64,000 bases of DNA from Naganishia liquefaciens (Eukaryota > Basidiomycota > Tremellomycetes > Filobasidiales > Filobasidiaceae): the NCBI GenBank assembly GCA_013423385.1, contig BLZA01000013.1, positions 1 to 64,000 on the forward strand, given 5' to 3'. The translations under genes and the position numbers were made by a program. Positions 1 through 64,000 of this stretch are shown here, piece after piece. Position 1 is the stretch's first letter; every line of letters begins with the position of its first letter. The notes under the pieces are model-generated. The model worked only from the letters and a program-made list of their open reading frames with translations, did not search any database and was not told the DNA's origin.

Positions 1-73
1 CGCGATTGAGGCGCAAAGAATTTACGTGTCCTTTAAAAGTGACGTGGTGTTCAAAGTCGTTGATTCCCGACAC
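1..73 (+). repeat. 73-bp direct repeat, copy 1
   Basis: Bases 1-73 are identical to bases 716-788. Identity stops right after the shared cccgacac. Because the window starts at base 1 of this copy, the repeat may extend further left. The copies enclose about 640 bp of unrelated sequence, an arrangement that fits a segmental duplication or the ends of a small insertion. Confidence 0.9.
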
Positions 74-510
74 ATCTGGTGCAGTAAAGGAATTGAAAAC
101 AGGCTAACGGTATCTCTTCTTTGATCGAGCAAGAAGCTTCGCAAGGTCGTGACGGAGAACCCTCGCAAAGGTTTTTATTCAACCGGCTTCTTCTATTGAG
201 GCAGGTCGGACTTCGTGACTATAAGTAGTATACATCAAATAGGTCATGCATAGTTCACAGCCTCAGCTATTTTACAATACAGATGATTGTTGAACAACGC
301 TGTGTCAGTCTAGCTTGAATAAGAGTCCGTTTCGAGGCTGGCGAGGTTTATATAGGGTAGCAAGGGGGCTCGGACTGTGTATTCACGTAGCCAGATGGTT
401 TCGAGAACCACATACCTTTTCCATCGATGCTTGTCAACATGTGATCTCACTCACTTTAACTTTGACCGCTATTGACACTGTTCACTGAACTTTGATAACG
501 AGCTCTCTAT

Positions 511-616
511 CTAAAAGAATCAGAGTAGAAATGTCTAATGAATATTAAAGGTCACTCCTAGTTAATGAAGAACTCACCTAAAAGAATCAGAGTAGAAATG
601 TCTGATCTTTTAGGTG
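511..616 (+). repeat. 26-bp direct repeat followed by an inverted repeat
   Basis: The 26-bp sequence starting ctaaaagaatcag occurs at 511-536 and again at 578-603. The second copy is followed by its own partial reverse complement, so 576-592 and 601-616 form an imperfect 16-17-bp stem (cacctaaaaga against tcttttaggtg, continued by atcaga/tctgat with one bulged base) around a loop of about 8 nt. The first copy has no matching right arm. Function unknown. Confidence 0.8.
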
Positions 617-715
617 TTCGTACAAAGTGGGAAACTAAATAAGAAGAGTTTATATATTGCTGCAAGATGAATCGAGCACAGTGAGATGACATATTGACAA
701 ACCATTCACCAGAAG

Positions 716-788
716 CGCGATTGAGGCGCAAAGAATTTACGTGTCCTTTAAAAGTGACGTGGTGTTCAAAGTCGTTGATTCCCGACAC
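716..788 (+). repeat. 73-bp direct repeat, copy 2
   Basis: Exact copy of bases 1-73 in the same orientation. The sequences diverge immediately after base 788, and the 5' edge cannot be judged because copy 1 begins at the window edge. Confidence 0.9.
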
Positions 789-2964
789 TATCAGACGGAA
801 AACTGTACTGTATTACCCATTCTCGTCGGTTCCCACATATCAGCAGAACAGCTAACGAATGTGCGCTCTATGCTTCATGCGAGAAATACAAATATAGGCA
901 AATTCTTGTCAGTGCGGATAGAACAAGATTTTAGAAGTATGAGAATGACTTGAAAAGACGTCTGTACTCATGCTACCATCTCATTTCGTGAACCGGTATA
1001 GATAGCGCAGAACCAGACCGTATGATTTACGAAAAGCTGTGGCTACCGAATTGATCCGCTTGCATAGACCTGAACATGCTCGAGTATCTTTTTCTTCCTC
1101 GCATCGGCTTCTGACGACTTCACCCAAAGTGAAAATACCTCACATCCCAATTACAGTCCTTGTGGCTTTTGTCGCGGTCGCCGAAAGCTGTTGGACGCGA
1201 TCTGAAGTTTTAAATTTTGTGTGAGACGATTCTACACAAAACAAATCAAGCAGGATTTGTATACCGCTTGAATGAGCGAAAATCAAATAAATACCTGAAT
1301 ATTCTTCTATGTCGAATTCGAACGTTCATCTGCTGATCTGCGACATGTTGCCCCTTGCAATACAATATTCACAAACGTATGTGATTTGCTCGCTTTTCTA
1401 GCCCTAATAATTTCCAGTGACAGTCGAAATTGATGAGAAGTCAGCGAGTACCATCGAGTTCTCGATATTTCCGCAACACCGATGAGCCTTGAGCTCTGTT
1501 TGTATCAAATTATCCAAGCATAAAAGCACACTATCCTGACATGTTTTGACCCAGTCAAGCTGAAATGAAACTCCGCAACATGGCTTTTTGGGCTCGACTG
1601 TCTTCTTCAACGATGCACTGACTTGGAATCAGTGCGAGCTTGCACAAGTGTCTTCACAATCCCCTCTAGCTCTGAGTACAATGATTCACAGCTCCTGCTA
1701 CATGGACTCAGCCGATAACACAGGACGACTAGGCACCACTGGTTCTGGTTCGTCCAAGCCTGAATGATGCCTTATGATCGGGTGCTTCAACGGAGCACTT
1801 CCTTGAAACTTTGCTCCAGACTTTTTCGATTCAGGTGAGCGGGTATCCCTAAACCACCGTCTGGCGAGCGCAAGTTATATATGCCACGTCTTGAGGTACA
1901 TCTCTCCTATTGTGTGTTGCACCCCACGTGATTGGACTGTCTTTTTTTTTCAACCTTGATTTACGAGGCCCGTCTTCCGATGTAGGACATTCCTAGAATC
2001 TGTTACATTTGTCTCCTCGTGTGTCAAGGCAGCGGTAATACGTCGAAAGCAATTTATACCTATGCGTGCAGACCCCTTATCAACAGCATAATAGCTCGAT
2101 CTCTGTCGCATCGGGACTTCAACCGATATTGAGACTGTTGTGTGATTATTTACCAGTCTTTTGGTCTTTTTGCGAATGGATGCTATTTCATCGCTATCAA
2201 AGTGGATGACATTGGCTTTGCGGATTCCAATGACACAATCAACGACATCAGATGCGCATATATGACTGTCCGCGAGACGCTGAATTATTTTTCACATAGG
2301 GATTCGTTCTTGTGTTATGGATGTCTTCATCCCTTCGTGAGTCACCTTTAAGCATCGCACTTAGTCTCGATGTTTGCCTGTCCGCAACTATTCAAGTTGT
2401 TTAATTTGGCATTCTTTCTCACTGTGCCTGTTCTAGATCCATTCATTTGATTTGAGGTGCCTATTCTTTGGTCATCGGAGGGCTGGCGTCATATGACGTG
2501 GTCTGAAATCCAACCATAATGCTACTCAATTGATTGACACAGAGATTGCAGCCTGTCTCTAGAAGCTGTGATCAGCTTCGTTCGAGCTGGAGTCGCACTT
2601 ACGAGCACAATCTGTCTTGGGCTCCTGGTGGCTGAATGATATAGTACTCGTCTGAATGACATGATTGTACGTACACCACTATGCTTGATAATAATATGTT
2701 GTACGTATAAAAGCCGATTTACATGTCTTATCTTAGCCAAGTCTCCGACCGTGCTTAACAAGCTTTGCCATTCCGCCCCATCAGCTGGTCATGGGCAAAA
2801 GAATCTGCTTCGGATACAACCGCGCGGCGACAACTAAACCCACGATGGCGCATGGCACGTCGTGCTGAACAATGTGGACGAAGCGAAAAGGCGTTTTACG
2901 GCTAGCTCGAGTATGCGCTTTCGCTAAATCAGCATGCTGGTGTTTTTTTTGACGGAGGAATCCT

Positions 2965-3035
2965 GGAAATATTGGTCAAGGCGTAATGGAAATGTTGGTC
3001 AAGGTTGTGATGGAAGTTTTGGGTAAGGCTGTGAT
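2965..3035 (+). repeat. Three-unit 23-24-bp tandem repeat
   Basis: Three imperfect units of the pattern ggaaatgttggtcaaggttg plus gat lie at 2965-2987, 2988-3011 and 3012-3035. They differ by a few substitutions and a single base of length. The array lies about 240 bp past the 3' end of the neighbouring minus-strand SSH4-like gene. Minisatellite-like; no function visible. Confidence 0.75.
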
Positions 3036-3274
3036 TTCTTGAGTGCTAACGAAAATATACAATCTACTAAGCCAGATATACAACCGCTATATTGCGTTTT
3101 GATACAAGTACCTCATTGCCGGTTTGGCGGCTCACTCAGCGATGCGAGAACAGCCTATTCCAGATGGTATCCGAACGAGTGTTTCGAGATTCCTCACTCG
3201 AGGGCCTTGGCCTGAGAAGGTGTGTAACACGCGTAAACAAGACCATCAACCTCGAATCTGCATTCCTTGTGTAC

Positions 3275-5473
3275 TTACTCCTCGAATGCGCGGGAAATGA
3301 TCTCTGGCGGCAAGTCCGTCGGTACGCCCTCTGATGAACGCAGAAGAGTGGTCAAGCTGAACGCAGCAACACTATGAAGCACGAAAACTTACGAGAATAG
3401 ACATTCGGATCGAGGGGCGAGTATCCGGGAGGAGGCTGATCACTTTGTTGTCCCAAGACTCCAGAGACGAGGGCCTGGAGTCTGGCTTCTAAGCCGTCGT
3501 TTCGCGCACTGTCCATCTGCCGAGCAGCACGTCTGCGCCTCCTTTCTTCTGCTCTTGTAGTCTCTGTTGACGCATCCGTTTGGGGTCTGTTCGCTCTGCC
3601 TCCAAAGTAAGCGGGCGATTCTTGATGATGATGCAGGGACCGCAAGGAAATATCGAGGACATTCGGAGTTGGAGGATTGTGAGGTAAGGGTGAGCCACCG
3701 GGACTGAGTCGCGATCCATTGTACATATCCCCTTCCAGCGTACCATCGGTTATGTCGTCAGAATCATCATGATAGGCGGTATAACGATTACGCTCTTCAG
3801 CTTGGCTTTGAGTCATGGACGACACACTCGCTCCTGATGATGAATCGCGATGTGACCGAGTGGAGTGATAGTCTTCGATAGAGGCGACCTCGTCTTCTTC
3901 TCCTACCACGCTTGGGAATGTTCGAGTCAATTCGGGCTGATCGGTGGGCGAATGATACCTCGGTTGCCCAGTGTTTTCACTGGACGCGGGACGAGTTTCA
4001 GTTTCGTGCTCGCTGGCAGACTCATTTTCTGCTTCGCGCAGAGGGGACGGTTGCGTGGGTAGGGAGGACTCGTGGGCCCCAGAGGATCCGCCAAAGCGAC
4101 GATCCCGTCGGAAGCTTGTTCGATGGCGTCCGAGATGTCGTGAAATATTACCGGTGCCTGGAATAGGCTGAGAGCCATATGCGGATGAAGCCGAATCTCC
4201 AGTCCGGTTACCGGTTGGGGATGCTGGATTGCCTGATTCAATCAATCTTCTCGCCATGCTCCCTACAGTATCAATTTGGCTAGCACCAGGTACACCGTAT
4301 CCGGCGTCTAGGAGTATACTGCCGCGTTCCGAGCCATACGCGGGAGGCGGCGCAAGCGTACCGACCATGGGAGCGAGACCCCACTTTTTGACATTGGCTT
4401 CGATAAATACGAAACCAGCTTGGCCCAGATTTACATGTACCGTCGCAGCGCCATTAGAGCCGATTGCAGGAAACATGTTGAACGCCGAGAGTCCGGTGTA
4501 GCAGTCGTCGAGTTTGCGCCCGTTTTTGGTGAAGAATACAGTACCAGTGCGCGGCCGATAGCCCACTCCCAACACATCGCCTTCATTGAGTGACGGCCCG
4601 TGGGATGTGGCGGTGAATGGATAGTTGTGGCATTTGAAGCCATCACTGGAAAAGTACCCAACGGATATCCGATTCCAGCCAGGCATTCTGAAGCTCGGAT
4701 AAGGTTTGGTGGCTAGCCCGACTGCGATTTCCGTGGCAGGCGGTTTCTCATAAATCTTGGCTTCAAAGTAATAGACTTCGTTGATTTTCGGAATAGGCAG
4801 ATTCGCGAGTACGGTGTTGGCTCCGCCTTCTCGGATTGCCATTCCAGGCCCATCGGCCAGAAACGTGATTTCGGTGCGGGACTCGACGTACATTGACGGA
4901 TTCGCCTCGTAGTCGGGTTCGAAACACCATGCTGAGACTCCTTTTTCTTGAATCGAAAGGAACTGAGAAAGCGTGATGTCTGTAGCTAATGACGATGGAG
5001 GGTATTGCAATTGATAGTCTGTGTGGCAGAAAGCAACGGTTAGTTTCGGGCCGGATGCCCGAGAGGTGGTGCGACTCACCCTTTGCTCGAGCATATCCCT
5101 GCCGAACGTCTTCGGGCACCTCTTCTAGCCACCGACTTTCGACTCCTTCGATGCCGCCTTCGCCGATAACACCGTCATTACGGGAAAGGTCTAGTGGACC
5201 ACCGTCTTCGACGAGGCGGATGCCCCTTCTTCGCTTGTTGTAGATGAGGCCAATCAGAAAGACGATGAGAAGAACGAGCAGTGTGGCGAGAATGACAAAG
5301 ACGGGCAAGAGGATGTAGAGCGTCTTGCCTCGGGAGCCTCCATGTGTCGCGTCGGGCAGTCGACTTGCGCGAGGGACGGATGGGCCTGTCGCTATCGGAA
5401 ACGGGAACTGTTCGTGGGGCGCTTCATCCAGGACGAGATACCTCGCGCCCGAAGCACCGTGGGGGGCTGCCAT
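3275..5473 (-). CDS. SSH4: SPRY-domain membrane adaptor of Rsp5 ubiquitin ligase (Ssh4/Ear1-like)
   Basis: Model of three exons (5473-5080, 5018-3393, 3330-3275; about 691 aa). Residues 51-78 form one membrane anchor followed by basic KRRR, as in yeast Ssh4 and Ear1. A SPRY domain follows (FEAKI, GLATKPYP, VGYFSSDGF, GDVLGVGYR, VFFTKNGR). The tail is long and disordered, with two PPxY motifs (PPPAYG and PPPGYS), the docking sites for the WW domains of Rsp5. Family knowledge: these proteins sit in endosomal/vacuolar membranes and recruit Rsp5 to cargo for sorting into multivesicular bodies. Both intron joins keep phase (G|AC Asp; C|AG Gln). The 3' end is the weak point. The last exon reads to a TAA at 3277-3275, but that stop overlaps a GTAAGT and an alternative downstream exon is possible. 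The start is the first ATG before the membrane anchor. Confidence 0.82.
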
Positions 5474-5832
5474 GATGGAGAAAGTTGCTCACACGTTTGC
5501 GGCGCGGCTTCGTTGTCGATGGCGTATGTTTCTGAGTGCGCGGATGGGCCGTGTGAACGTCTGGGGAACTGCGTTGAGCCCAGAGGAGCGGGGACCAAGC
5601 AAGACGTCTGTCTGCCTGCCTCGATCGCGGCCGTCGGTCAGGTGACGCTCTGTCATCATCCCGCCGCCCGCGCGGTAATCATGGGTTAGCAGCGCAGATG
5701 ACGGCCATTAAGCGAATAAAGACACGAATCAAAACAATTAGCAGAAAATCCGCGCACAAAGTAAACAATCAACACGGTGTCCGGTTCAAGCACCGTCTAT
5801 CCGCTCTTCCATGCTTTCTGCTGTTCATATCT

Positions 5833-5882
5833 CACCACACCGCACCACACCGCACCACACCGCACCACACCGCACCACACCG
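5833..5882 (+). repeat. Decamer tandem repeat cgcaccacac
   Basis: About five head-to-tail copies of cgcaccacac lie about 30 bp before the start codon of the coiled-coil gene, probably in its 5' leader or core promoter. The array also reads open in two plus frames, so spurious longer ORFs cover it. Repeat number is likely to vary between strains. Confidence 0.85.
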
Positions 5883-5913
5883 CCGTCATCCGCAGCGCAT
5901 ACTACCGCCCATC

Positions 5914-8900
5914 ATGAACGGTTGTTTGGATGCCCGTCTGCCATACTTTCATCCTCCCTCGCCGGGCTCTCCATCTGCCCTCCAGCACTGCTCGACGACC
6001 GAAATTCAGCTTGCGAGCACCTCGATGGCAGGCATCGAAGGAGATCCGAATACGGAGACCAGCACTTCATATGGCTCTCCTATATTCAAACAATCTCTCG
6101 AGTCCGGATGGGCTCCGGTCGAAAATTCTCGGGGTCGAGGATCCGCCGACGGGGATGACCATCAGATGCCGCGAAGCGTCACAGGCGAGAGGGGCATTAG
6201 ATTGGCAAAACGCATGAGAGGACGACAGAGCAGCAGTCAAAACACAGGTATGCTGGCAGAAATTCCTTGCGAGCAGTGTGAACTCACGTACTTTGTATAG
6301 AAACATCCGAGAGTTCAGCATCTGAGGGTACGTGCCCAATGACCTCTTCCTTCGAACGTTCGGAGGAGATCAGCCGCACCGGAACACTTTCTATGTCTCG
6401 ATATACCCCGTTCCCCTCAGTCACACCCCCTGGAAGGCAGGTGTCACCGTCCGTTTCGACTGCCAGAACGTCTGCCTTTCCGGAGATTTCGAGCTTCATA
6501 GTACCGTTGGCACCCCTTCCGAGCGGAACGCCAGCTACAAAGCAATTATTAGCAGCCAAGGGAATCATGCGGGATACCAAAACGCCTGGCTCCGGGCAAT
6601 CCGGTAAGACTAAACCCATGCTTAGAACTCTATTGCCGCTTACTATTACCTGCCATCTCTTCGATCTCAGTGCGTTTCTTTTCGCGCGACACGTATTGCC
6701 TGGGTTCGAGACCGGAGGGTTCCCCTTTCGCAAAGCTAGAATCCTCTCAAAGCTCAAGAATTTTAACGGAAACCGAGCGATCGCATCTTCACGATCAAGC
6801 CTTGATTTCCCCGTTACCAGGCAATCGTCTCATGACCGCGAATTCGCCAGAACAGAGTTCCAACATCGAAAGCCCCGCAGACGCAGACAATTCAACAACA
6901 TTTTCAATCGAGTCTAGACAGCGCGACAGACAAGTATCTCCGCCTGTCGCAGTGGAGGCTTCGCAGGAGGACAGACCCAGCGCACATCTAGCCGATGTCT
7001 TTGGTAGCACGTCTCCGCCGATTCACATCGCTAGTGTTTCGGCAGTCGGGTCGAGTACCCAGCGGACAATTTCAGCCCGATCGCTTTCGCCGTCACATAG
7101 TGCATGCAGCGCAACGACAGCCTGCCCTCCACCATTCAAGACGTCTTTGTCCGTTACAGACCTCGGACCAAAACAACGCACAAGTCCTCCCATATCTGAC
7201 GCAGCGGACGCGACGGCGCCACCTTCATCGCCTCTTTCCTCATTGCAAGACCTAAGGCCGCAACACTTGTCGCGTTCCATGGAGGTCATAACTCTTGACC
7301 AGAGTTCGGACTATTCGGTATCTGCTAGTGTACAACAGTCTCCGGCAGTCGACCAAGGGAATAGCACGATATACTTGACCCCAGAGAAAACCAGCAGCCA
7401 ACGCAAAACTAAGTCGCCTGTTGAAACGCCACCGCACCAAGCAGGAGCTGCACTTGCGTCAAATCTTCAAGTAGCAGCTCAGACCTTGTTCACCGCGCAC
7501 GAACGACGGATACGAATACTTTGTGCGGAACGCGATGGGTGGAAAAACTTATGCGAGCAGTTGATGACGAGGCATGAAGCAGAAATGTCGAGCTCCGCTC
7601 CGCACAAACAACCGGTCGCGACCGAAATCGGATACACGAGAAAAAAGACAGATTTCCCCATGACTGAGCCGTCCCCGGAGATGCAACGTGGCTTGCGTTC
7701 TGGAAACCCCCTCACCCATATACATCAGTGCGAGAATTTGGCGGAAGAACCTTCAAATGCCAAAGAACCTTCAACTGCCAAAGAACCCTCAAATGCCAAG
7801 AACGACATACAGGAGGAATTACAGGACCTGAGAATCCGTTTCCAGACGGTACAACGGGAAAGTCAGGAGGAGAGGTCGAAGGCAGACAAGTGGGAGACCA
7901 TGTTTGAAAAGGAAGCAAGAGCCGCAGAAGAGCTGCGCAAGGACAATGAGAGGTACATCCGAGACGCGAGGGATGTCGACGTCCGGCTGGAACTGTACGC
8001 GCGTGAGCGGGAGAATAAAGGTGAGAACACTTACGATCAACGACGATATGATTCTGACGCTGGGCTCCAGTCCGTCAGCAACTACAAGCCGAAATGCGGT
8101 TAATTAGCGCCGAGCTAGACACCATGCAACGTCAATGTCAAACCCTGGAGACGGCTCTCAAGCAACAAGGCCAAGCTGATTCCTTAGGCGGAGGCGTTGA
8201 ACAGACCACCAAAGCCGCCGAAGAAACTTCGCGTGACGACCAGATCACCATGGTAACCCGAATCGAACCGCGCGACCGATCAGCACCTCCAGCCGAAACA
8301 GAATTACATTCCCACAGTCAGGATGGCATCGTGATATCGTGCGCTGACGCACTTTGCGACCTGAAAAGGCAACTTCAGCACGCTCAGGAAGAGCAGAAAC
8401 GAGCAGCTGAAACGTACGTACTGCTCGAATCCATTCAAGGGGACCTAGCAAAAGAGGTCGAACTCAATACAGAATTGAGCTCCCGTCTGAGGGCCCAAGA
8501 AATCAGATCTGCGACTTTGCACAATGATCTCCGCACGGAACAAGACGCTCGCAATAGAGAATCCGCTGGACTGAATCGCCAGATCGCCGAGCTGGAAATC
8601 GCATACAACGATCAGGTCAAAAGGAATCATGAACAGTATCTCGAACTCGAAGAAGCTATGGACGATAGAGAGGCCAAGTTTTCGGAGCGGATTGCAGAGC
8701 TGGAAGCGATTGCCGAGCAGAGACAAAAAGAACTGGACGTGCTTGTCAAAGAGCACAACGAGCTCGAACTCGCTGAAACAGCCATGTCGGAACTTAGAAC
8801 AACCCTGGAGCGCACTAAGAAAGTCTTGCTAGAGCGAGAAGCTCGAATCGAGCAATTTGAGCGGTCCAACGAGCAACAAGTTCAGCGTATCGATCACCAA

Positions 8901-9307
8901 GACGAGGTGATTACTGCTCTCAAGCGCCAGGCGGCCGACGACGTTTTCAAGTCTACGAAACAAGAGAGACGGATTGAGAAGTTATTACATGATAGAGAGA
9001 TGCTTAACATTGCGGTCGAGCAATTGCAGATTCATATTCAACTAGTGAGTTCCATCCGATGGATGCGGCCGCCCCGCGTTTCCATCATTGAAAATTTCCT
9101 CTCTCTCAGGTGAAGCGCCAATATAAAGCACGGACGGGATTGCATTGGGACGATGAGGCTCAATCCTCACCCTCCCACACGTCTCGGCTCAGCGTGGCGC
9201 CCAAAAAATGGGATCACAGCATCTCGACTCCACTAGGGTTATCAAAGGCGATCAACTATTCGGTCGAACGTCCGACTTCACGCCGTCACAAGGAATTAGC
9301 CAGGTGA
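5914..9307 (+). CDS. Large coiled-coil protein of unknown function
   Basis: Five exons (5914-6247, 6301-6603, 6671-8020, 8071-9044, 9110-9307) give about 1052 aa. All joins keep phase and use GT-AG sites (GTATGC, GTAAGA, GTGAGA, GTGAGT). The first two thirds are low-complexity, rich in Ser, Pro and Thr, with a short imperfect repeat (EEPSNAKEPSTAKEPSNAK) near residue 560. From about residue 580 to 990 the protein is strongly heptad-like, rich in Glu, Lys, Gln and Leu, and predicted to be coiled coil. No catalytic motif or membrane segment is visible. Such architecture is common in spindle-pole, septum or cytoskeletal scaffold proteins, but no family was recognised and no role is claimed. It converges with the metallo-hydrolase gene, 135 bp away. 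The start is the ATG just after the decamer repeat, with an earlier start not excluded. Confidence 0.75.
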
Positions 9308-9442
9308 AGCTAAAAGAAGAAGTGGAACTGTTGTGAGATACATCTTACATTTTATAAGGAGAATGAGTGTACATGAGCGAGATCTCAGGCCCTGCCGGAA
9401 CCAGCCGACAGTAAATGCGTGAGGTCTCGCCCATTCAACCCG

Positions 9443-10724
9443 CTATATCTCGTCGCACAGTAATCTCCAGTGTCCGCTCGGGGTCCTGAGTACCTTGCCG
9501 TCTTTCTCCAATTTGCGCAAATGAGCTCCTACCGGCTTCTCCGCCGCAATATACACTCCAATTCCGAGACCAGCATAAAGAATCTCGACGATCTGCCGAG
9601 CTGAGATGCCCGTCTCGAGGGATGTGACGTTGTCCGTCAGTGTCCTCATGGCTTGTATTACCTGTCTCTCCCGCTCCATGCGATGATCAATATATTCTTG
9701 AATCTTGCGGATGGTCCCCGCTCGATCTCCGATATGCGGGCCGTGACCGGGATAAAGGCTCTGAGGTTCCGCTGCGAGGAGTTTATCGAGCGATGCCATG
9801 TCTGGAATGCATTTAAATATAAGCGTTGTCCAAAGGACTGGCAGAGAATATGGTTCGCACATGCTGATAAGTCCGTAAAAACGCTGGTGCCTTGTCTTGA
9901 ATTTTGAACACCTGTCAGATCAGACAGTCGAAGTACGAACGTTTTCCGATACTCACCCAAGAACCGTATCAGCCGTGAAGAGCTCTCCGGTCTCCTCTAT
10001 GATCAACGATATCGAGTCTGGTGTATGGCCCGGAGTGTGTATGACCCGCAAAGTCGCCCCGCTCGACGTTGAATCGGTATCATGCAGTCTGATTTTCTGT
10101 CCATCCGCCAGCCAAATGACTTTCGGCACGTCCTTGACGTTTGAAAAGTTCTCCTTGATAAAGAGCTGATCCCAGTCCACGAGCCCCCCTTCTTCTCCTT
10201 CGGCAAGAACTGGGTGGTGATGTTTATAGATTCTCGGTTGCTGTGCATCGCATGCCGAGAAGACGTCTAGTATCGCCTTGAGTCCTCCAATGTGATCCGC
10301 ATGGCGATGTGTCAGAACAATATCTGTGAGCGTTGTGATCGGGTCGGGATTCGGTTGGCCTGCTTGAGTCTTGACGAAAGGTCGAAGGCTTTCCCGCAAT
10401 AGCGGTACAAAGCTAGACGAAGTCGGCCAGGCGGCTCCGGTGTCTATCAAACACAGCCGGGTTGATCCACTTTTCCCGGTGCGAGATTCAGGACCGTGAA
10501 CAAGGTAGCAATTGGTTCCCTGACTTTGAAAGCGATCAGTGTCTCCATACTTGGGGCCGGAATAGTCGGAAACTCCCGTACCTGCAGTGTCATTTGGCCC
10601 GGGTTCTGCAACCGCGACCGTTAGAAGGCTGTCCAAAAAGTCTAAATAGGGCGAAGGAGCGACTTGCCTGACCAAGAATCCGTATCACGCCTGAGGACAG
10701 CTGAGCAGGAGTGTCCCGATACAT
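9443..10724 (-). CDS. Metallo-beta-lactamase-fold hydrolase, LACTB2 type
   Basis: Five exons (10724-10668, 10605-10582, 10519-9957, 9895-9861, 9801-9443), about 345 aa, the usual length for LACTB2. The spliced protein reads QNPGQMTLQGTNCYLV, the family's N-terminal signature, then the metal site THRHADHIGG, a second His in HTPGHTPDS, and TADTVLG. PGHGPHI follows, then the C-terminal helical/winged part (VGAHLRKLEKDGKV). Family knowledge: LACTB2 relatives are zinc-dependent ribonuclease-like enzymes, in animals mitochondrial; fungal relatives also include thioesterase-like MBL proteins. The first intron is GC-AG (GCAAGT...GTTGCAG) and exon 2 is only 24 nt. Without it the conserved LQGTN motif cannot be built. 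The start at 10724 gives a 19-residue first exon (MYRDTPAQLSS...). Divergent from dephospho-CoA kinase. Confidence 0.9.
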
Positions 10725-11097
10725 CAGTAAGCGCGAGTTCGCAAACCCACAGTGTACGCGCAACGACTGACCGGCTCGATGTTGGGCAAAGGCGATAATT
10801 TTGTGGTCATGTTGTAAAAATAGTCCCAGAGGTACAGACCGAGCGACGATAGACGGACGTTCCACCGGCTGAGCATGAGGATATGGGTATTGGCTCGACA
10901 GAAGCAATCAGGCGAGGAGGACTTGCAAGATGTTGAAGCCTAGTGCAGGGTATATATAGCCAGGGAATGATACGTAACGCGTTGCCCCTCGGAGCCCTCC
11001 ACCGAGCTCGATCAACAGAGGCCGCCCGCATCAGCCTCATCCTTATCTGACGATCCGCTCGTGGCTTCAGTCCGACTTCACCAGACCATCCGAAGCG
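10725..11097. promoter_or_regulatory. Divergent promoter, LACTB2-type gene / CAB5
   Basis: 373 bp between two start codons. A TATA-like tatatata lies at 10951-10958, 140 bp before the CAB5 ATG and more than 220 bp before the other gene, so it more likely serves CAB5. No other site is claimed. Confidence 0.5.
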
Positions 11098-12124
11098 ATG
11101 CTTGGTATGTAGTTGCCTTCCTCTAGACGCTCGCTTTATCCACTCATTTTGCGCTTTCGCGGTGATGCCAAAGTCATCGGTCTCACTGGAGGCATCGCCT
11201 CAGGTATGTCGATTGGAATCTTGTGCCTCGAAGCTGATCGGCGGCGTCTTGCCCGATGTCCACGTCAGGAAAGTCTACCGTATCAAGTCTCCTATCCTCA
11301 AGACACGACATTCCGATCATCGACGCAGACTATCTTGCGCGTGCAGTCATTCTGCCCGGCACTCGCGGCTACAAGGCGATCCTTTCACACTTTGGCGCAG
11401 ACAAGGTCCTGAAGCCCGATGGTATCACATTGGATCGACAGGCCATAAGCGAGATAGTGTTCAACAATGAACACGAAAGAAAAGTCTTGAATGGCATCGT
11501 GCATCCGGCTGTGCGACGCGCAATGGTATGGGAAGTCGTCAAATGCTGGTTGGGGGGCCACTGGGCGTGTGTCCTGGACGTTCCCTTGCTTATCGAGGCT
11601 GGGCTTTGGAAATGGGTTGGAGAAGTGGTAGTGGTTTACGTGTGAGCAGAAAAACAGTGAACCAATGGACAGGCATTCTCACTAAATCATCTATCATCAT
11701 CTATCGCATCAGGAATGAGCCTCTCCAATTGGCGCGACTTAAAGCGAGACCGAGTCCGAATCCAAACGAGGGTCCGCTCTCAACGACTCAGGCTCTATCG
11801 CGAATCAAGGCTCAGATGCCGTTATCCGATAAGCTGGCTTATGCAGACCACGTCTTGGACAACTCCGGCACAGAGGTCGACCTGCAGATCCAACTGGACT
11901 CGCTCGTTGCGAAGTGGAGAAAAAAGAGCGCAGGCTTGCAACAGAAGCTCTACTGGCTCCTACCGCCACTTGGAATCTGGGCTGCATGTATGACGGTCGC
12001 TTTTCGGTGGCTCAAATTCAAGCGCAAGTCAGGCGGCAAACGCCGAGGCCGAGGTGAGAACGCCCTCAGAGGAGCGATGTCCAAAGTCCAATCAGACGTT
12101 GAACTACATTCTCGTGGCCCGTAG
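11098..12124 (+). CDS. CAB5: Dephospho-CoA kinase
   Basis: Catalyses the last step of coenzyme A synthesis, ATP-dependent 3'-phosphorylation of dephospho-CoA. Four exons (11098-11104, 11174-11203, 11269-11641, 11713-12124), 273 aa. The first coding exon has only 7 nt and the second 30 nt; together they build the P-loop GLTGGIASGKST. Other family marks are DADYLAR, HFGADKVL..DG, FNNEHERKVLNGIVHP and DVPLLIEAGLW, then VNEPLQLARL. Near the C-terminus about 20 hydrophobic residues (YWLLPPLGIWAACMTVAF, about 215-235) precede a basic tail, suggesting membrane attachment of the catalytic domain to the cytosolic face of an organelle. That location is inference. Convergent with the next gene. Confidence 0.93.
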
Positions 12125-12427
12125 AGTGAGGTGCCGGGTTTGTTAGCGGCCGATACTTGGCTCCTCCGGTTGATTCTCTGAGAAACGTTAATAACAGGGT
12201 GGGTTACACGAAGCCTGCATCAGCAGGTCTTTCGGCATATCCACGTCCGACGGCCATTGCATTGTGAATACATGAATGCAATGCAAAAATCAATCACTTG
12301 AGTGAATGCCTAGGTAGGAACACTTGTGACGGGTGCGGACAGCTACAACTTTATGACAATTGTTACAGGCTACTTGCTACATATGCCAAAAGACCTGGAT
12401 ATATGCAACGATGTTGTCGAGCTATTC
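12125..12427. other. Short intergenic gap between convergent genes
   Basis: 303 bp between the CAB5 stop and the stop of the next gene. AT-rich towards its right side. Nothing else seen. Confidence 0.6.
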
Positions 12428-13506
12428 TCAGATTATGTGAGGTAAAGCGCGAGCAAATCTTGCCGGTGAAGCACTATGGGCTCGCTCGTAATGATATGCG
12501 TTGACCGGTGTGACTTGGATGTCGGGAAACTCCGCCCGAGATTTGACAAGATGCTCAAAATGTCGCATCTCCTTGCTTCTAGACGGGCGCCCATCCACTG
12601 CAGCGTCGGATTCATTCTTGAGCACGGGCGTACGGACGAGTGAACGGGCTTGATCGTCGTCGCTGTCGGTGCCGTTGGGTACGGACATGTGCGATGCATC
12701 GTGACTGCGGCTAAGCCGGAGATGCAATCCCCTTGTGTTGCCTTCATCCAAGTCATCTGGGTCTACCGACTGATCAAAGCGGCTTGAAGAAGCCGATAAG
12801 CCTTCCTCGCGTATCTGTATGACCTCTTGAATCGCTTCGTCTCGATCGTCGATATCCAATTCGCCGGTGACCGATTGAGGGGATAGAAGACCTTGGGTCT
12901 GGCTCGACTGCAAAATATTCAGAAGAATGGTCAAGCATCGGCCGTCGGATACTTCAAGATTAATGTAGCCATTGCGCTGTTTCTCGAGGCTGTTCGTCGT
13001 CAGGCGGATACTCTGCTGGGAGGCTGACCGTTTCCGAGCTGAAGCCAAGCACACGCCGGGGTTTACACGACCCTCTTCCATAGCGCCATCCTGGCCAGGT
13101 CCCAGCCTAGCAGATGAATATGATACCGCTCGAGCTGGAGCGGGCGGACGTCGAGGCGATGCTGCGAGATCGGCGAAGAACGGAGGTACCCATCCAATCC
13201 CCGGGGATAAGAGGGGTTCTTTGCTCCCCTTAATCGGACTGCGTGCTCCTTCTTCACAATTGACACCTATCCAGAAGCGTATACAGTGTTGGACTTTGGG
13301 CTCGCCATCTTTTAGTTGTCTGGAGCGAGAGCGTTTATCCTGCTTTGCGCTTGAAGGTGGGACTGATGACGAACGCTTGCCAAAGATGGTATTGAGGAGT
13401 GCTGGAGCGATGCCCTCCGGAGAGTGCTTGGGAATGTGTGACGAGTCCTGTGGCAAGATCATGACACACTGGAGCAGCAACATACTGGAGTCCTTGTATG
13501 AGACAT
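12428..13506 (-). CDS. Hypothetical, mostly disordered protein
   Basis: A long open frame covers 12428-13483. I prefer a start at 13506: a 21-nt first exon (MSHTRTP, 13506-13486), a 38-bp intron (GTATGT...CCACAG, 13485-13448), then exon 2 from 13447, giving about 346 aa. Without splicing the start would be MLLLQ at 13483 or MILPQ at 13462. The protein is rich in Ser, Arg and Asp. It has one more ordered stretch (IRLTTNSLEKQRNGYINLEVSD...LTILLNILQSS) and an acidic segment (ELDIDDRDEAIQEVIQ). No domain was recognised. It converges with CAB5 and lies in tandem downstream of RPT2. Confidence 0.6.
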
Positions 13507-14440
13507 GGTACAGGATACCCTAATGAGGAAAAGTCAGGAGGCTTACGTGACTTTGCTGTAAGGTTGTGCCAGCTCACCGTGGATCGAAGAAGATATTTAA
13601 TGTAGGAGAATATTTTGTTTGGTCCTTATCGCGGCTTATCTAACCCGCTAGCCTCGGCTCGCTTCTGCTCGGTTCGGGCTCCACAGAATAATGCTAGCTC
13701 AGTCAAGTTACTGCGTCCGCCGGCAATTCGGACCAATTTGCGTACCTGGAGTTAGCTCCTAGAGTACTGTCCCATACTTGTCTAGTTGCGCGGCCAACTG
13801 GCTGGCCAACTCCAAATAGCTATCTGATCGTCTCTGATCGGGATGCTATTTCAGCTGCGGTTCCTTGCCGCAGGCCTTTGTCGTCCGATAGGTCGCCTTG
13901 AAGAGCTTCTTTGCAGCGGTCTCATTTTGACTCGTGCGAATGTCAATTGGCGGGAAGAAATGCCAACACTTTGAAGAGGCTTTTTAGATGAGGGCGACGG
14001 CTGTAACGACGCCCGAATTCACGCAGGTTCAGGAACGGCTTCTCAAATAGCGGGAATCGCTATCGGCTTAACCGATAAGACCTCAATGCATGAACGGGCT
14101 GTCAGTGTTGCAGATGACATTTGTACAGCCGCGACAAACAGCGGCTGCACAATCAAAGGGAATTCGTGGCTAGTTGTACTAGGTCAACAAGCAGAATCCA
14201 TGATGAGACTTATTCCTGCGAAAAGGACTGCACAGAATTCTCAGAGTCTGAAGTCGAATACACTATTGATCATCGCATTTCGATACAGCTCGCAAACAGT
14301 CGAGCAGTAAAGTCCAGCAGTTGCGGACGTCGTCACGGAGAGAGCCAGATTGCAATAAGAGCCTTGATCTAGTGACACATCCTCATCTAACTGGAGAAAT
14401 GCGAAAATCGGTGGGGCCAGATTGGCAGACAATGCCCCCT
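13507..14440. other. Intergenic, downstream of RPT2
   Basis: About 930 bp between the RPT2 stop and the start of the hypothetical gene, both on the minus strand. It must hold the RPT2 terminator and the promoter of the next gene. Around 13780-13820 there are short imperfect repeats (ggccaactggctggccaactcc). No credible gene seen. Confidence 0.5.
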
Positions 14441-16408
<1,968 letters not shown>

Positions 16409-16745
16409 ATTGTGAACTAGCTTTCGAAGAGGGATACGAGCGGGACCGTGTAGTCCAGAACGAAAATGCGATATTTCGGTAAAATGTATGAAGCTTCGTC
16501 TATCGTCAGCGCGAGGACGATGATGATGAGTCGTGCGCCGCAGCGGAGGCACCATCCATGGCTTCGGCCGCCGATCGATCGCTCCCAGCCGCGCGGCGGT
16601 GGGTGGCGGTCAGCCCTGGCTGTTGTTGCACTTGATCCGACATTGTATATGCTGACCCAGCCTTCCTTGCACGCCTATACCCATCTTGAATTCATCACAG
16701 TCGGCTTCCCTTCACTCAGTGGTCGCCAACTTCGCATCTGCTATC
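16409..16745. promoter_or_regulatory. Divergent promoter RPT2 / SDE2
   Basis: 337 bp between two start codons; no separate element identified with confidence. A gatcgatcgat-like palindromic stretch lies near 16570. Confidence 0.4.
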
Positions 16746-17675
16746 ATGCTGAACGCCTTCCTTCCCACCATCTACGTCCGGCTTCCGGCACCGCTCGATA
16801 TTGTCACCTTTAACGAACTTCCTTTGGATGCCTTAGTCGGAGATCTGGATCTTCCCGTCTCTCGTTCAAGCCTGGAGGATTGCTCGTTGTTCGGCAATGG
16901 CTATGGCAGGCTCGAAGACTCACAGCCGATTGCCTCTCTCGTCAACGTGCAATCGCCTTTCCATCCGATTCAACTTCACTTGCAGCCAAGACTTCGAGGC
17001 GGAAAGGGTGGGTTCGGGAGTCAGCTGCGTGCTGCTGGAGGGCGTATGAGCAAGAAGGGAAAAGATGAGAACAACGACAGCTGTCGGGATCTGAGCGGGC
17101 GACGGCTCAGCACGATCAAAGAAGCCAAGAAGTGAGTGTCTTACGTGGTCTTGATTTCCTGTTCTTATGCTGATTATGTGCCATTCCAGAATGGCCGAGT
17201 ATGTTGAGTCTAAAGAGAAGGCGGAAAAGAGCACACTCGAAGCGCGAAAGGCAAAGTTACAGACTTTGGAAAGGCAGCTGGGCATCCAGCCTTCGCTATC
17301 CGCATCCACCAACGGCGGAATAGGGTCGTCTGCCGGAGGTTCCTCAGAGACGACCGACGCGGTTGCTCCTATGGCTTCGTCTACAAAGGTTCCTGTCGCC
17401 TCTACCGAAGTGGATCTCACAAAAGTCGCTCAGAAGCGACATCGCTTCGATGATAGCCAGTACTTCGAAACGAGTCGGGAGATCAATGACAGCGTCAGAA
17501 GTGCCGTGACAGCGGGTAAGCTCAGTCTTACATAAACGAGTGTCGCTGTATGCTAACCATTTCTGCAGGGCTACTGAAGAAGAGGAAGAAGGCCAAGCTG
17601 GACTCGGCGACTACCGCCAAACCCACGGGGGCCGGGGCTGTGACGGCGGCTGGAACTGTTGCCGCCAATGCTTGA
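16746..17675 (+). CDS. SDE2: Sde2-like silencing/splicing factor with cleavable ubiquitin fold
   Basis: Three exons (16746-17131, 17190-17515, 17569-17675), 272 aa. The first ~80 residues form a ubiquitin-like region ending LRGG, directly followed by KGGFGS, the site where Sde2 is cut to release an active form starting with Lys. Then come NNDSCRDLSGRRLSTIKEAKK and MAEYVESKEKAE, the conserved Sde2 block, and a basic LLKKRKKAK near the end. Family knowledge: Sde2 joins the spliceosome after ubiquitin-protease cleavage and helps excise particular introns; in S. pombe it is needed for telomeric silencing and genome stability. This is fitting in so intron-rich a genome. Start at MLNAFLPTIYVRL. Confidence 0.9.
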
Positions 17676-17971
17676 AATGTTCCTAGCTCGTGTCATCCAT
17701 GTGTCAGTTTCCGTGATCGTTGTATATTTCAAGTGATGTTCCTTGCTATCGTCCAGTGTTCTTGCTCTCTGCCATTTTCTTCTAAGTGGCTACCATCCGA
17801 TTCATTCCGTTTGAAAATTTGGATCTCGCGCTGTAGGTCATAAGCATTCCCAGGCTACTCGATAAATGGATACAATACTTCATGCAAAATACAAAGCCGT
17901 TCCCTCTACAAAATTTACTGTTCGCCACTGGTGGTCCGAGACGGCGAGTCTGACACTAAACGGTCAATTGA

Positions 17972-18689
17972 TTATAGCTCAAGCTTCTCGGCACGCTCGA
18001 CGACCTCCTCGACCTCTGCCTTATCCCCCTTGACAGCGTCTGCGGTAGTATCCTGCTGTTCAAACTCTTCCACCGTATTGCCATTGATTTTCTGCTTCTT
18101 CTCGCTTTCTGCGGTACCCTCCAAATCTCCACCTTCCGTCTTGACGATGAATCCTTCAATCCATCCCGCAACCTCTTCTCGACCCTCTCCCAGCCAAATA
18201 GACTCGTGAAAAGCGTCCCTCCCAGATGCGTTCGTTTGCTGGTCAGACATCGGTCAATTTTCACAGGATTAGAAACGGAACGCATGAACTCACGTTCAGC
18301 AGCTGCATACCACCACCCTTTGTCTCCGGAAGTTCCACCAGTATTTTGACGCAGTTCAAGTGTGAGTTGAGAATGGCCCAATGAAGTGGTGGTGATTGAG
18401 CGTCATTTCTTATCTGCAGGATCGACGAAGGGAGGATGGACAAGAGATACTCCAAGACGTCTAAAAGCAAATCTTCAGCTACGTCTCAACTCATTATACA
18501 GCAGTACTCACCAGCGTGGCCATTGCCACAGCACATGTGCAAGACATTGTTGCCCCTGTCGTCTCGGGCTTGCTGCACTGCTTCTACTCCAAATTCCTCG
18601 ACGAAAGCCCTGACCTCGTCAAGATCACCATAGCGGGAAGACAGCAGCAGCTCTTCGACTTGCTCGTCGGTGGGATTCGTAGAGGTCAT
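17972..18689 (-). CDS. YAR1: Ankyrin-repeat chaperone of Rps3 (Yar1-like)
   Basis: Three exons (18689-18512, 18472-18294, 18238-17972), 207 aa, close to the 200 aa of yeast Yar1. Ankyrin repeats are visible: SRYGDLDEVRAFVEEF, ARDDRGNNVLHMCCGNGHA, then RNDAQSPPLHWAILNSHLNC. The C-terminus is acidic (EFEQQDTTADAVKGDKAEVEE), as expected for a binder of a basic ribosomal protein. Family knowledge: Yar1 protects newly made Rps3 from aggregation during import and 40S assembly. The first intron is 39 bp (18511-18473) yet phase and ankyrin continuity support it. Assignment to YAR1 rather than another small ankyrin protein rests on size, layout and acidic tail. Convergent with SDE2. Confidence 0.78.
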
Positions 18690-19677
18690 GGTGGCTGGGA
18701 TGACATATGCGATATCGCTACAAGATCTGGGCAAAGGAAGCCAGCCATATTGGCAGCTCGGTAACCCAACTTTTTGGCCGAACGGTCGATTGCCAGGGGG
18801 AATGACGTGTAAAGAACGCGTCTGCCATGTCTCACCCCGCCACCCCGGGCGCGCACACGGGCACAATGGGAGGAATGCGACGCGCAGACAACAACCCTTT
18901 GCCCGTTCGCCCATCATCAGCATCATCATCATCGTCGTCACCGTTGGCGCTTTTCGTTGTTCTCGGCCACGTCCACCACCCGACAATTGCTTCCTCGCCC
19001 CTCCTATTACATATTCCCCACAGCACCCTTGACGGGACTTGCATCTTCACTCTACCTTTTCCCGGCCGATCACTCCCCCTACATCTGATTAGCAGCAACT
19101 TGCCAAAGGTATGTGGTTTACGCGACGGCTGTCACCCTCATGCACACATGCTGACTCGTCCCCGCCTTTCGCCCGTCGTCTTTCTGATTCGCGTGTTTTT
19201 GAATGTCTATCCCACTTCGGACTGAATGCCTTTCCCAATACGCTGAAACCAATCCCGTCTGTGCCGTGCCATCAACGACGACTTTTGGCTATACAAATCG
19301 CGTCAACCAAATCGCATTATCCGTCTTCGATTCCGCCTTCTAGTCGTCTCTCCGTCAGAACGCTATCAATCCGAAATTGTCGCCAGTCGTCGCGTCTTCG
19401 CCTGCACCTTCGTTTCGGCACATTCGTTTGATACCGTCTTGCGCCTTGGCTACTGTTCGCGACTAGACGCCGCTGACAGGGTATAACCGACTGAACTCAC
19501 TTGATCGACACTCATTCGGGCTGGACCCTTGAGCAATTTATAACGCAGTGATTGATTGGCTGGCAGAATTTCCACCGGCAAGTCATCTTGATCTAAAGGT
19601 CATCAAGTCAGACGGGCTCTTCCACTCTTCCACCGCTTGATACATTGTCGCCACCCCTAATATCTCGACTTCCAACA
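18690..19677. promoter_or_regulatory. Divergent intergenic region YAR1 / LPMO-like gene
   Basis: About 990 bp, pyrimidine-rich on the plus strand and without a credible gene. A TATA-like tttataa at 19537-19543 lies 135 bp before the LPMO-like start codon. A tgacgtgt lies near 18806. A trinucleotide-like catcatcatcatcat stretch lies near 18915. Confidence 0.5.
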
Positions 19678-20850
19678 ATGTTTACCTCTCACAGAACTCT
19701 GGCCCTTTCGGCGTTGATCGCCGCTTGCGCTTCTTCCGTGAACGCCCACATGCAAATGTCATGGCCTTATCCTCTGCATTCTACCTTCAATCCTAAGACG
19801 CCCGAAGATGCCAAGGATTATTCGATGACTTCGCCCTTGATCACGGACGGCGTGTATCCTTGTAAAGGATTCATCAACAACCCTTCTGGATCCCCGTACA
19901 TGGACTCTGTCGTGACCTGGAAAGCCGGTCAAACGGTCAATGTTACCATGGCTGGTACCGCAACGCACAGGGGAGGTAGTTGTCAATTTTCAATGAGTTA
20001 TGATCAGGGAGCAACGTGGAATGTCATTCAATCATACATCGGAGGATGTATGACCGACTCGGCGACTATCGACGTCGCTCTTCCCTCTGAGGCGCCTTCG
20101 GGTGAAGCGCTTTTCGCATGGACTTGGTTTAACAACGCCGGTACGTCGCCGTGCCGTTATGAGTTGCCTATGCTAACGCTGATGATCCCTCCAGGCAATC
20201 GAGAAATGTACATGAACTGCGCAGCAGTGACCGTCACCAACGGTGGATCGGGTCTTTCCGGTCCGACGCCGTTCGTCGCCAACGCCAACGTCAACGAGTG
20301 CAAGACTATTGAAGGCGTCGACGTAGTCTTCCCCAATCCCGGAGCCGTGATTCATTACGGGGGTTCATACACCAGCTCTCGACCGACCACGCCGGCTGGC
20401 TTTTCGGGCAGCAATTGCGTTGGCCCTGGTGCCAGCGCGTTGCCTGACAAGACCGCAGCATCCTCTGCCGCTGTCCCTTCCAGTGAAGCGCCATCTCCAA
20501 CCGTCCAGACATCAACTGCTGCTGCGACATCAAGTCCCGTCGTCAACGAGCATGCCGTTTCCACATCGGAAGCCTCCGCAACCACGACTGCTGTGACCTC
20601 AGACGTGGTTCCAACTGACAGGCCGGTATCGACCACTGCAACCGCAACGGCGTCGGCAATTACGTCGACCAGTACCAGTCTTAACGGGAAGGTGCGTTTT
20701 TTGTGCCTTCCGTCTTTATGGTCTGAACTGACGCTTCCGCTTTCATAGACGCTGGTCAAGGTCTGCCGACGCAAGTCCAAGCGAAGTCTGGAAATTCGGC
20801 GTTCACGAATGGTCGGAAGTCATGGCAATTCGTGGGCTGGGGTCTGGTAA
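19678..20850 (+). CDS. Secreted copper LPMO-like protein
   Basis: Three exons (19678-20140, 20195-20691, 20749-20850), 353 aa. A 23-residue signal peptide ends SSVNA, so the mature protein starts with His (HMQMSWPYPLHS), as required for the copper histidine brace. A second candidate copper His is His97 in TATHRGGSCQFSMSYD, and EMYMNCA supplies an axial-position Tyr. Cysteines are paired as in chitin-type LPMOs. A Ser/Thr/Ala-rich linker of about 80 residues follows, then a basic tail (KVCRRKSKRSLEIRRSR) from the last exon. Family knowledge: fungal relatives oxidatively attack chitin or other wall polysaccharides, and AA11-like is the nearest guess; substrate not shown by sequence. The first intron is 54 bp and in frame, so an unspliced product would also be open. 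A decayed paralogue lies 1.4 kb downstream. Confidence 0.82.
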
Positions 20851-21104
20851 CAGCACGTATTTCAGGTAATAAGTATACCGGGGGAAAGCACATTGTATGT
20901 GTTCAACCGGAGATGTATCTTTGTATGGGCTGTATGATCCGCATAGTGGGTTCGTATCACGATTCCGGAAGTATTTCCGGATGGGACAAGATGTCGGCGT
21001 GGCTATACCAAACGGTCTGAGACCATGGAATGAGAAGAGTATAGTCACAGAATACATCATATACACGGAAGACAGACGCACGCCATCACTAGCCTTCATT
21101 GACA

Positions 21105-21471
21105 TCACTCGTCAAGGCTATCCCAAGCCTGTTGCTTCTTTGCGTTCAATAACTTGGACTTTTCCCTGTTTCTCGTGGTCCTGTCTATGCGCTTCAGGTA
21201 CCGACGGCTTGGCGTGAGCGAGGCCAGAATTAAGCAGCCCAGGGGGACCCACCTCTTGTCTCAGACACATTGTTAACGCTTGCTTCTGATCATTGCACCC
21301 GCCCGTGAGTCGCGTCATCAATCCACGCTCGTGACACTGTATAAGAGCTTGAATATATTCCGAGCATGCTACGCCGGGCAAGGAAATTAGCCGTTTGGAT
21401 GCCTTCTTTGCAGCCAAAGAACGTGAGAACGCACCTGCCTCCTTTTCGGGCGTGTTGAGCGGCACATGCAT
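21105..21471 (-). CDS. CMC2: Twin-CX9C mitochondrial protein Cmc2
   Basis: Three exons (21471-21435, 21368-21253, 21191-21105), 79 aa. The spliced protein starts MHVPLN, has C-X9-C twice (CSEYIQALIQC and CNDQKQALTMC), then RIDRTTRNREKSK and AWDSLDE, matching Cmc2 from start to end. Family knowledge: a small intermembrane-space protein, imported by Mia40 oxidation, needed for cytochrome c oxidase assembly. Two things make this gene easy to miss. The first intron (66 bp) is a multiple of three and stop-free, so an unspliced ORF looks longer. Several AGs near the second acceptor compete, and only CTGAAG|CGC restores RIDRT. Converges with the LPMO-like gene. Confidence 0.9.
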
Positions 21472-22296
21472 CTCTGGGGTTGGTCACCGGGGTAGAATTT
21501 GGACTGAGCTAATTGAGATGGTATCTCGAAGCTGACGCGATTCGCCTAACGTTTGATAGTTCATGGGGACTAGAGGCGGAATGATAGACAGCTTGTGAGG
21601 TGAGTTGAGAGGGACATGCATCTGCAAACCGTCGATTGCAGTGAGTGAAACAGATTGATCGCGGAAGCAGGATTTGTAGTTTCAGGATCGAGCGAGCACA
21701 TGAAAGAGCTATCGAGTGCGAAAAAGAAACATTCAAGAGCCATGTAACAGCTCAATGGATATTCGAATGAATGAATTCTCGGGTCATCTCTAGCTATGTC
21801 GGGATTCGCAAGTCTATCATATCCTGAGGGATGTGTCTAAAAATTGTCGGTGCGCCACTGACAAGAAGGCTGGCGAAGACGTGCGCCCGAGCTTTGAGAT
21901 ATAGTCGCGCCGCCTTCGTGCTAACTCTCCCTCTTTAGGTACAAACATTTGCAGGATTCAGCCTTGATTTTTACCTTTCCGAAGGCATGAAGCCATCCTT
22001 CCTTGTCTCTCTATTGTCTCCGAGACTGAAAGGTTCTTCAGGAGCTGCACTCCTCTACTATACCTGTCACCATTTACTGCTTAGGAAGTTCTCAATGCGC
22101 CACGCGAGATCGCAAGGACTGTTCATCACCGTGTTATTATACCCACATGGCGACTGACTGTCATTTCATCAAACGTGCTTCCTCTCAGCATTCGTTAGAT
22201 CTGCAGAAATTCTATCTTTGAAAGCGATACCCAGAAGCCATATTGCAAGGCATACACAACACGCGGCGATTCAAGTCTCTCACTGAAATCACCACA
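21472..22296. other. Intergenic between CMC2 and the LPMO-like pseudogene
   Basis: About 825 bp. It should contain the CMC2 promoter on the left and the old promoter of the duplicated LPMO-like gene on the right. No gene or clear element recognised. Confidence 0.5.
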
Positions 22297-23350
22297 ATGC
22301 GAAGCAATACCCTGGCATATGCCATCTTCGTCATGAGGTGCGCCTCGTCGGCTTACGGTCATATTGAAATGATCAAGCAATTCCCACTGCACTCGACTTT
22401 GGATCCGAATACACCTGATAATCTCAAGATTACAGCATGCACAACCCATTGGCACCGGACGGCATCTATCAATGCAAGGGTTACATCTCGTCCGATATGA
22501 GATCTGTAGCTACATGGAAGGCAGGCAAAAGGCTGAGGTGGAGCTGGCCGGTTCCTCTATCGATTCAGGCAGTTGTCAATTCTCGATGAGTTATGACACA
22601 GGCTTGACATGGAATGTTATTCTTTCTTCCATTAGGCGCTGCTTAGCGGACTCGATGAGTATACTGGTCGATATCCCAACGTCCGAAGCGTCATCGGGTG
22701 AAGATCTGTTTTCCAGGTCATGGTTTGACATCGAAGGTCAGTAAGGGGCGAATGGGCGTTTCGCTTATACCACATGCTCGTTCCGACGATTCTTTCGATT
22801 TCGGCTCAATGGGCAACCGAGAAATGTATCAAGACTGCGCTGCTGTGGCCGTCTCCGGCGATGGGGCTCCCTTACTGGGACCCTCGCCATTTGTAGCCAA
22901 CATCAATTAATTCATGCAAGACCTTACCGAGGGAGGTCGCAAAGTCGGACCTAGTATTTCTCGATCCTGGACCACTAATCTATCCATGGCGGACAGTTCA
23001 GGAATTCACCCCCTACAGCACCCGCAGCCTCTGAAGGGAACAAGTGTGTCGGCCCCGGTGCCATCGTTCCGGTTCTCCCTCAACCCAAGAGTAAATCCGA
23101 GGGCACAGCCTCTGATTTTTGGGAGATTGAAACTTCAAAAACCGGAACAGCGATCGCGACGGGTGCGCTTCTGTCGGATACGGCTACCCCCTCCCTCCGG
23201 CCTCATATCTCTCAGGAGCCGAAGCAGAAGGCAGATCACAGCTGCCAAGATGTGGAGCTTACAATTGCTTTTGCTCACGCCTCTGCTCTCCCAGATATTT
23301 GGCAAACATGTCGTTCCAAAAGAAGGCGCAGGTCCATCTGATTCTGGCTG
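22297..23350 (+). pseudogene. Decayed paralogue of the LPMO-like gene
   Basis: Fragments in all three frames, in order, match the gene at 19678. A signal peptide is followed by GHIEMIKQFPLHSTLDPNTP. Then DYSMHNPLAPDGIYQCKGY and TWKAGK follow in a second frame, SGSCQFSMSYDTGLTWNVI returns to another, then NREMYQDCAAVAVSGDG, GPSPFVANIN and a stop. C-terminal remnants (VCRPRC, then NKCVGPGAIVPV in another frame) reach about 23.3 kb. At least two frameshifts lie before 22550, with a stop after PFVANIN (about 22908). The AG acceptor of the old first intron is gone (tcaatg in place of CAG). The second copper His is also replaced (SSIDSGSCQ against ATHRGGSCQ). A plain duplicated host gene in decay, in direct orientation with CMC2 between the copies. 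Confidence 0.8.
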
Positions 23351-24138
23351 AGTCTGCTCCGTCGAAATACGGAGGCGAGTTGTTTTTGGCATTCATACCC
23401 ATGCTTATAGGCGATGTTGCCCCTCATTATACCTCACCGGCTGTGAGCCGAATTTATCTCTTGATCACTGCCAATGCCCAAGACTCACTTGAGTCTGTTG
23501 TGTAAGATTGTTACTCGGCAAAGATCTGAGGCTCGTTAAATCCTTCAATCAGCTCGATTATTAAGCGAGCGGGAAATCCTGGTTGGAGGAGAAGCACAGT
23601 ATCAATCCAGGGACTCTATGCATATCGATAATCTGAATAAGAGAGCCTCATAGTCGTCAACGACGAGTGAATATGCATCTTATCGAGAATTTGACATATG
23701 CATTGCATCATGTGCCGGCGTCACGCGCGCAAGCCCGTCACCACTTCCTACACACCTCTTTCGTTGAGTCCTCATTGCGTTCGCGTAGAATTCTTGCCTT
23801 TGACGTACAGAACCTTTCCGGATTAGTTTTGAGTGCACAATCCTTCTTCTTGAGCATGGCATTTCCGCAAGTCGATGAGGCCTTTCCTGTGGCAAATCTT
23901 CCGGGCGCCGCGAGTGCGCGGGCGCGCGCGTAATGCGATCATGTCTCAGATCGGAAGCTGAAATCCCAAAATTCATAGTCCCAGGCATGTTGAGCTTCCT
24001 GCTATTCACGTTATGGCGTAGCAGCAGTTCTGTGCTCTTGCATGCAATCTAGCCAGAGTGAGGATCCATTTCGCAGCCGAAGCCCAAAGACGCATAAGGA
24101 CTTCACGAAACCGCGTTGCCGGACTATCAAGTTGAATC
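23351..24138. other. Intergenic before NOP9
   Basis: About 790 bp. No gene recognised. A CG-rich alternating stretch (gcgcgggcgcgcgcg) lies near 23920. Confidence 0.5.
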
Positions 24139-27100
24139 ATGCCTAAGGAGCTCAAGAAACGCCAAAGGGGTGGAAGAAGCAAGAAGAAGAACGATTCGGA
24201 TCAGCAAAACCAGGCCGAAATTGAAGCGAAATCCTTGTCAAATCGATCCGAATTTCATGAGCAAGACTTTGTGGCCCTAGATGGCAGCTTGGGTCCTTCC
24301 TCAGGCCCAATCGTGCCCAGAGTAGCCAATGATCCACAGATTCAGGGGGGAAATGAGGTGGACCCTGCTGCGCCATTTGGATTCGTTGACCCTGATATCA
24401 AAGCGTATTTTAGAAGTGTGGATGAGCGCTTACGGGAGTGGGAGGGTCTTGGACTACGGTCAGGGGCAGACGCCGAATCAGAGCTTGAGGGTGAGCATGG
24501 CTTCCAGAGAGCCAACTTCTGAGCTCACGCTTCTTTCCCTTCGTTCTTGTAACTGCAGATCGTACGAGCTTTTTACATTCGAGCTTGGTGGAACTGCGTT
24601 CATTGGAACTAAAGCTGTCGACGGATCAGGATTGCGCGCTGATCATGGAAAGATTGCTACACTCGATGGGGGATTGGGGCCGAAGAGTCGTTGCCGACTC
24701 ATTCGCAGGACAGTCAGTCTCGCTCTCTCGATGGAAATGGACGCTCTTCTCATTTCGTTCTCTGCAGCTGGAATTTGCTCATACAGCACCGTTTCGGTTC
24801 TCATGTGTGCCAAACATTGTTCAGTCTGGCCGCCGATACGATAGATCGAGAGGTAGGTCGCTTGAGGAGGAGAGTCTTCCGCTGGAGACTTACTATGGGG
24901 TATCATCAGGCGAAAGGGATATACCCTAAACAGCATCAGGAACAGGAAGAGAGCCTGAAAGAAAATCCTCAGATCGGGACCTTGCGTAGCATGACCCTCT
25001 TGATTATCGATTTGGCCAAGGTACGAGATCCCGGTTACCAGGCATTGGTCTGCATGACTTAGTGAAGCTCAATCAATAGGAATTGATGCCCCATTTGCCA
25101 CATCTTCTTGTCTCACCCTTCGCCTCGCCACCGCTGCGAACACTTCTGTTGCTGCTCTCGCCTGGACGAGCGGTCCCTTCCACCAAGGGCTCCAGTCAGG
25201 ATGACAAGCGTATCAGATCGAAGAAAAGTGCCAAGTTCCGGATCAATCAGGCTTCCCAAATGCAGTCGATCGTGCATAACGAGAATGAAGATCCGTCTGC
25301 CGTTGGAGAGGGAAAGAAAGCGGAGCGCATTGTTCCAGCAGAGCTCCGTGATGCGCGACATCGCATTCTGGAATACTTGAAAAAACGGCTTAGCCCTGTT
25401 GAGTGGCGGTCGATGGGTGTAGAGAACGTCGGCAGTCCGACGATCCAAGTACGTAGCTGCGTCTAGTTCTAGTCCTTCAATTTTCTGAGCGCTCGTTTCA
25501 CAGGTACTGCTTGAATGCGAGCACGATGAAGGAGTCTCTAATCGAGCGGGCAGTATTTTGGACAACTTGACGTCAGGTCTTGTAGGACAGCAGGGTGCGT
25601 TGCTTGTCTCCGATCTGCAGCATTTCAACTGATAAGCTCATTTTCGATAACAGCTTTGTCGTCGCCGCCTGAACCCATGGCAGATGATTTTTTCCCGTCT
25701 CTTTTCAGGGATACGACTGGCTCCCATCTTGCGCAGGCCATTCTGATCACGGCTTCAGAAAACATATTCGACATTTTGTGGCGACTTCATTTCGTGGGCA
25801 AGATTGGGAAGCTCTCAACACATCCTATTGCCAATTTCGTCGTCTCGACGGGAGTCAAACGCGCCAACGAAGAGCAGATGCAAAGAGTCGTCGAGGAATT
25901 AAAGGCGGTCGATCCCTCATCTCTGATTCGTGAGTCTCAAATTCCGTACCAAATTCGCCAACTGCCTCGAAAGCTCACTCCCGTACTATAGGGTCCGCCA
26001 AGACCTCCGTGCTGCAAGCTCTGATATCCCGCTCGGGTTACACAGGTTACCTCCGCGGAGAAGTGTCCAATGTGGGATACCGTTGTGTAGCAGTACCTTT
26101 GCATTTTGCTTACGCGTTCCGCATTGGCTCTACAGTTGATATGCTTGGCCTTCGAACTCAAGACGTACCCGGAGAAGAAGCTACTGGTGCAATGTGCCCT
26201 CACCATGAATGTGCTCAAGGCAAGTCCATTCAATTATTGTTGAGAGCGTCACCTAACCTTTCGCCATAGTCTTACCAGAGGGCATTGAGGGTTTCCAAAG
26301 GCGAGGAGGAGGAGCCGGCACTTGATGAGGAGCTGGAAGACAAAAAGCCGGAAGCGCAGCAGCATGGGTGGAAACCTCGTCAACCCAGAAGGCAAACAGG
26401 CGGAACACTTGAACCAACAATGCAGGGCGCTCTGCTCCTTCAGGAGATCATCGGCGCAGGAAAGGGATTGCATGAGAACGTCCTGGATAGGTTCGTGCTA
26501 CTCAGCTTCATCGGGCTCTAGAACTGACTTCTCGGCGAATCCCAGTCTCACGAGCATGACGGCTGAGGAGCTTTTGACCATGGCCACAAGCCCAATATCT
26601 TCGCACATTCTGGACGCTGCGCTCACAAACGCGACTGTCGAATTCAAATGGCGCCGGAAACTCTTGATGGCTTTTATGGGACATTACCTTGAACTTGCCT
26701 CCGACAAGCTTGGCAGCCGCGTAGCTGACACAATCTGGGACAGGGCTGCTGACGGTTTCACCAAGGTCCGTATCGCGGATCTGCATACCAGTGAATAGGA
26801 ACGATGAACTGACCTATCTTGGAAATCGACAGGAAAAAATCGCCAGGTCATTGATCGATCGACACAATGCGTTGTCCGAGTCTCAATACGGCAAATACTT
26901 TGCGAGAAAGCTCAACCTACCACTGCTGCAGCGTCGGCCACAAGAATGGAAAGAGCTTCAACTCGGCGTGGTCCATCATTTCCACGGCTCTAGGCTGCAA
27001 GATAAGGGTGGAGCCGCTCAAGGGTTCATGACTGGCCGACAGGAAGGCAAGACGAGCTCAGTGACTGAAAGTGAGGCAATGTCGGCCGACAAACCATCAA

Positions 27101-27195
27101 AGAAACGTAAACTTAAAACGGATGACGAGACCGCGGTCATCGACAGTCTCTTTGCCGACGTTACGGAGAAGAAGAGCAAGAAATCCAAGGCCTAG
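24139..27195 (+). CDS. NOP9: Nucleolar pre-40S factor Nop9 (pumilio-repeat)
   Basis: Twelve exons (24139-24490, 24559-24712, 24768-24852, 24910-25020, 25080-25448, 25504-25594, 25654-25929, 25992-26086, 26136-26219, 26270-26490, 26546-26765, 26833-27195), 806 aa. Basic N-terminus (KELKKRQRGGRSKKK), then Nop9 marks: IKAYFRSVDERLREWE, ERLLHSMGDWGRRV, QHRFGSHVCQTLFSLAADT, FRDTTGSHLAQAIL, TMQGALLLQEIIGAGKG, SPISSHILDAAL, DKLGSRVADTIWD and SQYGKYFARKLNL. The C-terminus is Lys-rich (KKSKKSKA). Family knowledge: U-shaped pumilio-like protein that binds the 20S pre-rRNA near cleavage site D and prevents early processing by Nob1. Intron 9 (26220-26269) is GC-AG with GCAAGT. All twelve joins keep phase. 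Converges with TIM22. Confidence 0.93.
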
Positions 27196-27433
27196 TCGAG
27201 TATTCAGTCGCATGTCGTTGTAGCTGTAGGCTTGACTTTGCCGAGTAGAGATATTCTATGCGACCGTCTTCTACCATACAACATGTGATGCTATGTGAGC
27301 CCAAGACTACAAGCGGTGGCGGCTAAAATTACATGGGAGAATGCGAAGTGTTCTGCTGCTCAATCCTCTCTGATGTATCGCAAAAGATGTAGGATCAGTC
27401 AACGGTCAGAGCTGACTAGGCACACGCCTAAAC

Positions 27434-28088
27434 TTACTCTGCTGGCTCCTTCCGTATCCACAAATCGATTGCGGCAGAGAATGCCGCGAAAGCAGCGCCT
27501 CCTCCCAACGCCGCGCGTAGGCCCGACGACCGGGCCAGAACAGCACCAGATAAGAATCCACCGGCGACAGCGTTGTAAATGTCATTCTTGGCACGGTACT
27601 GAGTTGAAGAGGTGCGTTAACACTGGCGGCCGCACACGTAAGCCGTCTTGACTCACACCCTCTATGCAACATTCGAATCCAGAATACAGTGCACCGACTT
27701 TGGCGAATCCTTTACCACTCGTCCACATATTCCTTCCCATTTCCTTGAAAATGTATGCCGTTTGCGCACGCGTCCCGACAAGCTTCTCTGAAGCTTTCGA
27801 CAGCGGGTCTTCATACGCAAAAGTTGCCGACATCAAGGAGAAGAATGCTCCCAAACCGAATCCTGCGACATAGGGACGGTGAGCGCGAGCAAATATCGTT
27901 CGTCCAGGCTACTCACCAGCCCCACCAGACAGGACAACCTTTACGGGACAGCTTTCCATGGCGTAACCCGCGTATTTACCATACTTGACCATCTGCTGCA
28001 TCTCTTGTCGTTCCTCCGGTGTCGTACCTGGCGGGACGGGCTCTTGGCCCGGGAGATATAGCGGTGCAAGGAGAGGCATCTGCGACAT
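27434..28088 (-). CDS. TIM22: Mitochondrial inner-membrane translocase subunit Tim22
   Basis: Three exons (28088-27917, 27862-27657, 27598-27434), 180 aa, the usual Tim22 length. Family blocks are clear: [72 protein letters not shown] and a glycine-rich last segment ([31 protein letters not shown]). Family knowledge: channel-forming core of the TIM22 complex, which inserts metabolite carriers into the inner membrane; Tim17/22/23 fold with four membrane helices. The second donor is GGT|GTGAGT, the only choice that gives EGYRAKND. The stop TAA (27436-27434) overlaps a GTAAGT, so a few extra residues from a further exon cannot be excluded. Divergent from glutathione reductase. Confidence 0.93.
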
Positions 28089-28494
28089 GGCGAGGGAGTG
28101 GGCGATGGCCTATGACGAAACCAGGAGGGATGGACACTGGACTGATCACGGTGCTGCCCAACTTTTATTTTACGAGATGCCCAGACTAAAGACCGTATTG
28201 CGCGCCCGCTCTTGATCGCCCTGGCCGGCGGCCGAGAGATCTCCCCTCGGCCCTCAGCCGCCCCGCCAACTCTGTCTGCGCCGCTCTCCGCATGATTATC
28301 GATTATTGCTTATTGCTTATTGATTCAGATTGGTGATCACCGGCGACTGCCCGCATGCCCGCCTGCCCGCCTGCTTTATGGGATTTCGGTCAATGACATC
28401 GCCCCTACGACGCGCGGCATTATAAGACCATCCATCTCAGCCACCCACGGGAACGCAGCAACAACGCTTCGCCCCAGACAGCCCACATCTCAAA
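28089..28494. promoter_or_regulatory. Divergent promoter TIM22 / glutathione reductase
   Basis: A run of attgctt units (gattattgcttattgcttattgattcag, near 28301-28327) and a tataag at 28421-28426 are the only visible elements. The tataag would place the glutathione reductase transcript start so that the arginine-rich stretch from 28495 lies in the transcript. A small upstream ATG frame (28393, ten codons) lies before the tataag and may not be transcribed. Confidence 0.45.
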
Positions 28495-28674
28495 CTGGCG
28501 TCCCTCATCTCGACTTCTGCATTGTACCGGGCCATCCGTCCCTGTCGATCCGTCTTCAATTCGACAACACTCCGGTCTGCTCGAGCTTTATCCACATCTT
28601 CATACATTGTTACGAGATCCCGAGCAACACCTTGTCGAGCACCTAGGTCTTCATCTAGTATCCCTATCTCCCTT
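28495..28674 (+). other. Candidate CTG-initiated mitochondrial presequence exon of glutathione reductase
   Basis: A 60-codon open stretch starts at a CTG in strong context (aaaCTGg: A at -3, G at +4). It contains nine Arg, no Asp, Glu or Lys, and many Ser/Ala/Thr, e.g. STSALYRAIRPCRSVFN and TTLRSARALSTSS, which is textbook mitochondrial-targeting composition. It ends exactly at a donor CTT|GTGAGT (28675). Splicing to the near acceptor (28750) makes it 5' UTR just ahead of the AUG at 28752. Splicing to a second acceptor ACACAG (28781) joins it in phase to Glu11 of the enzyme and removes that AUG. The frame has no ATG upstream. Composition and phase are seen; use in the cell is inference. Confidence 0.5.
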
Positions 28675-28751
28675 GTGAGTCCAGGCGCATTGCTTGCGAG
28701 CGAAAAACCAACATTCGCTTTTGATAGACTTTGAAACGAAATTGGGTCAGT

Positions 28752-30634
28752 ATGCCCCCCTTGGACAAGAAGCAAACACAGGAATTGCCAGAGTACGATG
28801 CATTCTACATCGGTGGTGGATCCGGTGGTCTGGCGGCTGCCGTATGTCCCCCACTCATGAACCAGCAAACCCATATCGATTAATCTTCTGTTTTACCATT
28901 CAGCGCCGAGCAGGCAGCTACGGAGCTAATGTCGGTCTGGTAGAAGCCTCATACCGCCTTGGCGGCACGTGCGTCAATGTCGGTATGTAATGGCTCAATC
29001 TTCGCTCGTCGGATGTCTGATACTTTCCCGCCGCAGGCTGTGTACCCAAGAAGATCATGTGGTACACCGCAGACATGGCCGACAGCCTTCGAAAGGCTGC
29101 TGCATACGGCTTTGGCGGTGAGGCCGAAGAGCTGGCTTTGCCCAAGTTCAACTGGACGACTCTGAAGCACAAGCGAGATGCCTACATCAAGCGGTTGAAT
29201 GGAATCTAGTAAGCAACCTGCTGCGTATGCGCCTCATTGGTGCTTATGGCATTCGCATTCCAGCGAGAAGAATCTGGTCAAAGACAACGTAGCCTATCAC
29301 GAAGGTTACGCATCCTTCCTCAACAAGAATGAGGTACAAATCGAGAGGCCAGACGGTTCCAAGTACACGGTCCGAGCGAAGAAATTCATTGTCGCTGTTG
29401 GCGGCCGACCGACTATCCCCAAGGACGAGGATATCCCTGGAGCCTCGTACGGTATCGATTCTGATGGTTTCTTCGATATCGAAGAGCAGCCGAAGCGCGT
29501 TGCTGTCGTCGGAGCTGGTTATATCGCCGTTGAATTGGCTGGCGTGTTCCATTCGCTAGGAACGGAGACCCACTTGATGATCCGACATGACAGAGTTTTG
29601 CGGACTTTCGACCCCATGCTGCAGGATGTCCTTACAGAGCACATGGGTATGTAGTCCGGGACCCCGGGAAGAGAGGAAAAACTCATCTATCCTTCCCCTT
29701 GATAGAGAAGACGGGAGTCAACATCCACAAGAAGACCAACGTCAAAAAGGTCGAGAAGACCGCCAACGGTCTTCTGGTGTACACCGACTCTTCCGAGAAG
29801 CCTGTCGAAGTTGATGTATTGCTGTGGGCCATCGGTCGACATGCCAACACCGAGAAGCTGGGTCTCGAAAACGTCAATGTCAAGGTTACCGAAAAGACTG
29901 GCGACATTGTCGCCGACGAGTACCAGAACACCAATGTGGAAAACATCTACGCAATCGGTGATGTTGCTGGAAAGGTCCTTCTCACGCCTGTTGCAATCGC
30001 CGCCGGTCGACGCCTCTCTAACAGACTGTTCGGACCCGCTCAGTACAAGGATGACAAGCTCTCGTACGAGGACATTCCTAGTGTCGTCTTTTCGTGCGTT
30101 AGAATGCTCCCAGTTCTATCTTCGTGACTGACATTGAGTGCTTCTAGGCATCCCACTATCGGCTCCATTGGTCTGACAGAGCCGGAAGCGGCCGAAAAAT
30201 ATGGCAAAGATAACCTGAAAATCTACAACACCTCGGTAAGCCTTCCTAGGTGAAAAGGCAATAGGCTTCTGATAGTTTCTCCCATGTACAGTTCCGAGCC
30301 ATGTCTTGCGCCATGTTGGATGAAGATCACAAGTCTCCGACATCATACAAATTGATCTGTGTCGGAAAGGAGGAGAAGGTCGTCGGCTTGCACTTGATCG
30401 GTGACGGTTCCGATGAGATGCTGCAAGGCTGTGAGTCGGTCTCTGCTCGTCAACTGTCAATGTGACCTGACTCATGTTTTGACAGTCGGCGTGGCGATCA
30501 AGATGGGCGCTACTAAGGCCGATTTCGATAGCTGTGTCGCGATTCGTAAGTGGTGACAAACATACATACATCCGCCTGACTGACATCTGTCTTCAGACCC
30601 CACTTCATCCGAGGAATTGGTCACTTTGCGATAA
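28752..30634 (+). CDS. GLR1: Glutathione reductase (NADPH)
   Basis: Nine exons (28752-28841, 28904-28982, 29037-29208, 29264-29646, 29706-30093, 30148-30235, 30292-30430, 30486-30545, 30597-30634), 478 aa. FAD-binding [13 protein letters not shown], redox disulfide GTCVNVGCVPKK, NADPH-binding [11 protein letters not shown] with the downstream basic residues (MIRHDRVLR) typical of NADPH use, second FAD motif YAIGDVAG, and dimer-partner active-site HPTSSEE at the C-terminus. Reduces GSSG to GSH. The AUG at 28752 gives the cytosolic form ([10 protein letters not shown]...). A 5' UTR intron (28675-28750) probably ends one nucleotide before it. A longer, mitochondrial form is proposed from the preceding feature. 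Converges with the HVA1-type gene. Confidence 0.95.
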
Positions 30635-30797
30635 GACACGGGATATGGATGGCTGACTGAGAAGAACAGCGCTGTAGGATTCAATCATAGCTCGGTTCTT
30701 ATTTCATATAGAAAGTAATCGATTTGAAACTGCTATCATCGCCCCGCGCTTATAGCAAGTGCCGCACGTCTGTCCTGTCTATCATGTCTGGGTCACG

Positions 30798-31295
30798 TCA
30801 ATCCTTCTCGACGTCAACCTCGTTTAGTTCATGTGCTCGCTTCACAACGTTGTTCTGTCGGGGAAAACGCCTCAAACCCTAGATCTACTCCAACGCGAAT
30901 GCAGACTTACTCCTGAGCGCTCAATGACGACTGCTGGATCTTCCGGCGTGCCGTTCTTGGCGATGGTGTTGCCTGGAGATTCGGGCGAGGCTGCTATCAG
31001 CGGATAGTTGTCAACATGCTTTGGTGCCAAGGTTTACCTTTGTTCGACTTGACTTCTGCTCGTTCCTCCTTGACTTCTGCCACCTTTCCAGCTAGACGAA
31101 GCAAGTATAGCGATCATTCAGATCATAAACGCTGATGATAGTTTACTCATATAGTCTCACATGGCTGACCGCCTCCCCAGTTCCAGCTCACTTCATCACC
31201 CTGGGAGAGATAGTGGATCGTGCGCACTGTCAGATTCGCTACACATGATCGCCTTCTGCGCGATCCGCACAGACCTTTTGCAATTGATCGGCCAT
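30798..31295 (-). CDS. Hypervirulence-associated (HVA1) Tudor-domain small protein
   Basis: Five exons (31295-31275, 31200-31161, 31091-31038, 30972-30911, 30854-30798), 77 aa, the usual length of the family. The spliced protein reads MADQLQK, GDEVSWNWGGGQPSGKV, AEVKEERAEVKSNKGNTIA, KNGTPEDPAVVIERSG and ends VVKRAHELNEVDVEKD. These are the marks of the HVA1 Tudor family (Pfam name), small soluble proteins common in fungi and bacteria whose biochemical role is unknown. The family name comes from a Cryptococcus gene found in a metabolic/virulence study. The individual exons are too short for ORF scanning, but phase is kept through all five. Converges with glutathione reductase. Confidence 0.88.
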
Positions 31296-31874
31296 GTTGT
31301 GACGTTATCGATGATGAAGAATGCGTGAAGTCGAATGTAGATGAGTAGACTGGGCTATGGAAATCGTCGAGATCACTGGGATATTCGGTGTGGGCACTAC
31401 GTATATAGTTAGGCAACGTGATACCTACCCTGTGTTTCCCTTTAAGCCCTGGCACATGGACACACGGAGAAAGAGGAGACGACGACGGTCGACGACGAGA
31501 AGCAGGCGGTTTTGCGGATCGTCTCGATCTGAGACATACGTTCGTCATGATTGCGGCACATGAAGGAGACAAGCAGAATGACATCACGAGGGCTTGGGGA
31601 GCTGCTCAGGGAAACTTGAACGGCGGGGCTTTCTGAGCGAATTGCTGAATCAACCAGAATGATCGGAAAGGACGCAACGGGAAACAGAGAAGTATGCGAA
31701 TTCAGACGTCCGCGCGAACTAAGACGAGAGTGGTTGGTCTCGTGTGGCGATGATGACGAACGTTGGTTGTAACAGCTGTTGCAACGATCATGTTCGGAGG
31801 AGCATCGACTCCTCGGCCGCTAATGCTTATCGATGCTGACCCCGCTGCTCGACCAGAAGGGAATTCGCCATCTC
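31296..31874. other. Intergenic, promoter side of the HVA1-type gene
   Basis: About 580 bp between the HVA1-type start and the next minus-strand stop. Purine-rich (agaaagaggagacgacgacgg) near 31470. No gene recognised. Confidence 0.5.
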
Positions 31875-33247
31875 TCATAAGCTGCGTACACTACGACCCA
31901 TATCTCCTTCTGCCATTTCCTCGCCCGAAGAACCGACCTTCAACCGCGCGGCGATCATCTGGCCCAGTTTTTTCCATGCTTTCCGCCCTATTTCTTTGTC
32001 CTTTCCATCCAGCTGGAGTACATCCAAGAAGCTCTCTCCGAGGTTGAGATAATCATCTGAACTGGCAGCATCGGACGGGAAAGGCCGATCCTTCTTGAGT
32101 TGTCCACCGGGTTTGGCGAGATGCGGTAAATCGTCTGGGAACAAAGGCTGTTCGTAACCGGTCGGTACGCTTTCAATACACCAGCGTATGATCTCCCGTA
32201 TACGAGATAGAATGCTCCGTTCGCCGATTGCAGGATGCGAGTTCGACGGATAGGACGGTTCCGCTGCTTCGAGTGTTTCACGAGCGGAGAGGAGGTATGC
32301 ATAAAGGGATCCACGATCCGCGATTGCGTAAAGCAATGCCGTCAGAGCGTCTGGTATGATGGATTTTCAGCTGTCTCGCAATCAAATGATGCGACATACT
32401 CGCCATTGAAGCGTCCTGCTGTATGATATGCTCGACTGGCCGATTCCGCAAGACCCGCATGACCCGATATCTTCCACTGCGAAACTGAGGATTAGGAGAC
32501 GTCACTAAGGCTGCAGTAGCGTACTCACGTATTTCTGGCTCGCATCCGCTAGGTATCCAGCCCATCCGGCTTCATTCAGCTTTACACAGGTTCTCATGAC
32601 CGTGCTATAAATCTCGCGCGACAGCGCATTGGCTCGGTTTTCGACAGCCTTGTCAAGGGTTGCCGAGCTGAAAGGTGGAACAGTCGCGTCATAGCTGCCC
32701 CCTAGAATGATATTCAGACATTTGCGGTAATCTCCCGCATAGTAAGCATATGCCGCGTTGGCGTCTGCGAGCAAAGAATCCAAATTTAGACTCGACTTCC
32801 TCGCGACGAAGAGTCGGGACTCACCGAGCATCTTCTGATCCGTCTCTTGCGCATCGTTCGCGTCAATATGAACGTTGCCGGATTTGCTGGAGACGACTTG
32901 ACTTGTGTACTCATATGGATGCCGATCAAGGCCAATGTACCACTAAGGAAGAGTTCAGCTGACGATCCGAGAATGACGAAAATCGTGATGCTGGAGCTTA
33001 CACCGGTCTCTGTATAGCCATGTTCAGCTTTGTATAGCCGTTTGCTCTCCTCGTATGCAGCGCGCATGCGTTCATCCCGATTCCGTGGCTTCAGCAAGTC
33101 ATCACTTTTTGCTGATCCCGAGGCAACATCCTTGTCATTTTCATTGTCATCTAGGCCAAGCGACGTGAAGAAGTAATCCTCCTCTTTGGTGGATGTATCT
33201 GCGACGGAAGTCACGCGACTGTTGTCAGGAGGCGAGGCAGGGGCCAT
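31875..33247 (-). CDS. Conserved-looking helical (TPR-like) protein, function unknown
   Basis: Five exons (33247-33002, 32942-32825, 32764-32529, 32484-32400, 32350-31875), 386 aa. All phases agree, with donors GTAAGC, GTGAGT, GTGAGT and GTATGT. After an acidic, disordered start come helix pairs with TPR flavour (NAAYAYYAGDYRKCLNIILGG, RANALSREIYSTVMRTCVKL, AGWAGYLADASQKYFRSGRY, SMANALTALLYAIADRGSLYAYLLSA). A Pro-rich segment and a C-terminal helix (GRKAWKKLGQMIAARL) follow. No membrane segment, no catalytic motif. No family name can be given; a role as an interaction scaffold is only a guess from the helical repeats. The start at 33247 has the better context (agaATGg); an in-frame ATG at 33280 is possible. 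Divergent from the alcohol dehydrogenase. Confidence 0.72.
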
Positions 33248-33571
33248 TCTCGTCTCCGATGTACAGCAGTCGGTGAGCATTCAAACGAATATCAATCATC
33301 CGTCAAGCGAGCCCATACTTTCGAGACAAATAAACCGACTCGACCCTCCACCCTGTCTCGATCGCGCCTCTCATTGCATCCGCAAAGCCGCCGCCAATCT
33401 GTCGGTTGCGGCAACGCCGGGCCGAGTCGAGTGCTAGTCGAGTCTTCAGTGAACGCATTGATGGTTTTGCCTTTGCGGTGCTTGCTATAAGAGGATCCCA
33501 GCTGTCAGGCGGTTTGCTCAGCGCTTGGCATTGCGGCCATCACTCGGTATCGAAAAGACATCTCACGCAAA
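33248..33571. promoter_or_regulatory. Divergent promoter, helical protein / alcohol dehydrogenase
   Basis: 324 bp between start codons. A tataag lies near 33486, about 85 bp before the dehydrogenase ATG. No other element is claimed. Confidence 0.4.
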
Positions 33572-35305
33572 ATGACTAACATCACGACTTCCCGAGGGTG
33601 AGTCTTTTCACCGTAATAAGTCTGCGGATGTGGGACTGACGTCCGAGCATTTATGACTACTCAGCTATGCTATCCATGGTCAGTTCGCGCACATTTCGCC
33701 ATGGACGAGTCGCCCGAAACTCACATCTCCGCAGACACCAAGGATTACAAGAACTTCAAGTTAATCGACTACCCTTTGAAGCGGGAGGAACCGGAAGACG
33801 TCACCGTTCACGTTGATGTAAGTATCGTGCTGCGAACGCCCAAACGTGTATTGACAAGCTAGCAATGTTCTTATTGACAGTGCTGTGGAGTAAGTATTCT
33901 CGGACAACACTGTACAAGTGCAAGCTCTCATCGAGAAGATTTACAATGTTTAGACTTGTGGCTCTGACCATCACACGATTGTAAGTTGCTTCCCCGCCGG
34001 CCATTCTGAACGATAAATTTATGCTAATTGGCACATCGCAGAGCGGAGGCTGGGGACCTTTGACTCACCCCGAGTTCATCATCACTGGCCACGGTATGCC
34101 TAACTTTCAACGACACGCTTGGACCGCGACTGACTCCCAAAATCCCGACAGAAATCGTTGGAACGGTTGTTCAGGTCGTGAGTTTCCGGAGCAGGATCGT
34201 ATGGCCCGTTGCCGCGGAGGCTCACCCCATATATAGGGCCCGAATGTCAAGGAGTTCAAGGTTGGGGACCGAGTCGGTATCGGAGCGCAGTCAGGATCGT
34301 GCGGCAAATGCAAGCAGTGCCAAAGCGACAACGGTAAGCACCGTCGACTATGCCATGCGGACAACGGCTCAAGCCTTATCACTCTGCAGAGAACTACTGC
34401 CCCGTCTCTCCGGTTGACACTTACAATGGTAAGTCCGGTCATGCATCCGGAACTACTATCGGCTGACAGGATTGCGTTATCTACAGGAAAGTGGCCGAGC
34501 GGAGACTACAGTCAGGGTGGATACTCGACGCATGTGCGAGCACAAGAGAAGTTTGTCTTCGCACTTCCGGAAGCTCTGGCTAGCGAAGATGCCGCCTCGA
34601 TGTAAGCGCTTTGCCAAGGTCCATCAGTTCGTTGGACGCAAGCTCACGCACGCTTGTTATCGCGCAAGGTTGTGCGCCGGTATCACTTCTGCCAGTCCCC
34701 TGTTCCGTAACAATGTCGGTCCGGGATCCAAAGTCGGCGTAGTCGGTCTCGGTGGCCTCGGTCATTACGCTGTCCTCTTTGCCATCGCTCTTGGTGCAGA
34801 GGTGACTGTACGTACTGCCCTCATCTGAAAATCTACCCGACTCATACCATCACCCATACCAAAGGTCTTCTCGCACTCCGAGCGAAAGAAGGAGGATGCC
34901 CTGAAGATGGGTGCCAAGCATTTCATAACCACCGATGGCGATTTCGCAAAAGGACACGCCATGAGCTTGGACCTCATCGTCTGCACTGCATCCAATGCCA
35001 GCTTGCCCCTCAACGAACTCATCAGTTGCCTGGTCCCCCAGGGTAAGTTCGTCTGGAACGGCATGCCCGAAACCGACTGGCCTGCCCTGCGATCTCAAAC
35101 CATGGCTGGCAATGGCGCTTTCATTGGCTCCTCGCACATTGGTTCCAAGGCAGAGATCATGCGAATGCTCCAGCTCGCCGCCGACAAGAACATCAAGCCT
35201 TGGATCACTAAGAGGCCAATGAAGGAAGCGGCTCAGAGTATCGAAGATGTCGAAACCGGAGCGGCGCGATATAGGACCATCTTGATCCAGGACATTGATC
35301 AGTAG
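33572..35305 (+). CDS. NADP-dependent zinc alcohol dehydrogenase, cinnamyl-alcohol type (Adh6-like)
   Basis: Twelve exons: 33572-33597, 33665-33678, 33735-33817, 33881-33889, 33954-33980, 34042-34093, 34152-34177, 34237-34333, 34390-34428, 34487-34601, 34669-34807, 34865-35305; 355 aa. Reduces medium-chain and aromatic aldehydes in the CAD/Adh6 family. Seen motifs: catalytic zinc region [17 protein letters not shown] and GHEIVG, structural-zinc cysteines [26 protein letters not shown], and the Rossmann motif [16 protein letters not shown] followed by [16 protein letters not shown], whose Ser-Arg fits NADP(H). Exons of 14 nt (33665-33678) and 9 nt (33881-33889, encoding Cys-Cys-Gly) are required to build the N-terminus and the zinc site, and every join keeps phase. 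Automated models will probably break here. Confidence 0.9.
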
Positions 35306-37091
35306 ATGGGGAAAGGAATCCGACCGGCAGAGTTGTATTTCGAGACCTGGCGGCAGTGATCAAATAGAAATATGCAGGACGCGAGCCACAATCTAGATAT
35401 GCTTCTCTCTCGGCTTGCGAACGATTCTCCGACAGTCTTGAAGGAGAAGTCGTTCTGCTTGCATGCACGACTCAAGGTCTCAACGGCCACTAGGGGCATG
35501 ATGCGAAAGCGCCGTTTAGGGTTATCATAAATCGCTCCTATCCCTCATGGGCACTGCTTCATCAACAGCATGTGGGATTTGGAAGTTGCCGGTACATTCG
35601 ATAGGGCGTGATCGCCAGCTGGAGCTCAAGAGAAATCCCACTGTAGCTATCTTGATATATCAGGTGCGATACAATCCATTGATAGGTAGCAATCAAGTAA
35701 GCCCTCCAGATCGTTGTAGAAGATCGTCGAGGTGGTGCGAGTAGTGTAAGTACTGAAGCATGACTGCTGTACAAGCTAATGATCTGCATATACACGCTCG
35801 GGTATCGAGTTTGAGTACCACAGACTCTGTTATGTGGCGCAGCTTGTTGCGCCAGAGATCTTGCTGATCCACGGAGAGACAAGTTCGATGGCGATCCGGT
35901 GTCGCTCGAGAAAGTGCTCAATTTTCCCATTCTGAATTTCGAGATGCCGAATCAGCCAGATAAGCAGCTGTCGGATCGAGCGAAATTCTAACGGTCGATC
36001 TGGAAAATGCATTCGTTACGATAGCTGGTCCGATATTGGAATCCAGCTTTCTTGAGTGTAAGACAGCAGGTTCACGAGTCCGAAGGCAGCAAGGGCTGCG
36101 TAGATGGCCGCACGCCGTACGAAGGTTGCAGGATATTTGGAAAGCTGCGATGCTCACTCAGCAATCTGAGTCAGCAGTGACGTCTCACACGGACCAATAT
36201 AGTAGTATAATAGCTTGTTCTGCAGATCCACCCGAATGTAGGTAGGTCAAACCAGGTATCAATGAATTTTATGGTTGCGATTCTGGAGCAAGAGCTGGTC
36301 CGATGTTAAGTTCAATACAACCTCGTATTTCAGCAGAAGGACTCGTGCACGCAGATCGCTTGTTAGAAACCCCTTTCACCCCCGTTCCTGTTACAGCTGA
36401 TGAAGCGTCTGTCATCTGTACTTCAGATCGCAGAATATCGCTATTCAGCTTTGAGCTTTCCGTTGATGCCAACACTGATATACCGGCATAGAGCTCAGCA
36501 CCGTCAGCGACTTGAGATCAGAACCTATCAATTGTGCTGCAAAGCTTCTGCTTCTGGAAGCTAACTTGCCTACTTTTACTCAGCAGCCAGAGCTGCAGCC
36601 AGTCAGCTACTCTAGCTCTTACAGTCCGCTACAGAGATCCGAAGCCGAGAGACAGAATTATTTTTATTGTTCCGAGCTAGCAGGCCGAAGCTCCATCCTG
36701 CTCATCCTGCTTCGACGCGTTTCACAAGCATCTCACGCACTTGGCTATTGATTGTACCAAGCGTGGTACCCTTGATGTCAGCACTCGAGCTCGGACGCAG
36801 AATATAACACTCGTCAGACTCCTGTTGGGCTCCGCTTCACCGCTATCGCCGTCAGCTTTGCGAACAAACAGTGGTCGGACGCATAATCAGGACGCATACT
36901 CAGGAGACCCTCACACAGCTCATCAATTACGCATCCCGCGCGCCAGTTCGCGTGTCAGTCACAGCCAGCAACTCGATCAAGGAGGCCCGTGCTTCTGCTA
37001 TCTGCACCGCCCAGCTTTCTTTCTTTCTTTCTTTCTTCTTCATCCGGATCTGCAACAGGCTTTCGTCAAGACACCTATCGGATCGTACCGG
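35306..37091. other. Intergenic, about 1.8 kb
   Basis: No gene recognised. The part before 37092 must hold the promoter and 5' leader of the GT61 gene, including a (tttc)n run at about 37017-37036. The rest is more AT-rich than the flanking genes and has only short, unrelated open frames. Confidence 0.5.
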
Positions 37092-39480
37092 ATGAATGAT
37101 CGACTGGAACCGACCGACGTCCGCCAGAGAACGTCGCACTCGATAGATACCGCCCGCGACAACGACATCGAGCGACAGCCTCTACGTCGTTCCAGCGGTG
37201 ATTTTGACAACCTTTCCCCGGAAGTCGACACACCTGTCCGGCCTTATCTCTTTTCACCTCAAAAGCGTGCTCCCACCATGATCTCGTCAGCGACCGCATT
37301 CACACCGACACGTCGAGAATTAATACTACTTGTGTCGTTCGCCATCGTCTTCATGCTCACACATACGCTGTCATTCTCGCAGACAAATGAGGGTTCGCGC
37401 TCCCTTCGCTTTAGTGGTCAATGGCCTTTCCAGGGATCAGTTGACGATGGCATACATCCAGGAAAAACAGCGGCTGCATTCGGTAAACTCACAGTAGACG
37501 ACGAGGATGCCGAATGGAAGCAGCTACTTGAGGAAGGGGGTCTGCTTGCCAAGCTTTATGGTACAAATGATCTTGCGAGTATCACATACGAAGGCGTTGG
37601 GCGATGGAAGGAAGTGACCGTGAATGACAGCTTGTCGAGGTGGGAATCGAATGACGTGCCACGGACGGAGATCGTGACCCATGCTCCAGGTATATTAAAG
37701 CGTGCACTTTGTGAGCAACTCTGATTCCAGGTCTCTCTTCCCAGGCTGGACGATCTACCGCAACATATATCTGCTGAATGGCACATGGTACATCGTTACC
37801 GACAATCCGTCAAAGTTCCCGCTTCTCCGGATGATGACGTCGTCTGGTGCGGAGGTCTGGAACGATCAAGAGAGCATCAAAAGTCGAGAACCCACGGACA
37901 AGGACATGAAGTTGATCTTCCCCAGTGAGGCCAAGCGATTGTTTGGAAACACGGCGAGCCGTGTAGAGGGGACGACATGGACAGTCAACGATCCGCCGCA
38001 GTTCCTGGATCACTATTATCAGTGAGTAATCAGATAGCTTTACGATAACGAAGATAACCCATTGCCTTCGTTTGTTTCAACCTGGCAGCTTTGCGGCAGA
38101 ACTCCTTTTCGGTCTTTGGAGAACGTACTCCACCTTGGATGAGCATATCAAGTCAGACGGCGTCTCTCGACTTCCCTCGCCGCGACGGCTCATGTTCACC
38201 CACGCCGAGTCAGACAAGTGGCGGGACTATTCCAAAATGAACACTTTCCTGTGCAAGTCCGTTTTCCCTTCAATGTCATACGAATTCCAAAGCGAATTCC
38301 AGGACCGCGCGGACGCTGGACGGCCGTACATCTACGATCGAGTGCTCTTCGCGGATCGAGCGGCAGCTCTCCGAGGAACTCAATTCGCGCAAACCTGGCG
38401 TACAGCTTCGGAAGCCATGGCTTTGCCCGGTAGTGCCTACTGGTGGAGTCCAGTGCGAAGGAATCTTCTCGAGTTTGTCGGCGTACCGGAAACAACGCTA
38501 CACCCTTCCGATCTCGAGACGCCTGTAATCACATACGTCAGCCGTCAAGACTGGGGAAGGAGAATGCTGATCAAGGAGGATCACGAGAAGCTTGTCAGAG
38601 AACTCAACAATCTGCACGAGCAGTACGGGTATGAGGTAAGTTGCGTCAGCGTCAATGAGCGTTTAGCGCCTGTATTGAGACCGCTTTCCAGGTCAACATC
38701 GTGTCCATGGACAAATTATCCCGGGACGAACAGATTAGACTGGCAGCGAGAACGACTGTGAGTGGATGCGACGGTCGTCGATGGAAATTCTGTCTGATCG
38801 AAAGTCATCTGCTAGATCATGCTGGGAGTTCATGGAAATGGGTGAGTCTGATGAATTCCTTCATTGCGCTCAATCTGACTTACCTTCTTATCCTGGACAG
38901 ACTCACTCATCTTCTGTGGATGAAGCCAACGCCAAGGGCAACCGTGATCGAGTTTTTCTTCCCTGGTGGTTTCGCCTACGATTATGAATTTACTGTCAGT
39001 ATAGACGCTGCCGGTTTGTCCGCATACGTTGACGATCTTCTTCCGCTTGCAGTCTCGCGCACTGGGGGTGACCCATTATGGCTTCTGGGGCGGCGAGTGA
39101 GTATTATCTTCAGAGTTTCAGTCTAGTAGACACTCACGCAGTATCTGGAACAGATATTTCACCCACCCTGACACGCCGAAAGTCGCTTATCCGGAGGGTT
39201 TCCAGGGCAACGAAATTCCGATCGGTAAGCCCGTCTACTTCGCCGCAGACCACTTTGAACGGTTAGCTGAGGCAGAAAATGTCTTTCAGACGGCAAGGTT
39301 GTTGCCGATCTCATTCACGCGCGTCTGTCGATTCCGGTCGAAGAAGAGGTGGAGGAGACGGAGATGACAGCTGTTCAGGACAATGAGGTGATCGCCTTGA
39401 CGGATGAAGATGATCCAGTTGTCATGGACGCCGTGGAGGAAGCTGAACTTGGCAACAGGAATGTCGTCCAGCGAGACTAG
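37092..39480 (+). CDS. Golgi-type GT61 (DUF563) glycosyltransferase
   Basis: Nine exons (37092-37689, 37745-38021, 38089-38635, 38692-38757, 38816-38841, 38901-38994, 39053-39096, 39154-39224, 39290-39480), 637 aa. Type II membrane topology: about 75 cytosolic residues, one anchor (ELILLVSFAIVFMLTHTLSF), then a luminal catalytic part. GT61/DUF563 marks: WTIYRNIYLLNGTWYIV, the conserved TYVSRQDWGRRML, and MLGVHGNGLTHLLWM with FFPGGFAYDYE. The last fits the HGxGLTNxxFM core of plant beta-1,2-xylosyltransferases and animal EOGT. In this fungal group such enzymes are candidates for xylose transfer to wall or capsule glycans; donor and acceptor are not shown. The 26-nt exon 5 carries part of the HGNG motif. 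The acidic C-terminal tail is unusual. Confidence 0.85.
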
Positions 39481-41434
39481 CGATCACCACTGGATATCAG
39501 CGATAACTCTCTAGTTTGCGGCGGCGTTTCGCGAACTCGAAGATGGACTTTTTTCACGACAAAATTCACGATCATTACGACAACCGCCTTGCACGATAGA
39601 GAGGCTTGTATACTACAAGATGTATTAATGACAGACCAGCGGAAATACATGGCTGTCATCAAGCGATTTGACCGCTTTTGCAGGATCAACGCAAGTCGCA
39701 ACTTTGCCCTCAGCGCTTCGTTGCATCCCGTAGCTTGGGCCACGATGCGGATCTGTTCCGGAACCTCATGGGTCTCACCGAATGCGCGACGAGTGCACAG
39801 TCTGACCCGGTGCTGACAGCTAAGCCGACCGAAAACAAGAAAATCCCTGCGTAAAAAGTAGCTGAACCTCACATCTGGCTTGACATGCTTCCAACCGTGC
39901 CGGGGCGAAGAGTTCGCGTTTTCTCGTGGCAAATTGGCTTCCAGGGATTTTTTTCATCGTTGACGTATGCACTCTGCGGCAAGAGCCGTACCGTACGTCT
40001 GACATGCATTCACAGCAAGGACGATTGTACAACTCCAACGTCTCATGGACTGCCCCACAAGAGTTCCAGCAGCAAGAAGGCCATGTCCGTCTACCCCCAC
40101 CAAACAAAGTCGCGCGCTTCATCCCATATGCCCTCTGCTTGCGCTAATAGAAGCGTGATCGACGCGGCCCAAATTTTGGCTGCAGGCATCTGTGAGGATA
40201 AATACGGCTTGACCTTGCTGGAACAATTGCAGCGGCGCTTTCTTCCCCCGCAAGGCAACAGAAATCGTGAGTATTCTATTCCTATCTGATTCCTCTTCCT
40301 CCATTTCCTCTCTCTATCGCGTCCGCGCTCAGATCTCCCGTTCCGCTTCCTCACCCTGATGATCACTGTGTGAAACATTTATCAAACTAGAGTCTGGTAG
40401 TACTACTTGCTTCCTCAGTGAAGGTAGTAGACGCAATGCTCCATAACTTGCACACTGCTGAACCTTGCCTGGTTGACACTTTTGGATGGCCAGATGCATA
40501 TTCTTGACGGCGAATGCTGACGCGTCCTTTCGCACAGGTCGCAATGGAGCGAGATTTCGGAATTCGAGGGAAGCGTCAGTAGTATGATGGGCGTGATGCA
40601 CAACGTGAGTGTCAAGTTTTGTCACAAAATCCTTCCCTCCTTCCTTGCCTACGTACCCCCTTCTACAATGATGATCCTTTTTAGGAATTACCGCCTGAAG
40701 CGGGAACGTCGCGACCTCGTCTCCGGATGATTAGCACGTCTCCTTGCTGTATGTCGACGAAAACTGGCTGTTTTTATCTTTCTGAACTTGCGCATCTGCA
40801 CTCGGATTTTTCACCATTGAGAATGCAATCGCTGACAAGGATGCCTTGCTCTTAGATTGTCTCGTTTTCAGCCTCGTCTTCCATCGATCTATCGCTCTGG
40901 GAGCTACCATCCATATTACCGACAAGGTGTGTACGCGTCTCGGCTCGCGAAACGCCTCGGAAGTCTCGATCTCGACCATGCTCTTCGATGAAGCATAACT
41001 GATGATCCCATACACGACGGTCTGCAGACCAACTCTTGGTGAAAAGGCCCGTAAACCCAATCTATAAAGATTCCGGGCGACCCTCCTGACTATGCTTTAT
41101 CGAGATGTGTTGGATCGAGCTCCGGGGCAGAGAGGACCATAGTGTCGAGCTGTTGCTGACGATGTCTCTGCTTCATAGGTTTGCTCGATGCTCTCGACTT
41201 TTATGTCATGATTACTTCCGGTAAGTTTCACGTGGTCATTCCATACTTGTAAGATGTAGTACTTGTAAGATGTAGTAGACACGGCATGAACATGATCTGC
41301 ATCAGAAATCATCACACGTTTCGTTTCGCCCTCTCGGCTGCTTTCAGTAGTCTTGAAATTTTGAGAAAAGTCCACGAATGACGAGAAAACTACGCAACAT
41401 GTTGGACCATACCATACAACGAAGTATCTGTATT
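39481..41434. other. Intergenic, about 2 kb
   Basis: Between the GT61 stop and the TAF6 stop. Only short open frames without family resemblance, no phase-consistent exon chain found. It could hide a non-coding transcript or an old gene remnant. A duplicated agatgtagtacttgtaagatgtagta segment (13-bp unit in tandem) lies near 41250-41278. Confidence 0.5.
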
Positions 41435-43438
41435 CTACACATCCTGCTTCAAATACCGATCAATATCGCTCGCTATCCTCGGCGCATTCACCAATGCACG
41501 GCCAAACACGCGTCCGTACCGCTCGACCATGACATCCTCGTCCAAATCCACCTCGATGGCATTCTCGCTCTCATCCTTGGCGAGGTTTTGCCGCAACAGG
41601 TCCTGATGCAGAAGAGCATGAGATGATGATGTCCGACTCGCGCGCACACGTGGGCCGCGTCAAGAACGCACCATGGTCAACTGCACGATCGACTCGCGCT
41701 CCGTCAACGGTGCGCTTTCGAGCTGCTCTCCGAGCGCCTTCAATCCGCGGGCCTCGCCGCCCAGGAGACTCCTCAGCAGCGCCTGACTACTGATCTTGGA
41801 GAGACCGAGGAGAGCACCCTGATAGCGGCCGTGGGAGGAGACGACCTGGCGGGTGGCGAGGATTCCTGTGGGCGTTGTTGACTTGAACGAGGCGGGCGAA
41901 GCGAGGGCCTTTTGCAAGGTTTGCGTAACGCCTGGGCGCCCATCGAAGATGAGGAGAATCAAGAAAAGAAAGGTGAACAAAAGGGGACGGCTAGTGAAAA
42001 AGGTTTTGAGAACGCTTACGCGGAATCAGGGTCTCGTAGTCCGGGCCGTACGTCTTCATGAGCGTGCCAAGCATGTCGCTCGCCTTTTGCCGAAGTGCAT
42101 ACGTCGAGGTCGTCGATGCCGTGAGCGAGGGTGCGGGTGCGTTGCCGAGCGGGACGGAAAGCAAAATGGACATGATCGGCGGCAGCATTTGATGCAGCTG
42201 AGGGGCACGGGCGCGGGGGCGGGGGCGGAGGTACATCCATCAGCACAGCACCTGTTTTGCGTCTCTGCCGAAAGCAAAAAAAAACAAAAAAGACGGAGGA
42301 AGCCACTCACATACGGCTCGATAAACAGCGCCGGATTCGCAATCAGCGCCTGCATCCCATCCAACAGATACCCCAACTCGGCCGTCGTCCGACCCTCGGT
42401 ACCGCCGCTGATGGACACCATGATCATCTCGCTCAACCAGCGCACGAGGTACGGCAACAGATCCGATAATGAGGGATCCGTCAAGAGCGTGGCGAGCGCC
42501 GCGGTACGTGACCGCTCGGCATCCGACATTTCTACCTCTTGCGGTGGTGGTGCCGCCGCCGCGGCCGCTGACGATGCGGCCTCCCCGGTCGGGCGTATCA
42601 CCGCCGCCGCCGGATTCGGGATGAGCGCGTCGGTGATGCGCGTAAAGAAGAGCAAGAGCTCCTGCGAGAGGTGCGTCTTGGCCGCCGCCATGGATGCTTG
42701 CAGTTTGCGCTTGCGTGCGGCACTGGCATGGGCGGCCGTCGGTGCCGCTGCCACTGCTGCTGCTGTTGCTGACGACGAAGCGACAACAGGAGGTGCCGCG
42801 ACCGTCCCGGTCTCTTGGATCTGACTGATCGGGTTCTCCTTGATCAACGGCTGTACCCCCTCGACGGCCAACCAATGCGCGCGCCACCGTACGCCGGCGT
42901 TCTTTCCCCTTCTCGCTGCCCCGCCCAAGCCAATGTTGCGCCCGTGGATGGTCGTGCTTGCCGCGGCCGGGTGGACGCCGCGCAGGTACGAGACGAGATC
43001 AATCTCCTCGTCGCGCAGAAAGTAGAGCTGTGGCTGGGCTGATGAAGACGAGGGCGGCTGTGTGGAGGATGACGATGCTGTTCCGTCGGTATAGACGGGC
43101 ACGAACGATGGCTTGTGCAGCGGATACGGCGGATGTAGGAGAGGCTAGAGGGGAGAGAACGTTTAGGGTGCGCCGGCTCGCGCGGCCGATGCCCCACGCA
43201 CCTGTACATTCAGCGCCTGCAGCGCATGCTCGATATCCTGGGGCATCATGGTCGTCCGCTTTGCATGGCGCATAAACTTTTGCGCCTGGCCAATGACCTG
43301 GTTGATCCTGTACTCTACATCGCCGGCAATGGCCCTGCACGTGTCATCGTCAATCTCGTCAATGGCGAGTGACTCTGCGACATCCTTTACGGTGGTGGCC
43401 GGGTAGATGCCGATGGCGTAGTCTGCGGGGTACTGCAT
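41435..43438 (-). CDS. TAF6: TFIID/SAGA subunit TAF6
   Basis: Five exons (43438-43202, 43144-42311, 42197-42020, 41931-41672, 41602-41435), 558 aa. The N-terminus is a histone fold (TTVKDVAESLAIDEIDDDTC, AQKFMRHAKRTTMMPQDIEHAL). The middle TAF6 block follows (QPQLYFLRDEEIDLVSYLRG, WLAVEGVQPLIKENP), interrupted by an Ala-rich linker. The C-terminal HEAT-like domain follows (HLSQELLLFFTRITDAL, LLPYLVRWLSEM, TYALRQKASDMLGTLMKTYGP, GILATRQVVSSHGRYQGALLGL). Family knowledge: pairs with TAF9 and is shared by TFIID and, in fungi, SAGA. The second intron is 113 bp, twice the local norm. The sequence is much more GC-rich than genes elsewhere in the window. Divergent from SPT20, another SAGA subunit. 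Confidence 0.95.
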
Positions 43439-43680
43439 CGCTGGCGGGGAGCGGCGAGCGGAGACGGGCTGCCCACGCACCTCTGCCTCACTCTACCCGG
43501 CCTTTGAGACCCCTGTCCCCCCGCGGGCGTCCGTTTGGTGTCACGTGACGTGACACGCGCTCCCCCTGGATGTCTCATCTCTCGCTCATCATCACCTCGC
43601 TCTGATGGAAGCCGAAGGCGGGAGGCTGTGTCCGACGACCGCCTTCGGCCCCCTCCCCTCTGCACGCCCCGCTGCGCGAC
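43439..43680. promoter_or_regulatory. Bidirectional promoter TAF6 / SPT20
   Basis: 242 bp, GC-rich. Contains an overlapping palindromic cluster at about 43538-43555: CACGTG at 43542-43547, a Cbf1/bHLH-type E-box, running into TGACGTGA at 43546-43553, a CRE-like half-site. The same two words occur in the ARO2/CCZ1 divergent promoter. Binding is inferred from motif identity only. Confidence 0.6.
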
Positions 43681-46111
43681 ATGGCGACCTCGATGTACAA
43701 CCATCACCGCTTTGCGCGCGCCGTCATGAAAAAGTTCCGCAAGGCGCCCGCGAGCCTGACCATTGAGCTCCACAGCGAGCACTGGCTCTTCCTCGGACAG
43801 GTCAGTCAAGCGTCAGAGTGCCAGCAGCTCCCGCGCCCTCTCTCACACACCTCCCTCCCTCCCTCCCTCCCTCCCTCTTTCCCTCCCGCCGCTAGCAAGG
43901 AAAGCTCGAGTACAATGGTCCCATGCGGCCCTTTCTCGTCGCCCTGCGCGAACAGGCCATCCCTGCGTCCCTGCTCAACACCATCCTCAACGCGACGACG
44001 ACGTACGTTCCCATCTACGACGGCTGCCTGCTCGTCGAGATCCACGATTACCGCACATCGTGCCTCACCCCGGCCCAGGAACTCGCAAATCAGGCGAGCG
44101 GATCCGACATTTACCAGCGGAATCCCTTTCACAAAAGGCATCATCCCGCCGCCGCCGCCGCCGCCACCGCCGCCGCCGCCGGAAAATCCCGCCATCCCCC
44201 CTTGAATTCCCGCCCGGCGCCGACGGCCGCCATGGGCATGAGCGGTCTCCCGTGCTCGACCGCCACCATCCACCGCACGGGCCCACAAACCAACGGGACC
44301 GCCGCCCTGCACACGGGCCTTCAAGCATCTTCCGAGGACAGCTCGTGCACCAAATACCGCGTCGTCATGAAACCCGATTCGGTCTCGATGTGGGAACAAC
44401 TCGTCCATCTCAACCAGCTTCACGGCTCCGAAGGCGGATGGGACGACCAGTCCGTCCTTCAAATGGAATCCCGCATCCTCGCCGCCATTGCGCCGCCCCT
44501 CGCGCTCGACACCTCGTTTGCCCTCTCGCGCACCGCCAACCTTGCGATGGCGCTCACGGGGCCCACGCTGCCGCACATGGCGTGGGACGGGACGTTTATT
44601 CCGCGCCGTGAGAGACACGCCGTGCAAGATGGCGCGATCAATGCCAAACAGGTTCGTCCCGCTGCAGCGGCGGCTGATCCTCCTTCTTCGGCCGAGGCAA
44701 GCGTCGCGGCGAAAAGGCCCGCGACAACCACGACCGAGGAGCCGTCTCGCGGGGATGCCGCCAAGCTGGGGTATGCGCAGCGTGAGATTGAGGCGTTTGC
44801 AAAGATGGGCGCACCGTCGGTCGAGGATCTCTCGGATCGCGCGAGGGCGTCGAGGGAGGAAAAGGCATCGTCTCCGTGAGTTGTTTCCCCCCCCTTCAGG
44901 GTGCTCGCGTGCTTCCCGTGCAATCGCTTACAACTCTGTCTCTCATTTCCAACAGCATGTCCGTCTGGAATTGGCTATCTCGTACGTACGGCTACCACAA
45001 GCTTCGTCGGCCCGGCCAAGAGCCGCCATCGAATACCATTTTTACGGGGCAAAACACCCGCGCCAGCGGCGTCGGCGCGGTCAATGGCGACGGCGCAGCG
45101 GCGGCCATGATGGCGATTGCGAACGAACGCGCGAATGGGCAGCAGGCGGCGGACGATGCAGGAGCTGGCGCCGGTGCTGCCGGAACAGCGGCGGGCAAGA
45201 AGAAGCCGACCAAGAAAAAAAAGAAGGATGCCGCAGCGGACGAAAGTGGCCGGGGCGCCAACGCCGCCGCCGATGTCAAGCACGAGGACGCCGCCGGCGA
45301 TTCTTCCCGCGGCGCAAAAGCAAAGTCGAAAAAGAAAAAAGATGGGGCGCCCGCCACGGCCACGGCGACGTTTGCGGCAGTCGCACCCAAGGGCAAAAAA
45401 CGGGGCGCCGATGAAATGAGCGAGGCCGGTTCCGTCGCCGCGCCGCCACCGCCGCCTTCGCCATCCCAGCCGCCGAGACCGGCCGCCGGGAGCACGGATC
45501 CGAACAAGAAACCCGTCATCGCGTCCTCGGCGTCGGCACCGGGTAAAAAGCTTTCCAAGAAACAGCAACGCGCGCTCGAAGCCGCCGAGCGAGAGGCGGC
45601 GCGGCAACAGGCAGCAGCGGCCGAGCCGCCCAAGAAAAAGGCCAAGAAGAGCACGTTTGCGACAACGCTCCCGACCGCGCCGAGTTCATCGTTGGCCCTG
45701 GCTACGCCCTCGATTCCGCCGGCGGGACTGGCCGATGTACCTCCCCCTGTCAACGCTGTGCCGCCGCCCGATCAGCTCGGAAACTACGACGCACCCGTGG
45801 ATCTCTCTGGCGAAGATTACAACCAGGTCGTCAATGCCAACCTGCTGGACCCAGCCTTGCCGCCCGATCTGGCCGCCATGCCGATAGGAGAGGTACCAGA
45901 AAACATTTTCATGGCCGCTGCAGCCGATGTCGACTTTGCGTTTCCCTTTGCCGGGATGGGCGGAGCGGAGGGGGAGATGGACGCGAGCGGTTCAGCGCCA
46001 GCGGGTATGGACTTTGGTGGACTGGGCAACCCGGATGAGGCGAATCTGGCACTGGCCATGTTGCAGCAGGCGCAAATGCCGGATCAGTCACGCGCACCGC
46101 CAGGTGCATAG
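43681..46111 (+). CDS. SPT20: SAGA structural subunit Spt20
   Basis: Three exons (43681-43800, 43896-44875, 44956-46111), 751 aa. The Spt20 domain is split by the first intron: ASLTIELHSEHWLFLGQGKLEY, then NGPMRPFLVALREQAIPASLLN and VPIYDGCLLVEIHDYRT. The domain continues to MKPDSVSMWEQL and RTANLAMALTGPTLP. A GCC-rich run (44149-44181) encodes poly-Ala within the domain. The second half is low-complexity: Lys-rich clusters (KKKPTKKKKKD), Ala/Pro stretches, and an acidic C-terminus. Family knowledge: Spt20 holds the SAGA core together and is needed for TBP loading. The start codon is the ATG directly before TSMYNHHRFARAVMKKFRK. The gene is very GC-rich, like TAF6 beside it. Confidence 0.93.
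43851..43876 (+). repeat. (ctcc)n microsatellite in SPT20 intron 1
   Basis: Six and a half units of ctcc lie in the polypyrimidine tract of the first SPT20 intron, about 20 nt before the acceptor at 43894-43895. Length changes could alter splicing of this intron. Confidence 0.9.
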
Positions 46112-47457
46112 GTAGCTGCACTTTTCCAGCGGCGGCTTGACATTTATTTGATAGCAAGAAATTTATTCTGAAGAGCGGTATTGTAAACAGTGGACTAATA
46201 GCATCACCAAGGTTGTATAGCATATTGTATCGTTCAGTGGCGAAATGATCAGTTGCAGGTTGAACAAAGCATCTCAGACGGTCCTCTGCGACACCGATCT
46301 CGTTTGTATCCGCCTTCTTGGCTCCCGCTGATAAGCGCGCAGGGGAGTCGCAACCCCCGCGACCCACTCTCTCGCCAGCCTCGTTAGCGAGCGAGCTGGA
46401 AACGCACAGGTCATGTACGTTTGAATTTCAAAGCTTCCCAAGACCTTCGCTCGAGTATGCGGTTCTGCTTGGCATCTTTCGGACAACGGGCAAAGCAGCT
46501 CAAGTGACACGTGACACGAAAGCTGGCCGACACATCATGGAAAGGCAGCCTGGACAGGTTGTTGTGACCATATGGCCCTCTGAATATGGTAGGAAGCCGG
46601 AGAGCCAGTCAAGGACGACAACCAGACGTTGATCTGTCAGTCGTACCAAGACATCTGATTGGGCTCGTCAGAATTGAAGTTTTCATAAATCAAATCCTGA
46701 TATCAAGGACAACAATCAAAACGTCAAGTTGTTCTTCCTTTGCGCGAGTTTTGGCTTGCGAAGGTTGTTTCAGCCTGCCTGCCGCTTCATAGCGCCTTGT
46801 GTGTTAAAAGGACGCTAGGTTGGAGAAGTGTTAAGGAGAAGCGGTTCGAAGAAAGTCGATAGGAGGAGCTGGCGAAAAGATGTCAAGGGCATATAGGAAC
46901 ATCACCGTAGGGATGAGGAGGCTGGAAAGGGCGATTACAAGAAGCCAGATCGTCTATTCAGTGAGGCTCCGGCGTGTAGAGCAGAGCTCCTGCGAGCTCT
47001 CCTGCAGCTCGGTTTTCGACATCCCGCCGGGTGACATGCATGACTCTGCTGGTAGCCCGAGCTTAATTGAGCTTTGACGCAATCGAGCGGTGCCCCCCTT
47101 ACGCGTTTTTTTTTGGCGAGGTTGGGTCGTCCGACCAACCATTTGCCTTGGGCTGGCTGAAAAGTTGGAGCTGTCTTGCTTCACGCGCCCACGGGGGCTT
47201 GCGGGACTATATCCCCTATCAGACGCACGAGATTATATAGAGTAGGCGGTATCCGGCATTTGTACCGACGGTGGAATTGGTGCGAAACCACTCTTTTCTC
47301 TCTCACCCCTCTCGACCCACCTCTCATATCTGCTCCGAGCGCAGCAGACTCACATATCCATCACCTTAACCTGGTGACGTCAAGACCCAAACGGAACACG
47401 TTCGCTCTTTACCAACCGCGTATCCGCCCGACGTCTGCCAAATCACACTCGCCCAAG
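46112..47457. other. Intergenic before the permease
   Basis: About 1.35 kb. Base composition drops back from the GC-rich island within a few tens of bases after the SPT20 stop. A CACGTG lies at 46508-46513 (acacgtgaca). A tatata at 47234-47239 lies about 220 bp before the permease start and may be its TATA box. No gene recognised. Confidence 0.5.
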
Positions 47458-49723
47458 ATGTCAAGCCTACCTACATTGGACAAGAATGGTCCGGAACCGG
47501 TTGACGATTCGACAACTTACCGTCGGTCGGCATTGTACAATGCCAATGATGCAGGAGGTGACGATACATCGCTCAGCGCCAACAGTTTGGACACCGATGA
47601 GGCGGCACTCGCCCGGTTGGGCTACAAGTCCGAAATGATGCGGGAATTCGGAAACTTGTCGACTTTCTCGTTCGCCTTCTCCATCATGGGTATGTGCTCG
47701 TCGATCGCTACCACGTTCAACACCCCATTGCTGTACGGCGGTGGACCCGCCTCTGTGGTCTGGTGTTGGTTGATTGGATCCATCTTCAACACGACGTTGG
47801 GCGCTTCCGTGGCTGAGATTGTCTCCGCATATCCTACAAGCGGTGGTGTTTACACTGTACGTCGTTCGCTTGCAGAAAAGACTTTGGGCTGATGCAAACA
47901 TCTTGACAGGCTTCCGCCAGTCTGGTTCCCCGGAAAAACCGAGCCATGTAGGTTCGACGCGCTCGGGCTTCCAATGAGCTTCCCTGACAACTCTCTGATC
48001 GCAGCGTTGGGTGGGTCGTCGGATGGTTGAATCTCCTCGGACAGACTGCAGGTGTTGCATCTACCGAATATGGTCTCGCCCAGATGATCTGTGAGTCGAA
48101 ACGCTGCCGGTAGTCACATGCGACTGAGCCGAATACCGCAGGGGCTGGATGCTCGCTTGGGCGAGATGGAGACTTTGTCGTCACGACTGGAATGCAGTTT
48201 GGCTTATTCGTCGGCTTGCTCGTTGTTCATGGGTTCCTCAAGTATGTCTTTCTGAACGATCCGCGATGAGGCATGGGCTAATTTCAACCGGTGTAGCTCC
48301 CTGAAAACCCGAGATCTCGCTTTCCTTACTCAGGGTTTCGTCTTTATCAACATCGGTATGACGTTGATCATCATCATTGTCTTGTTGGCAACCACCGGTC
48401 GTGAAAACATGCATTCTGCATCTTACATTTTCACCCAGACCTATAACTGTGAGTCCATCACCTGCGTCTTCATACACCGCCCCTGATGTATACTGTACTT
48501 CCAGACACGGGTTGGTCCAACAACGGTCTCGCCTTCATGTTTGGTTTGCTCTCGGTACAATGGACAATGACAGATTACGATGCTGGTACGCTTCAAATCC
48601 TACTGATCGTGACACGTAACTAAACAAGTCTATCTAGCTGCCCATATCAGTGAGGAAGTCAAGAGAGCCGCCATCGCCGCACCCGTAGCCATCTTTGTTG
48701 CCGTCATCGGCACCGGTGCTTTGGGTTGGGTACTCAACGTTGTCATGGTTCTTTGCTCTGGAGACATCGCCGATTTACCGGGAGTCAGCGGTTCCGCATT
48801 CTTGACCATCATGGCCAACCGCATGGGCAAGACCGGCGCATTGATCTTGTGGCCTTTCGTCTGCCTCGTGGCCTTTTTCACAGTCCAGACTGCAACCCAA
48901 GCTTGTGCTCGAACCTTTTACGCTTTCAGGTATGTTCACCTTTGTCGGTGCATTTTTGTTGGTACATTAGACCAAAATCTCATGTCCAAATTGCAGCCGA
49001 GACGGAGGCCTTCCCGACCGTGGACTCTTTGGAAAGCTCAACGGCTACACCAAGACACCGATTTGGTCAGTATGGTTGGTCATCGTCATTTCTGTCGCCA
49101 TGGGTGTCCTCGCCTGGGCGAGTACGGTCGCCGTGCAAGCGATTTTCAGTATGGTAAGCGGACTCGAGCAGCTATCAACGTCCTGAAGCTGATTACATGA
49201 ACTTCTAAAGTGCGCTGTCGCCATGGATCTGTCTTACGTTATTCCCGTTGTGTGTCGACGATGGTACTCTGTAAGTGCATTGTCCCAATTCAAGTCCCCG
49301 CTTTTCAGCTGAATCTGTCTACAGAACCACCCAGAAGTCAAGTTCCGCCCTGGACCTTTCTACATGGGCAACATGGGTCTTTGGGTCAACATCATCATGG
49401 TTTCCTGGACCCGTATGTGCACGTGAAGATTTTATCTATCCTTGCTCATCGTCCTGCCCTTTCTATCAGTCTTTGAATGCATTATTTTGGCGTTCCCTAC
49501 CGTCCAACCTATTACGGCAATCAACATGAACTATTCCTCAATCATCACCATCGGCGTCATGGTCTTCTCGGGCATCTGGTACGTGCTCGGCGGTAAGCGA
49601 CATTACCACGGGCCCAAGCCCAACTTGGGTGAAACTCACGAACGCCACGACGAGAACAACATGCTGCCGCCAACCAAGGACGAGGAGAGCAGCGAAAAGG
49701 ACGTGGCACGTCTGGCCGCTTAG
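47458..49723 (+). CDS. Amino-acid/GABA/choline-type permease (APC superfamily)
   Basis: Eleven exons (47458-47856, 47910-47947, 48005-48090, 48142-48241, 48297-48448, 48505-48585, 48638-48929, 48997-49153, 49211-49270, 49325-49412, 49470-49723), 568 aa. After a hydrophilic N-terminus the first helix block reads REFGNLSTFSFAFSIMGMCSS, then LLYGGGPASVVWCWLIGS and SAYPTSGGVYT. This is the pattern of the fungal Uga4/Hnm1/Bio5 branch. About twelve hydrophobic segments can be counted (e.g. AIVGWVVGWLNLLGQTAGVAS, GLAFMFGLLSVQWTMTDYDA, SVWLVIVISVAMGVLAWAS). Substrate cannot be told from sequence: GABA, choline and polyamine carriers share these motifs. Plasma or vacuolar membrane. The hydrophilic C-terminus is Glu/Lys-rich. 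All joins keep phase. Confidence 0.88.
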
Positions 49724-50285
49724 ATTCGCACGGCGCGCTTGCGCTCCAGAATGATTTTCTCAACTCTTGTAAACTACCTTCAACGATAGACTTTGCCCGG
49801 GCTTGGCCTCGGTCACAAAACGGCGTTCGGCAACCGCCTTCGGCCGCCTCATTCAGGGGAGGACTAGATGTTCGCAGCTGTCTAAACTTACATTGTAGAC
49901 AGTGTCCCTGTCACGACTCGGTTGTAATAATTACTTATATTGATGAAATCCAAGTTTCTCTACCAGCTTTGCGACGAGTGACCGCCACACTTTCTACGTG
50001 ATTCGAGGCGGCATGAACGGATTCCTTGCTGTTCGTGACGGATCCGATCTCACGCTTGACTCATGAACTATGCCTAAAGCAGACTCCTGGTGTGTAGGAG
50101 TATCTGTCGTGCCTCGTTTGTCTCTCAAGAACCCGCAAATCAAAAACCAGAAACGGAACCCGTGCCTTTGGCAGTCAAAAGCGACGATAACATGATCCGC
50201 TGTACTGCCGCATATCGCCTGTCTATCTGGCTATCGACTTTTTCTTCTATTCATTGGAAATTTTTCCATTTTTGGCCTGCCTGCT
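49724..50285. other. Gap between convergent permease and ARO2
   Basis: About 560 bp containing two gene ends. Inverted words ccgccttcggcc and ggcggcc-like stretches near 49830-49850 could form a small hairpin after the permease stop. Nothing else seen. Confidence 0.45.
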
Positions 50286-51716
50286 CTACTGCTCCGCTGG
50301 TCCGTCATCCTTTGGCTTGACACTGTCATCCACGTCTTTGTCCGCTGCCGCCAGATCACCTTTGAGAATCTGTTTGACGGTCTTGCTCTTTGGGATGATC
50401 ATTGTCGGTGGCAGATGTGTGAGTGGCGCCAGGAGAGCAGCCGAAGCCATTCGGGCGTTTTGTTGCAGAACAGCGCTGCAAAGGTAATGTTTAGCAAGGA
50501 GCACTCATCAAGCTCGGAAGTGAGGACGTACTCCATGATGACGATGGCTGCCATGGTTTCCACGATTGGGACAGCACGGGGCAAGACACACGGGTCGTGT
50601 CGTCCTCGAGTCGCCAGAGTGCCCTTGGATCCGTCGTATCGCGCCGTCTCTTGCTCCTGGGAGATAGTCGCGGGCGGTTTGAAGCCAACGCTGCAGATGG
50701 CGGGGTCAGTATTGATCGAAACGCCAGCGAGCCTATCGAACGCACCGGAAGTAAACGTCCTCGCCGTTGGAAATTCCACCCTGGATACCTCCACTCCAGT
50801 TGGTTGATGTGCCGAGTCGCACACCCTTGCCGTCTCGCGTAGGCTTCTCCACAAAAGGATCGTTGTGCTTGGATCCCATGATCTCAGCGCCGCGGAAGCC
50901 CGAGCCAATCTCAAAGCCTTTGGTGGACGGAATCGAGAGCATGGCATGCGCGAGCACGGCCTCGAGCTTGTCAAAGCATGGCTCACCCAGACCCATTGGA
51001 CAGTTCCGAATCACACAGGTGATTGTTCCGCCCATGGAATCGTTCGCGGCCTTGGCGGCCCGAATGGCAGCCTCCATGCGTGCACTCGTTTCCTTGTGCG
51101 GACACCGGGTAATCTCGGCGTCGACTTGCTCACGCGTCACGGTGTTGATCAACTCGACGTACTCCTCGCTCAACACCTCATCGTCCTCCTCAGCGTCGAT
51201 CTGGGAAGGGTCCCGCTTCCGGAAGGGGATCTTGACCTTGCCGGCCTGTCCGACAAAGGCGACAATCTCGACACCGTACGCTTCCTTCAAGTATTTTTCC
51301 GCGATTGCGCCCGCAGCAACACGACCAATCGTCTCTCGCGCCGACGCTCGTCCACCTCCGCTCGACGCCTTGAGTCCGTACTTGGCGAGGTAGGTGAAAT
51401 CGGCGTGCGAAGGACGCGGGAAGAAATCCGTCTCGGTGTAGTCATGCGGCCGTTGATCCTTGTTCTGGACGACCAATCCAATGGGCGTACCCAGCGTCAC
51501 GCCATGTTCCGTACCCGACTGAATCGTCACGCTGTCAAACTCGGATCGCGGCGTGGTAATGTCGCTCTGTCCCGGTCTGCGCCTCGAGAGCTGCACCTGA
51601 ATGTCCTCGTTGGTGAGCTGCAGTCCCGGCGGACAGCCATCGATGATGGCGCCAACAGACTTGCAGTGAGACTCTCCGTAGGTGTGTACGCGGTAGGCGT
51701 GGCCGAACGTTGACAT
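50286..51716 (-). CDS. ARO2: Chorismate synthase
   Basis: Three exons (51716-50746, 50690-50532, 50475-50286), 439 aa. Last shared step of aromatic amino-acid synthesis: converts 5-enolpyruvylshikimate-3-phosphate to chorismate with reduced FMN. Seen: [104 protein letters not shown] and [15 protein letters not shown]. The second donor GA|GTACGT joins to give [13 protein letters not shown]; reading on would miss it. The C-terminal tail of about 40 Lys/Asp-rich residues extends past the bacterial enzyme. In fungi the protein is bifunctional, with its own flavin reductase activity. Divergent from the CCZ1-like gene. Confidence 0.96.
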
Positions 51717-51961
51717 GGTGATGCGGATGGGGGTTCTCCTACCGGTGCATCACCGGAAAGAAGCACCCTCCGTTCTTTCGCTTCTCCCGCCCGAATGATC
51801 GCCCGTGACTGGGAGCGATCGGGCGGGCGACACGTGATCGAGCAGGGTGCCCCCGCATGACGTGAGAGCGGATCGGCGTTTCATCCGTGTTTCAGATTCA
51901 GCAGGCGCGCGTTTGTGCGTTGCAGCGAAGATCTCAGCCCAGAAACGTAGATGCAGCCACC
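51717..51961. promoter_or_regulatory. Divergent promoter ARO2 / CCZ1-like gene
   Basis: 245 bp, GC-rich. Contains CACGTG at 51831-51836 and TGACGTGA at 51858-51865, the same two words found overlapping in the TAF6/SPT20 promoter. A gggcgggcga GC-box-like word (51821-51830) directly precedes the E-box. Function inferred. Confidence 0.55.
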
Positions 51962-53931
51962 ATGGTCCTCGTTCTCTTTGACCCCACGCGCACAGCCAGG
52001 ACCCATCCGCCCGTTAATGCCTGTCTCGTAGACCCCGACGACGTCGACGAGCTCGCACAGGTCCTTTACCCCCGGTCAGACGACAAGCATGCCATCAACC
52101 ACATCCTCGGCATCATGGGCACCGCCAAGGGTGTCATGGCTTTCGCCCGGTCTGTCGCGCACGATGATGACATCACCAGTGCCTTTCACTGCGTTACGAC
52201 GACTCAGAAACGCACAGTAATATTCCGTTCGCGACACGAAACCTATCTCGTTGCAGTCTTTGCCGCCGACAAGGACATCCCCGATGCCGTCATCAAGGAT
52301 GCCGTTCGCGCCGCCTGGGACGCTGCCACTTTACTCTTTGGCGCTGAGCCGTGGTCGGAGGCTGCGAGCGAATGGTGGCGGCGATGGGAGGCACGCGTCC
52401 ATGAAAGTGGGCTCAATCGAGGGGGGCTGCCGGCATGGATCTCGGGCGGAGATCTGGGTGATACCGAGACACTCGACTTTGCAGAAGCCTCTAATGAGGT
52501 TGCTGATCAACTTGCAACGCTTCAAGATGAGACTGCTCGCTCGACCGGGTGCGATGCGATATCATGCTATGCCATCGCCCTCCAGCCAAACTCCACGACC
52601 GTCCGATTTGGCGCCAGACTGGGCCAGACTCCCCCTTCTGCTGCCCATCCCGCACTGAATCATTACCTCATCGACCTCATCCAATCCGCCCAGCCACCCA
52701 TCCGCGCCGTTCCAACCGGTCGCGACCGCACACGATCCGCGTCGCCAGATAAATCGACGCACCATGCGTCCAAATGGACCACTCTCTCGCTCGGCGCAGC
52801 CTCAATCCCCTTCTTCCCATCCGGGTCTCGACAAACGCCCCATCCGCCTCCAGCCACAACACCGAAAGCAAAAGGAAACAGCATAGCCTCATGGCTCGGC
52901 TTTGGCATGTCCAACATCCCATCCCCGGATCAGCCTCCCTCGATCGACGTCACGTCGAATGATAAATTTGACCCGCGTACAACGACGCTGAACGTCCCAG
53001 TACTTGACGAGGCGCTCGAAACGCCTGAGCCGATGAGAACCCACTGGCAAGTCCAGCCAGTATTTCTGTTTTCTCCCACCGAAGTCCTCAGTCCGCAGTC
53101 AGACGACGCAGAATCGTCGGAGAGGGGTCTGCGGAAATGCGCAATGGCGTACACTATTGTCCGTTCCTTCGACGCGTCCTCTTGTTCCAATGACTGATTT
53201 GCCTCGATACTGCGATAGCACTCGCTTTTGCTCGTCGCCGTCATACTAGATGCACACGATCAGTCGCCCGAAGATCTTGAGGCGCAACTCAACACACACA
53301 CCGAGACGCAGGCGGACGCACAATCCGCCCTCTCCGGGCTCGCTCGGGCGTTCGAAATCCCTGTCGTACGCCCGAAAAAGTCTTTCGCTGTTTCACTTGA
53401 TCAGAATGCGCCCGCCCCTCATTACATCCGCCATTCGCACGGCTATTACGACCGTCTCATTTCCCACTGGACGGCTCACGAAATCGTTTGCCCTGTATCT
53501 CGGAAGGAATACACGTCCGCATCCACCACGGCCCGTCCGCGGCGAGAGATCACGGTGGATAACCTCGGACTGTCGGCCCGGCAGACCCTCATATCGTATG
53601 TTCCTGACTCTTTGTTCCGCTCTGAGAGCTATAAACTCTAGTGCTAAGGAGGCTGCATCGTTGTAGGATTGACGGGGCGCGTGAAGTCTTCGCGCGGACG
53701 GCCAACGACGTCTGGGTTGCCGCTAGGCGTGTGCCAGACGAAGCGATGAACCGCAACGCTAGGGTATGGGCGGCCGACGAGGCATATATGGTCGTGTCAG
53801 CGAAAGAGACGTCTATCGTAGATGTCGAGTGTGAGCCCCAAGCACCTTGGCTAAATTTGGACGTCCAGGTTGACGATGCCATTGTCCCCTCAGACCAGCT
53901 GCGCCGGATTCTCGAGACTGCACAAGACTAA
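51962..53931 (+). CDS. CCZ1: Ccz1-like subunit of the Mon1-Ccz1 Rab7 exchange factor
   Basis: Three exons (51962-53158, 53219-53595, 53667-53931), 612 aa. The N-terminus resembles a first longin domain (VLFDPTRTA...[52 protein letters not shown]). A long Ser/Pro-rich insert is followed by further beta-rich stretches ([21 protein letters not shown]). The C-terminus reads like a last longin part ([31 protein letters not shown]). Family knowledge: Ccz1 with Mon1 activates Ypt7/Rab7 on late endosomes and vacuoles. Ccz1 proteins diverge fast, so this call rests on layout and short blocks. Another longin-type protein (HPS/fuzzy group) is the main alternative. The 3' end lies 111 bp from the NCS6 stop. 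Confidence 0.6.
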
Positions 53932-54042
53932 TGCATGCGTAGAACCACTCGGAGGTTGGTCCACGTGCCACTGGGTCTCAGAACGTGATACAATGTAGCC
54001 CATGAGGAACCGTGTCTAGCATACAACTTCGACCAATTCTGA

Positions 54043-55554
54043 TCAAATGGCGATCTCTGCTTTCGCCGAGGGCGTGCGATTATAGAATGGTATCGTTCTT
54101 TGGCCGGAGGGCGCCGGTGCTGTCCCTTCCTGGCTGGTTTTCTGCAAGAGCGGGTCTCGTTGAATGGGGGTTTCGGGAGCTGAAGCGCGGAAGAACGACT
54201 TACAATGGCAGACTTGTCCAGTCCCTGTTCCAAACCTTCAAGCAGAGCGCAAGCTTTGCACAGGTCATTGGAACTGATATACCCACATCGCAGACAATTT
54301 TCTGTCAAAGGACCGAGAATTGACGCAATGAGAAGGCTGCACGGCTCAGGCGAGAATTGTGGGCTCACGCAATGCTTTCATGCCTGACTTGACGTCCGCA
54401 TCCAGCTGGAATGTCTCTCCAGAGTGAATGATGTCGATAATGGCTGACGGACGAATTGCCTCGAGATCCTTCAGGAATACTCGAGCGTGTCCTCGATACG
54501 CTGCGAGAAAGAGGGACGGCTTAGCGACACAATTTTGTCAACAACGCAGTACTTGCCATCTGGGCTATATATGCATTCAGTCGAAAAGTAGGTCAATTTC
54601 TTGAAATATGCATACCTGAAGAATTGAAATGCATCATGAGTATCGTTGACGCAAAAGACGACCTCCGAAAGGCTTACATGACGATTTCTTTCTCATATGC
54701 GTATTTGAAAGGCTTGCTTCGCTTGATGGTGTCCTCTGATTCGGTAACCAGAGCTGTGCATCTCGATAGTCGAGCGATGTCTCCTCGCATGACTGGATGT
54801 GGCCACAAAAATCAGGAAATTTACGACGTGATCGGACACTCTACGCACTGTTCATCAAGACCGTCTCCGCGATGTCGTCGGCGTTGTGCCCAGTAACAAT
54901 GTGACTGACATTCAATTGTGCTGCACCTCGGTCTAATGCCTGTCTCCTGAATACCCCGCAGAAGGTACCTGCGTCCTTTCGTTAGCTACAGTCAACATGT
55001 CCGTCCGGGCCATGGACTTACAGTTGTTCTTCTTTCCAATCTGGCTGACGATCTTGTCCATTGTCCAGCCGTACAGCTCGTCGTAGCTCAGAATTTTCAG
55101 TGGCAGGCCATACTCAATTTGGTTCTGCTTCACAGTCTAAATTAAAGGTGATGAGCGTTGAAAGCTTGACCTCGCTGCAACATCGGCCTTACCTCGAGCG
55201 AGTCGTCACGGTATCCTGTGATTCCTTCATCGATAGAAAGTAAGAATAGATCCAGTCCATATTGATATCTATTATTCAGGGTTGACATGACATGAGCAAG
55301 CACCGTTGAGTCTGGCAATCGAATATCAGTACGCCACAATTTCCCGCACGAAACCACGACTTGCCTTTGCCACCGCTCGCACCGATAGCCACCTTGTCCC
55401 CATGCTTGAAGATTCCTCCATTCTCAGTGATTGTGTTATGAACCTCGGTCTCGAAAACCTCGAAGAAGCAATCCTTGCAGACCTGGCTGCCTGTCTTTGG
55501 TCGTTTTATAATGGCTTTGGCAGTGCCGCAGAGGGAACACAATCTTGGTGGCAT
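54043..55554 (-). CDS. NCS6: Cytoplasmic tRNA 2-thiolation protein 1
   Basis: Nine exons (55554-55365, 55311-55193, 55136-55022, 54968-54849, 54792-54678, 54615-54557, 54500-54369, 54301-54204, 54141-54043), 348 aa. Zinc knuckles CSLCG/CKDC at the N-terminus and [17 protein letters not shown] at the C-terminus; PP-loop [54 protein letters not shown]-type [13 protein letters not shown]; and [11 protein letters not shown]. With Ncs2 it uses Urm1-derived sulfur to thiolate U34 of Lys, Glu and Gln tRNAs. Two introns are GC-AG (55364-55312 and 54556-54501, both GCAAGT). The second interrupts [18 protein letters not shown]. The last exon ([13 protein letters not shown]) is less certain. Confidence 0.94.
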
Positions 55555-56185
55555 GCTGATGCAATCGCTATACGCGCTCCGTTAACGGCTTCCCTGTCTC
55601 GTGTGACCGATGCTCGCGGCAATGGAGCGCTTGTTATTGGTGGTATCGAGTATGGACGACTGTAAATTGAACTGCGTGGATCTGCGCCCTTACTGTAAGA
55701 AAATGTATATCAAGTGAAAGAGGAGACCCAAGACCGATTGCAGATCTACGACTGAAACATTTCGCGGAAGCGGATCAGAACCGCTTTGGCCTCCCGCTCA
55801 ATCCCCTTTGATTTCTCCAGCATACGGTACTATAGATGTGACCTCTCAGCTCCGCGTGCACTGTCCGTTACTCCGTACGGGTGTTTGTCCAAATCGATAT
55901 ATCAATCCGATGCTATGCGCCGCAGGGCGAACTCTGACAGGAGAATTTGTTTGGCCTGCCGCAATATTTACACATCGTACAGTCAATGTGACAGAAATGT
56001 ATGACCATACGTCTTTCAGGCCTGACGGTCTGTCCAAAATTTTCTCCTTATCCCGGCTCAAGATACAACCGGATTATCCCTGTTACCCAACTGTGTGCGA
56101 CGTGAACAATCTTCGTGTTGAAACAACTAAGCAGCCTTTCCTACACCTGACGCTGCACCTCCACGCGGGGTGTCTGCGTGATCAC
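55555..56185. other. Intergenic between two minus-strand genes
   Basis: About 630 bp. Holds the NCS6 promoter on the left and the terminator of the large disordered-protein gene on the right. A short plus-strand open frame (55808-56269) overlaps the next gene's 3' end and shows no family resemblance; not called as a gene. Confidence 0.5.
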
Positions 56186-59100
56186 CTAATTGGCAACCAC
56201 AGGCCTGAAGATGGTGTTAAATCCAATGACAGATTTTTCTGCGTCGGTCAAGGCGGAAAGATCCAATGATACGCCTCGAGAAACCACAGGCGGCGGATAA
56301 GGAGTATTTTCATGTATCGGGGAAGCTAGCACGGTCTGGATCGTGGCGGCTTGGTCTTCTCCTTCGGCAAGACCGGTTGAAAGGGAGCTCAGCGATGTAA
56401 TGCTAAGTATCTGTCCAAATTCATCCCTTTTGCTCGAGTGACGCCTCCTGCTTTCGAATGGCGGAACAACACAAGAATGCGATCCAGAGGTTGATGTGTC
56501 GAGGAAGGCTGGGGGTGCTGGCTTTCGCGCCAATTGGTTACTGTGTCCCGCTATTGCCGTCGAGATCATGGGCAACGCAGGCGGTCCCCATCTTTCTCCG
56601 ACTATGTCTTCGTCCCTCTCTGACAGGCGCGACAAGTCCCTTTCCATACGAGGTGCCAGCAAAGCCGCATTCAGGGAGGAATCCGCAATCGGCATTTGGC
56701 CCAGCGAGGAGAATCGTGAAGATAGAGGAGGTTCGCCCATCGGCGCGGAATTTGAGGAAGCATTTGGCGTAGACTGCAAGAAGCCTTGAGCATTGATATG
56801 CGGAGGTGGTAGGTGCTCGGAACTCAGGAGCACGATATGGGTCTCCCTCCGGATCGCCGACGCAGCCTGCGGCGCACTCTCCCATCTCCGCCATCCGACA
56901 CTTCCGAGCCAGTCGCTACCCGATCGACGTTTCTTCGCATTAATGAAATCGCGGTCTTCAAGGCCACCTGTAATCGAGGGGGAAGGATTCGGGGATGGAG
57001 CGCTTTGACGACTTGAATTATCGAGCTCGGTTGTCTGGGTTCTATGCTGAATGGCGAATGTTGTTCCGCGGGAAGAAACATACTCTGGTGGAGATGGCTC
57101 CTTGGTAGAATACTTGGTGCTGTTCTTGTTGACGAAGCCGAGCCAAGACGTAAATCTGCTGAGAGACGTCCGTTTCTTGCTAGGCTGCTTTTGCTCCGAA
57201 GCATGATCCGGACTTGATGCTGGCAAGTTCACCGCCGAATCCAAAGCTGTTGGGTACAGGCCTCTCTCCTTCGCAACTGCGACGACTACTGGCGCGTGCG
57301 CGCTAACGCGACGTGGCAATGCACGCAAGGTTGCCGGATCTCCAGCAGACGCGGCTTCACGGCCCAATGCTGATGTGCTATTCTCCGCCTTGGTCTCTGA
57401 TCGCAAATCCGGCCGTCTAGTCAAGATGCGACTGGCCATCGAAGGAGATCTTAGACCGGCGGTATGATTGGAGACAGTATCGGAGGCAGCGATTGCACCA
57501 AAGTCATATCGACTGGATCGGGTATCGTGAAGAGCCGCCTGAGACGTGTTCAGCCAATCCTGGATGCGCAGATCTGGAGAAAGTTTGCTGTGTAGCGTGG
57601 CAGACAACGCCGGCATCGATGGGGATGCGGGAAGTCTCGAAGCCCGCTTGCGGGTTTTCTGACTGGGTAAGTTGTGATGGGATCGTTGGAGATAGGGCAA
57701 CCAAGCAGGTTCTGTGGTAGCGACCACCGACAAGTCAACGGGAACAGACTCGGACCGTCCAAATGGGTTGAGTCGTTGCTTTGAGTTCACTCGCGCACGT
57801 TGCGAGTCTTGCGGTTCATTCCAGTCGTATCTCCTTGCCTTGCCGGATAATCCAAGCAGGTCGGTGACCGACTTCCGTGATTCTTTCTTGATGGGCTTTG
57901 ACAGTGGCTGAATGATCGCTTCGGCATTCTTGTGAGTCTTCTTCGTTTCCCCAAGAAGATTAAGCACAGACTGAGAGAATCTCTTCTTAAATCCTGGTCT
58001 CTGCTTCTCCGACTCCACGTTGGTATACACGTCCACGGCTGTTCGTGAGATGCCAGCCGATAGAGGATCCGCTTTCTTCCAACGTCGAAGATTTATGCGT
58101 CTGCCACGCTCGTCCCTCTGCGGACCACCGGCTATTCCTTCTCCAAGACCGATAACTCCAGACGACGCCACCCACTGCTTGCCACTGTCGTGCGACGGAT
58201 ACGTTTCTGGGAAAAGGCGACCTTCGGGCGTTACCAATGTGGTCTGTATGATGTCAAGATCGGCACCAGTATCGACCGAAGGTGGAGAGGAGACCAGCTC
58301 GCTCAGACTCAAATCTGGTGTCGGATTGCCTGGCTCCAGATGCGTTTGAGAATGAGTCCTGAAGGGTTGACCTGAGGCTCCGCCACAGATCCCACCTTCC
58401 GCTGTCGGTGATAGGGGATCGAAATCGTCAACAGCAAAGTCGGGCACCTCGAAGCCGTACGCAGAATATCTTTCGGGTCGCAGAGCCGCCTCCGTAATGT
58501 CGGGCATTCTCGCTGCAGTCTTACGTGCAGAGAAGCTTTGAAGACCCTCTGCAGTTGAGCCGAATGAATCCGACCGTGAGCGATCCCGGGAAAATTGCAT
58601 CAGCCTTGTTGATGTCTGATTGTTGTCGAAATCCAGGGTCCTCGCAAGTTGAAGGCTCGGGCCCGAGACGCTCCGTCTACCTGTAGTGCCGGCATCAAAG
58701 CGAGAGCTCGGAGATCGGAACCCTGCTTCAACAGGTGATGGATACGACTTGCTCGAACTCTGAAAATGACCTGTCTCTGGCGAAAGCATGATCGGTGTCG
58801 TCGGCTGTTCGGGTGTGACTGGTCTGCGAGCCGGAGGCGTCACTTGACTTCTTGAATCATAGTAGGCAGATAGCTGGCTTGATTTTTCCGGTGGCGATGG
58901 AAAATTCAACGATGTGATGAGCGGCGAATCCTCAAGCCGGAAACTGTCCGTAGATCTGGATTGTGTTTCAACTGCGGGAGGCGTCCCATGTCCGGCGATG
59001 GGGGAGGGGATATGGCGTGGAAAAGAGCTCTGGAATGATAGTCTCCTTTCTGCGGCCTGTTTATGAAGCAAGGTTGCAGATTCGGCAGAGGGGGCAACGG

Positions 59101-59486
59101 TCGTTCCAGCGTAATCATCTTCGGGCTGAATAGGAGGGGTAGATGTCCGATCAAACTGTCGCTTCTGTACCTGGGCCCCCCAAGGTATTGAGGAGATGTA
59201 ACTGGGATTCGTCCCTTGGACGTGAAAGATCTTATTCAGTGCGCGTGCTACAGCGAAACCCGAAGTGAGACTTACAGCTCGACTGGGCACTCCTTCCGTC
59301 TTCTATCACGGGCGAGTCGTCCCCGTTATGTATGCTATCTGGAGTGCCTCGCCTGGAAGGGTTCTCCCCGAACTGTATTTTCGGATAGCCTTCTTCCTGT
59401 GGATCCACCTCGCTCGACAAGTCGTATTGCTCGCCATCACTGGCAGCCCAACTCCTTTCGGGATACCCTTGGACATCCGTCAACAT
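56186..59486 (-). CDS. Large disordered fungal protein with a PY motif, function unknown
   Basis: Two coding exons (59486-59276 and 59214-56186), 1079 aa, joined in phase (T|GG Trp). The start at 59486 is supported by an in-frame stop 27 nt upstream. A 60-bp intron in the 5' leader (59578-59519, GTGAGT...GACAG) is likely. The protein is Ser/Pro/Thr-rich throughout, with many SP/TP sites. It has three short recurrent basic-hydrophobic blocks (RFSQSVLNLLGETKKT, SVTDLLGLSGKARRYDW, SLSRFTSWLGFVNK) and a PPEY motif that could bind WW domains such as Rsp5. No globular domain or membrane segment is evident. The repeated LLG/WLG blocks look like short interaction motifs. No function is assigned. Confidence 0.75.
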
Positions 59487-61528
59487 CCTGGCGAACTTTG
59501 ATCTTGCGTTCGGTCAAGCTGTCATTGGAAATGCGAGAGGGTCAGAAAGCAGAACGCGTGGGTAGGCAGTGTACTCACACAAAAGTTGTAGGACAGCAAT
59601 GGAAGCGTCGTCACAGCGTTCGAGCTTGCCCTGAGCTTTGCCACCTCATCAATCAATCATTCGCCACAGGGAAACCGGGCGACGACGGACAACATGTGCT
59701 TGATTCGCAATGATATACGTCAAAGAGCTCGTCCAAGAAGGTCTTCGATGGGAACAGAGACCGAGCCGGACCTCCCCAAGGGCCTGAAGCGCAATAACGC
59801 AGCTCATAGGGGAACCGAAGCGAGCGAGCTCGGTATTCCAAGACAGGCGGGAGAGCTGGCGGGACGATCACGGACGGCGATAGAATCTCGATCGGTGACT
59901 ACACTTGTTAGCGTTGTAGCGTAGCTTGTAGCGTGACTAGCCAGTCTCGGCTGCGGCTGCTCCTCGGTGTAGGACAGGCCGAAGCGATCGAGGTCTGCTT
60001 CCGGCAGCTCGCTTCGTCGTCTTCATTGATCTTTGATCTTCTTCAGCTTCTTCTCAAATTCCTTGAGCATCTCTCCGCTGTAGCTACTTCTTGAGCTAGC
60101 TGTCTCCGCAAATCTCTAACCTGTGATACACCCAAACGACAGTGCAATCCAGCGGCCAGCAGCTCGGCCAGCAAACAAGCTGGCAAGCAGCTAGGCGGGC
60201 AACTCTTGGTGTATCGAGCTTGGCATTTGCACTGGGCTGCTTCGCAAATGAGAGTCATCCTGGTAAATCGTATATTGCCTATTTACCTTTCGCCTTACTC
60301 AGCAAATAGCCATTATGAGTATCTCATTAAAGGCGAGTCAGTCGCCTTGCCAGATAGGGCGGCTTGGAAGGACTTTTGGATGTATCGCTTACGATCTGCG
60401 CATGATGGCTCCCGATGCAGGCAGTTCGACTGTCGACATGATCAAGAGATTCACGGCGTCACCAGCTTCCGTCCCTTCCGCTGCGTCATTTTGCCCGCAA
60501 CCAGTAGCCTCTTTGCCATCGGTCTGTACGCACGACTCTCGTTAGCTTATCCATGTTCTATTAGCTACGAACTTCGGCATACTGAGCTGCATCTTTCCCA
60601 ACAGCATCCATCTGTAATACGCCGTTAACTAGAAGGCTCATTGTTAGATTTCCTAGCTGATCTCTTCACATCCATCAATTGTTTGGGCTGCTATTTGCCC
60701 ATTGCGCGACTGCTGCACTCCAAGTCATTTACACATCAGTCTGACATGTTGACAACTACGAAGTAAACTCCGCCAATTTAAGCAAGAAACTTGACGTTAG
60801 AGCTTTGGGGTAACAGTTAACGAGACCATTGAACAAGCTTGATGTCAGAATGCACTACTTTGTCTTTAGCCGGGATGCCACAACTTTAAAGACGAACATG
60901 TGTCGGCTCCATTGGCGAAGAACAGGATGACTGCGGTGTTGCCGGAACCAGGGGCATTGTCGAAACCACGGTCCAAGTCGTTGCGCCAATCGCCCTCCGG
61001 CCAAAAGCTGCCGAGACCTTGGGCGTCTATGGCTTGATCCTTTGTGTACAAGCGGACGTCAGCTTGGAGCCATGTCGAAGAGCATACTGCTCTATCATCA
61101 GGTTGTAGAGCGCAGACCCGTCGATCATTTCACCTACCCTCCAGGACAGAGCCGACAGGCTGGAGCGCGAGCTCATCTCGGTCGCAGAGACGCCTCCTAC
61201 CAGCCAGTGCCACTGCCGCTCTTTGACAATGTCTTCTATTGGAGCTGCATGCAAATGGAACTTGAAGACATATTCATGAAGGCTGATGGGGGCACGCGTC
61301 AAGATTCGAGCCTAACTAGATGGGACGCGTGCTGCCCTCGAGCATGCTGGTATCACGGACGGCGCTAATGCAGCGGGACTGAAGCGTCCAGCTTTGAAAT
61401 AACGATTGTATTCATCGATGTCCATGGTCAACAGTATATTCGGGTTGTGTTACGGTGTATGCGACTCGTAATCCAGACTGCCCGTGAAGGGTTTGGTCTT
61501 TGAGTGCATGCGATCGCTCTTTTTTCAT
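59487..61528. other. Gene-poor segment with coding-like remnants
   Basis: Apart from the 5' leader and probable leader intron (59519-59578) of the gene to the left, no gene is resolved. Minus-strand stretches at 61031-61315 (e.g. EYVFKFHLHAAPIEDIVKER, SLSALSWRVGEMIDGSALYN) and 60866-61051 (GSFWPEGDWRNDLDRGFDN) look protein-like. They lie in different frames and do not join by clear splice sites; possible pseudogene. An inverted repeat gatacacccaa...ttggtgtatc flanks about 80 bp at 60124-60223. Confidence 0.4.
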
Positions 61529-61674
61529 GCTTGCTGTCCATGCTTGTTGTCCACGCTTGCTGTCCATGCTTGTTGTCCATGCTTGTTGTCCATGCTTGTT
61601 GTCCATGCTTGTTGTCCACGCTTGTTGTTCACGCTTATTGTCCACGCTTGTTGTCCAATATGCTTGTTGTACAT
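61529..61674 (+). repeat. 13-bp minisatellite, 11 units
   Basis: Head-to-tail units of gcttgttgtccat with few substitutions run from 61529 to 61674. Unit 10 has a 3-bp insertion. Because 13 is not a multiple of 3, every plus frame reads the same 13-residue repeat (e.g. MLVVHACCPCLLS). All three plus frames and one minus frame (DNKHGQQAWTTSM) are open through the array. A coding role is not supported by any start, splice or family evidence. Confidence 0.92.
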
Positions 61675-62032
61675 GCACTTCTGCCCCTGACCCTTTTTCC
61701 GGTTGTCACGAGCCAGAGTCTACCTCCTGCGCTCGAGCGGAAAGGGTCGAGGTCCTTTGGTTGCGGTCCATTGACCCTCTCTGCATTGTGGCGCCGATAT
61801 CGCTCGAGTCCCCTGAGATTCTCCGCTTAACTGCCACTGGTCCATCTCTGTACTGAGACTCCTGAGTAAACCACTTCTCCGACTGGAACTAAGACCCTCC
61901 GCTGAGACATCATCTGATTCGGTCATTTTAGTCGTGGAATCCGGTGCCAGGATATCGGGCTGCAATTCATGTGAGGTATGAGTGCCTGTGCGCAGGGGTG
62001 TGCCCAGAGTCTCTTGCCGAAGCGCCTGCATC

Positions 62033-62629
62033 TCAAGCGCTGCTTGACGGCGAGCGACCTGTGAATACTCTGTACAGCCTCAGTCTCGCCTCTTCGGTGG
62101 CTCTAGAGATGGAACAATGCAAAATTCTAACCTGATGTTCCCGGCGTAACCCCCAACAGTTTTGCTAGCGTCTCCTGCCATCGACCTTCCTTGAGCGACA
62201 ACCCGTTCTTGCCGTTGTATGGCTTGGGTTTACTGCTGGCGATGAGGTTCTGCCTTAATGTATGCGTCACCGAGCGGAGACTGCCAGGTGGACTTTGGGT
62301 TCAGACCGGTCGTGGGGGGCTTCCGGGAGCCGATGCAGGAGTTGTTGCCTGAATAGCCAAAGATCGGTCTACAATCGCCAAGGGCAATTGTCATTCTGGC
62401 CACCTCGACATTCTGCTTACCTTCCTCGGCAATCTCAATAGCTGGAATATGCCCACGGCTTGTCCTCGATACTGACATTATAGCTACCCCAAGCTTTGCG
62501 TCGCTTACCTGCTCGGCAAGTCCGGGTCACGACAGAAAGAAAACACGAACAAGGGGACAATGAAGGATGGAGGGAGATAGGAAGGCGTACTGTCTTGTTA
62601 GTCTTTCCTTTCGAGAAAGCGACTTGCAA
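62033..62629 (-). CDS. 3' part of an unidentified spliced gene
   Basis: Five consecutive exons join with consistent phase: 62629-62591, 62508-62421, 62368-62307, 62249-62132, 62058-62033 (stop TGA at 62035-62033). They read LQVAFSKGKTNKT, VSDAKLGVAIMSVSRTSRGH, IPAIEIAEEDRSLAIQ, ATTPASAPGSPPRP, NLIASSKPKPYNGKNG, LSLKEGRWQETLAKLLG and VTPGTSGRSPSSSA. Donors are GTACGC, GTAAGC, GTCTGA and GTTAGA (two of them weak). The 5' part could not be resolved. Exons may continue past 62640 towards about 63290, where a coding-like stretch (63066-63286) lies on the same strand. No family recognised. The chance of four in-phase joins supports a real gene, but single borders may be wrong. Confidence 0.5.
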
Positions 62630-63617
62630 CTGTACTGGATTTGCGAGAAGAGGCGGCCCGCTCGAAGGTCACTTGTAAATTCTCCGTCCCCCTAGCGGAT
62701 CAGTGTGGACAAGCAGCTACACTCCAGCTCATGTTCCTGGAAGATGGAAACAGCAGTCTATGTACGCATACATATCTTATAGGAGCGTCAGCATGGCTTG
62801 TACCGCAGGGGAGGAAATAAAGGCCAAAGGATGCGACAGTGGCGGAGAAACGCAAAGGTGTCCTTTGGCTCACGTGCTTGTGTCTTGAAGGGTCTTAGTT
62901 TCGGCAACTACTCGGCAACTGGTAGTGCTCGACGGCAGTGTATCCCTAGAACTCCGTTGGTTTGTGAACCCGTACGTTCAGCTGCGTGTTGTGTGATAGT
63001 GCACCTTTCGTTTGCCCTTGGCTTGATCCATGACTCAGTTTGAAACGTGATCACGTGAGCGATCGTCAATTCTGAAACGGGTCCAGTATGAAGTCCGTCG
63101 AGGAAGCGGTGTCTTGCCGGATCGATGTATCGAGAACGCGCAGAACCGACTCTGAAGCAGGTACTGAATTGGATGGCGCGCCGAAACGATTGCCATTGAG
63201 ACGGGAATAGGGTAAACAATGCTGATCATAAGCCTCCTGAAGGGCAACTTCTTGAGCTGGCACTAGGCCTTTGTCCGTGCTACAACTCTGTTTTTGCAGG
63301 AGAGGTATAGTTCAAGGGGGAAATTGAAGAACTGATAAAATGATCGTGAGTTGACATGCTCGTTGCGACCATGCTTGGCTAGAACACCGTAACATCTGGG
63401 CGTACTACCCGTAACCGCCGCCTTCCGCTGGTCTTTCGATGATTCATCATTGATACCGATTATCGACCCTGTGACCGCGCTTTTTAGGGGGATTGTGATC
63501 TTATTGCGACACGAGGGTGATTCTATGTATCCGAGCGGATCGGGATGGATGGACCCGACGATTCGCCACCTGCACTGGTAATGCAGGTGTCACAGAAGCA
63601 GGTTCGTCCATGAGGGA
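62630..63617. other. Unresolved region, possible 5' exons of the preceding gene
   Basis: A minus-strand open stretch at 63066-63286 (after an acceptor-like AAAACAG) reads AQEVALQEAYDQHCLPYSRL and SESVLRVLDTSIRQDTASS, then a stop. It looks coding but could not be tied to the exons at 62.0-62.6 kb. CACGTG words occur near 62871 and 63053. Otherwise nothing certain. Confidence 0.35.
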
Positions 63618-64000
63618 TTACTTGGCGTAATTATCCTCGCTCTGACTCTGGCTGCACTGTAATCCGATCTCTTCGATGGTGTTCCACACTGCGTCTACGT
63701 CCACATTCGTGAGAGAATCTGCAAGGTGGTTGCTTCTGTCCAGATCGATTGATCTTTCTGCAGCGTCCAAAGACGACGAAGATGCTGTCGGCCCAAGCGC
63801 ACGTTCAGCCGGAATACTGCGCATGCCGAGCCTTGATAGGGCGAACAGCGCTGCTGCGCTGGCCCTGAGTTACGAAGACATCGGAGGTCGTGCCTGACTC
63901 TGGCTGAACTGTGTTGCGGCAGCCTCTACCCGATCCAGTTCAGAGGCCACCGCTTCGTCCATCACGAAACCGTCGCTCAGGTCAGCATCGAAGTCTGCAG
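63618..64000 (-). CDS. C-terminal part of an unidentified gene, cut by the window edge
   Basis: Two exons (64000-63874 and 63816-63618) join in phase (TC|T Ser) across a 57-bp intron (GTAACT...CGCAG). The protein reads DFDADLSDGFVMDEAVASEL, DRVEAAATQFSQSQARPPMSS, then IPAERALGPTASSSSLDAAE and VDAVWNTIEEIGLQCSQSQ, ending EDNYAK. It is acidic with repeated FSQSQ/CSQSQSE SQ motifs, the kind of site used by ATM/ATR kinases. The start and most of the gene lie beyond the right edge. No family recognised. Confidence 0.6.

What the first reader, a model, noticed from the sequence alone, without database searches (positions are those of the whole stretch)
28495..28790. Possible splice-controlled dual targeting of glutathione reductase with a CTG start
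Seen: a 60-codon stretch from CTG 28495 (A at -3, G at +4) has nine Arg and no Asp, Glu or Lys, and stops exactly at CTT|GTGAGT (28675). The nearest acceptor GGTCAG (28750) leaves one base before AUG 28752, giving a cytosolic enzyme with a 5' UTR intron. A second acceptor, ACACAG (28781), 31 nt further, joins the stretch in frame (phase 0 to phase 0) to Glu11 and removes AUG 28752 from the message. Translation would then have to start upstream, at the CTG. Known: yeast GLR1 makes cytosolic and mitochondrial forms from two AUGs of one mRNA. A switch by competing acceptors plus a non-AUG start would be a different solution.
Basis: partly seen in the sequence, partly recalled or inferred. Interest (0 to 1): 0.8.

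Follow-up and report, generated by a model that had tools for sequence, protein, structure and literature searches.

The report
Likely non-AUG mitochondrial glutathione reductase
In a Naganishia yeast the glutathione reductase gene probably makes a mitochondrial form by starting translation at a non-AUG codon upstream of the usual start, a trick already known in related fungi, and the proposed splice switch is not needed because a better splice site joins the two pieces in frame.

Summary
The window is Naganishia liquefaciens (Tremellomycetes); this is the only glutathione reductase (GR) gene found there, annotated from ATG 28752. From donor 28675, acceptor CTTTTGATAG ending at 28727 gives a 53-nt intron, at the genome's modal length. 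It scores at the 74th percentile of a reference set, like the gene's eight coding introns; acceptors 28750 and 28781 (76 and 107 nt) score at the 3rd and 8th. Acceptor 28727 joins the Arg-rich CTG frame, in phase and without a stop, to Met1. One mRNA can then make both forms: rare initiation at CUG 28495 or a nearby near-cognate codon gives a mitochondrial precursor; scanning on to AUG 28752 gives the cytosolic enzyme. Annotated extensions of relatives (8 of 120 listed) also run straight into the same Met. ArgRS and LeuRS of the same genome show similar leader frames, as published for Cryptococcus. Against it: targeting-like composition is only modestly beyond chance, codon usage does not support translation, conservation was not found, and no RNA or ribosome data were available. 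A plausible new member of a known kind.

The parts
28495..28674 (+). exon 1, CTG-initiated frame: candidate mitochondrial targeting sequence (60 codons, nine Arg, no Asp/Glu/Lys; amphipathic stretch SALYRAIRPCRSVFNSTT; R-10-like motif RALSTSSYIV)
   Evidence: the R-10 motif is recalled and seen by eye, no predictor was run
28495..28497 (+). CTG, best-context near-cognate codon of the frame (aaaCTGg); likely but unproved start
   Evidence: of 11 in-frame near-cognates from 28426 to 28674, the only one with both A at -3 and G at +4
28675..28727 (+). preferred leader intron, 53 nt: GTGAGT...CCAAC (A 16 nt before the end)...TTTTGATAG
   Evidence: donor at 51st, acceptor at 74th percentile of 167 reference introns; length at the genome's mode; branch-point candidate weak
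28728..28751 (+). eight codons (TLKRNWVS) that link the extension in frame to Met1
   Evidence: 3rd percentile
   Evidence: 8th percentile, no branch point found
28752..30634 (+). glutathione reductase coding region, 478 aa and stop, nine coding exons (28752-28841, 28904-28982, 29037-29208, 29264-29646, 29706-30093, 30148-30235, 30292-30430, 30486-30545, 30597-30634)
   Evidence: (joined translation identical to P0001), (TIGR01421, 666.2 bits, cut-off 556.15)

Best explanation
The one GR gene found in Naganishia liquefaciens makes two proteins from one mRNA. The leader has a 53-nt intron (28675-28727). After splicing, a frame without AUG that begins at or near CUG 28495 runs through 68 codons straight into Met1. 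A small share of ribosomes start at the near-cognate codon and make a precursor with an Arg-rich, amphipathic presequence that enters mitochondria. Most scan on to AUG 28752, the first AUG of the message, and make the cytosolic enzyme. Shown: frame, phases, absence of AUG, splice-site scores, one GR gene found. Inferred: splicing at 28727, initiation at the CUG, import.
For: Acceptor 28727 at the 74th percentile against 3rd and 8th for the others, and like the gene's own eight (44th-88th). Candidate introns peak at 45-69 nt (167 donor-acceptor pairs against 30 in reversed sequence), with no excess at 90 nt or more under the strict setting. In-frame fusion without stop, no ATG 28400-28751. Arg-rich, acid-free frame in 0.095% of shuffles; highest hydrophobic moment of the three frames, 0.54 against 0.43 and 0.30. 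One GR gene found in the 19.4-Mb assembly; the N-terminal piece of the other hit is closest to dihydrolipoyl dehydrogenase, though as a piece it stays below that model's cut-off. Of 120 listed relatives 8 have annotated extensions, and all 8 run directly into a Met-Pro-Pro or Met-Ala-Pro start. Same genome: ArgRS has in-frame gccaccACG 129 nt upstream of its ATG, LeuRS an upstream frame ending LRTFTTTRTLN-M; neither has any ATG in the 200 nt upstream. Cryptococcus ArgRS and LeuRS start at AUU and ACG-AUU upstream of predicted mitochondrial signals, and eIF5 has an upstream CUG (PMC7049704, passages).
Against: No RNA-seq, ribosome or import data. Codon usage of exon 1 does not look coding in the CTG frame: -0.42 bits per codon, against -0.37 in frame 1 and -0.08 in frame 2 with its two stops left out; the synonymous score is also best in frame 2. 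Two searches of 5.8 billion proteins with the extension gave nothing at E up to 10 (182 and 80 candidates), so conservation is not shown. Such composition occurs at about 2% per leader and frame in this genome. The branch point for 28727 (CCAAC) is weak: assigned to only 4 of 306 loosely defined introns, against 8 for the TTGAT of 28750. The transcript start is unknown; the TATA-like TTATAAG at 28420 (by eye) would allow starts before or after 28495. Longer introns exist: ArgRS has 133, 71 and 93 nt. Most listed relatives are annotated without extension.
Confidence: 0.6

Rival explanations
1. Plain untranslated leader: exon 1 is a C/T-rich 5' UTR with a leader intron, and the gene makes cytosolic GR only (or reaches mitochondria by another route). 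The Arg-rich frame is a by-product of base composition.
For: Codon usage not coding-like in the CTG frame; no relatives of the extension found; such composition at about 2% per leader and frame in this genome; annotators start the protein at ATG 28752 (P0001).
Against: In-phase fusion through the best acceptor, no ATG over 350 nt, CTG in strong context; extensions at the same Met in 8 of 120 listed relatives.
Confidence: 0.32
2. One reading: acceptors 28750 and 28781 compete; the longer intron removes AUG 28752 and forces initiation at the CTG.
For: Both sites exist and 28781 is phase 0 into Glu11.
Against: Acceptor scores at the 3rd and 8th percentiles, introns of 76 and 107 nt, no branch point found for 28781, better site upstream. 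The first AUG of the 28781 message is out-of-frame ATG 28798. The 8 extended relatives keep the Met inside.
Confidence: 0.04
3. Refinement that overlaps the best explanation: acceptors 28727 and 28750 compete. 28727 makes both forms, 28750 only the cytosolic one, because it puts the CUG frame out of phase. Splicing would then tune the mitochondrial share.
For: 28750 has a TTGAT branch-point candidate 26 nt upstream, with the TAG of 28727 lying directly behind it; intron 30236-30291 of the same gene also has a CTGATAG whose TAG is passed over (sequence, by eye).
Against: 28750 is at the 3rd percentile with 33% pyrimidine.
Confidence: 0.12

Closest known systems
Saccharomyces cerevisiae GLR1 (two in-frame AUGs; Outten and Culotta 2004, as described in PMC4851219, passages)
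   Same: One GR gene, longer mitochondrial and shorter cytosolic form from two in-frame starts.
   Different: The upstream start here is not AUG, and a leader intron lies between the two starts.
Cryptococcus ArgRS and LeuRS with AUU and ACG-AUU starts for mitochondrial forms (PMC7049704, passages)
   Same: Same class of fungi; near-cognate start in good context upstream of a predicted mitochondrial targeting sequence.
   Different: Other enzymes; that paper mapped translation genome-wide (its abstract), here there is sequence only.
Saccharomyces cerevisiae Gpx3, non-AUG 18-residue extension (PMC5368413, passages)
   Same: Redox enzyme given a mitochondrial form by a non-AUG start.
   Different: Targets the intermembrane space; unrelated enzyme.
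Ustilago maydis 6-phosphogluconate dehydrogenase (PMC7214817, abstract and part 1 of 2 of section 4)
   Same: Basidiomycete enzyme whose targeting signal sits in the leader and is read from a non-AUG start, at about 2%.
   Different: Peroxisomal PTS2; start AGG AUU.

Membership tests
Glutathione-disulfide reductase (TIGR01421) | Score above curated cut-off | tested here: met
   666.2 bits, cut-off 556.15
Dual targeting by leaky initiation from one mRNA | In-frame upstream extension ending at the cytosolic Met, no stop between | tested here: met
   on condition that acceptor 28727 is used
[quoted passage not shown]
   composition and hydrophobic moment only; no predictor or import assay
Non-AUG initiation | No AUG in the extension frame, near-cognate in good context | tested here: met
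Non-AUG initiation | Ribosomes start at the near-cognate codon | not testable with these tools
   needs ribosome profiling
Non-AUG initiation | Extension conserved in relatives | tested here: inconclusive
   searches found nothing, but such proteins are as a rule predicted from AUG; no DNA of related fungi was looked at
Dual targeting by alternative splicing | Two credible competing acceptors that include or exclude the start | tested here: not met
   28781 at 8th and 28750 at 3rd percentile; on sequence scores only, RNA not seen

The most novel reading that the evidence does not exclude
Acceptor choice between 28727 and 28750, 23 nt apart, sets whether the CUG-initiated frame is fused to GR, so that splicing, without touching AUG 28752, tunes the mitochondrial share of a redox enzyme made by non-AUG initiation.
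Probability: 0.12. Interest if true: 0.55.

Novelty: new member of a known kind. Interest (0 to 1): 0.35.

Why it matters
If true, a mitochondrial GR of this yeast has been missed by annotation, which starts at ATG 28752. It would add a redox enzyme to the near-cognate mitochondrial isoforms reported in Cryptococcus for two tRNA synthetases. It suggests searching the leaders of single-copy, dual-use genes for AUG-less frames that come into phase only across a leader intron.

Tried and rejected
Codon usage of exon 1: no support for the CTG frame. The model rests on about 2084 codons and scores GR itself at 0.37 bits per codon, so it is a weak test, but it counts against the reading. A first script for introns found none; its second version found 6 introns and recovered 3 of the 8 known GR introns, so both were dropped for a signal-based scan with reversed sequence as control. 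Whether that scan recovers all eight GR introns was not checked. Search for the extension among proteins, full-length and fragment-length: nothing. Rfam over 27000-32000: nothing. Literature: the listings show no title or abstract on GR dual targeting in basidiomycetes; none of the papers listed was opened, nor was PMC9549241, which holds all six terms and may bear on it. (3 papers hold the terms, 2 listed) shows none on competing acceptors for a mitochondrial signal in a fungus by title or abstract. Considered and rejected: a second GR gene for mitochondria (none found); reading without splicing (stop at 28735).

Full report
Identity. The window belongs to a 19.45-Mb, 28-contig assembly. Its GR, nine coding exons joined, is identical to P0001, Naganishia liquefaciens NliqN6_1977, 478 aa; the species is in Filobasidiales, Tremellomycetes. 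It passes the curated cut-off of TIGR01421. The search of the assembly found no second GR: 8 of 10 matches are exons of this gene and 2 lie on C3, where the N-terminal piece is closest to dihydrolipoyl dehydrogenase, 255.8 bits, below the whole-protein cut-off of 408.8. Only the best candidates are scored by that tool.

Observation. There is no ATG between 28400 and 28751. The open frame begins at 28426; the Arg-rich, acid-free part begins at CTG 28495. Of 11 in-frame near-cognate codons from 28426 to 28674 only this CTG has both A at -3 and G at +4.

The missed acceptor. From donor 28675 three acceptors were weighed: 28727 (53 nt), 28750 (76 nt) and 28781 (107 nt). In 264 kb of this genome, donor-acceptor pairs with a CTRAY branch site 9-24 nt before the acceptor peak at 45-69 nt: 167 against 30 in reversed sequence; at 90 nt or more there are 68 against 71. 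Looser settings leave an excess up to 89 nt, and without any branch-site demand a slight one at 100-129 nt (504 against 453). Three introns of ArgRS are 133, 71 and 93 nt. So length alone does not exclude the other acceptors. The gene's eight coding introns are 51-62 nt. A weight matrix from the 167 introns (about 30 of them expected false, and their branch-site selection overlaps part of the matrix) puts acceptor 28727 at the 74th percentile, 28750 at the 3rd and 28781 at the 8th; the eight acceptors of the gene lie between the 44th and 88th. Pyrimidine share before the acceptor is 0.67, 0.33 and 0.17; branch-site candidates are CCAAC at 16 nt, TTGAT at 26 nt, and none. Both candidates are weak: they were assigned to 4 and 8 of 306 loosely defined introns, 124 of which had none.

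Consequence. Through 28727 the CTG frame reads ...[21 protein letters not shown]... without stop; through 28750 it is out of phase; through 28781 it lacks Met1 and the first AUG left, for a transcript from 28440, is the out-of-frame 28798. The simplest reading is one mRNA with two starts. A random acceptor would be in phase one time in three, so the phase alone is weak evidence.

Is the extension a targeting signal? For: 0.095% of 20000 dinucleotide shuffles are open, free of Asp/Glu and hold nine or more Arg+Lys; hydrophobic moment 0.54 against 0.43 and 0.30 in the other frames. Against: codon usage of the CTG frame is not coding-like, -0.42 bits per codon against -0.37 and, stops left out, -0.08 in the other two frames; similar stretches occur in 1191 of 520482 60-codon windows of real sequence, which I convert to about 2% per leader in a given frame; protein searches with the extension found nothing.

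Relatives and same-genome parallels. Of the 120 relatives listed (7998 were scored), 114 show the FAD-binding glycine motif used as landmark; 8 of these have annotated extensions: P0010, P0022, P0047, P0053, P0060, P0092, P0094 and P0095. In all 8 the extension runs straight into a Met-Pro-Pro or Met-Ala-Pro 17-20 residues before the motif; 103 of the other 106 start at that Met, and P0026, P0028 and P0031 start otherwise. By eye 5 of the 8 extensions end in an R-x-[FI] motif rich in Ser, Thr or Gly. These are gene predictions, not experiments. In the same genome ArgRS has gccaccACG in frame 129 nt upstream of its ATG, and LeuRS has an upstream frame ending LRTFTTTRTLN before its Met; neither has an ATG in any frame in the 200 nt upstream, though the LeuRS frame holds an ATG 318 nt upstream. 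In Cryptococcus these two enzymes start at AUU and ACG-AUU upstream of predicted mitochondrial signals (PMC7049704, passages).

Verdict. Non-AUG dual targeting is the best reading at about 0.6. The acceptor switch as proposed is unlikely (0.04). A softer switch between 28727 and 28750 remains open (0.12, overlapping the best reading).

Noticed in passing
window 27582-28090, minus strand: A Tim17/Tim22/Tim23 family gene (PF02466, 52.2 bits, cut-off 32.7, on the piece 27582-27908) lies head to head with GR. Its presumed ATG is at 28088 (start chosen by eye), so the two genes would share about 0.4 kb of promoter DNA.
   Followed up: partly
L010 586-714 (ArgRS leader): In-frame gccaccACG 129 nt upstream of the ArgRS ATG, followed by an acid-free, Arg-rich frame; likely a non-AUG mitochondrial form as in Cryptococcus.
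   Followed up: partly
L012 2376-2495, minus strand (LeuRS leader): Upstream frame ending LRTFTTTRTLN-Met, with CTG/TTG codons 108-120 nt upstream of the ATG and no ATG within 200 nt; likely a non-AUG mitochondrial form of LeuRS.
   Followed up: partly
P0022 (Apiotrichum porosum): The annotated GR start lies far upstream of an Arg-rich presequence; the true start may be a near-cognate codon nearer to it.
   Followed up: no
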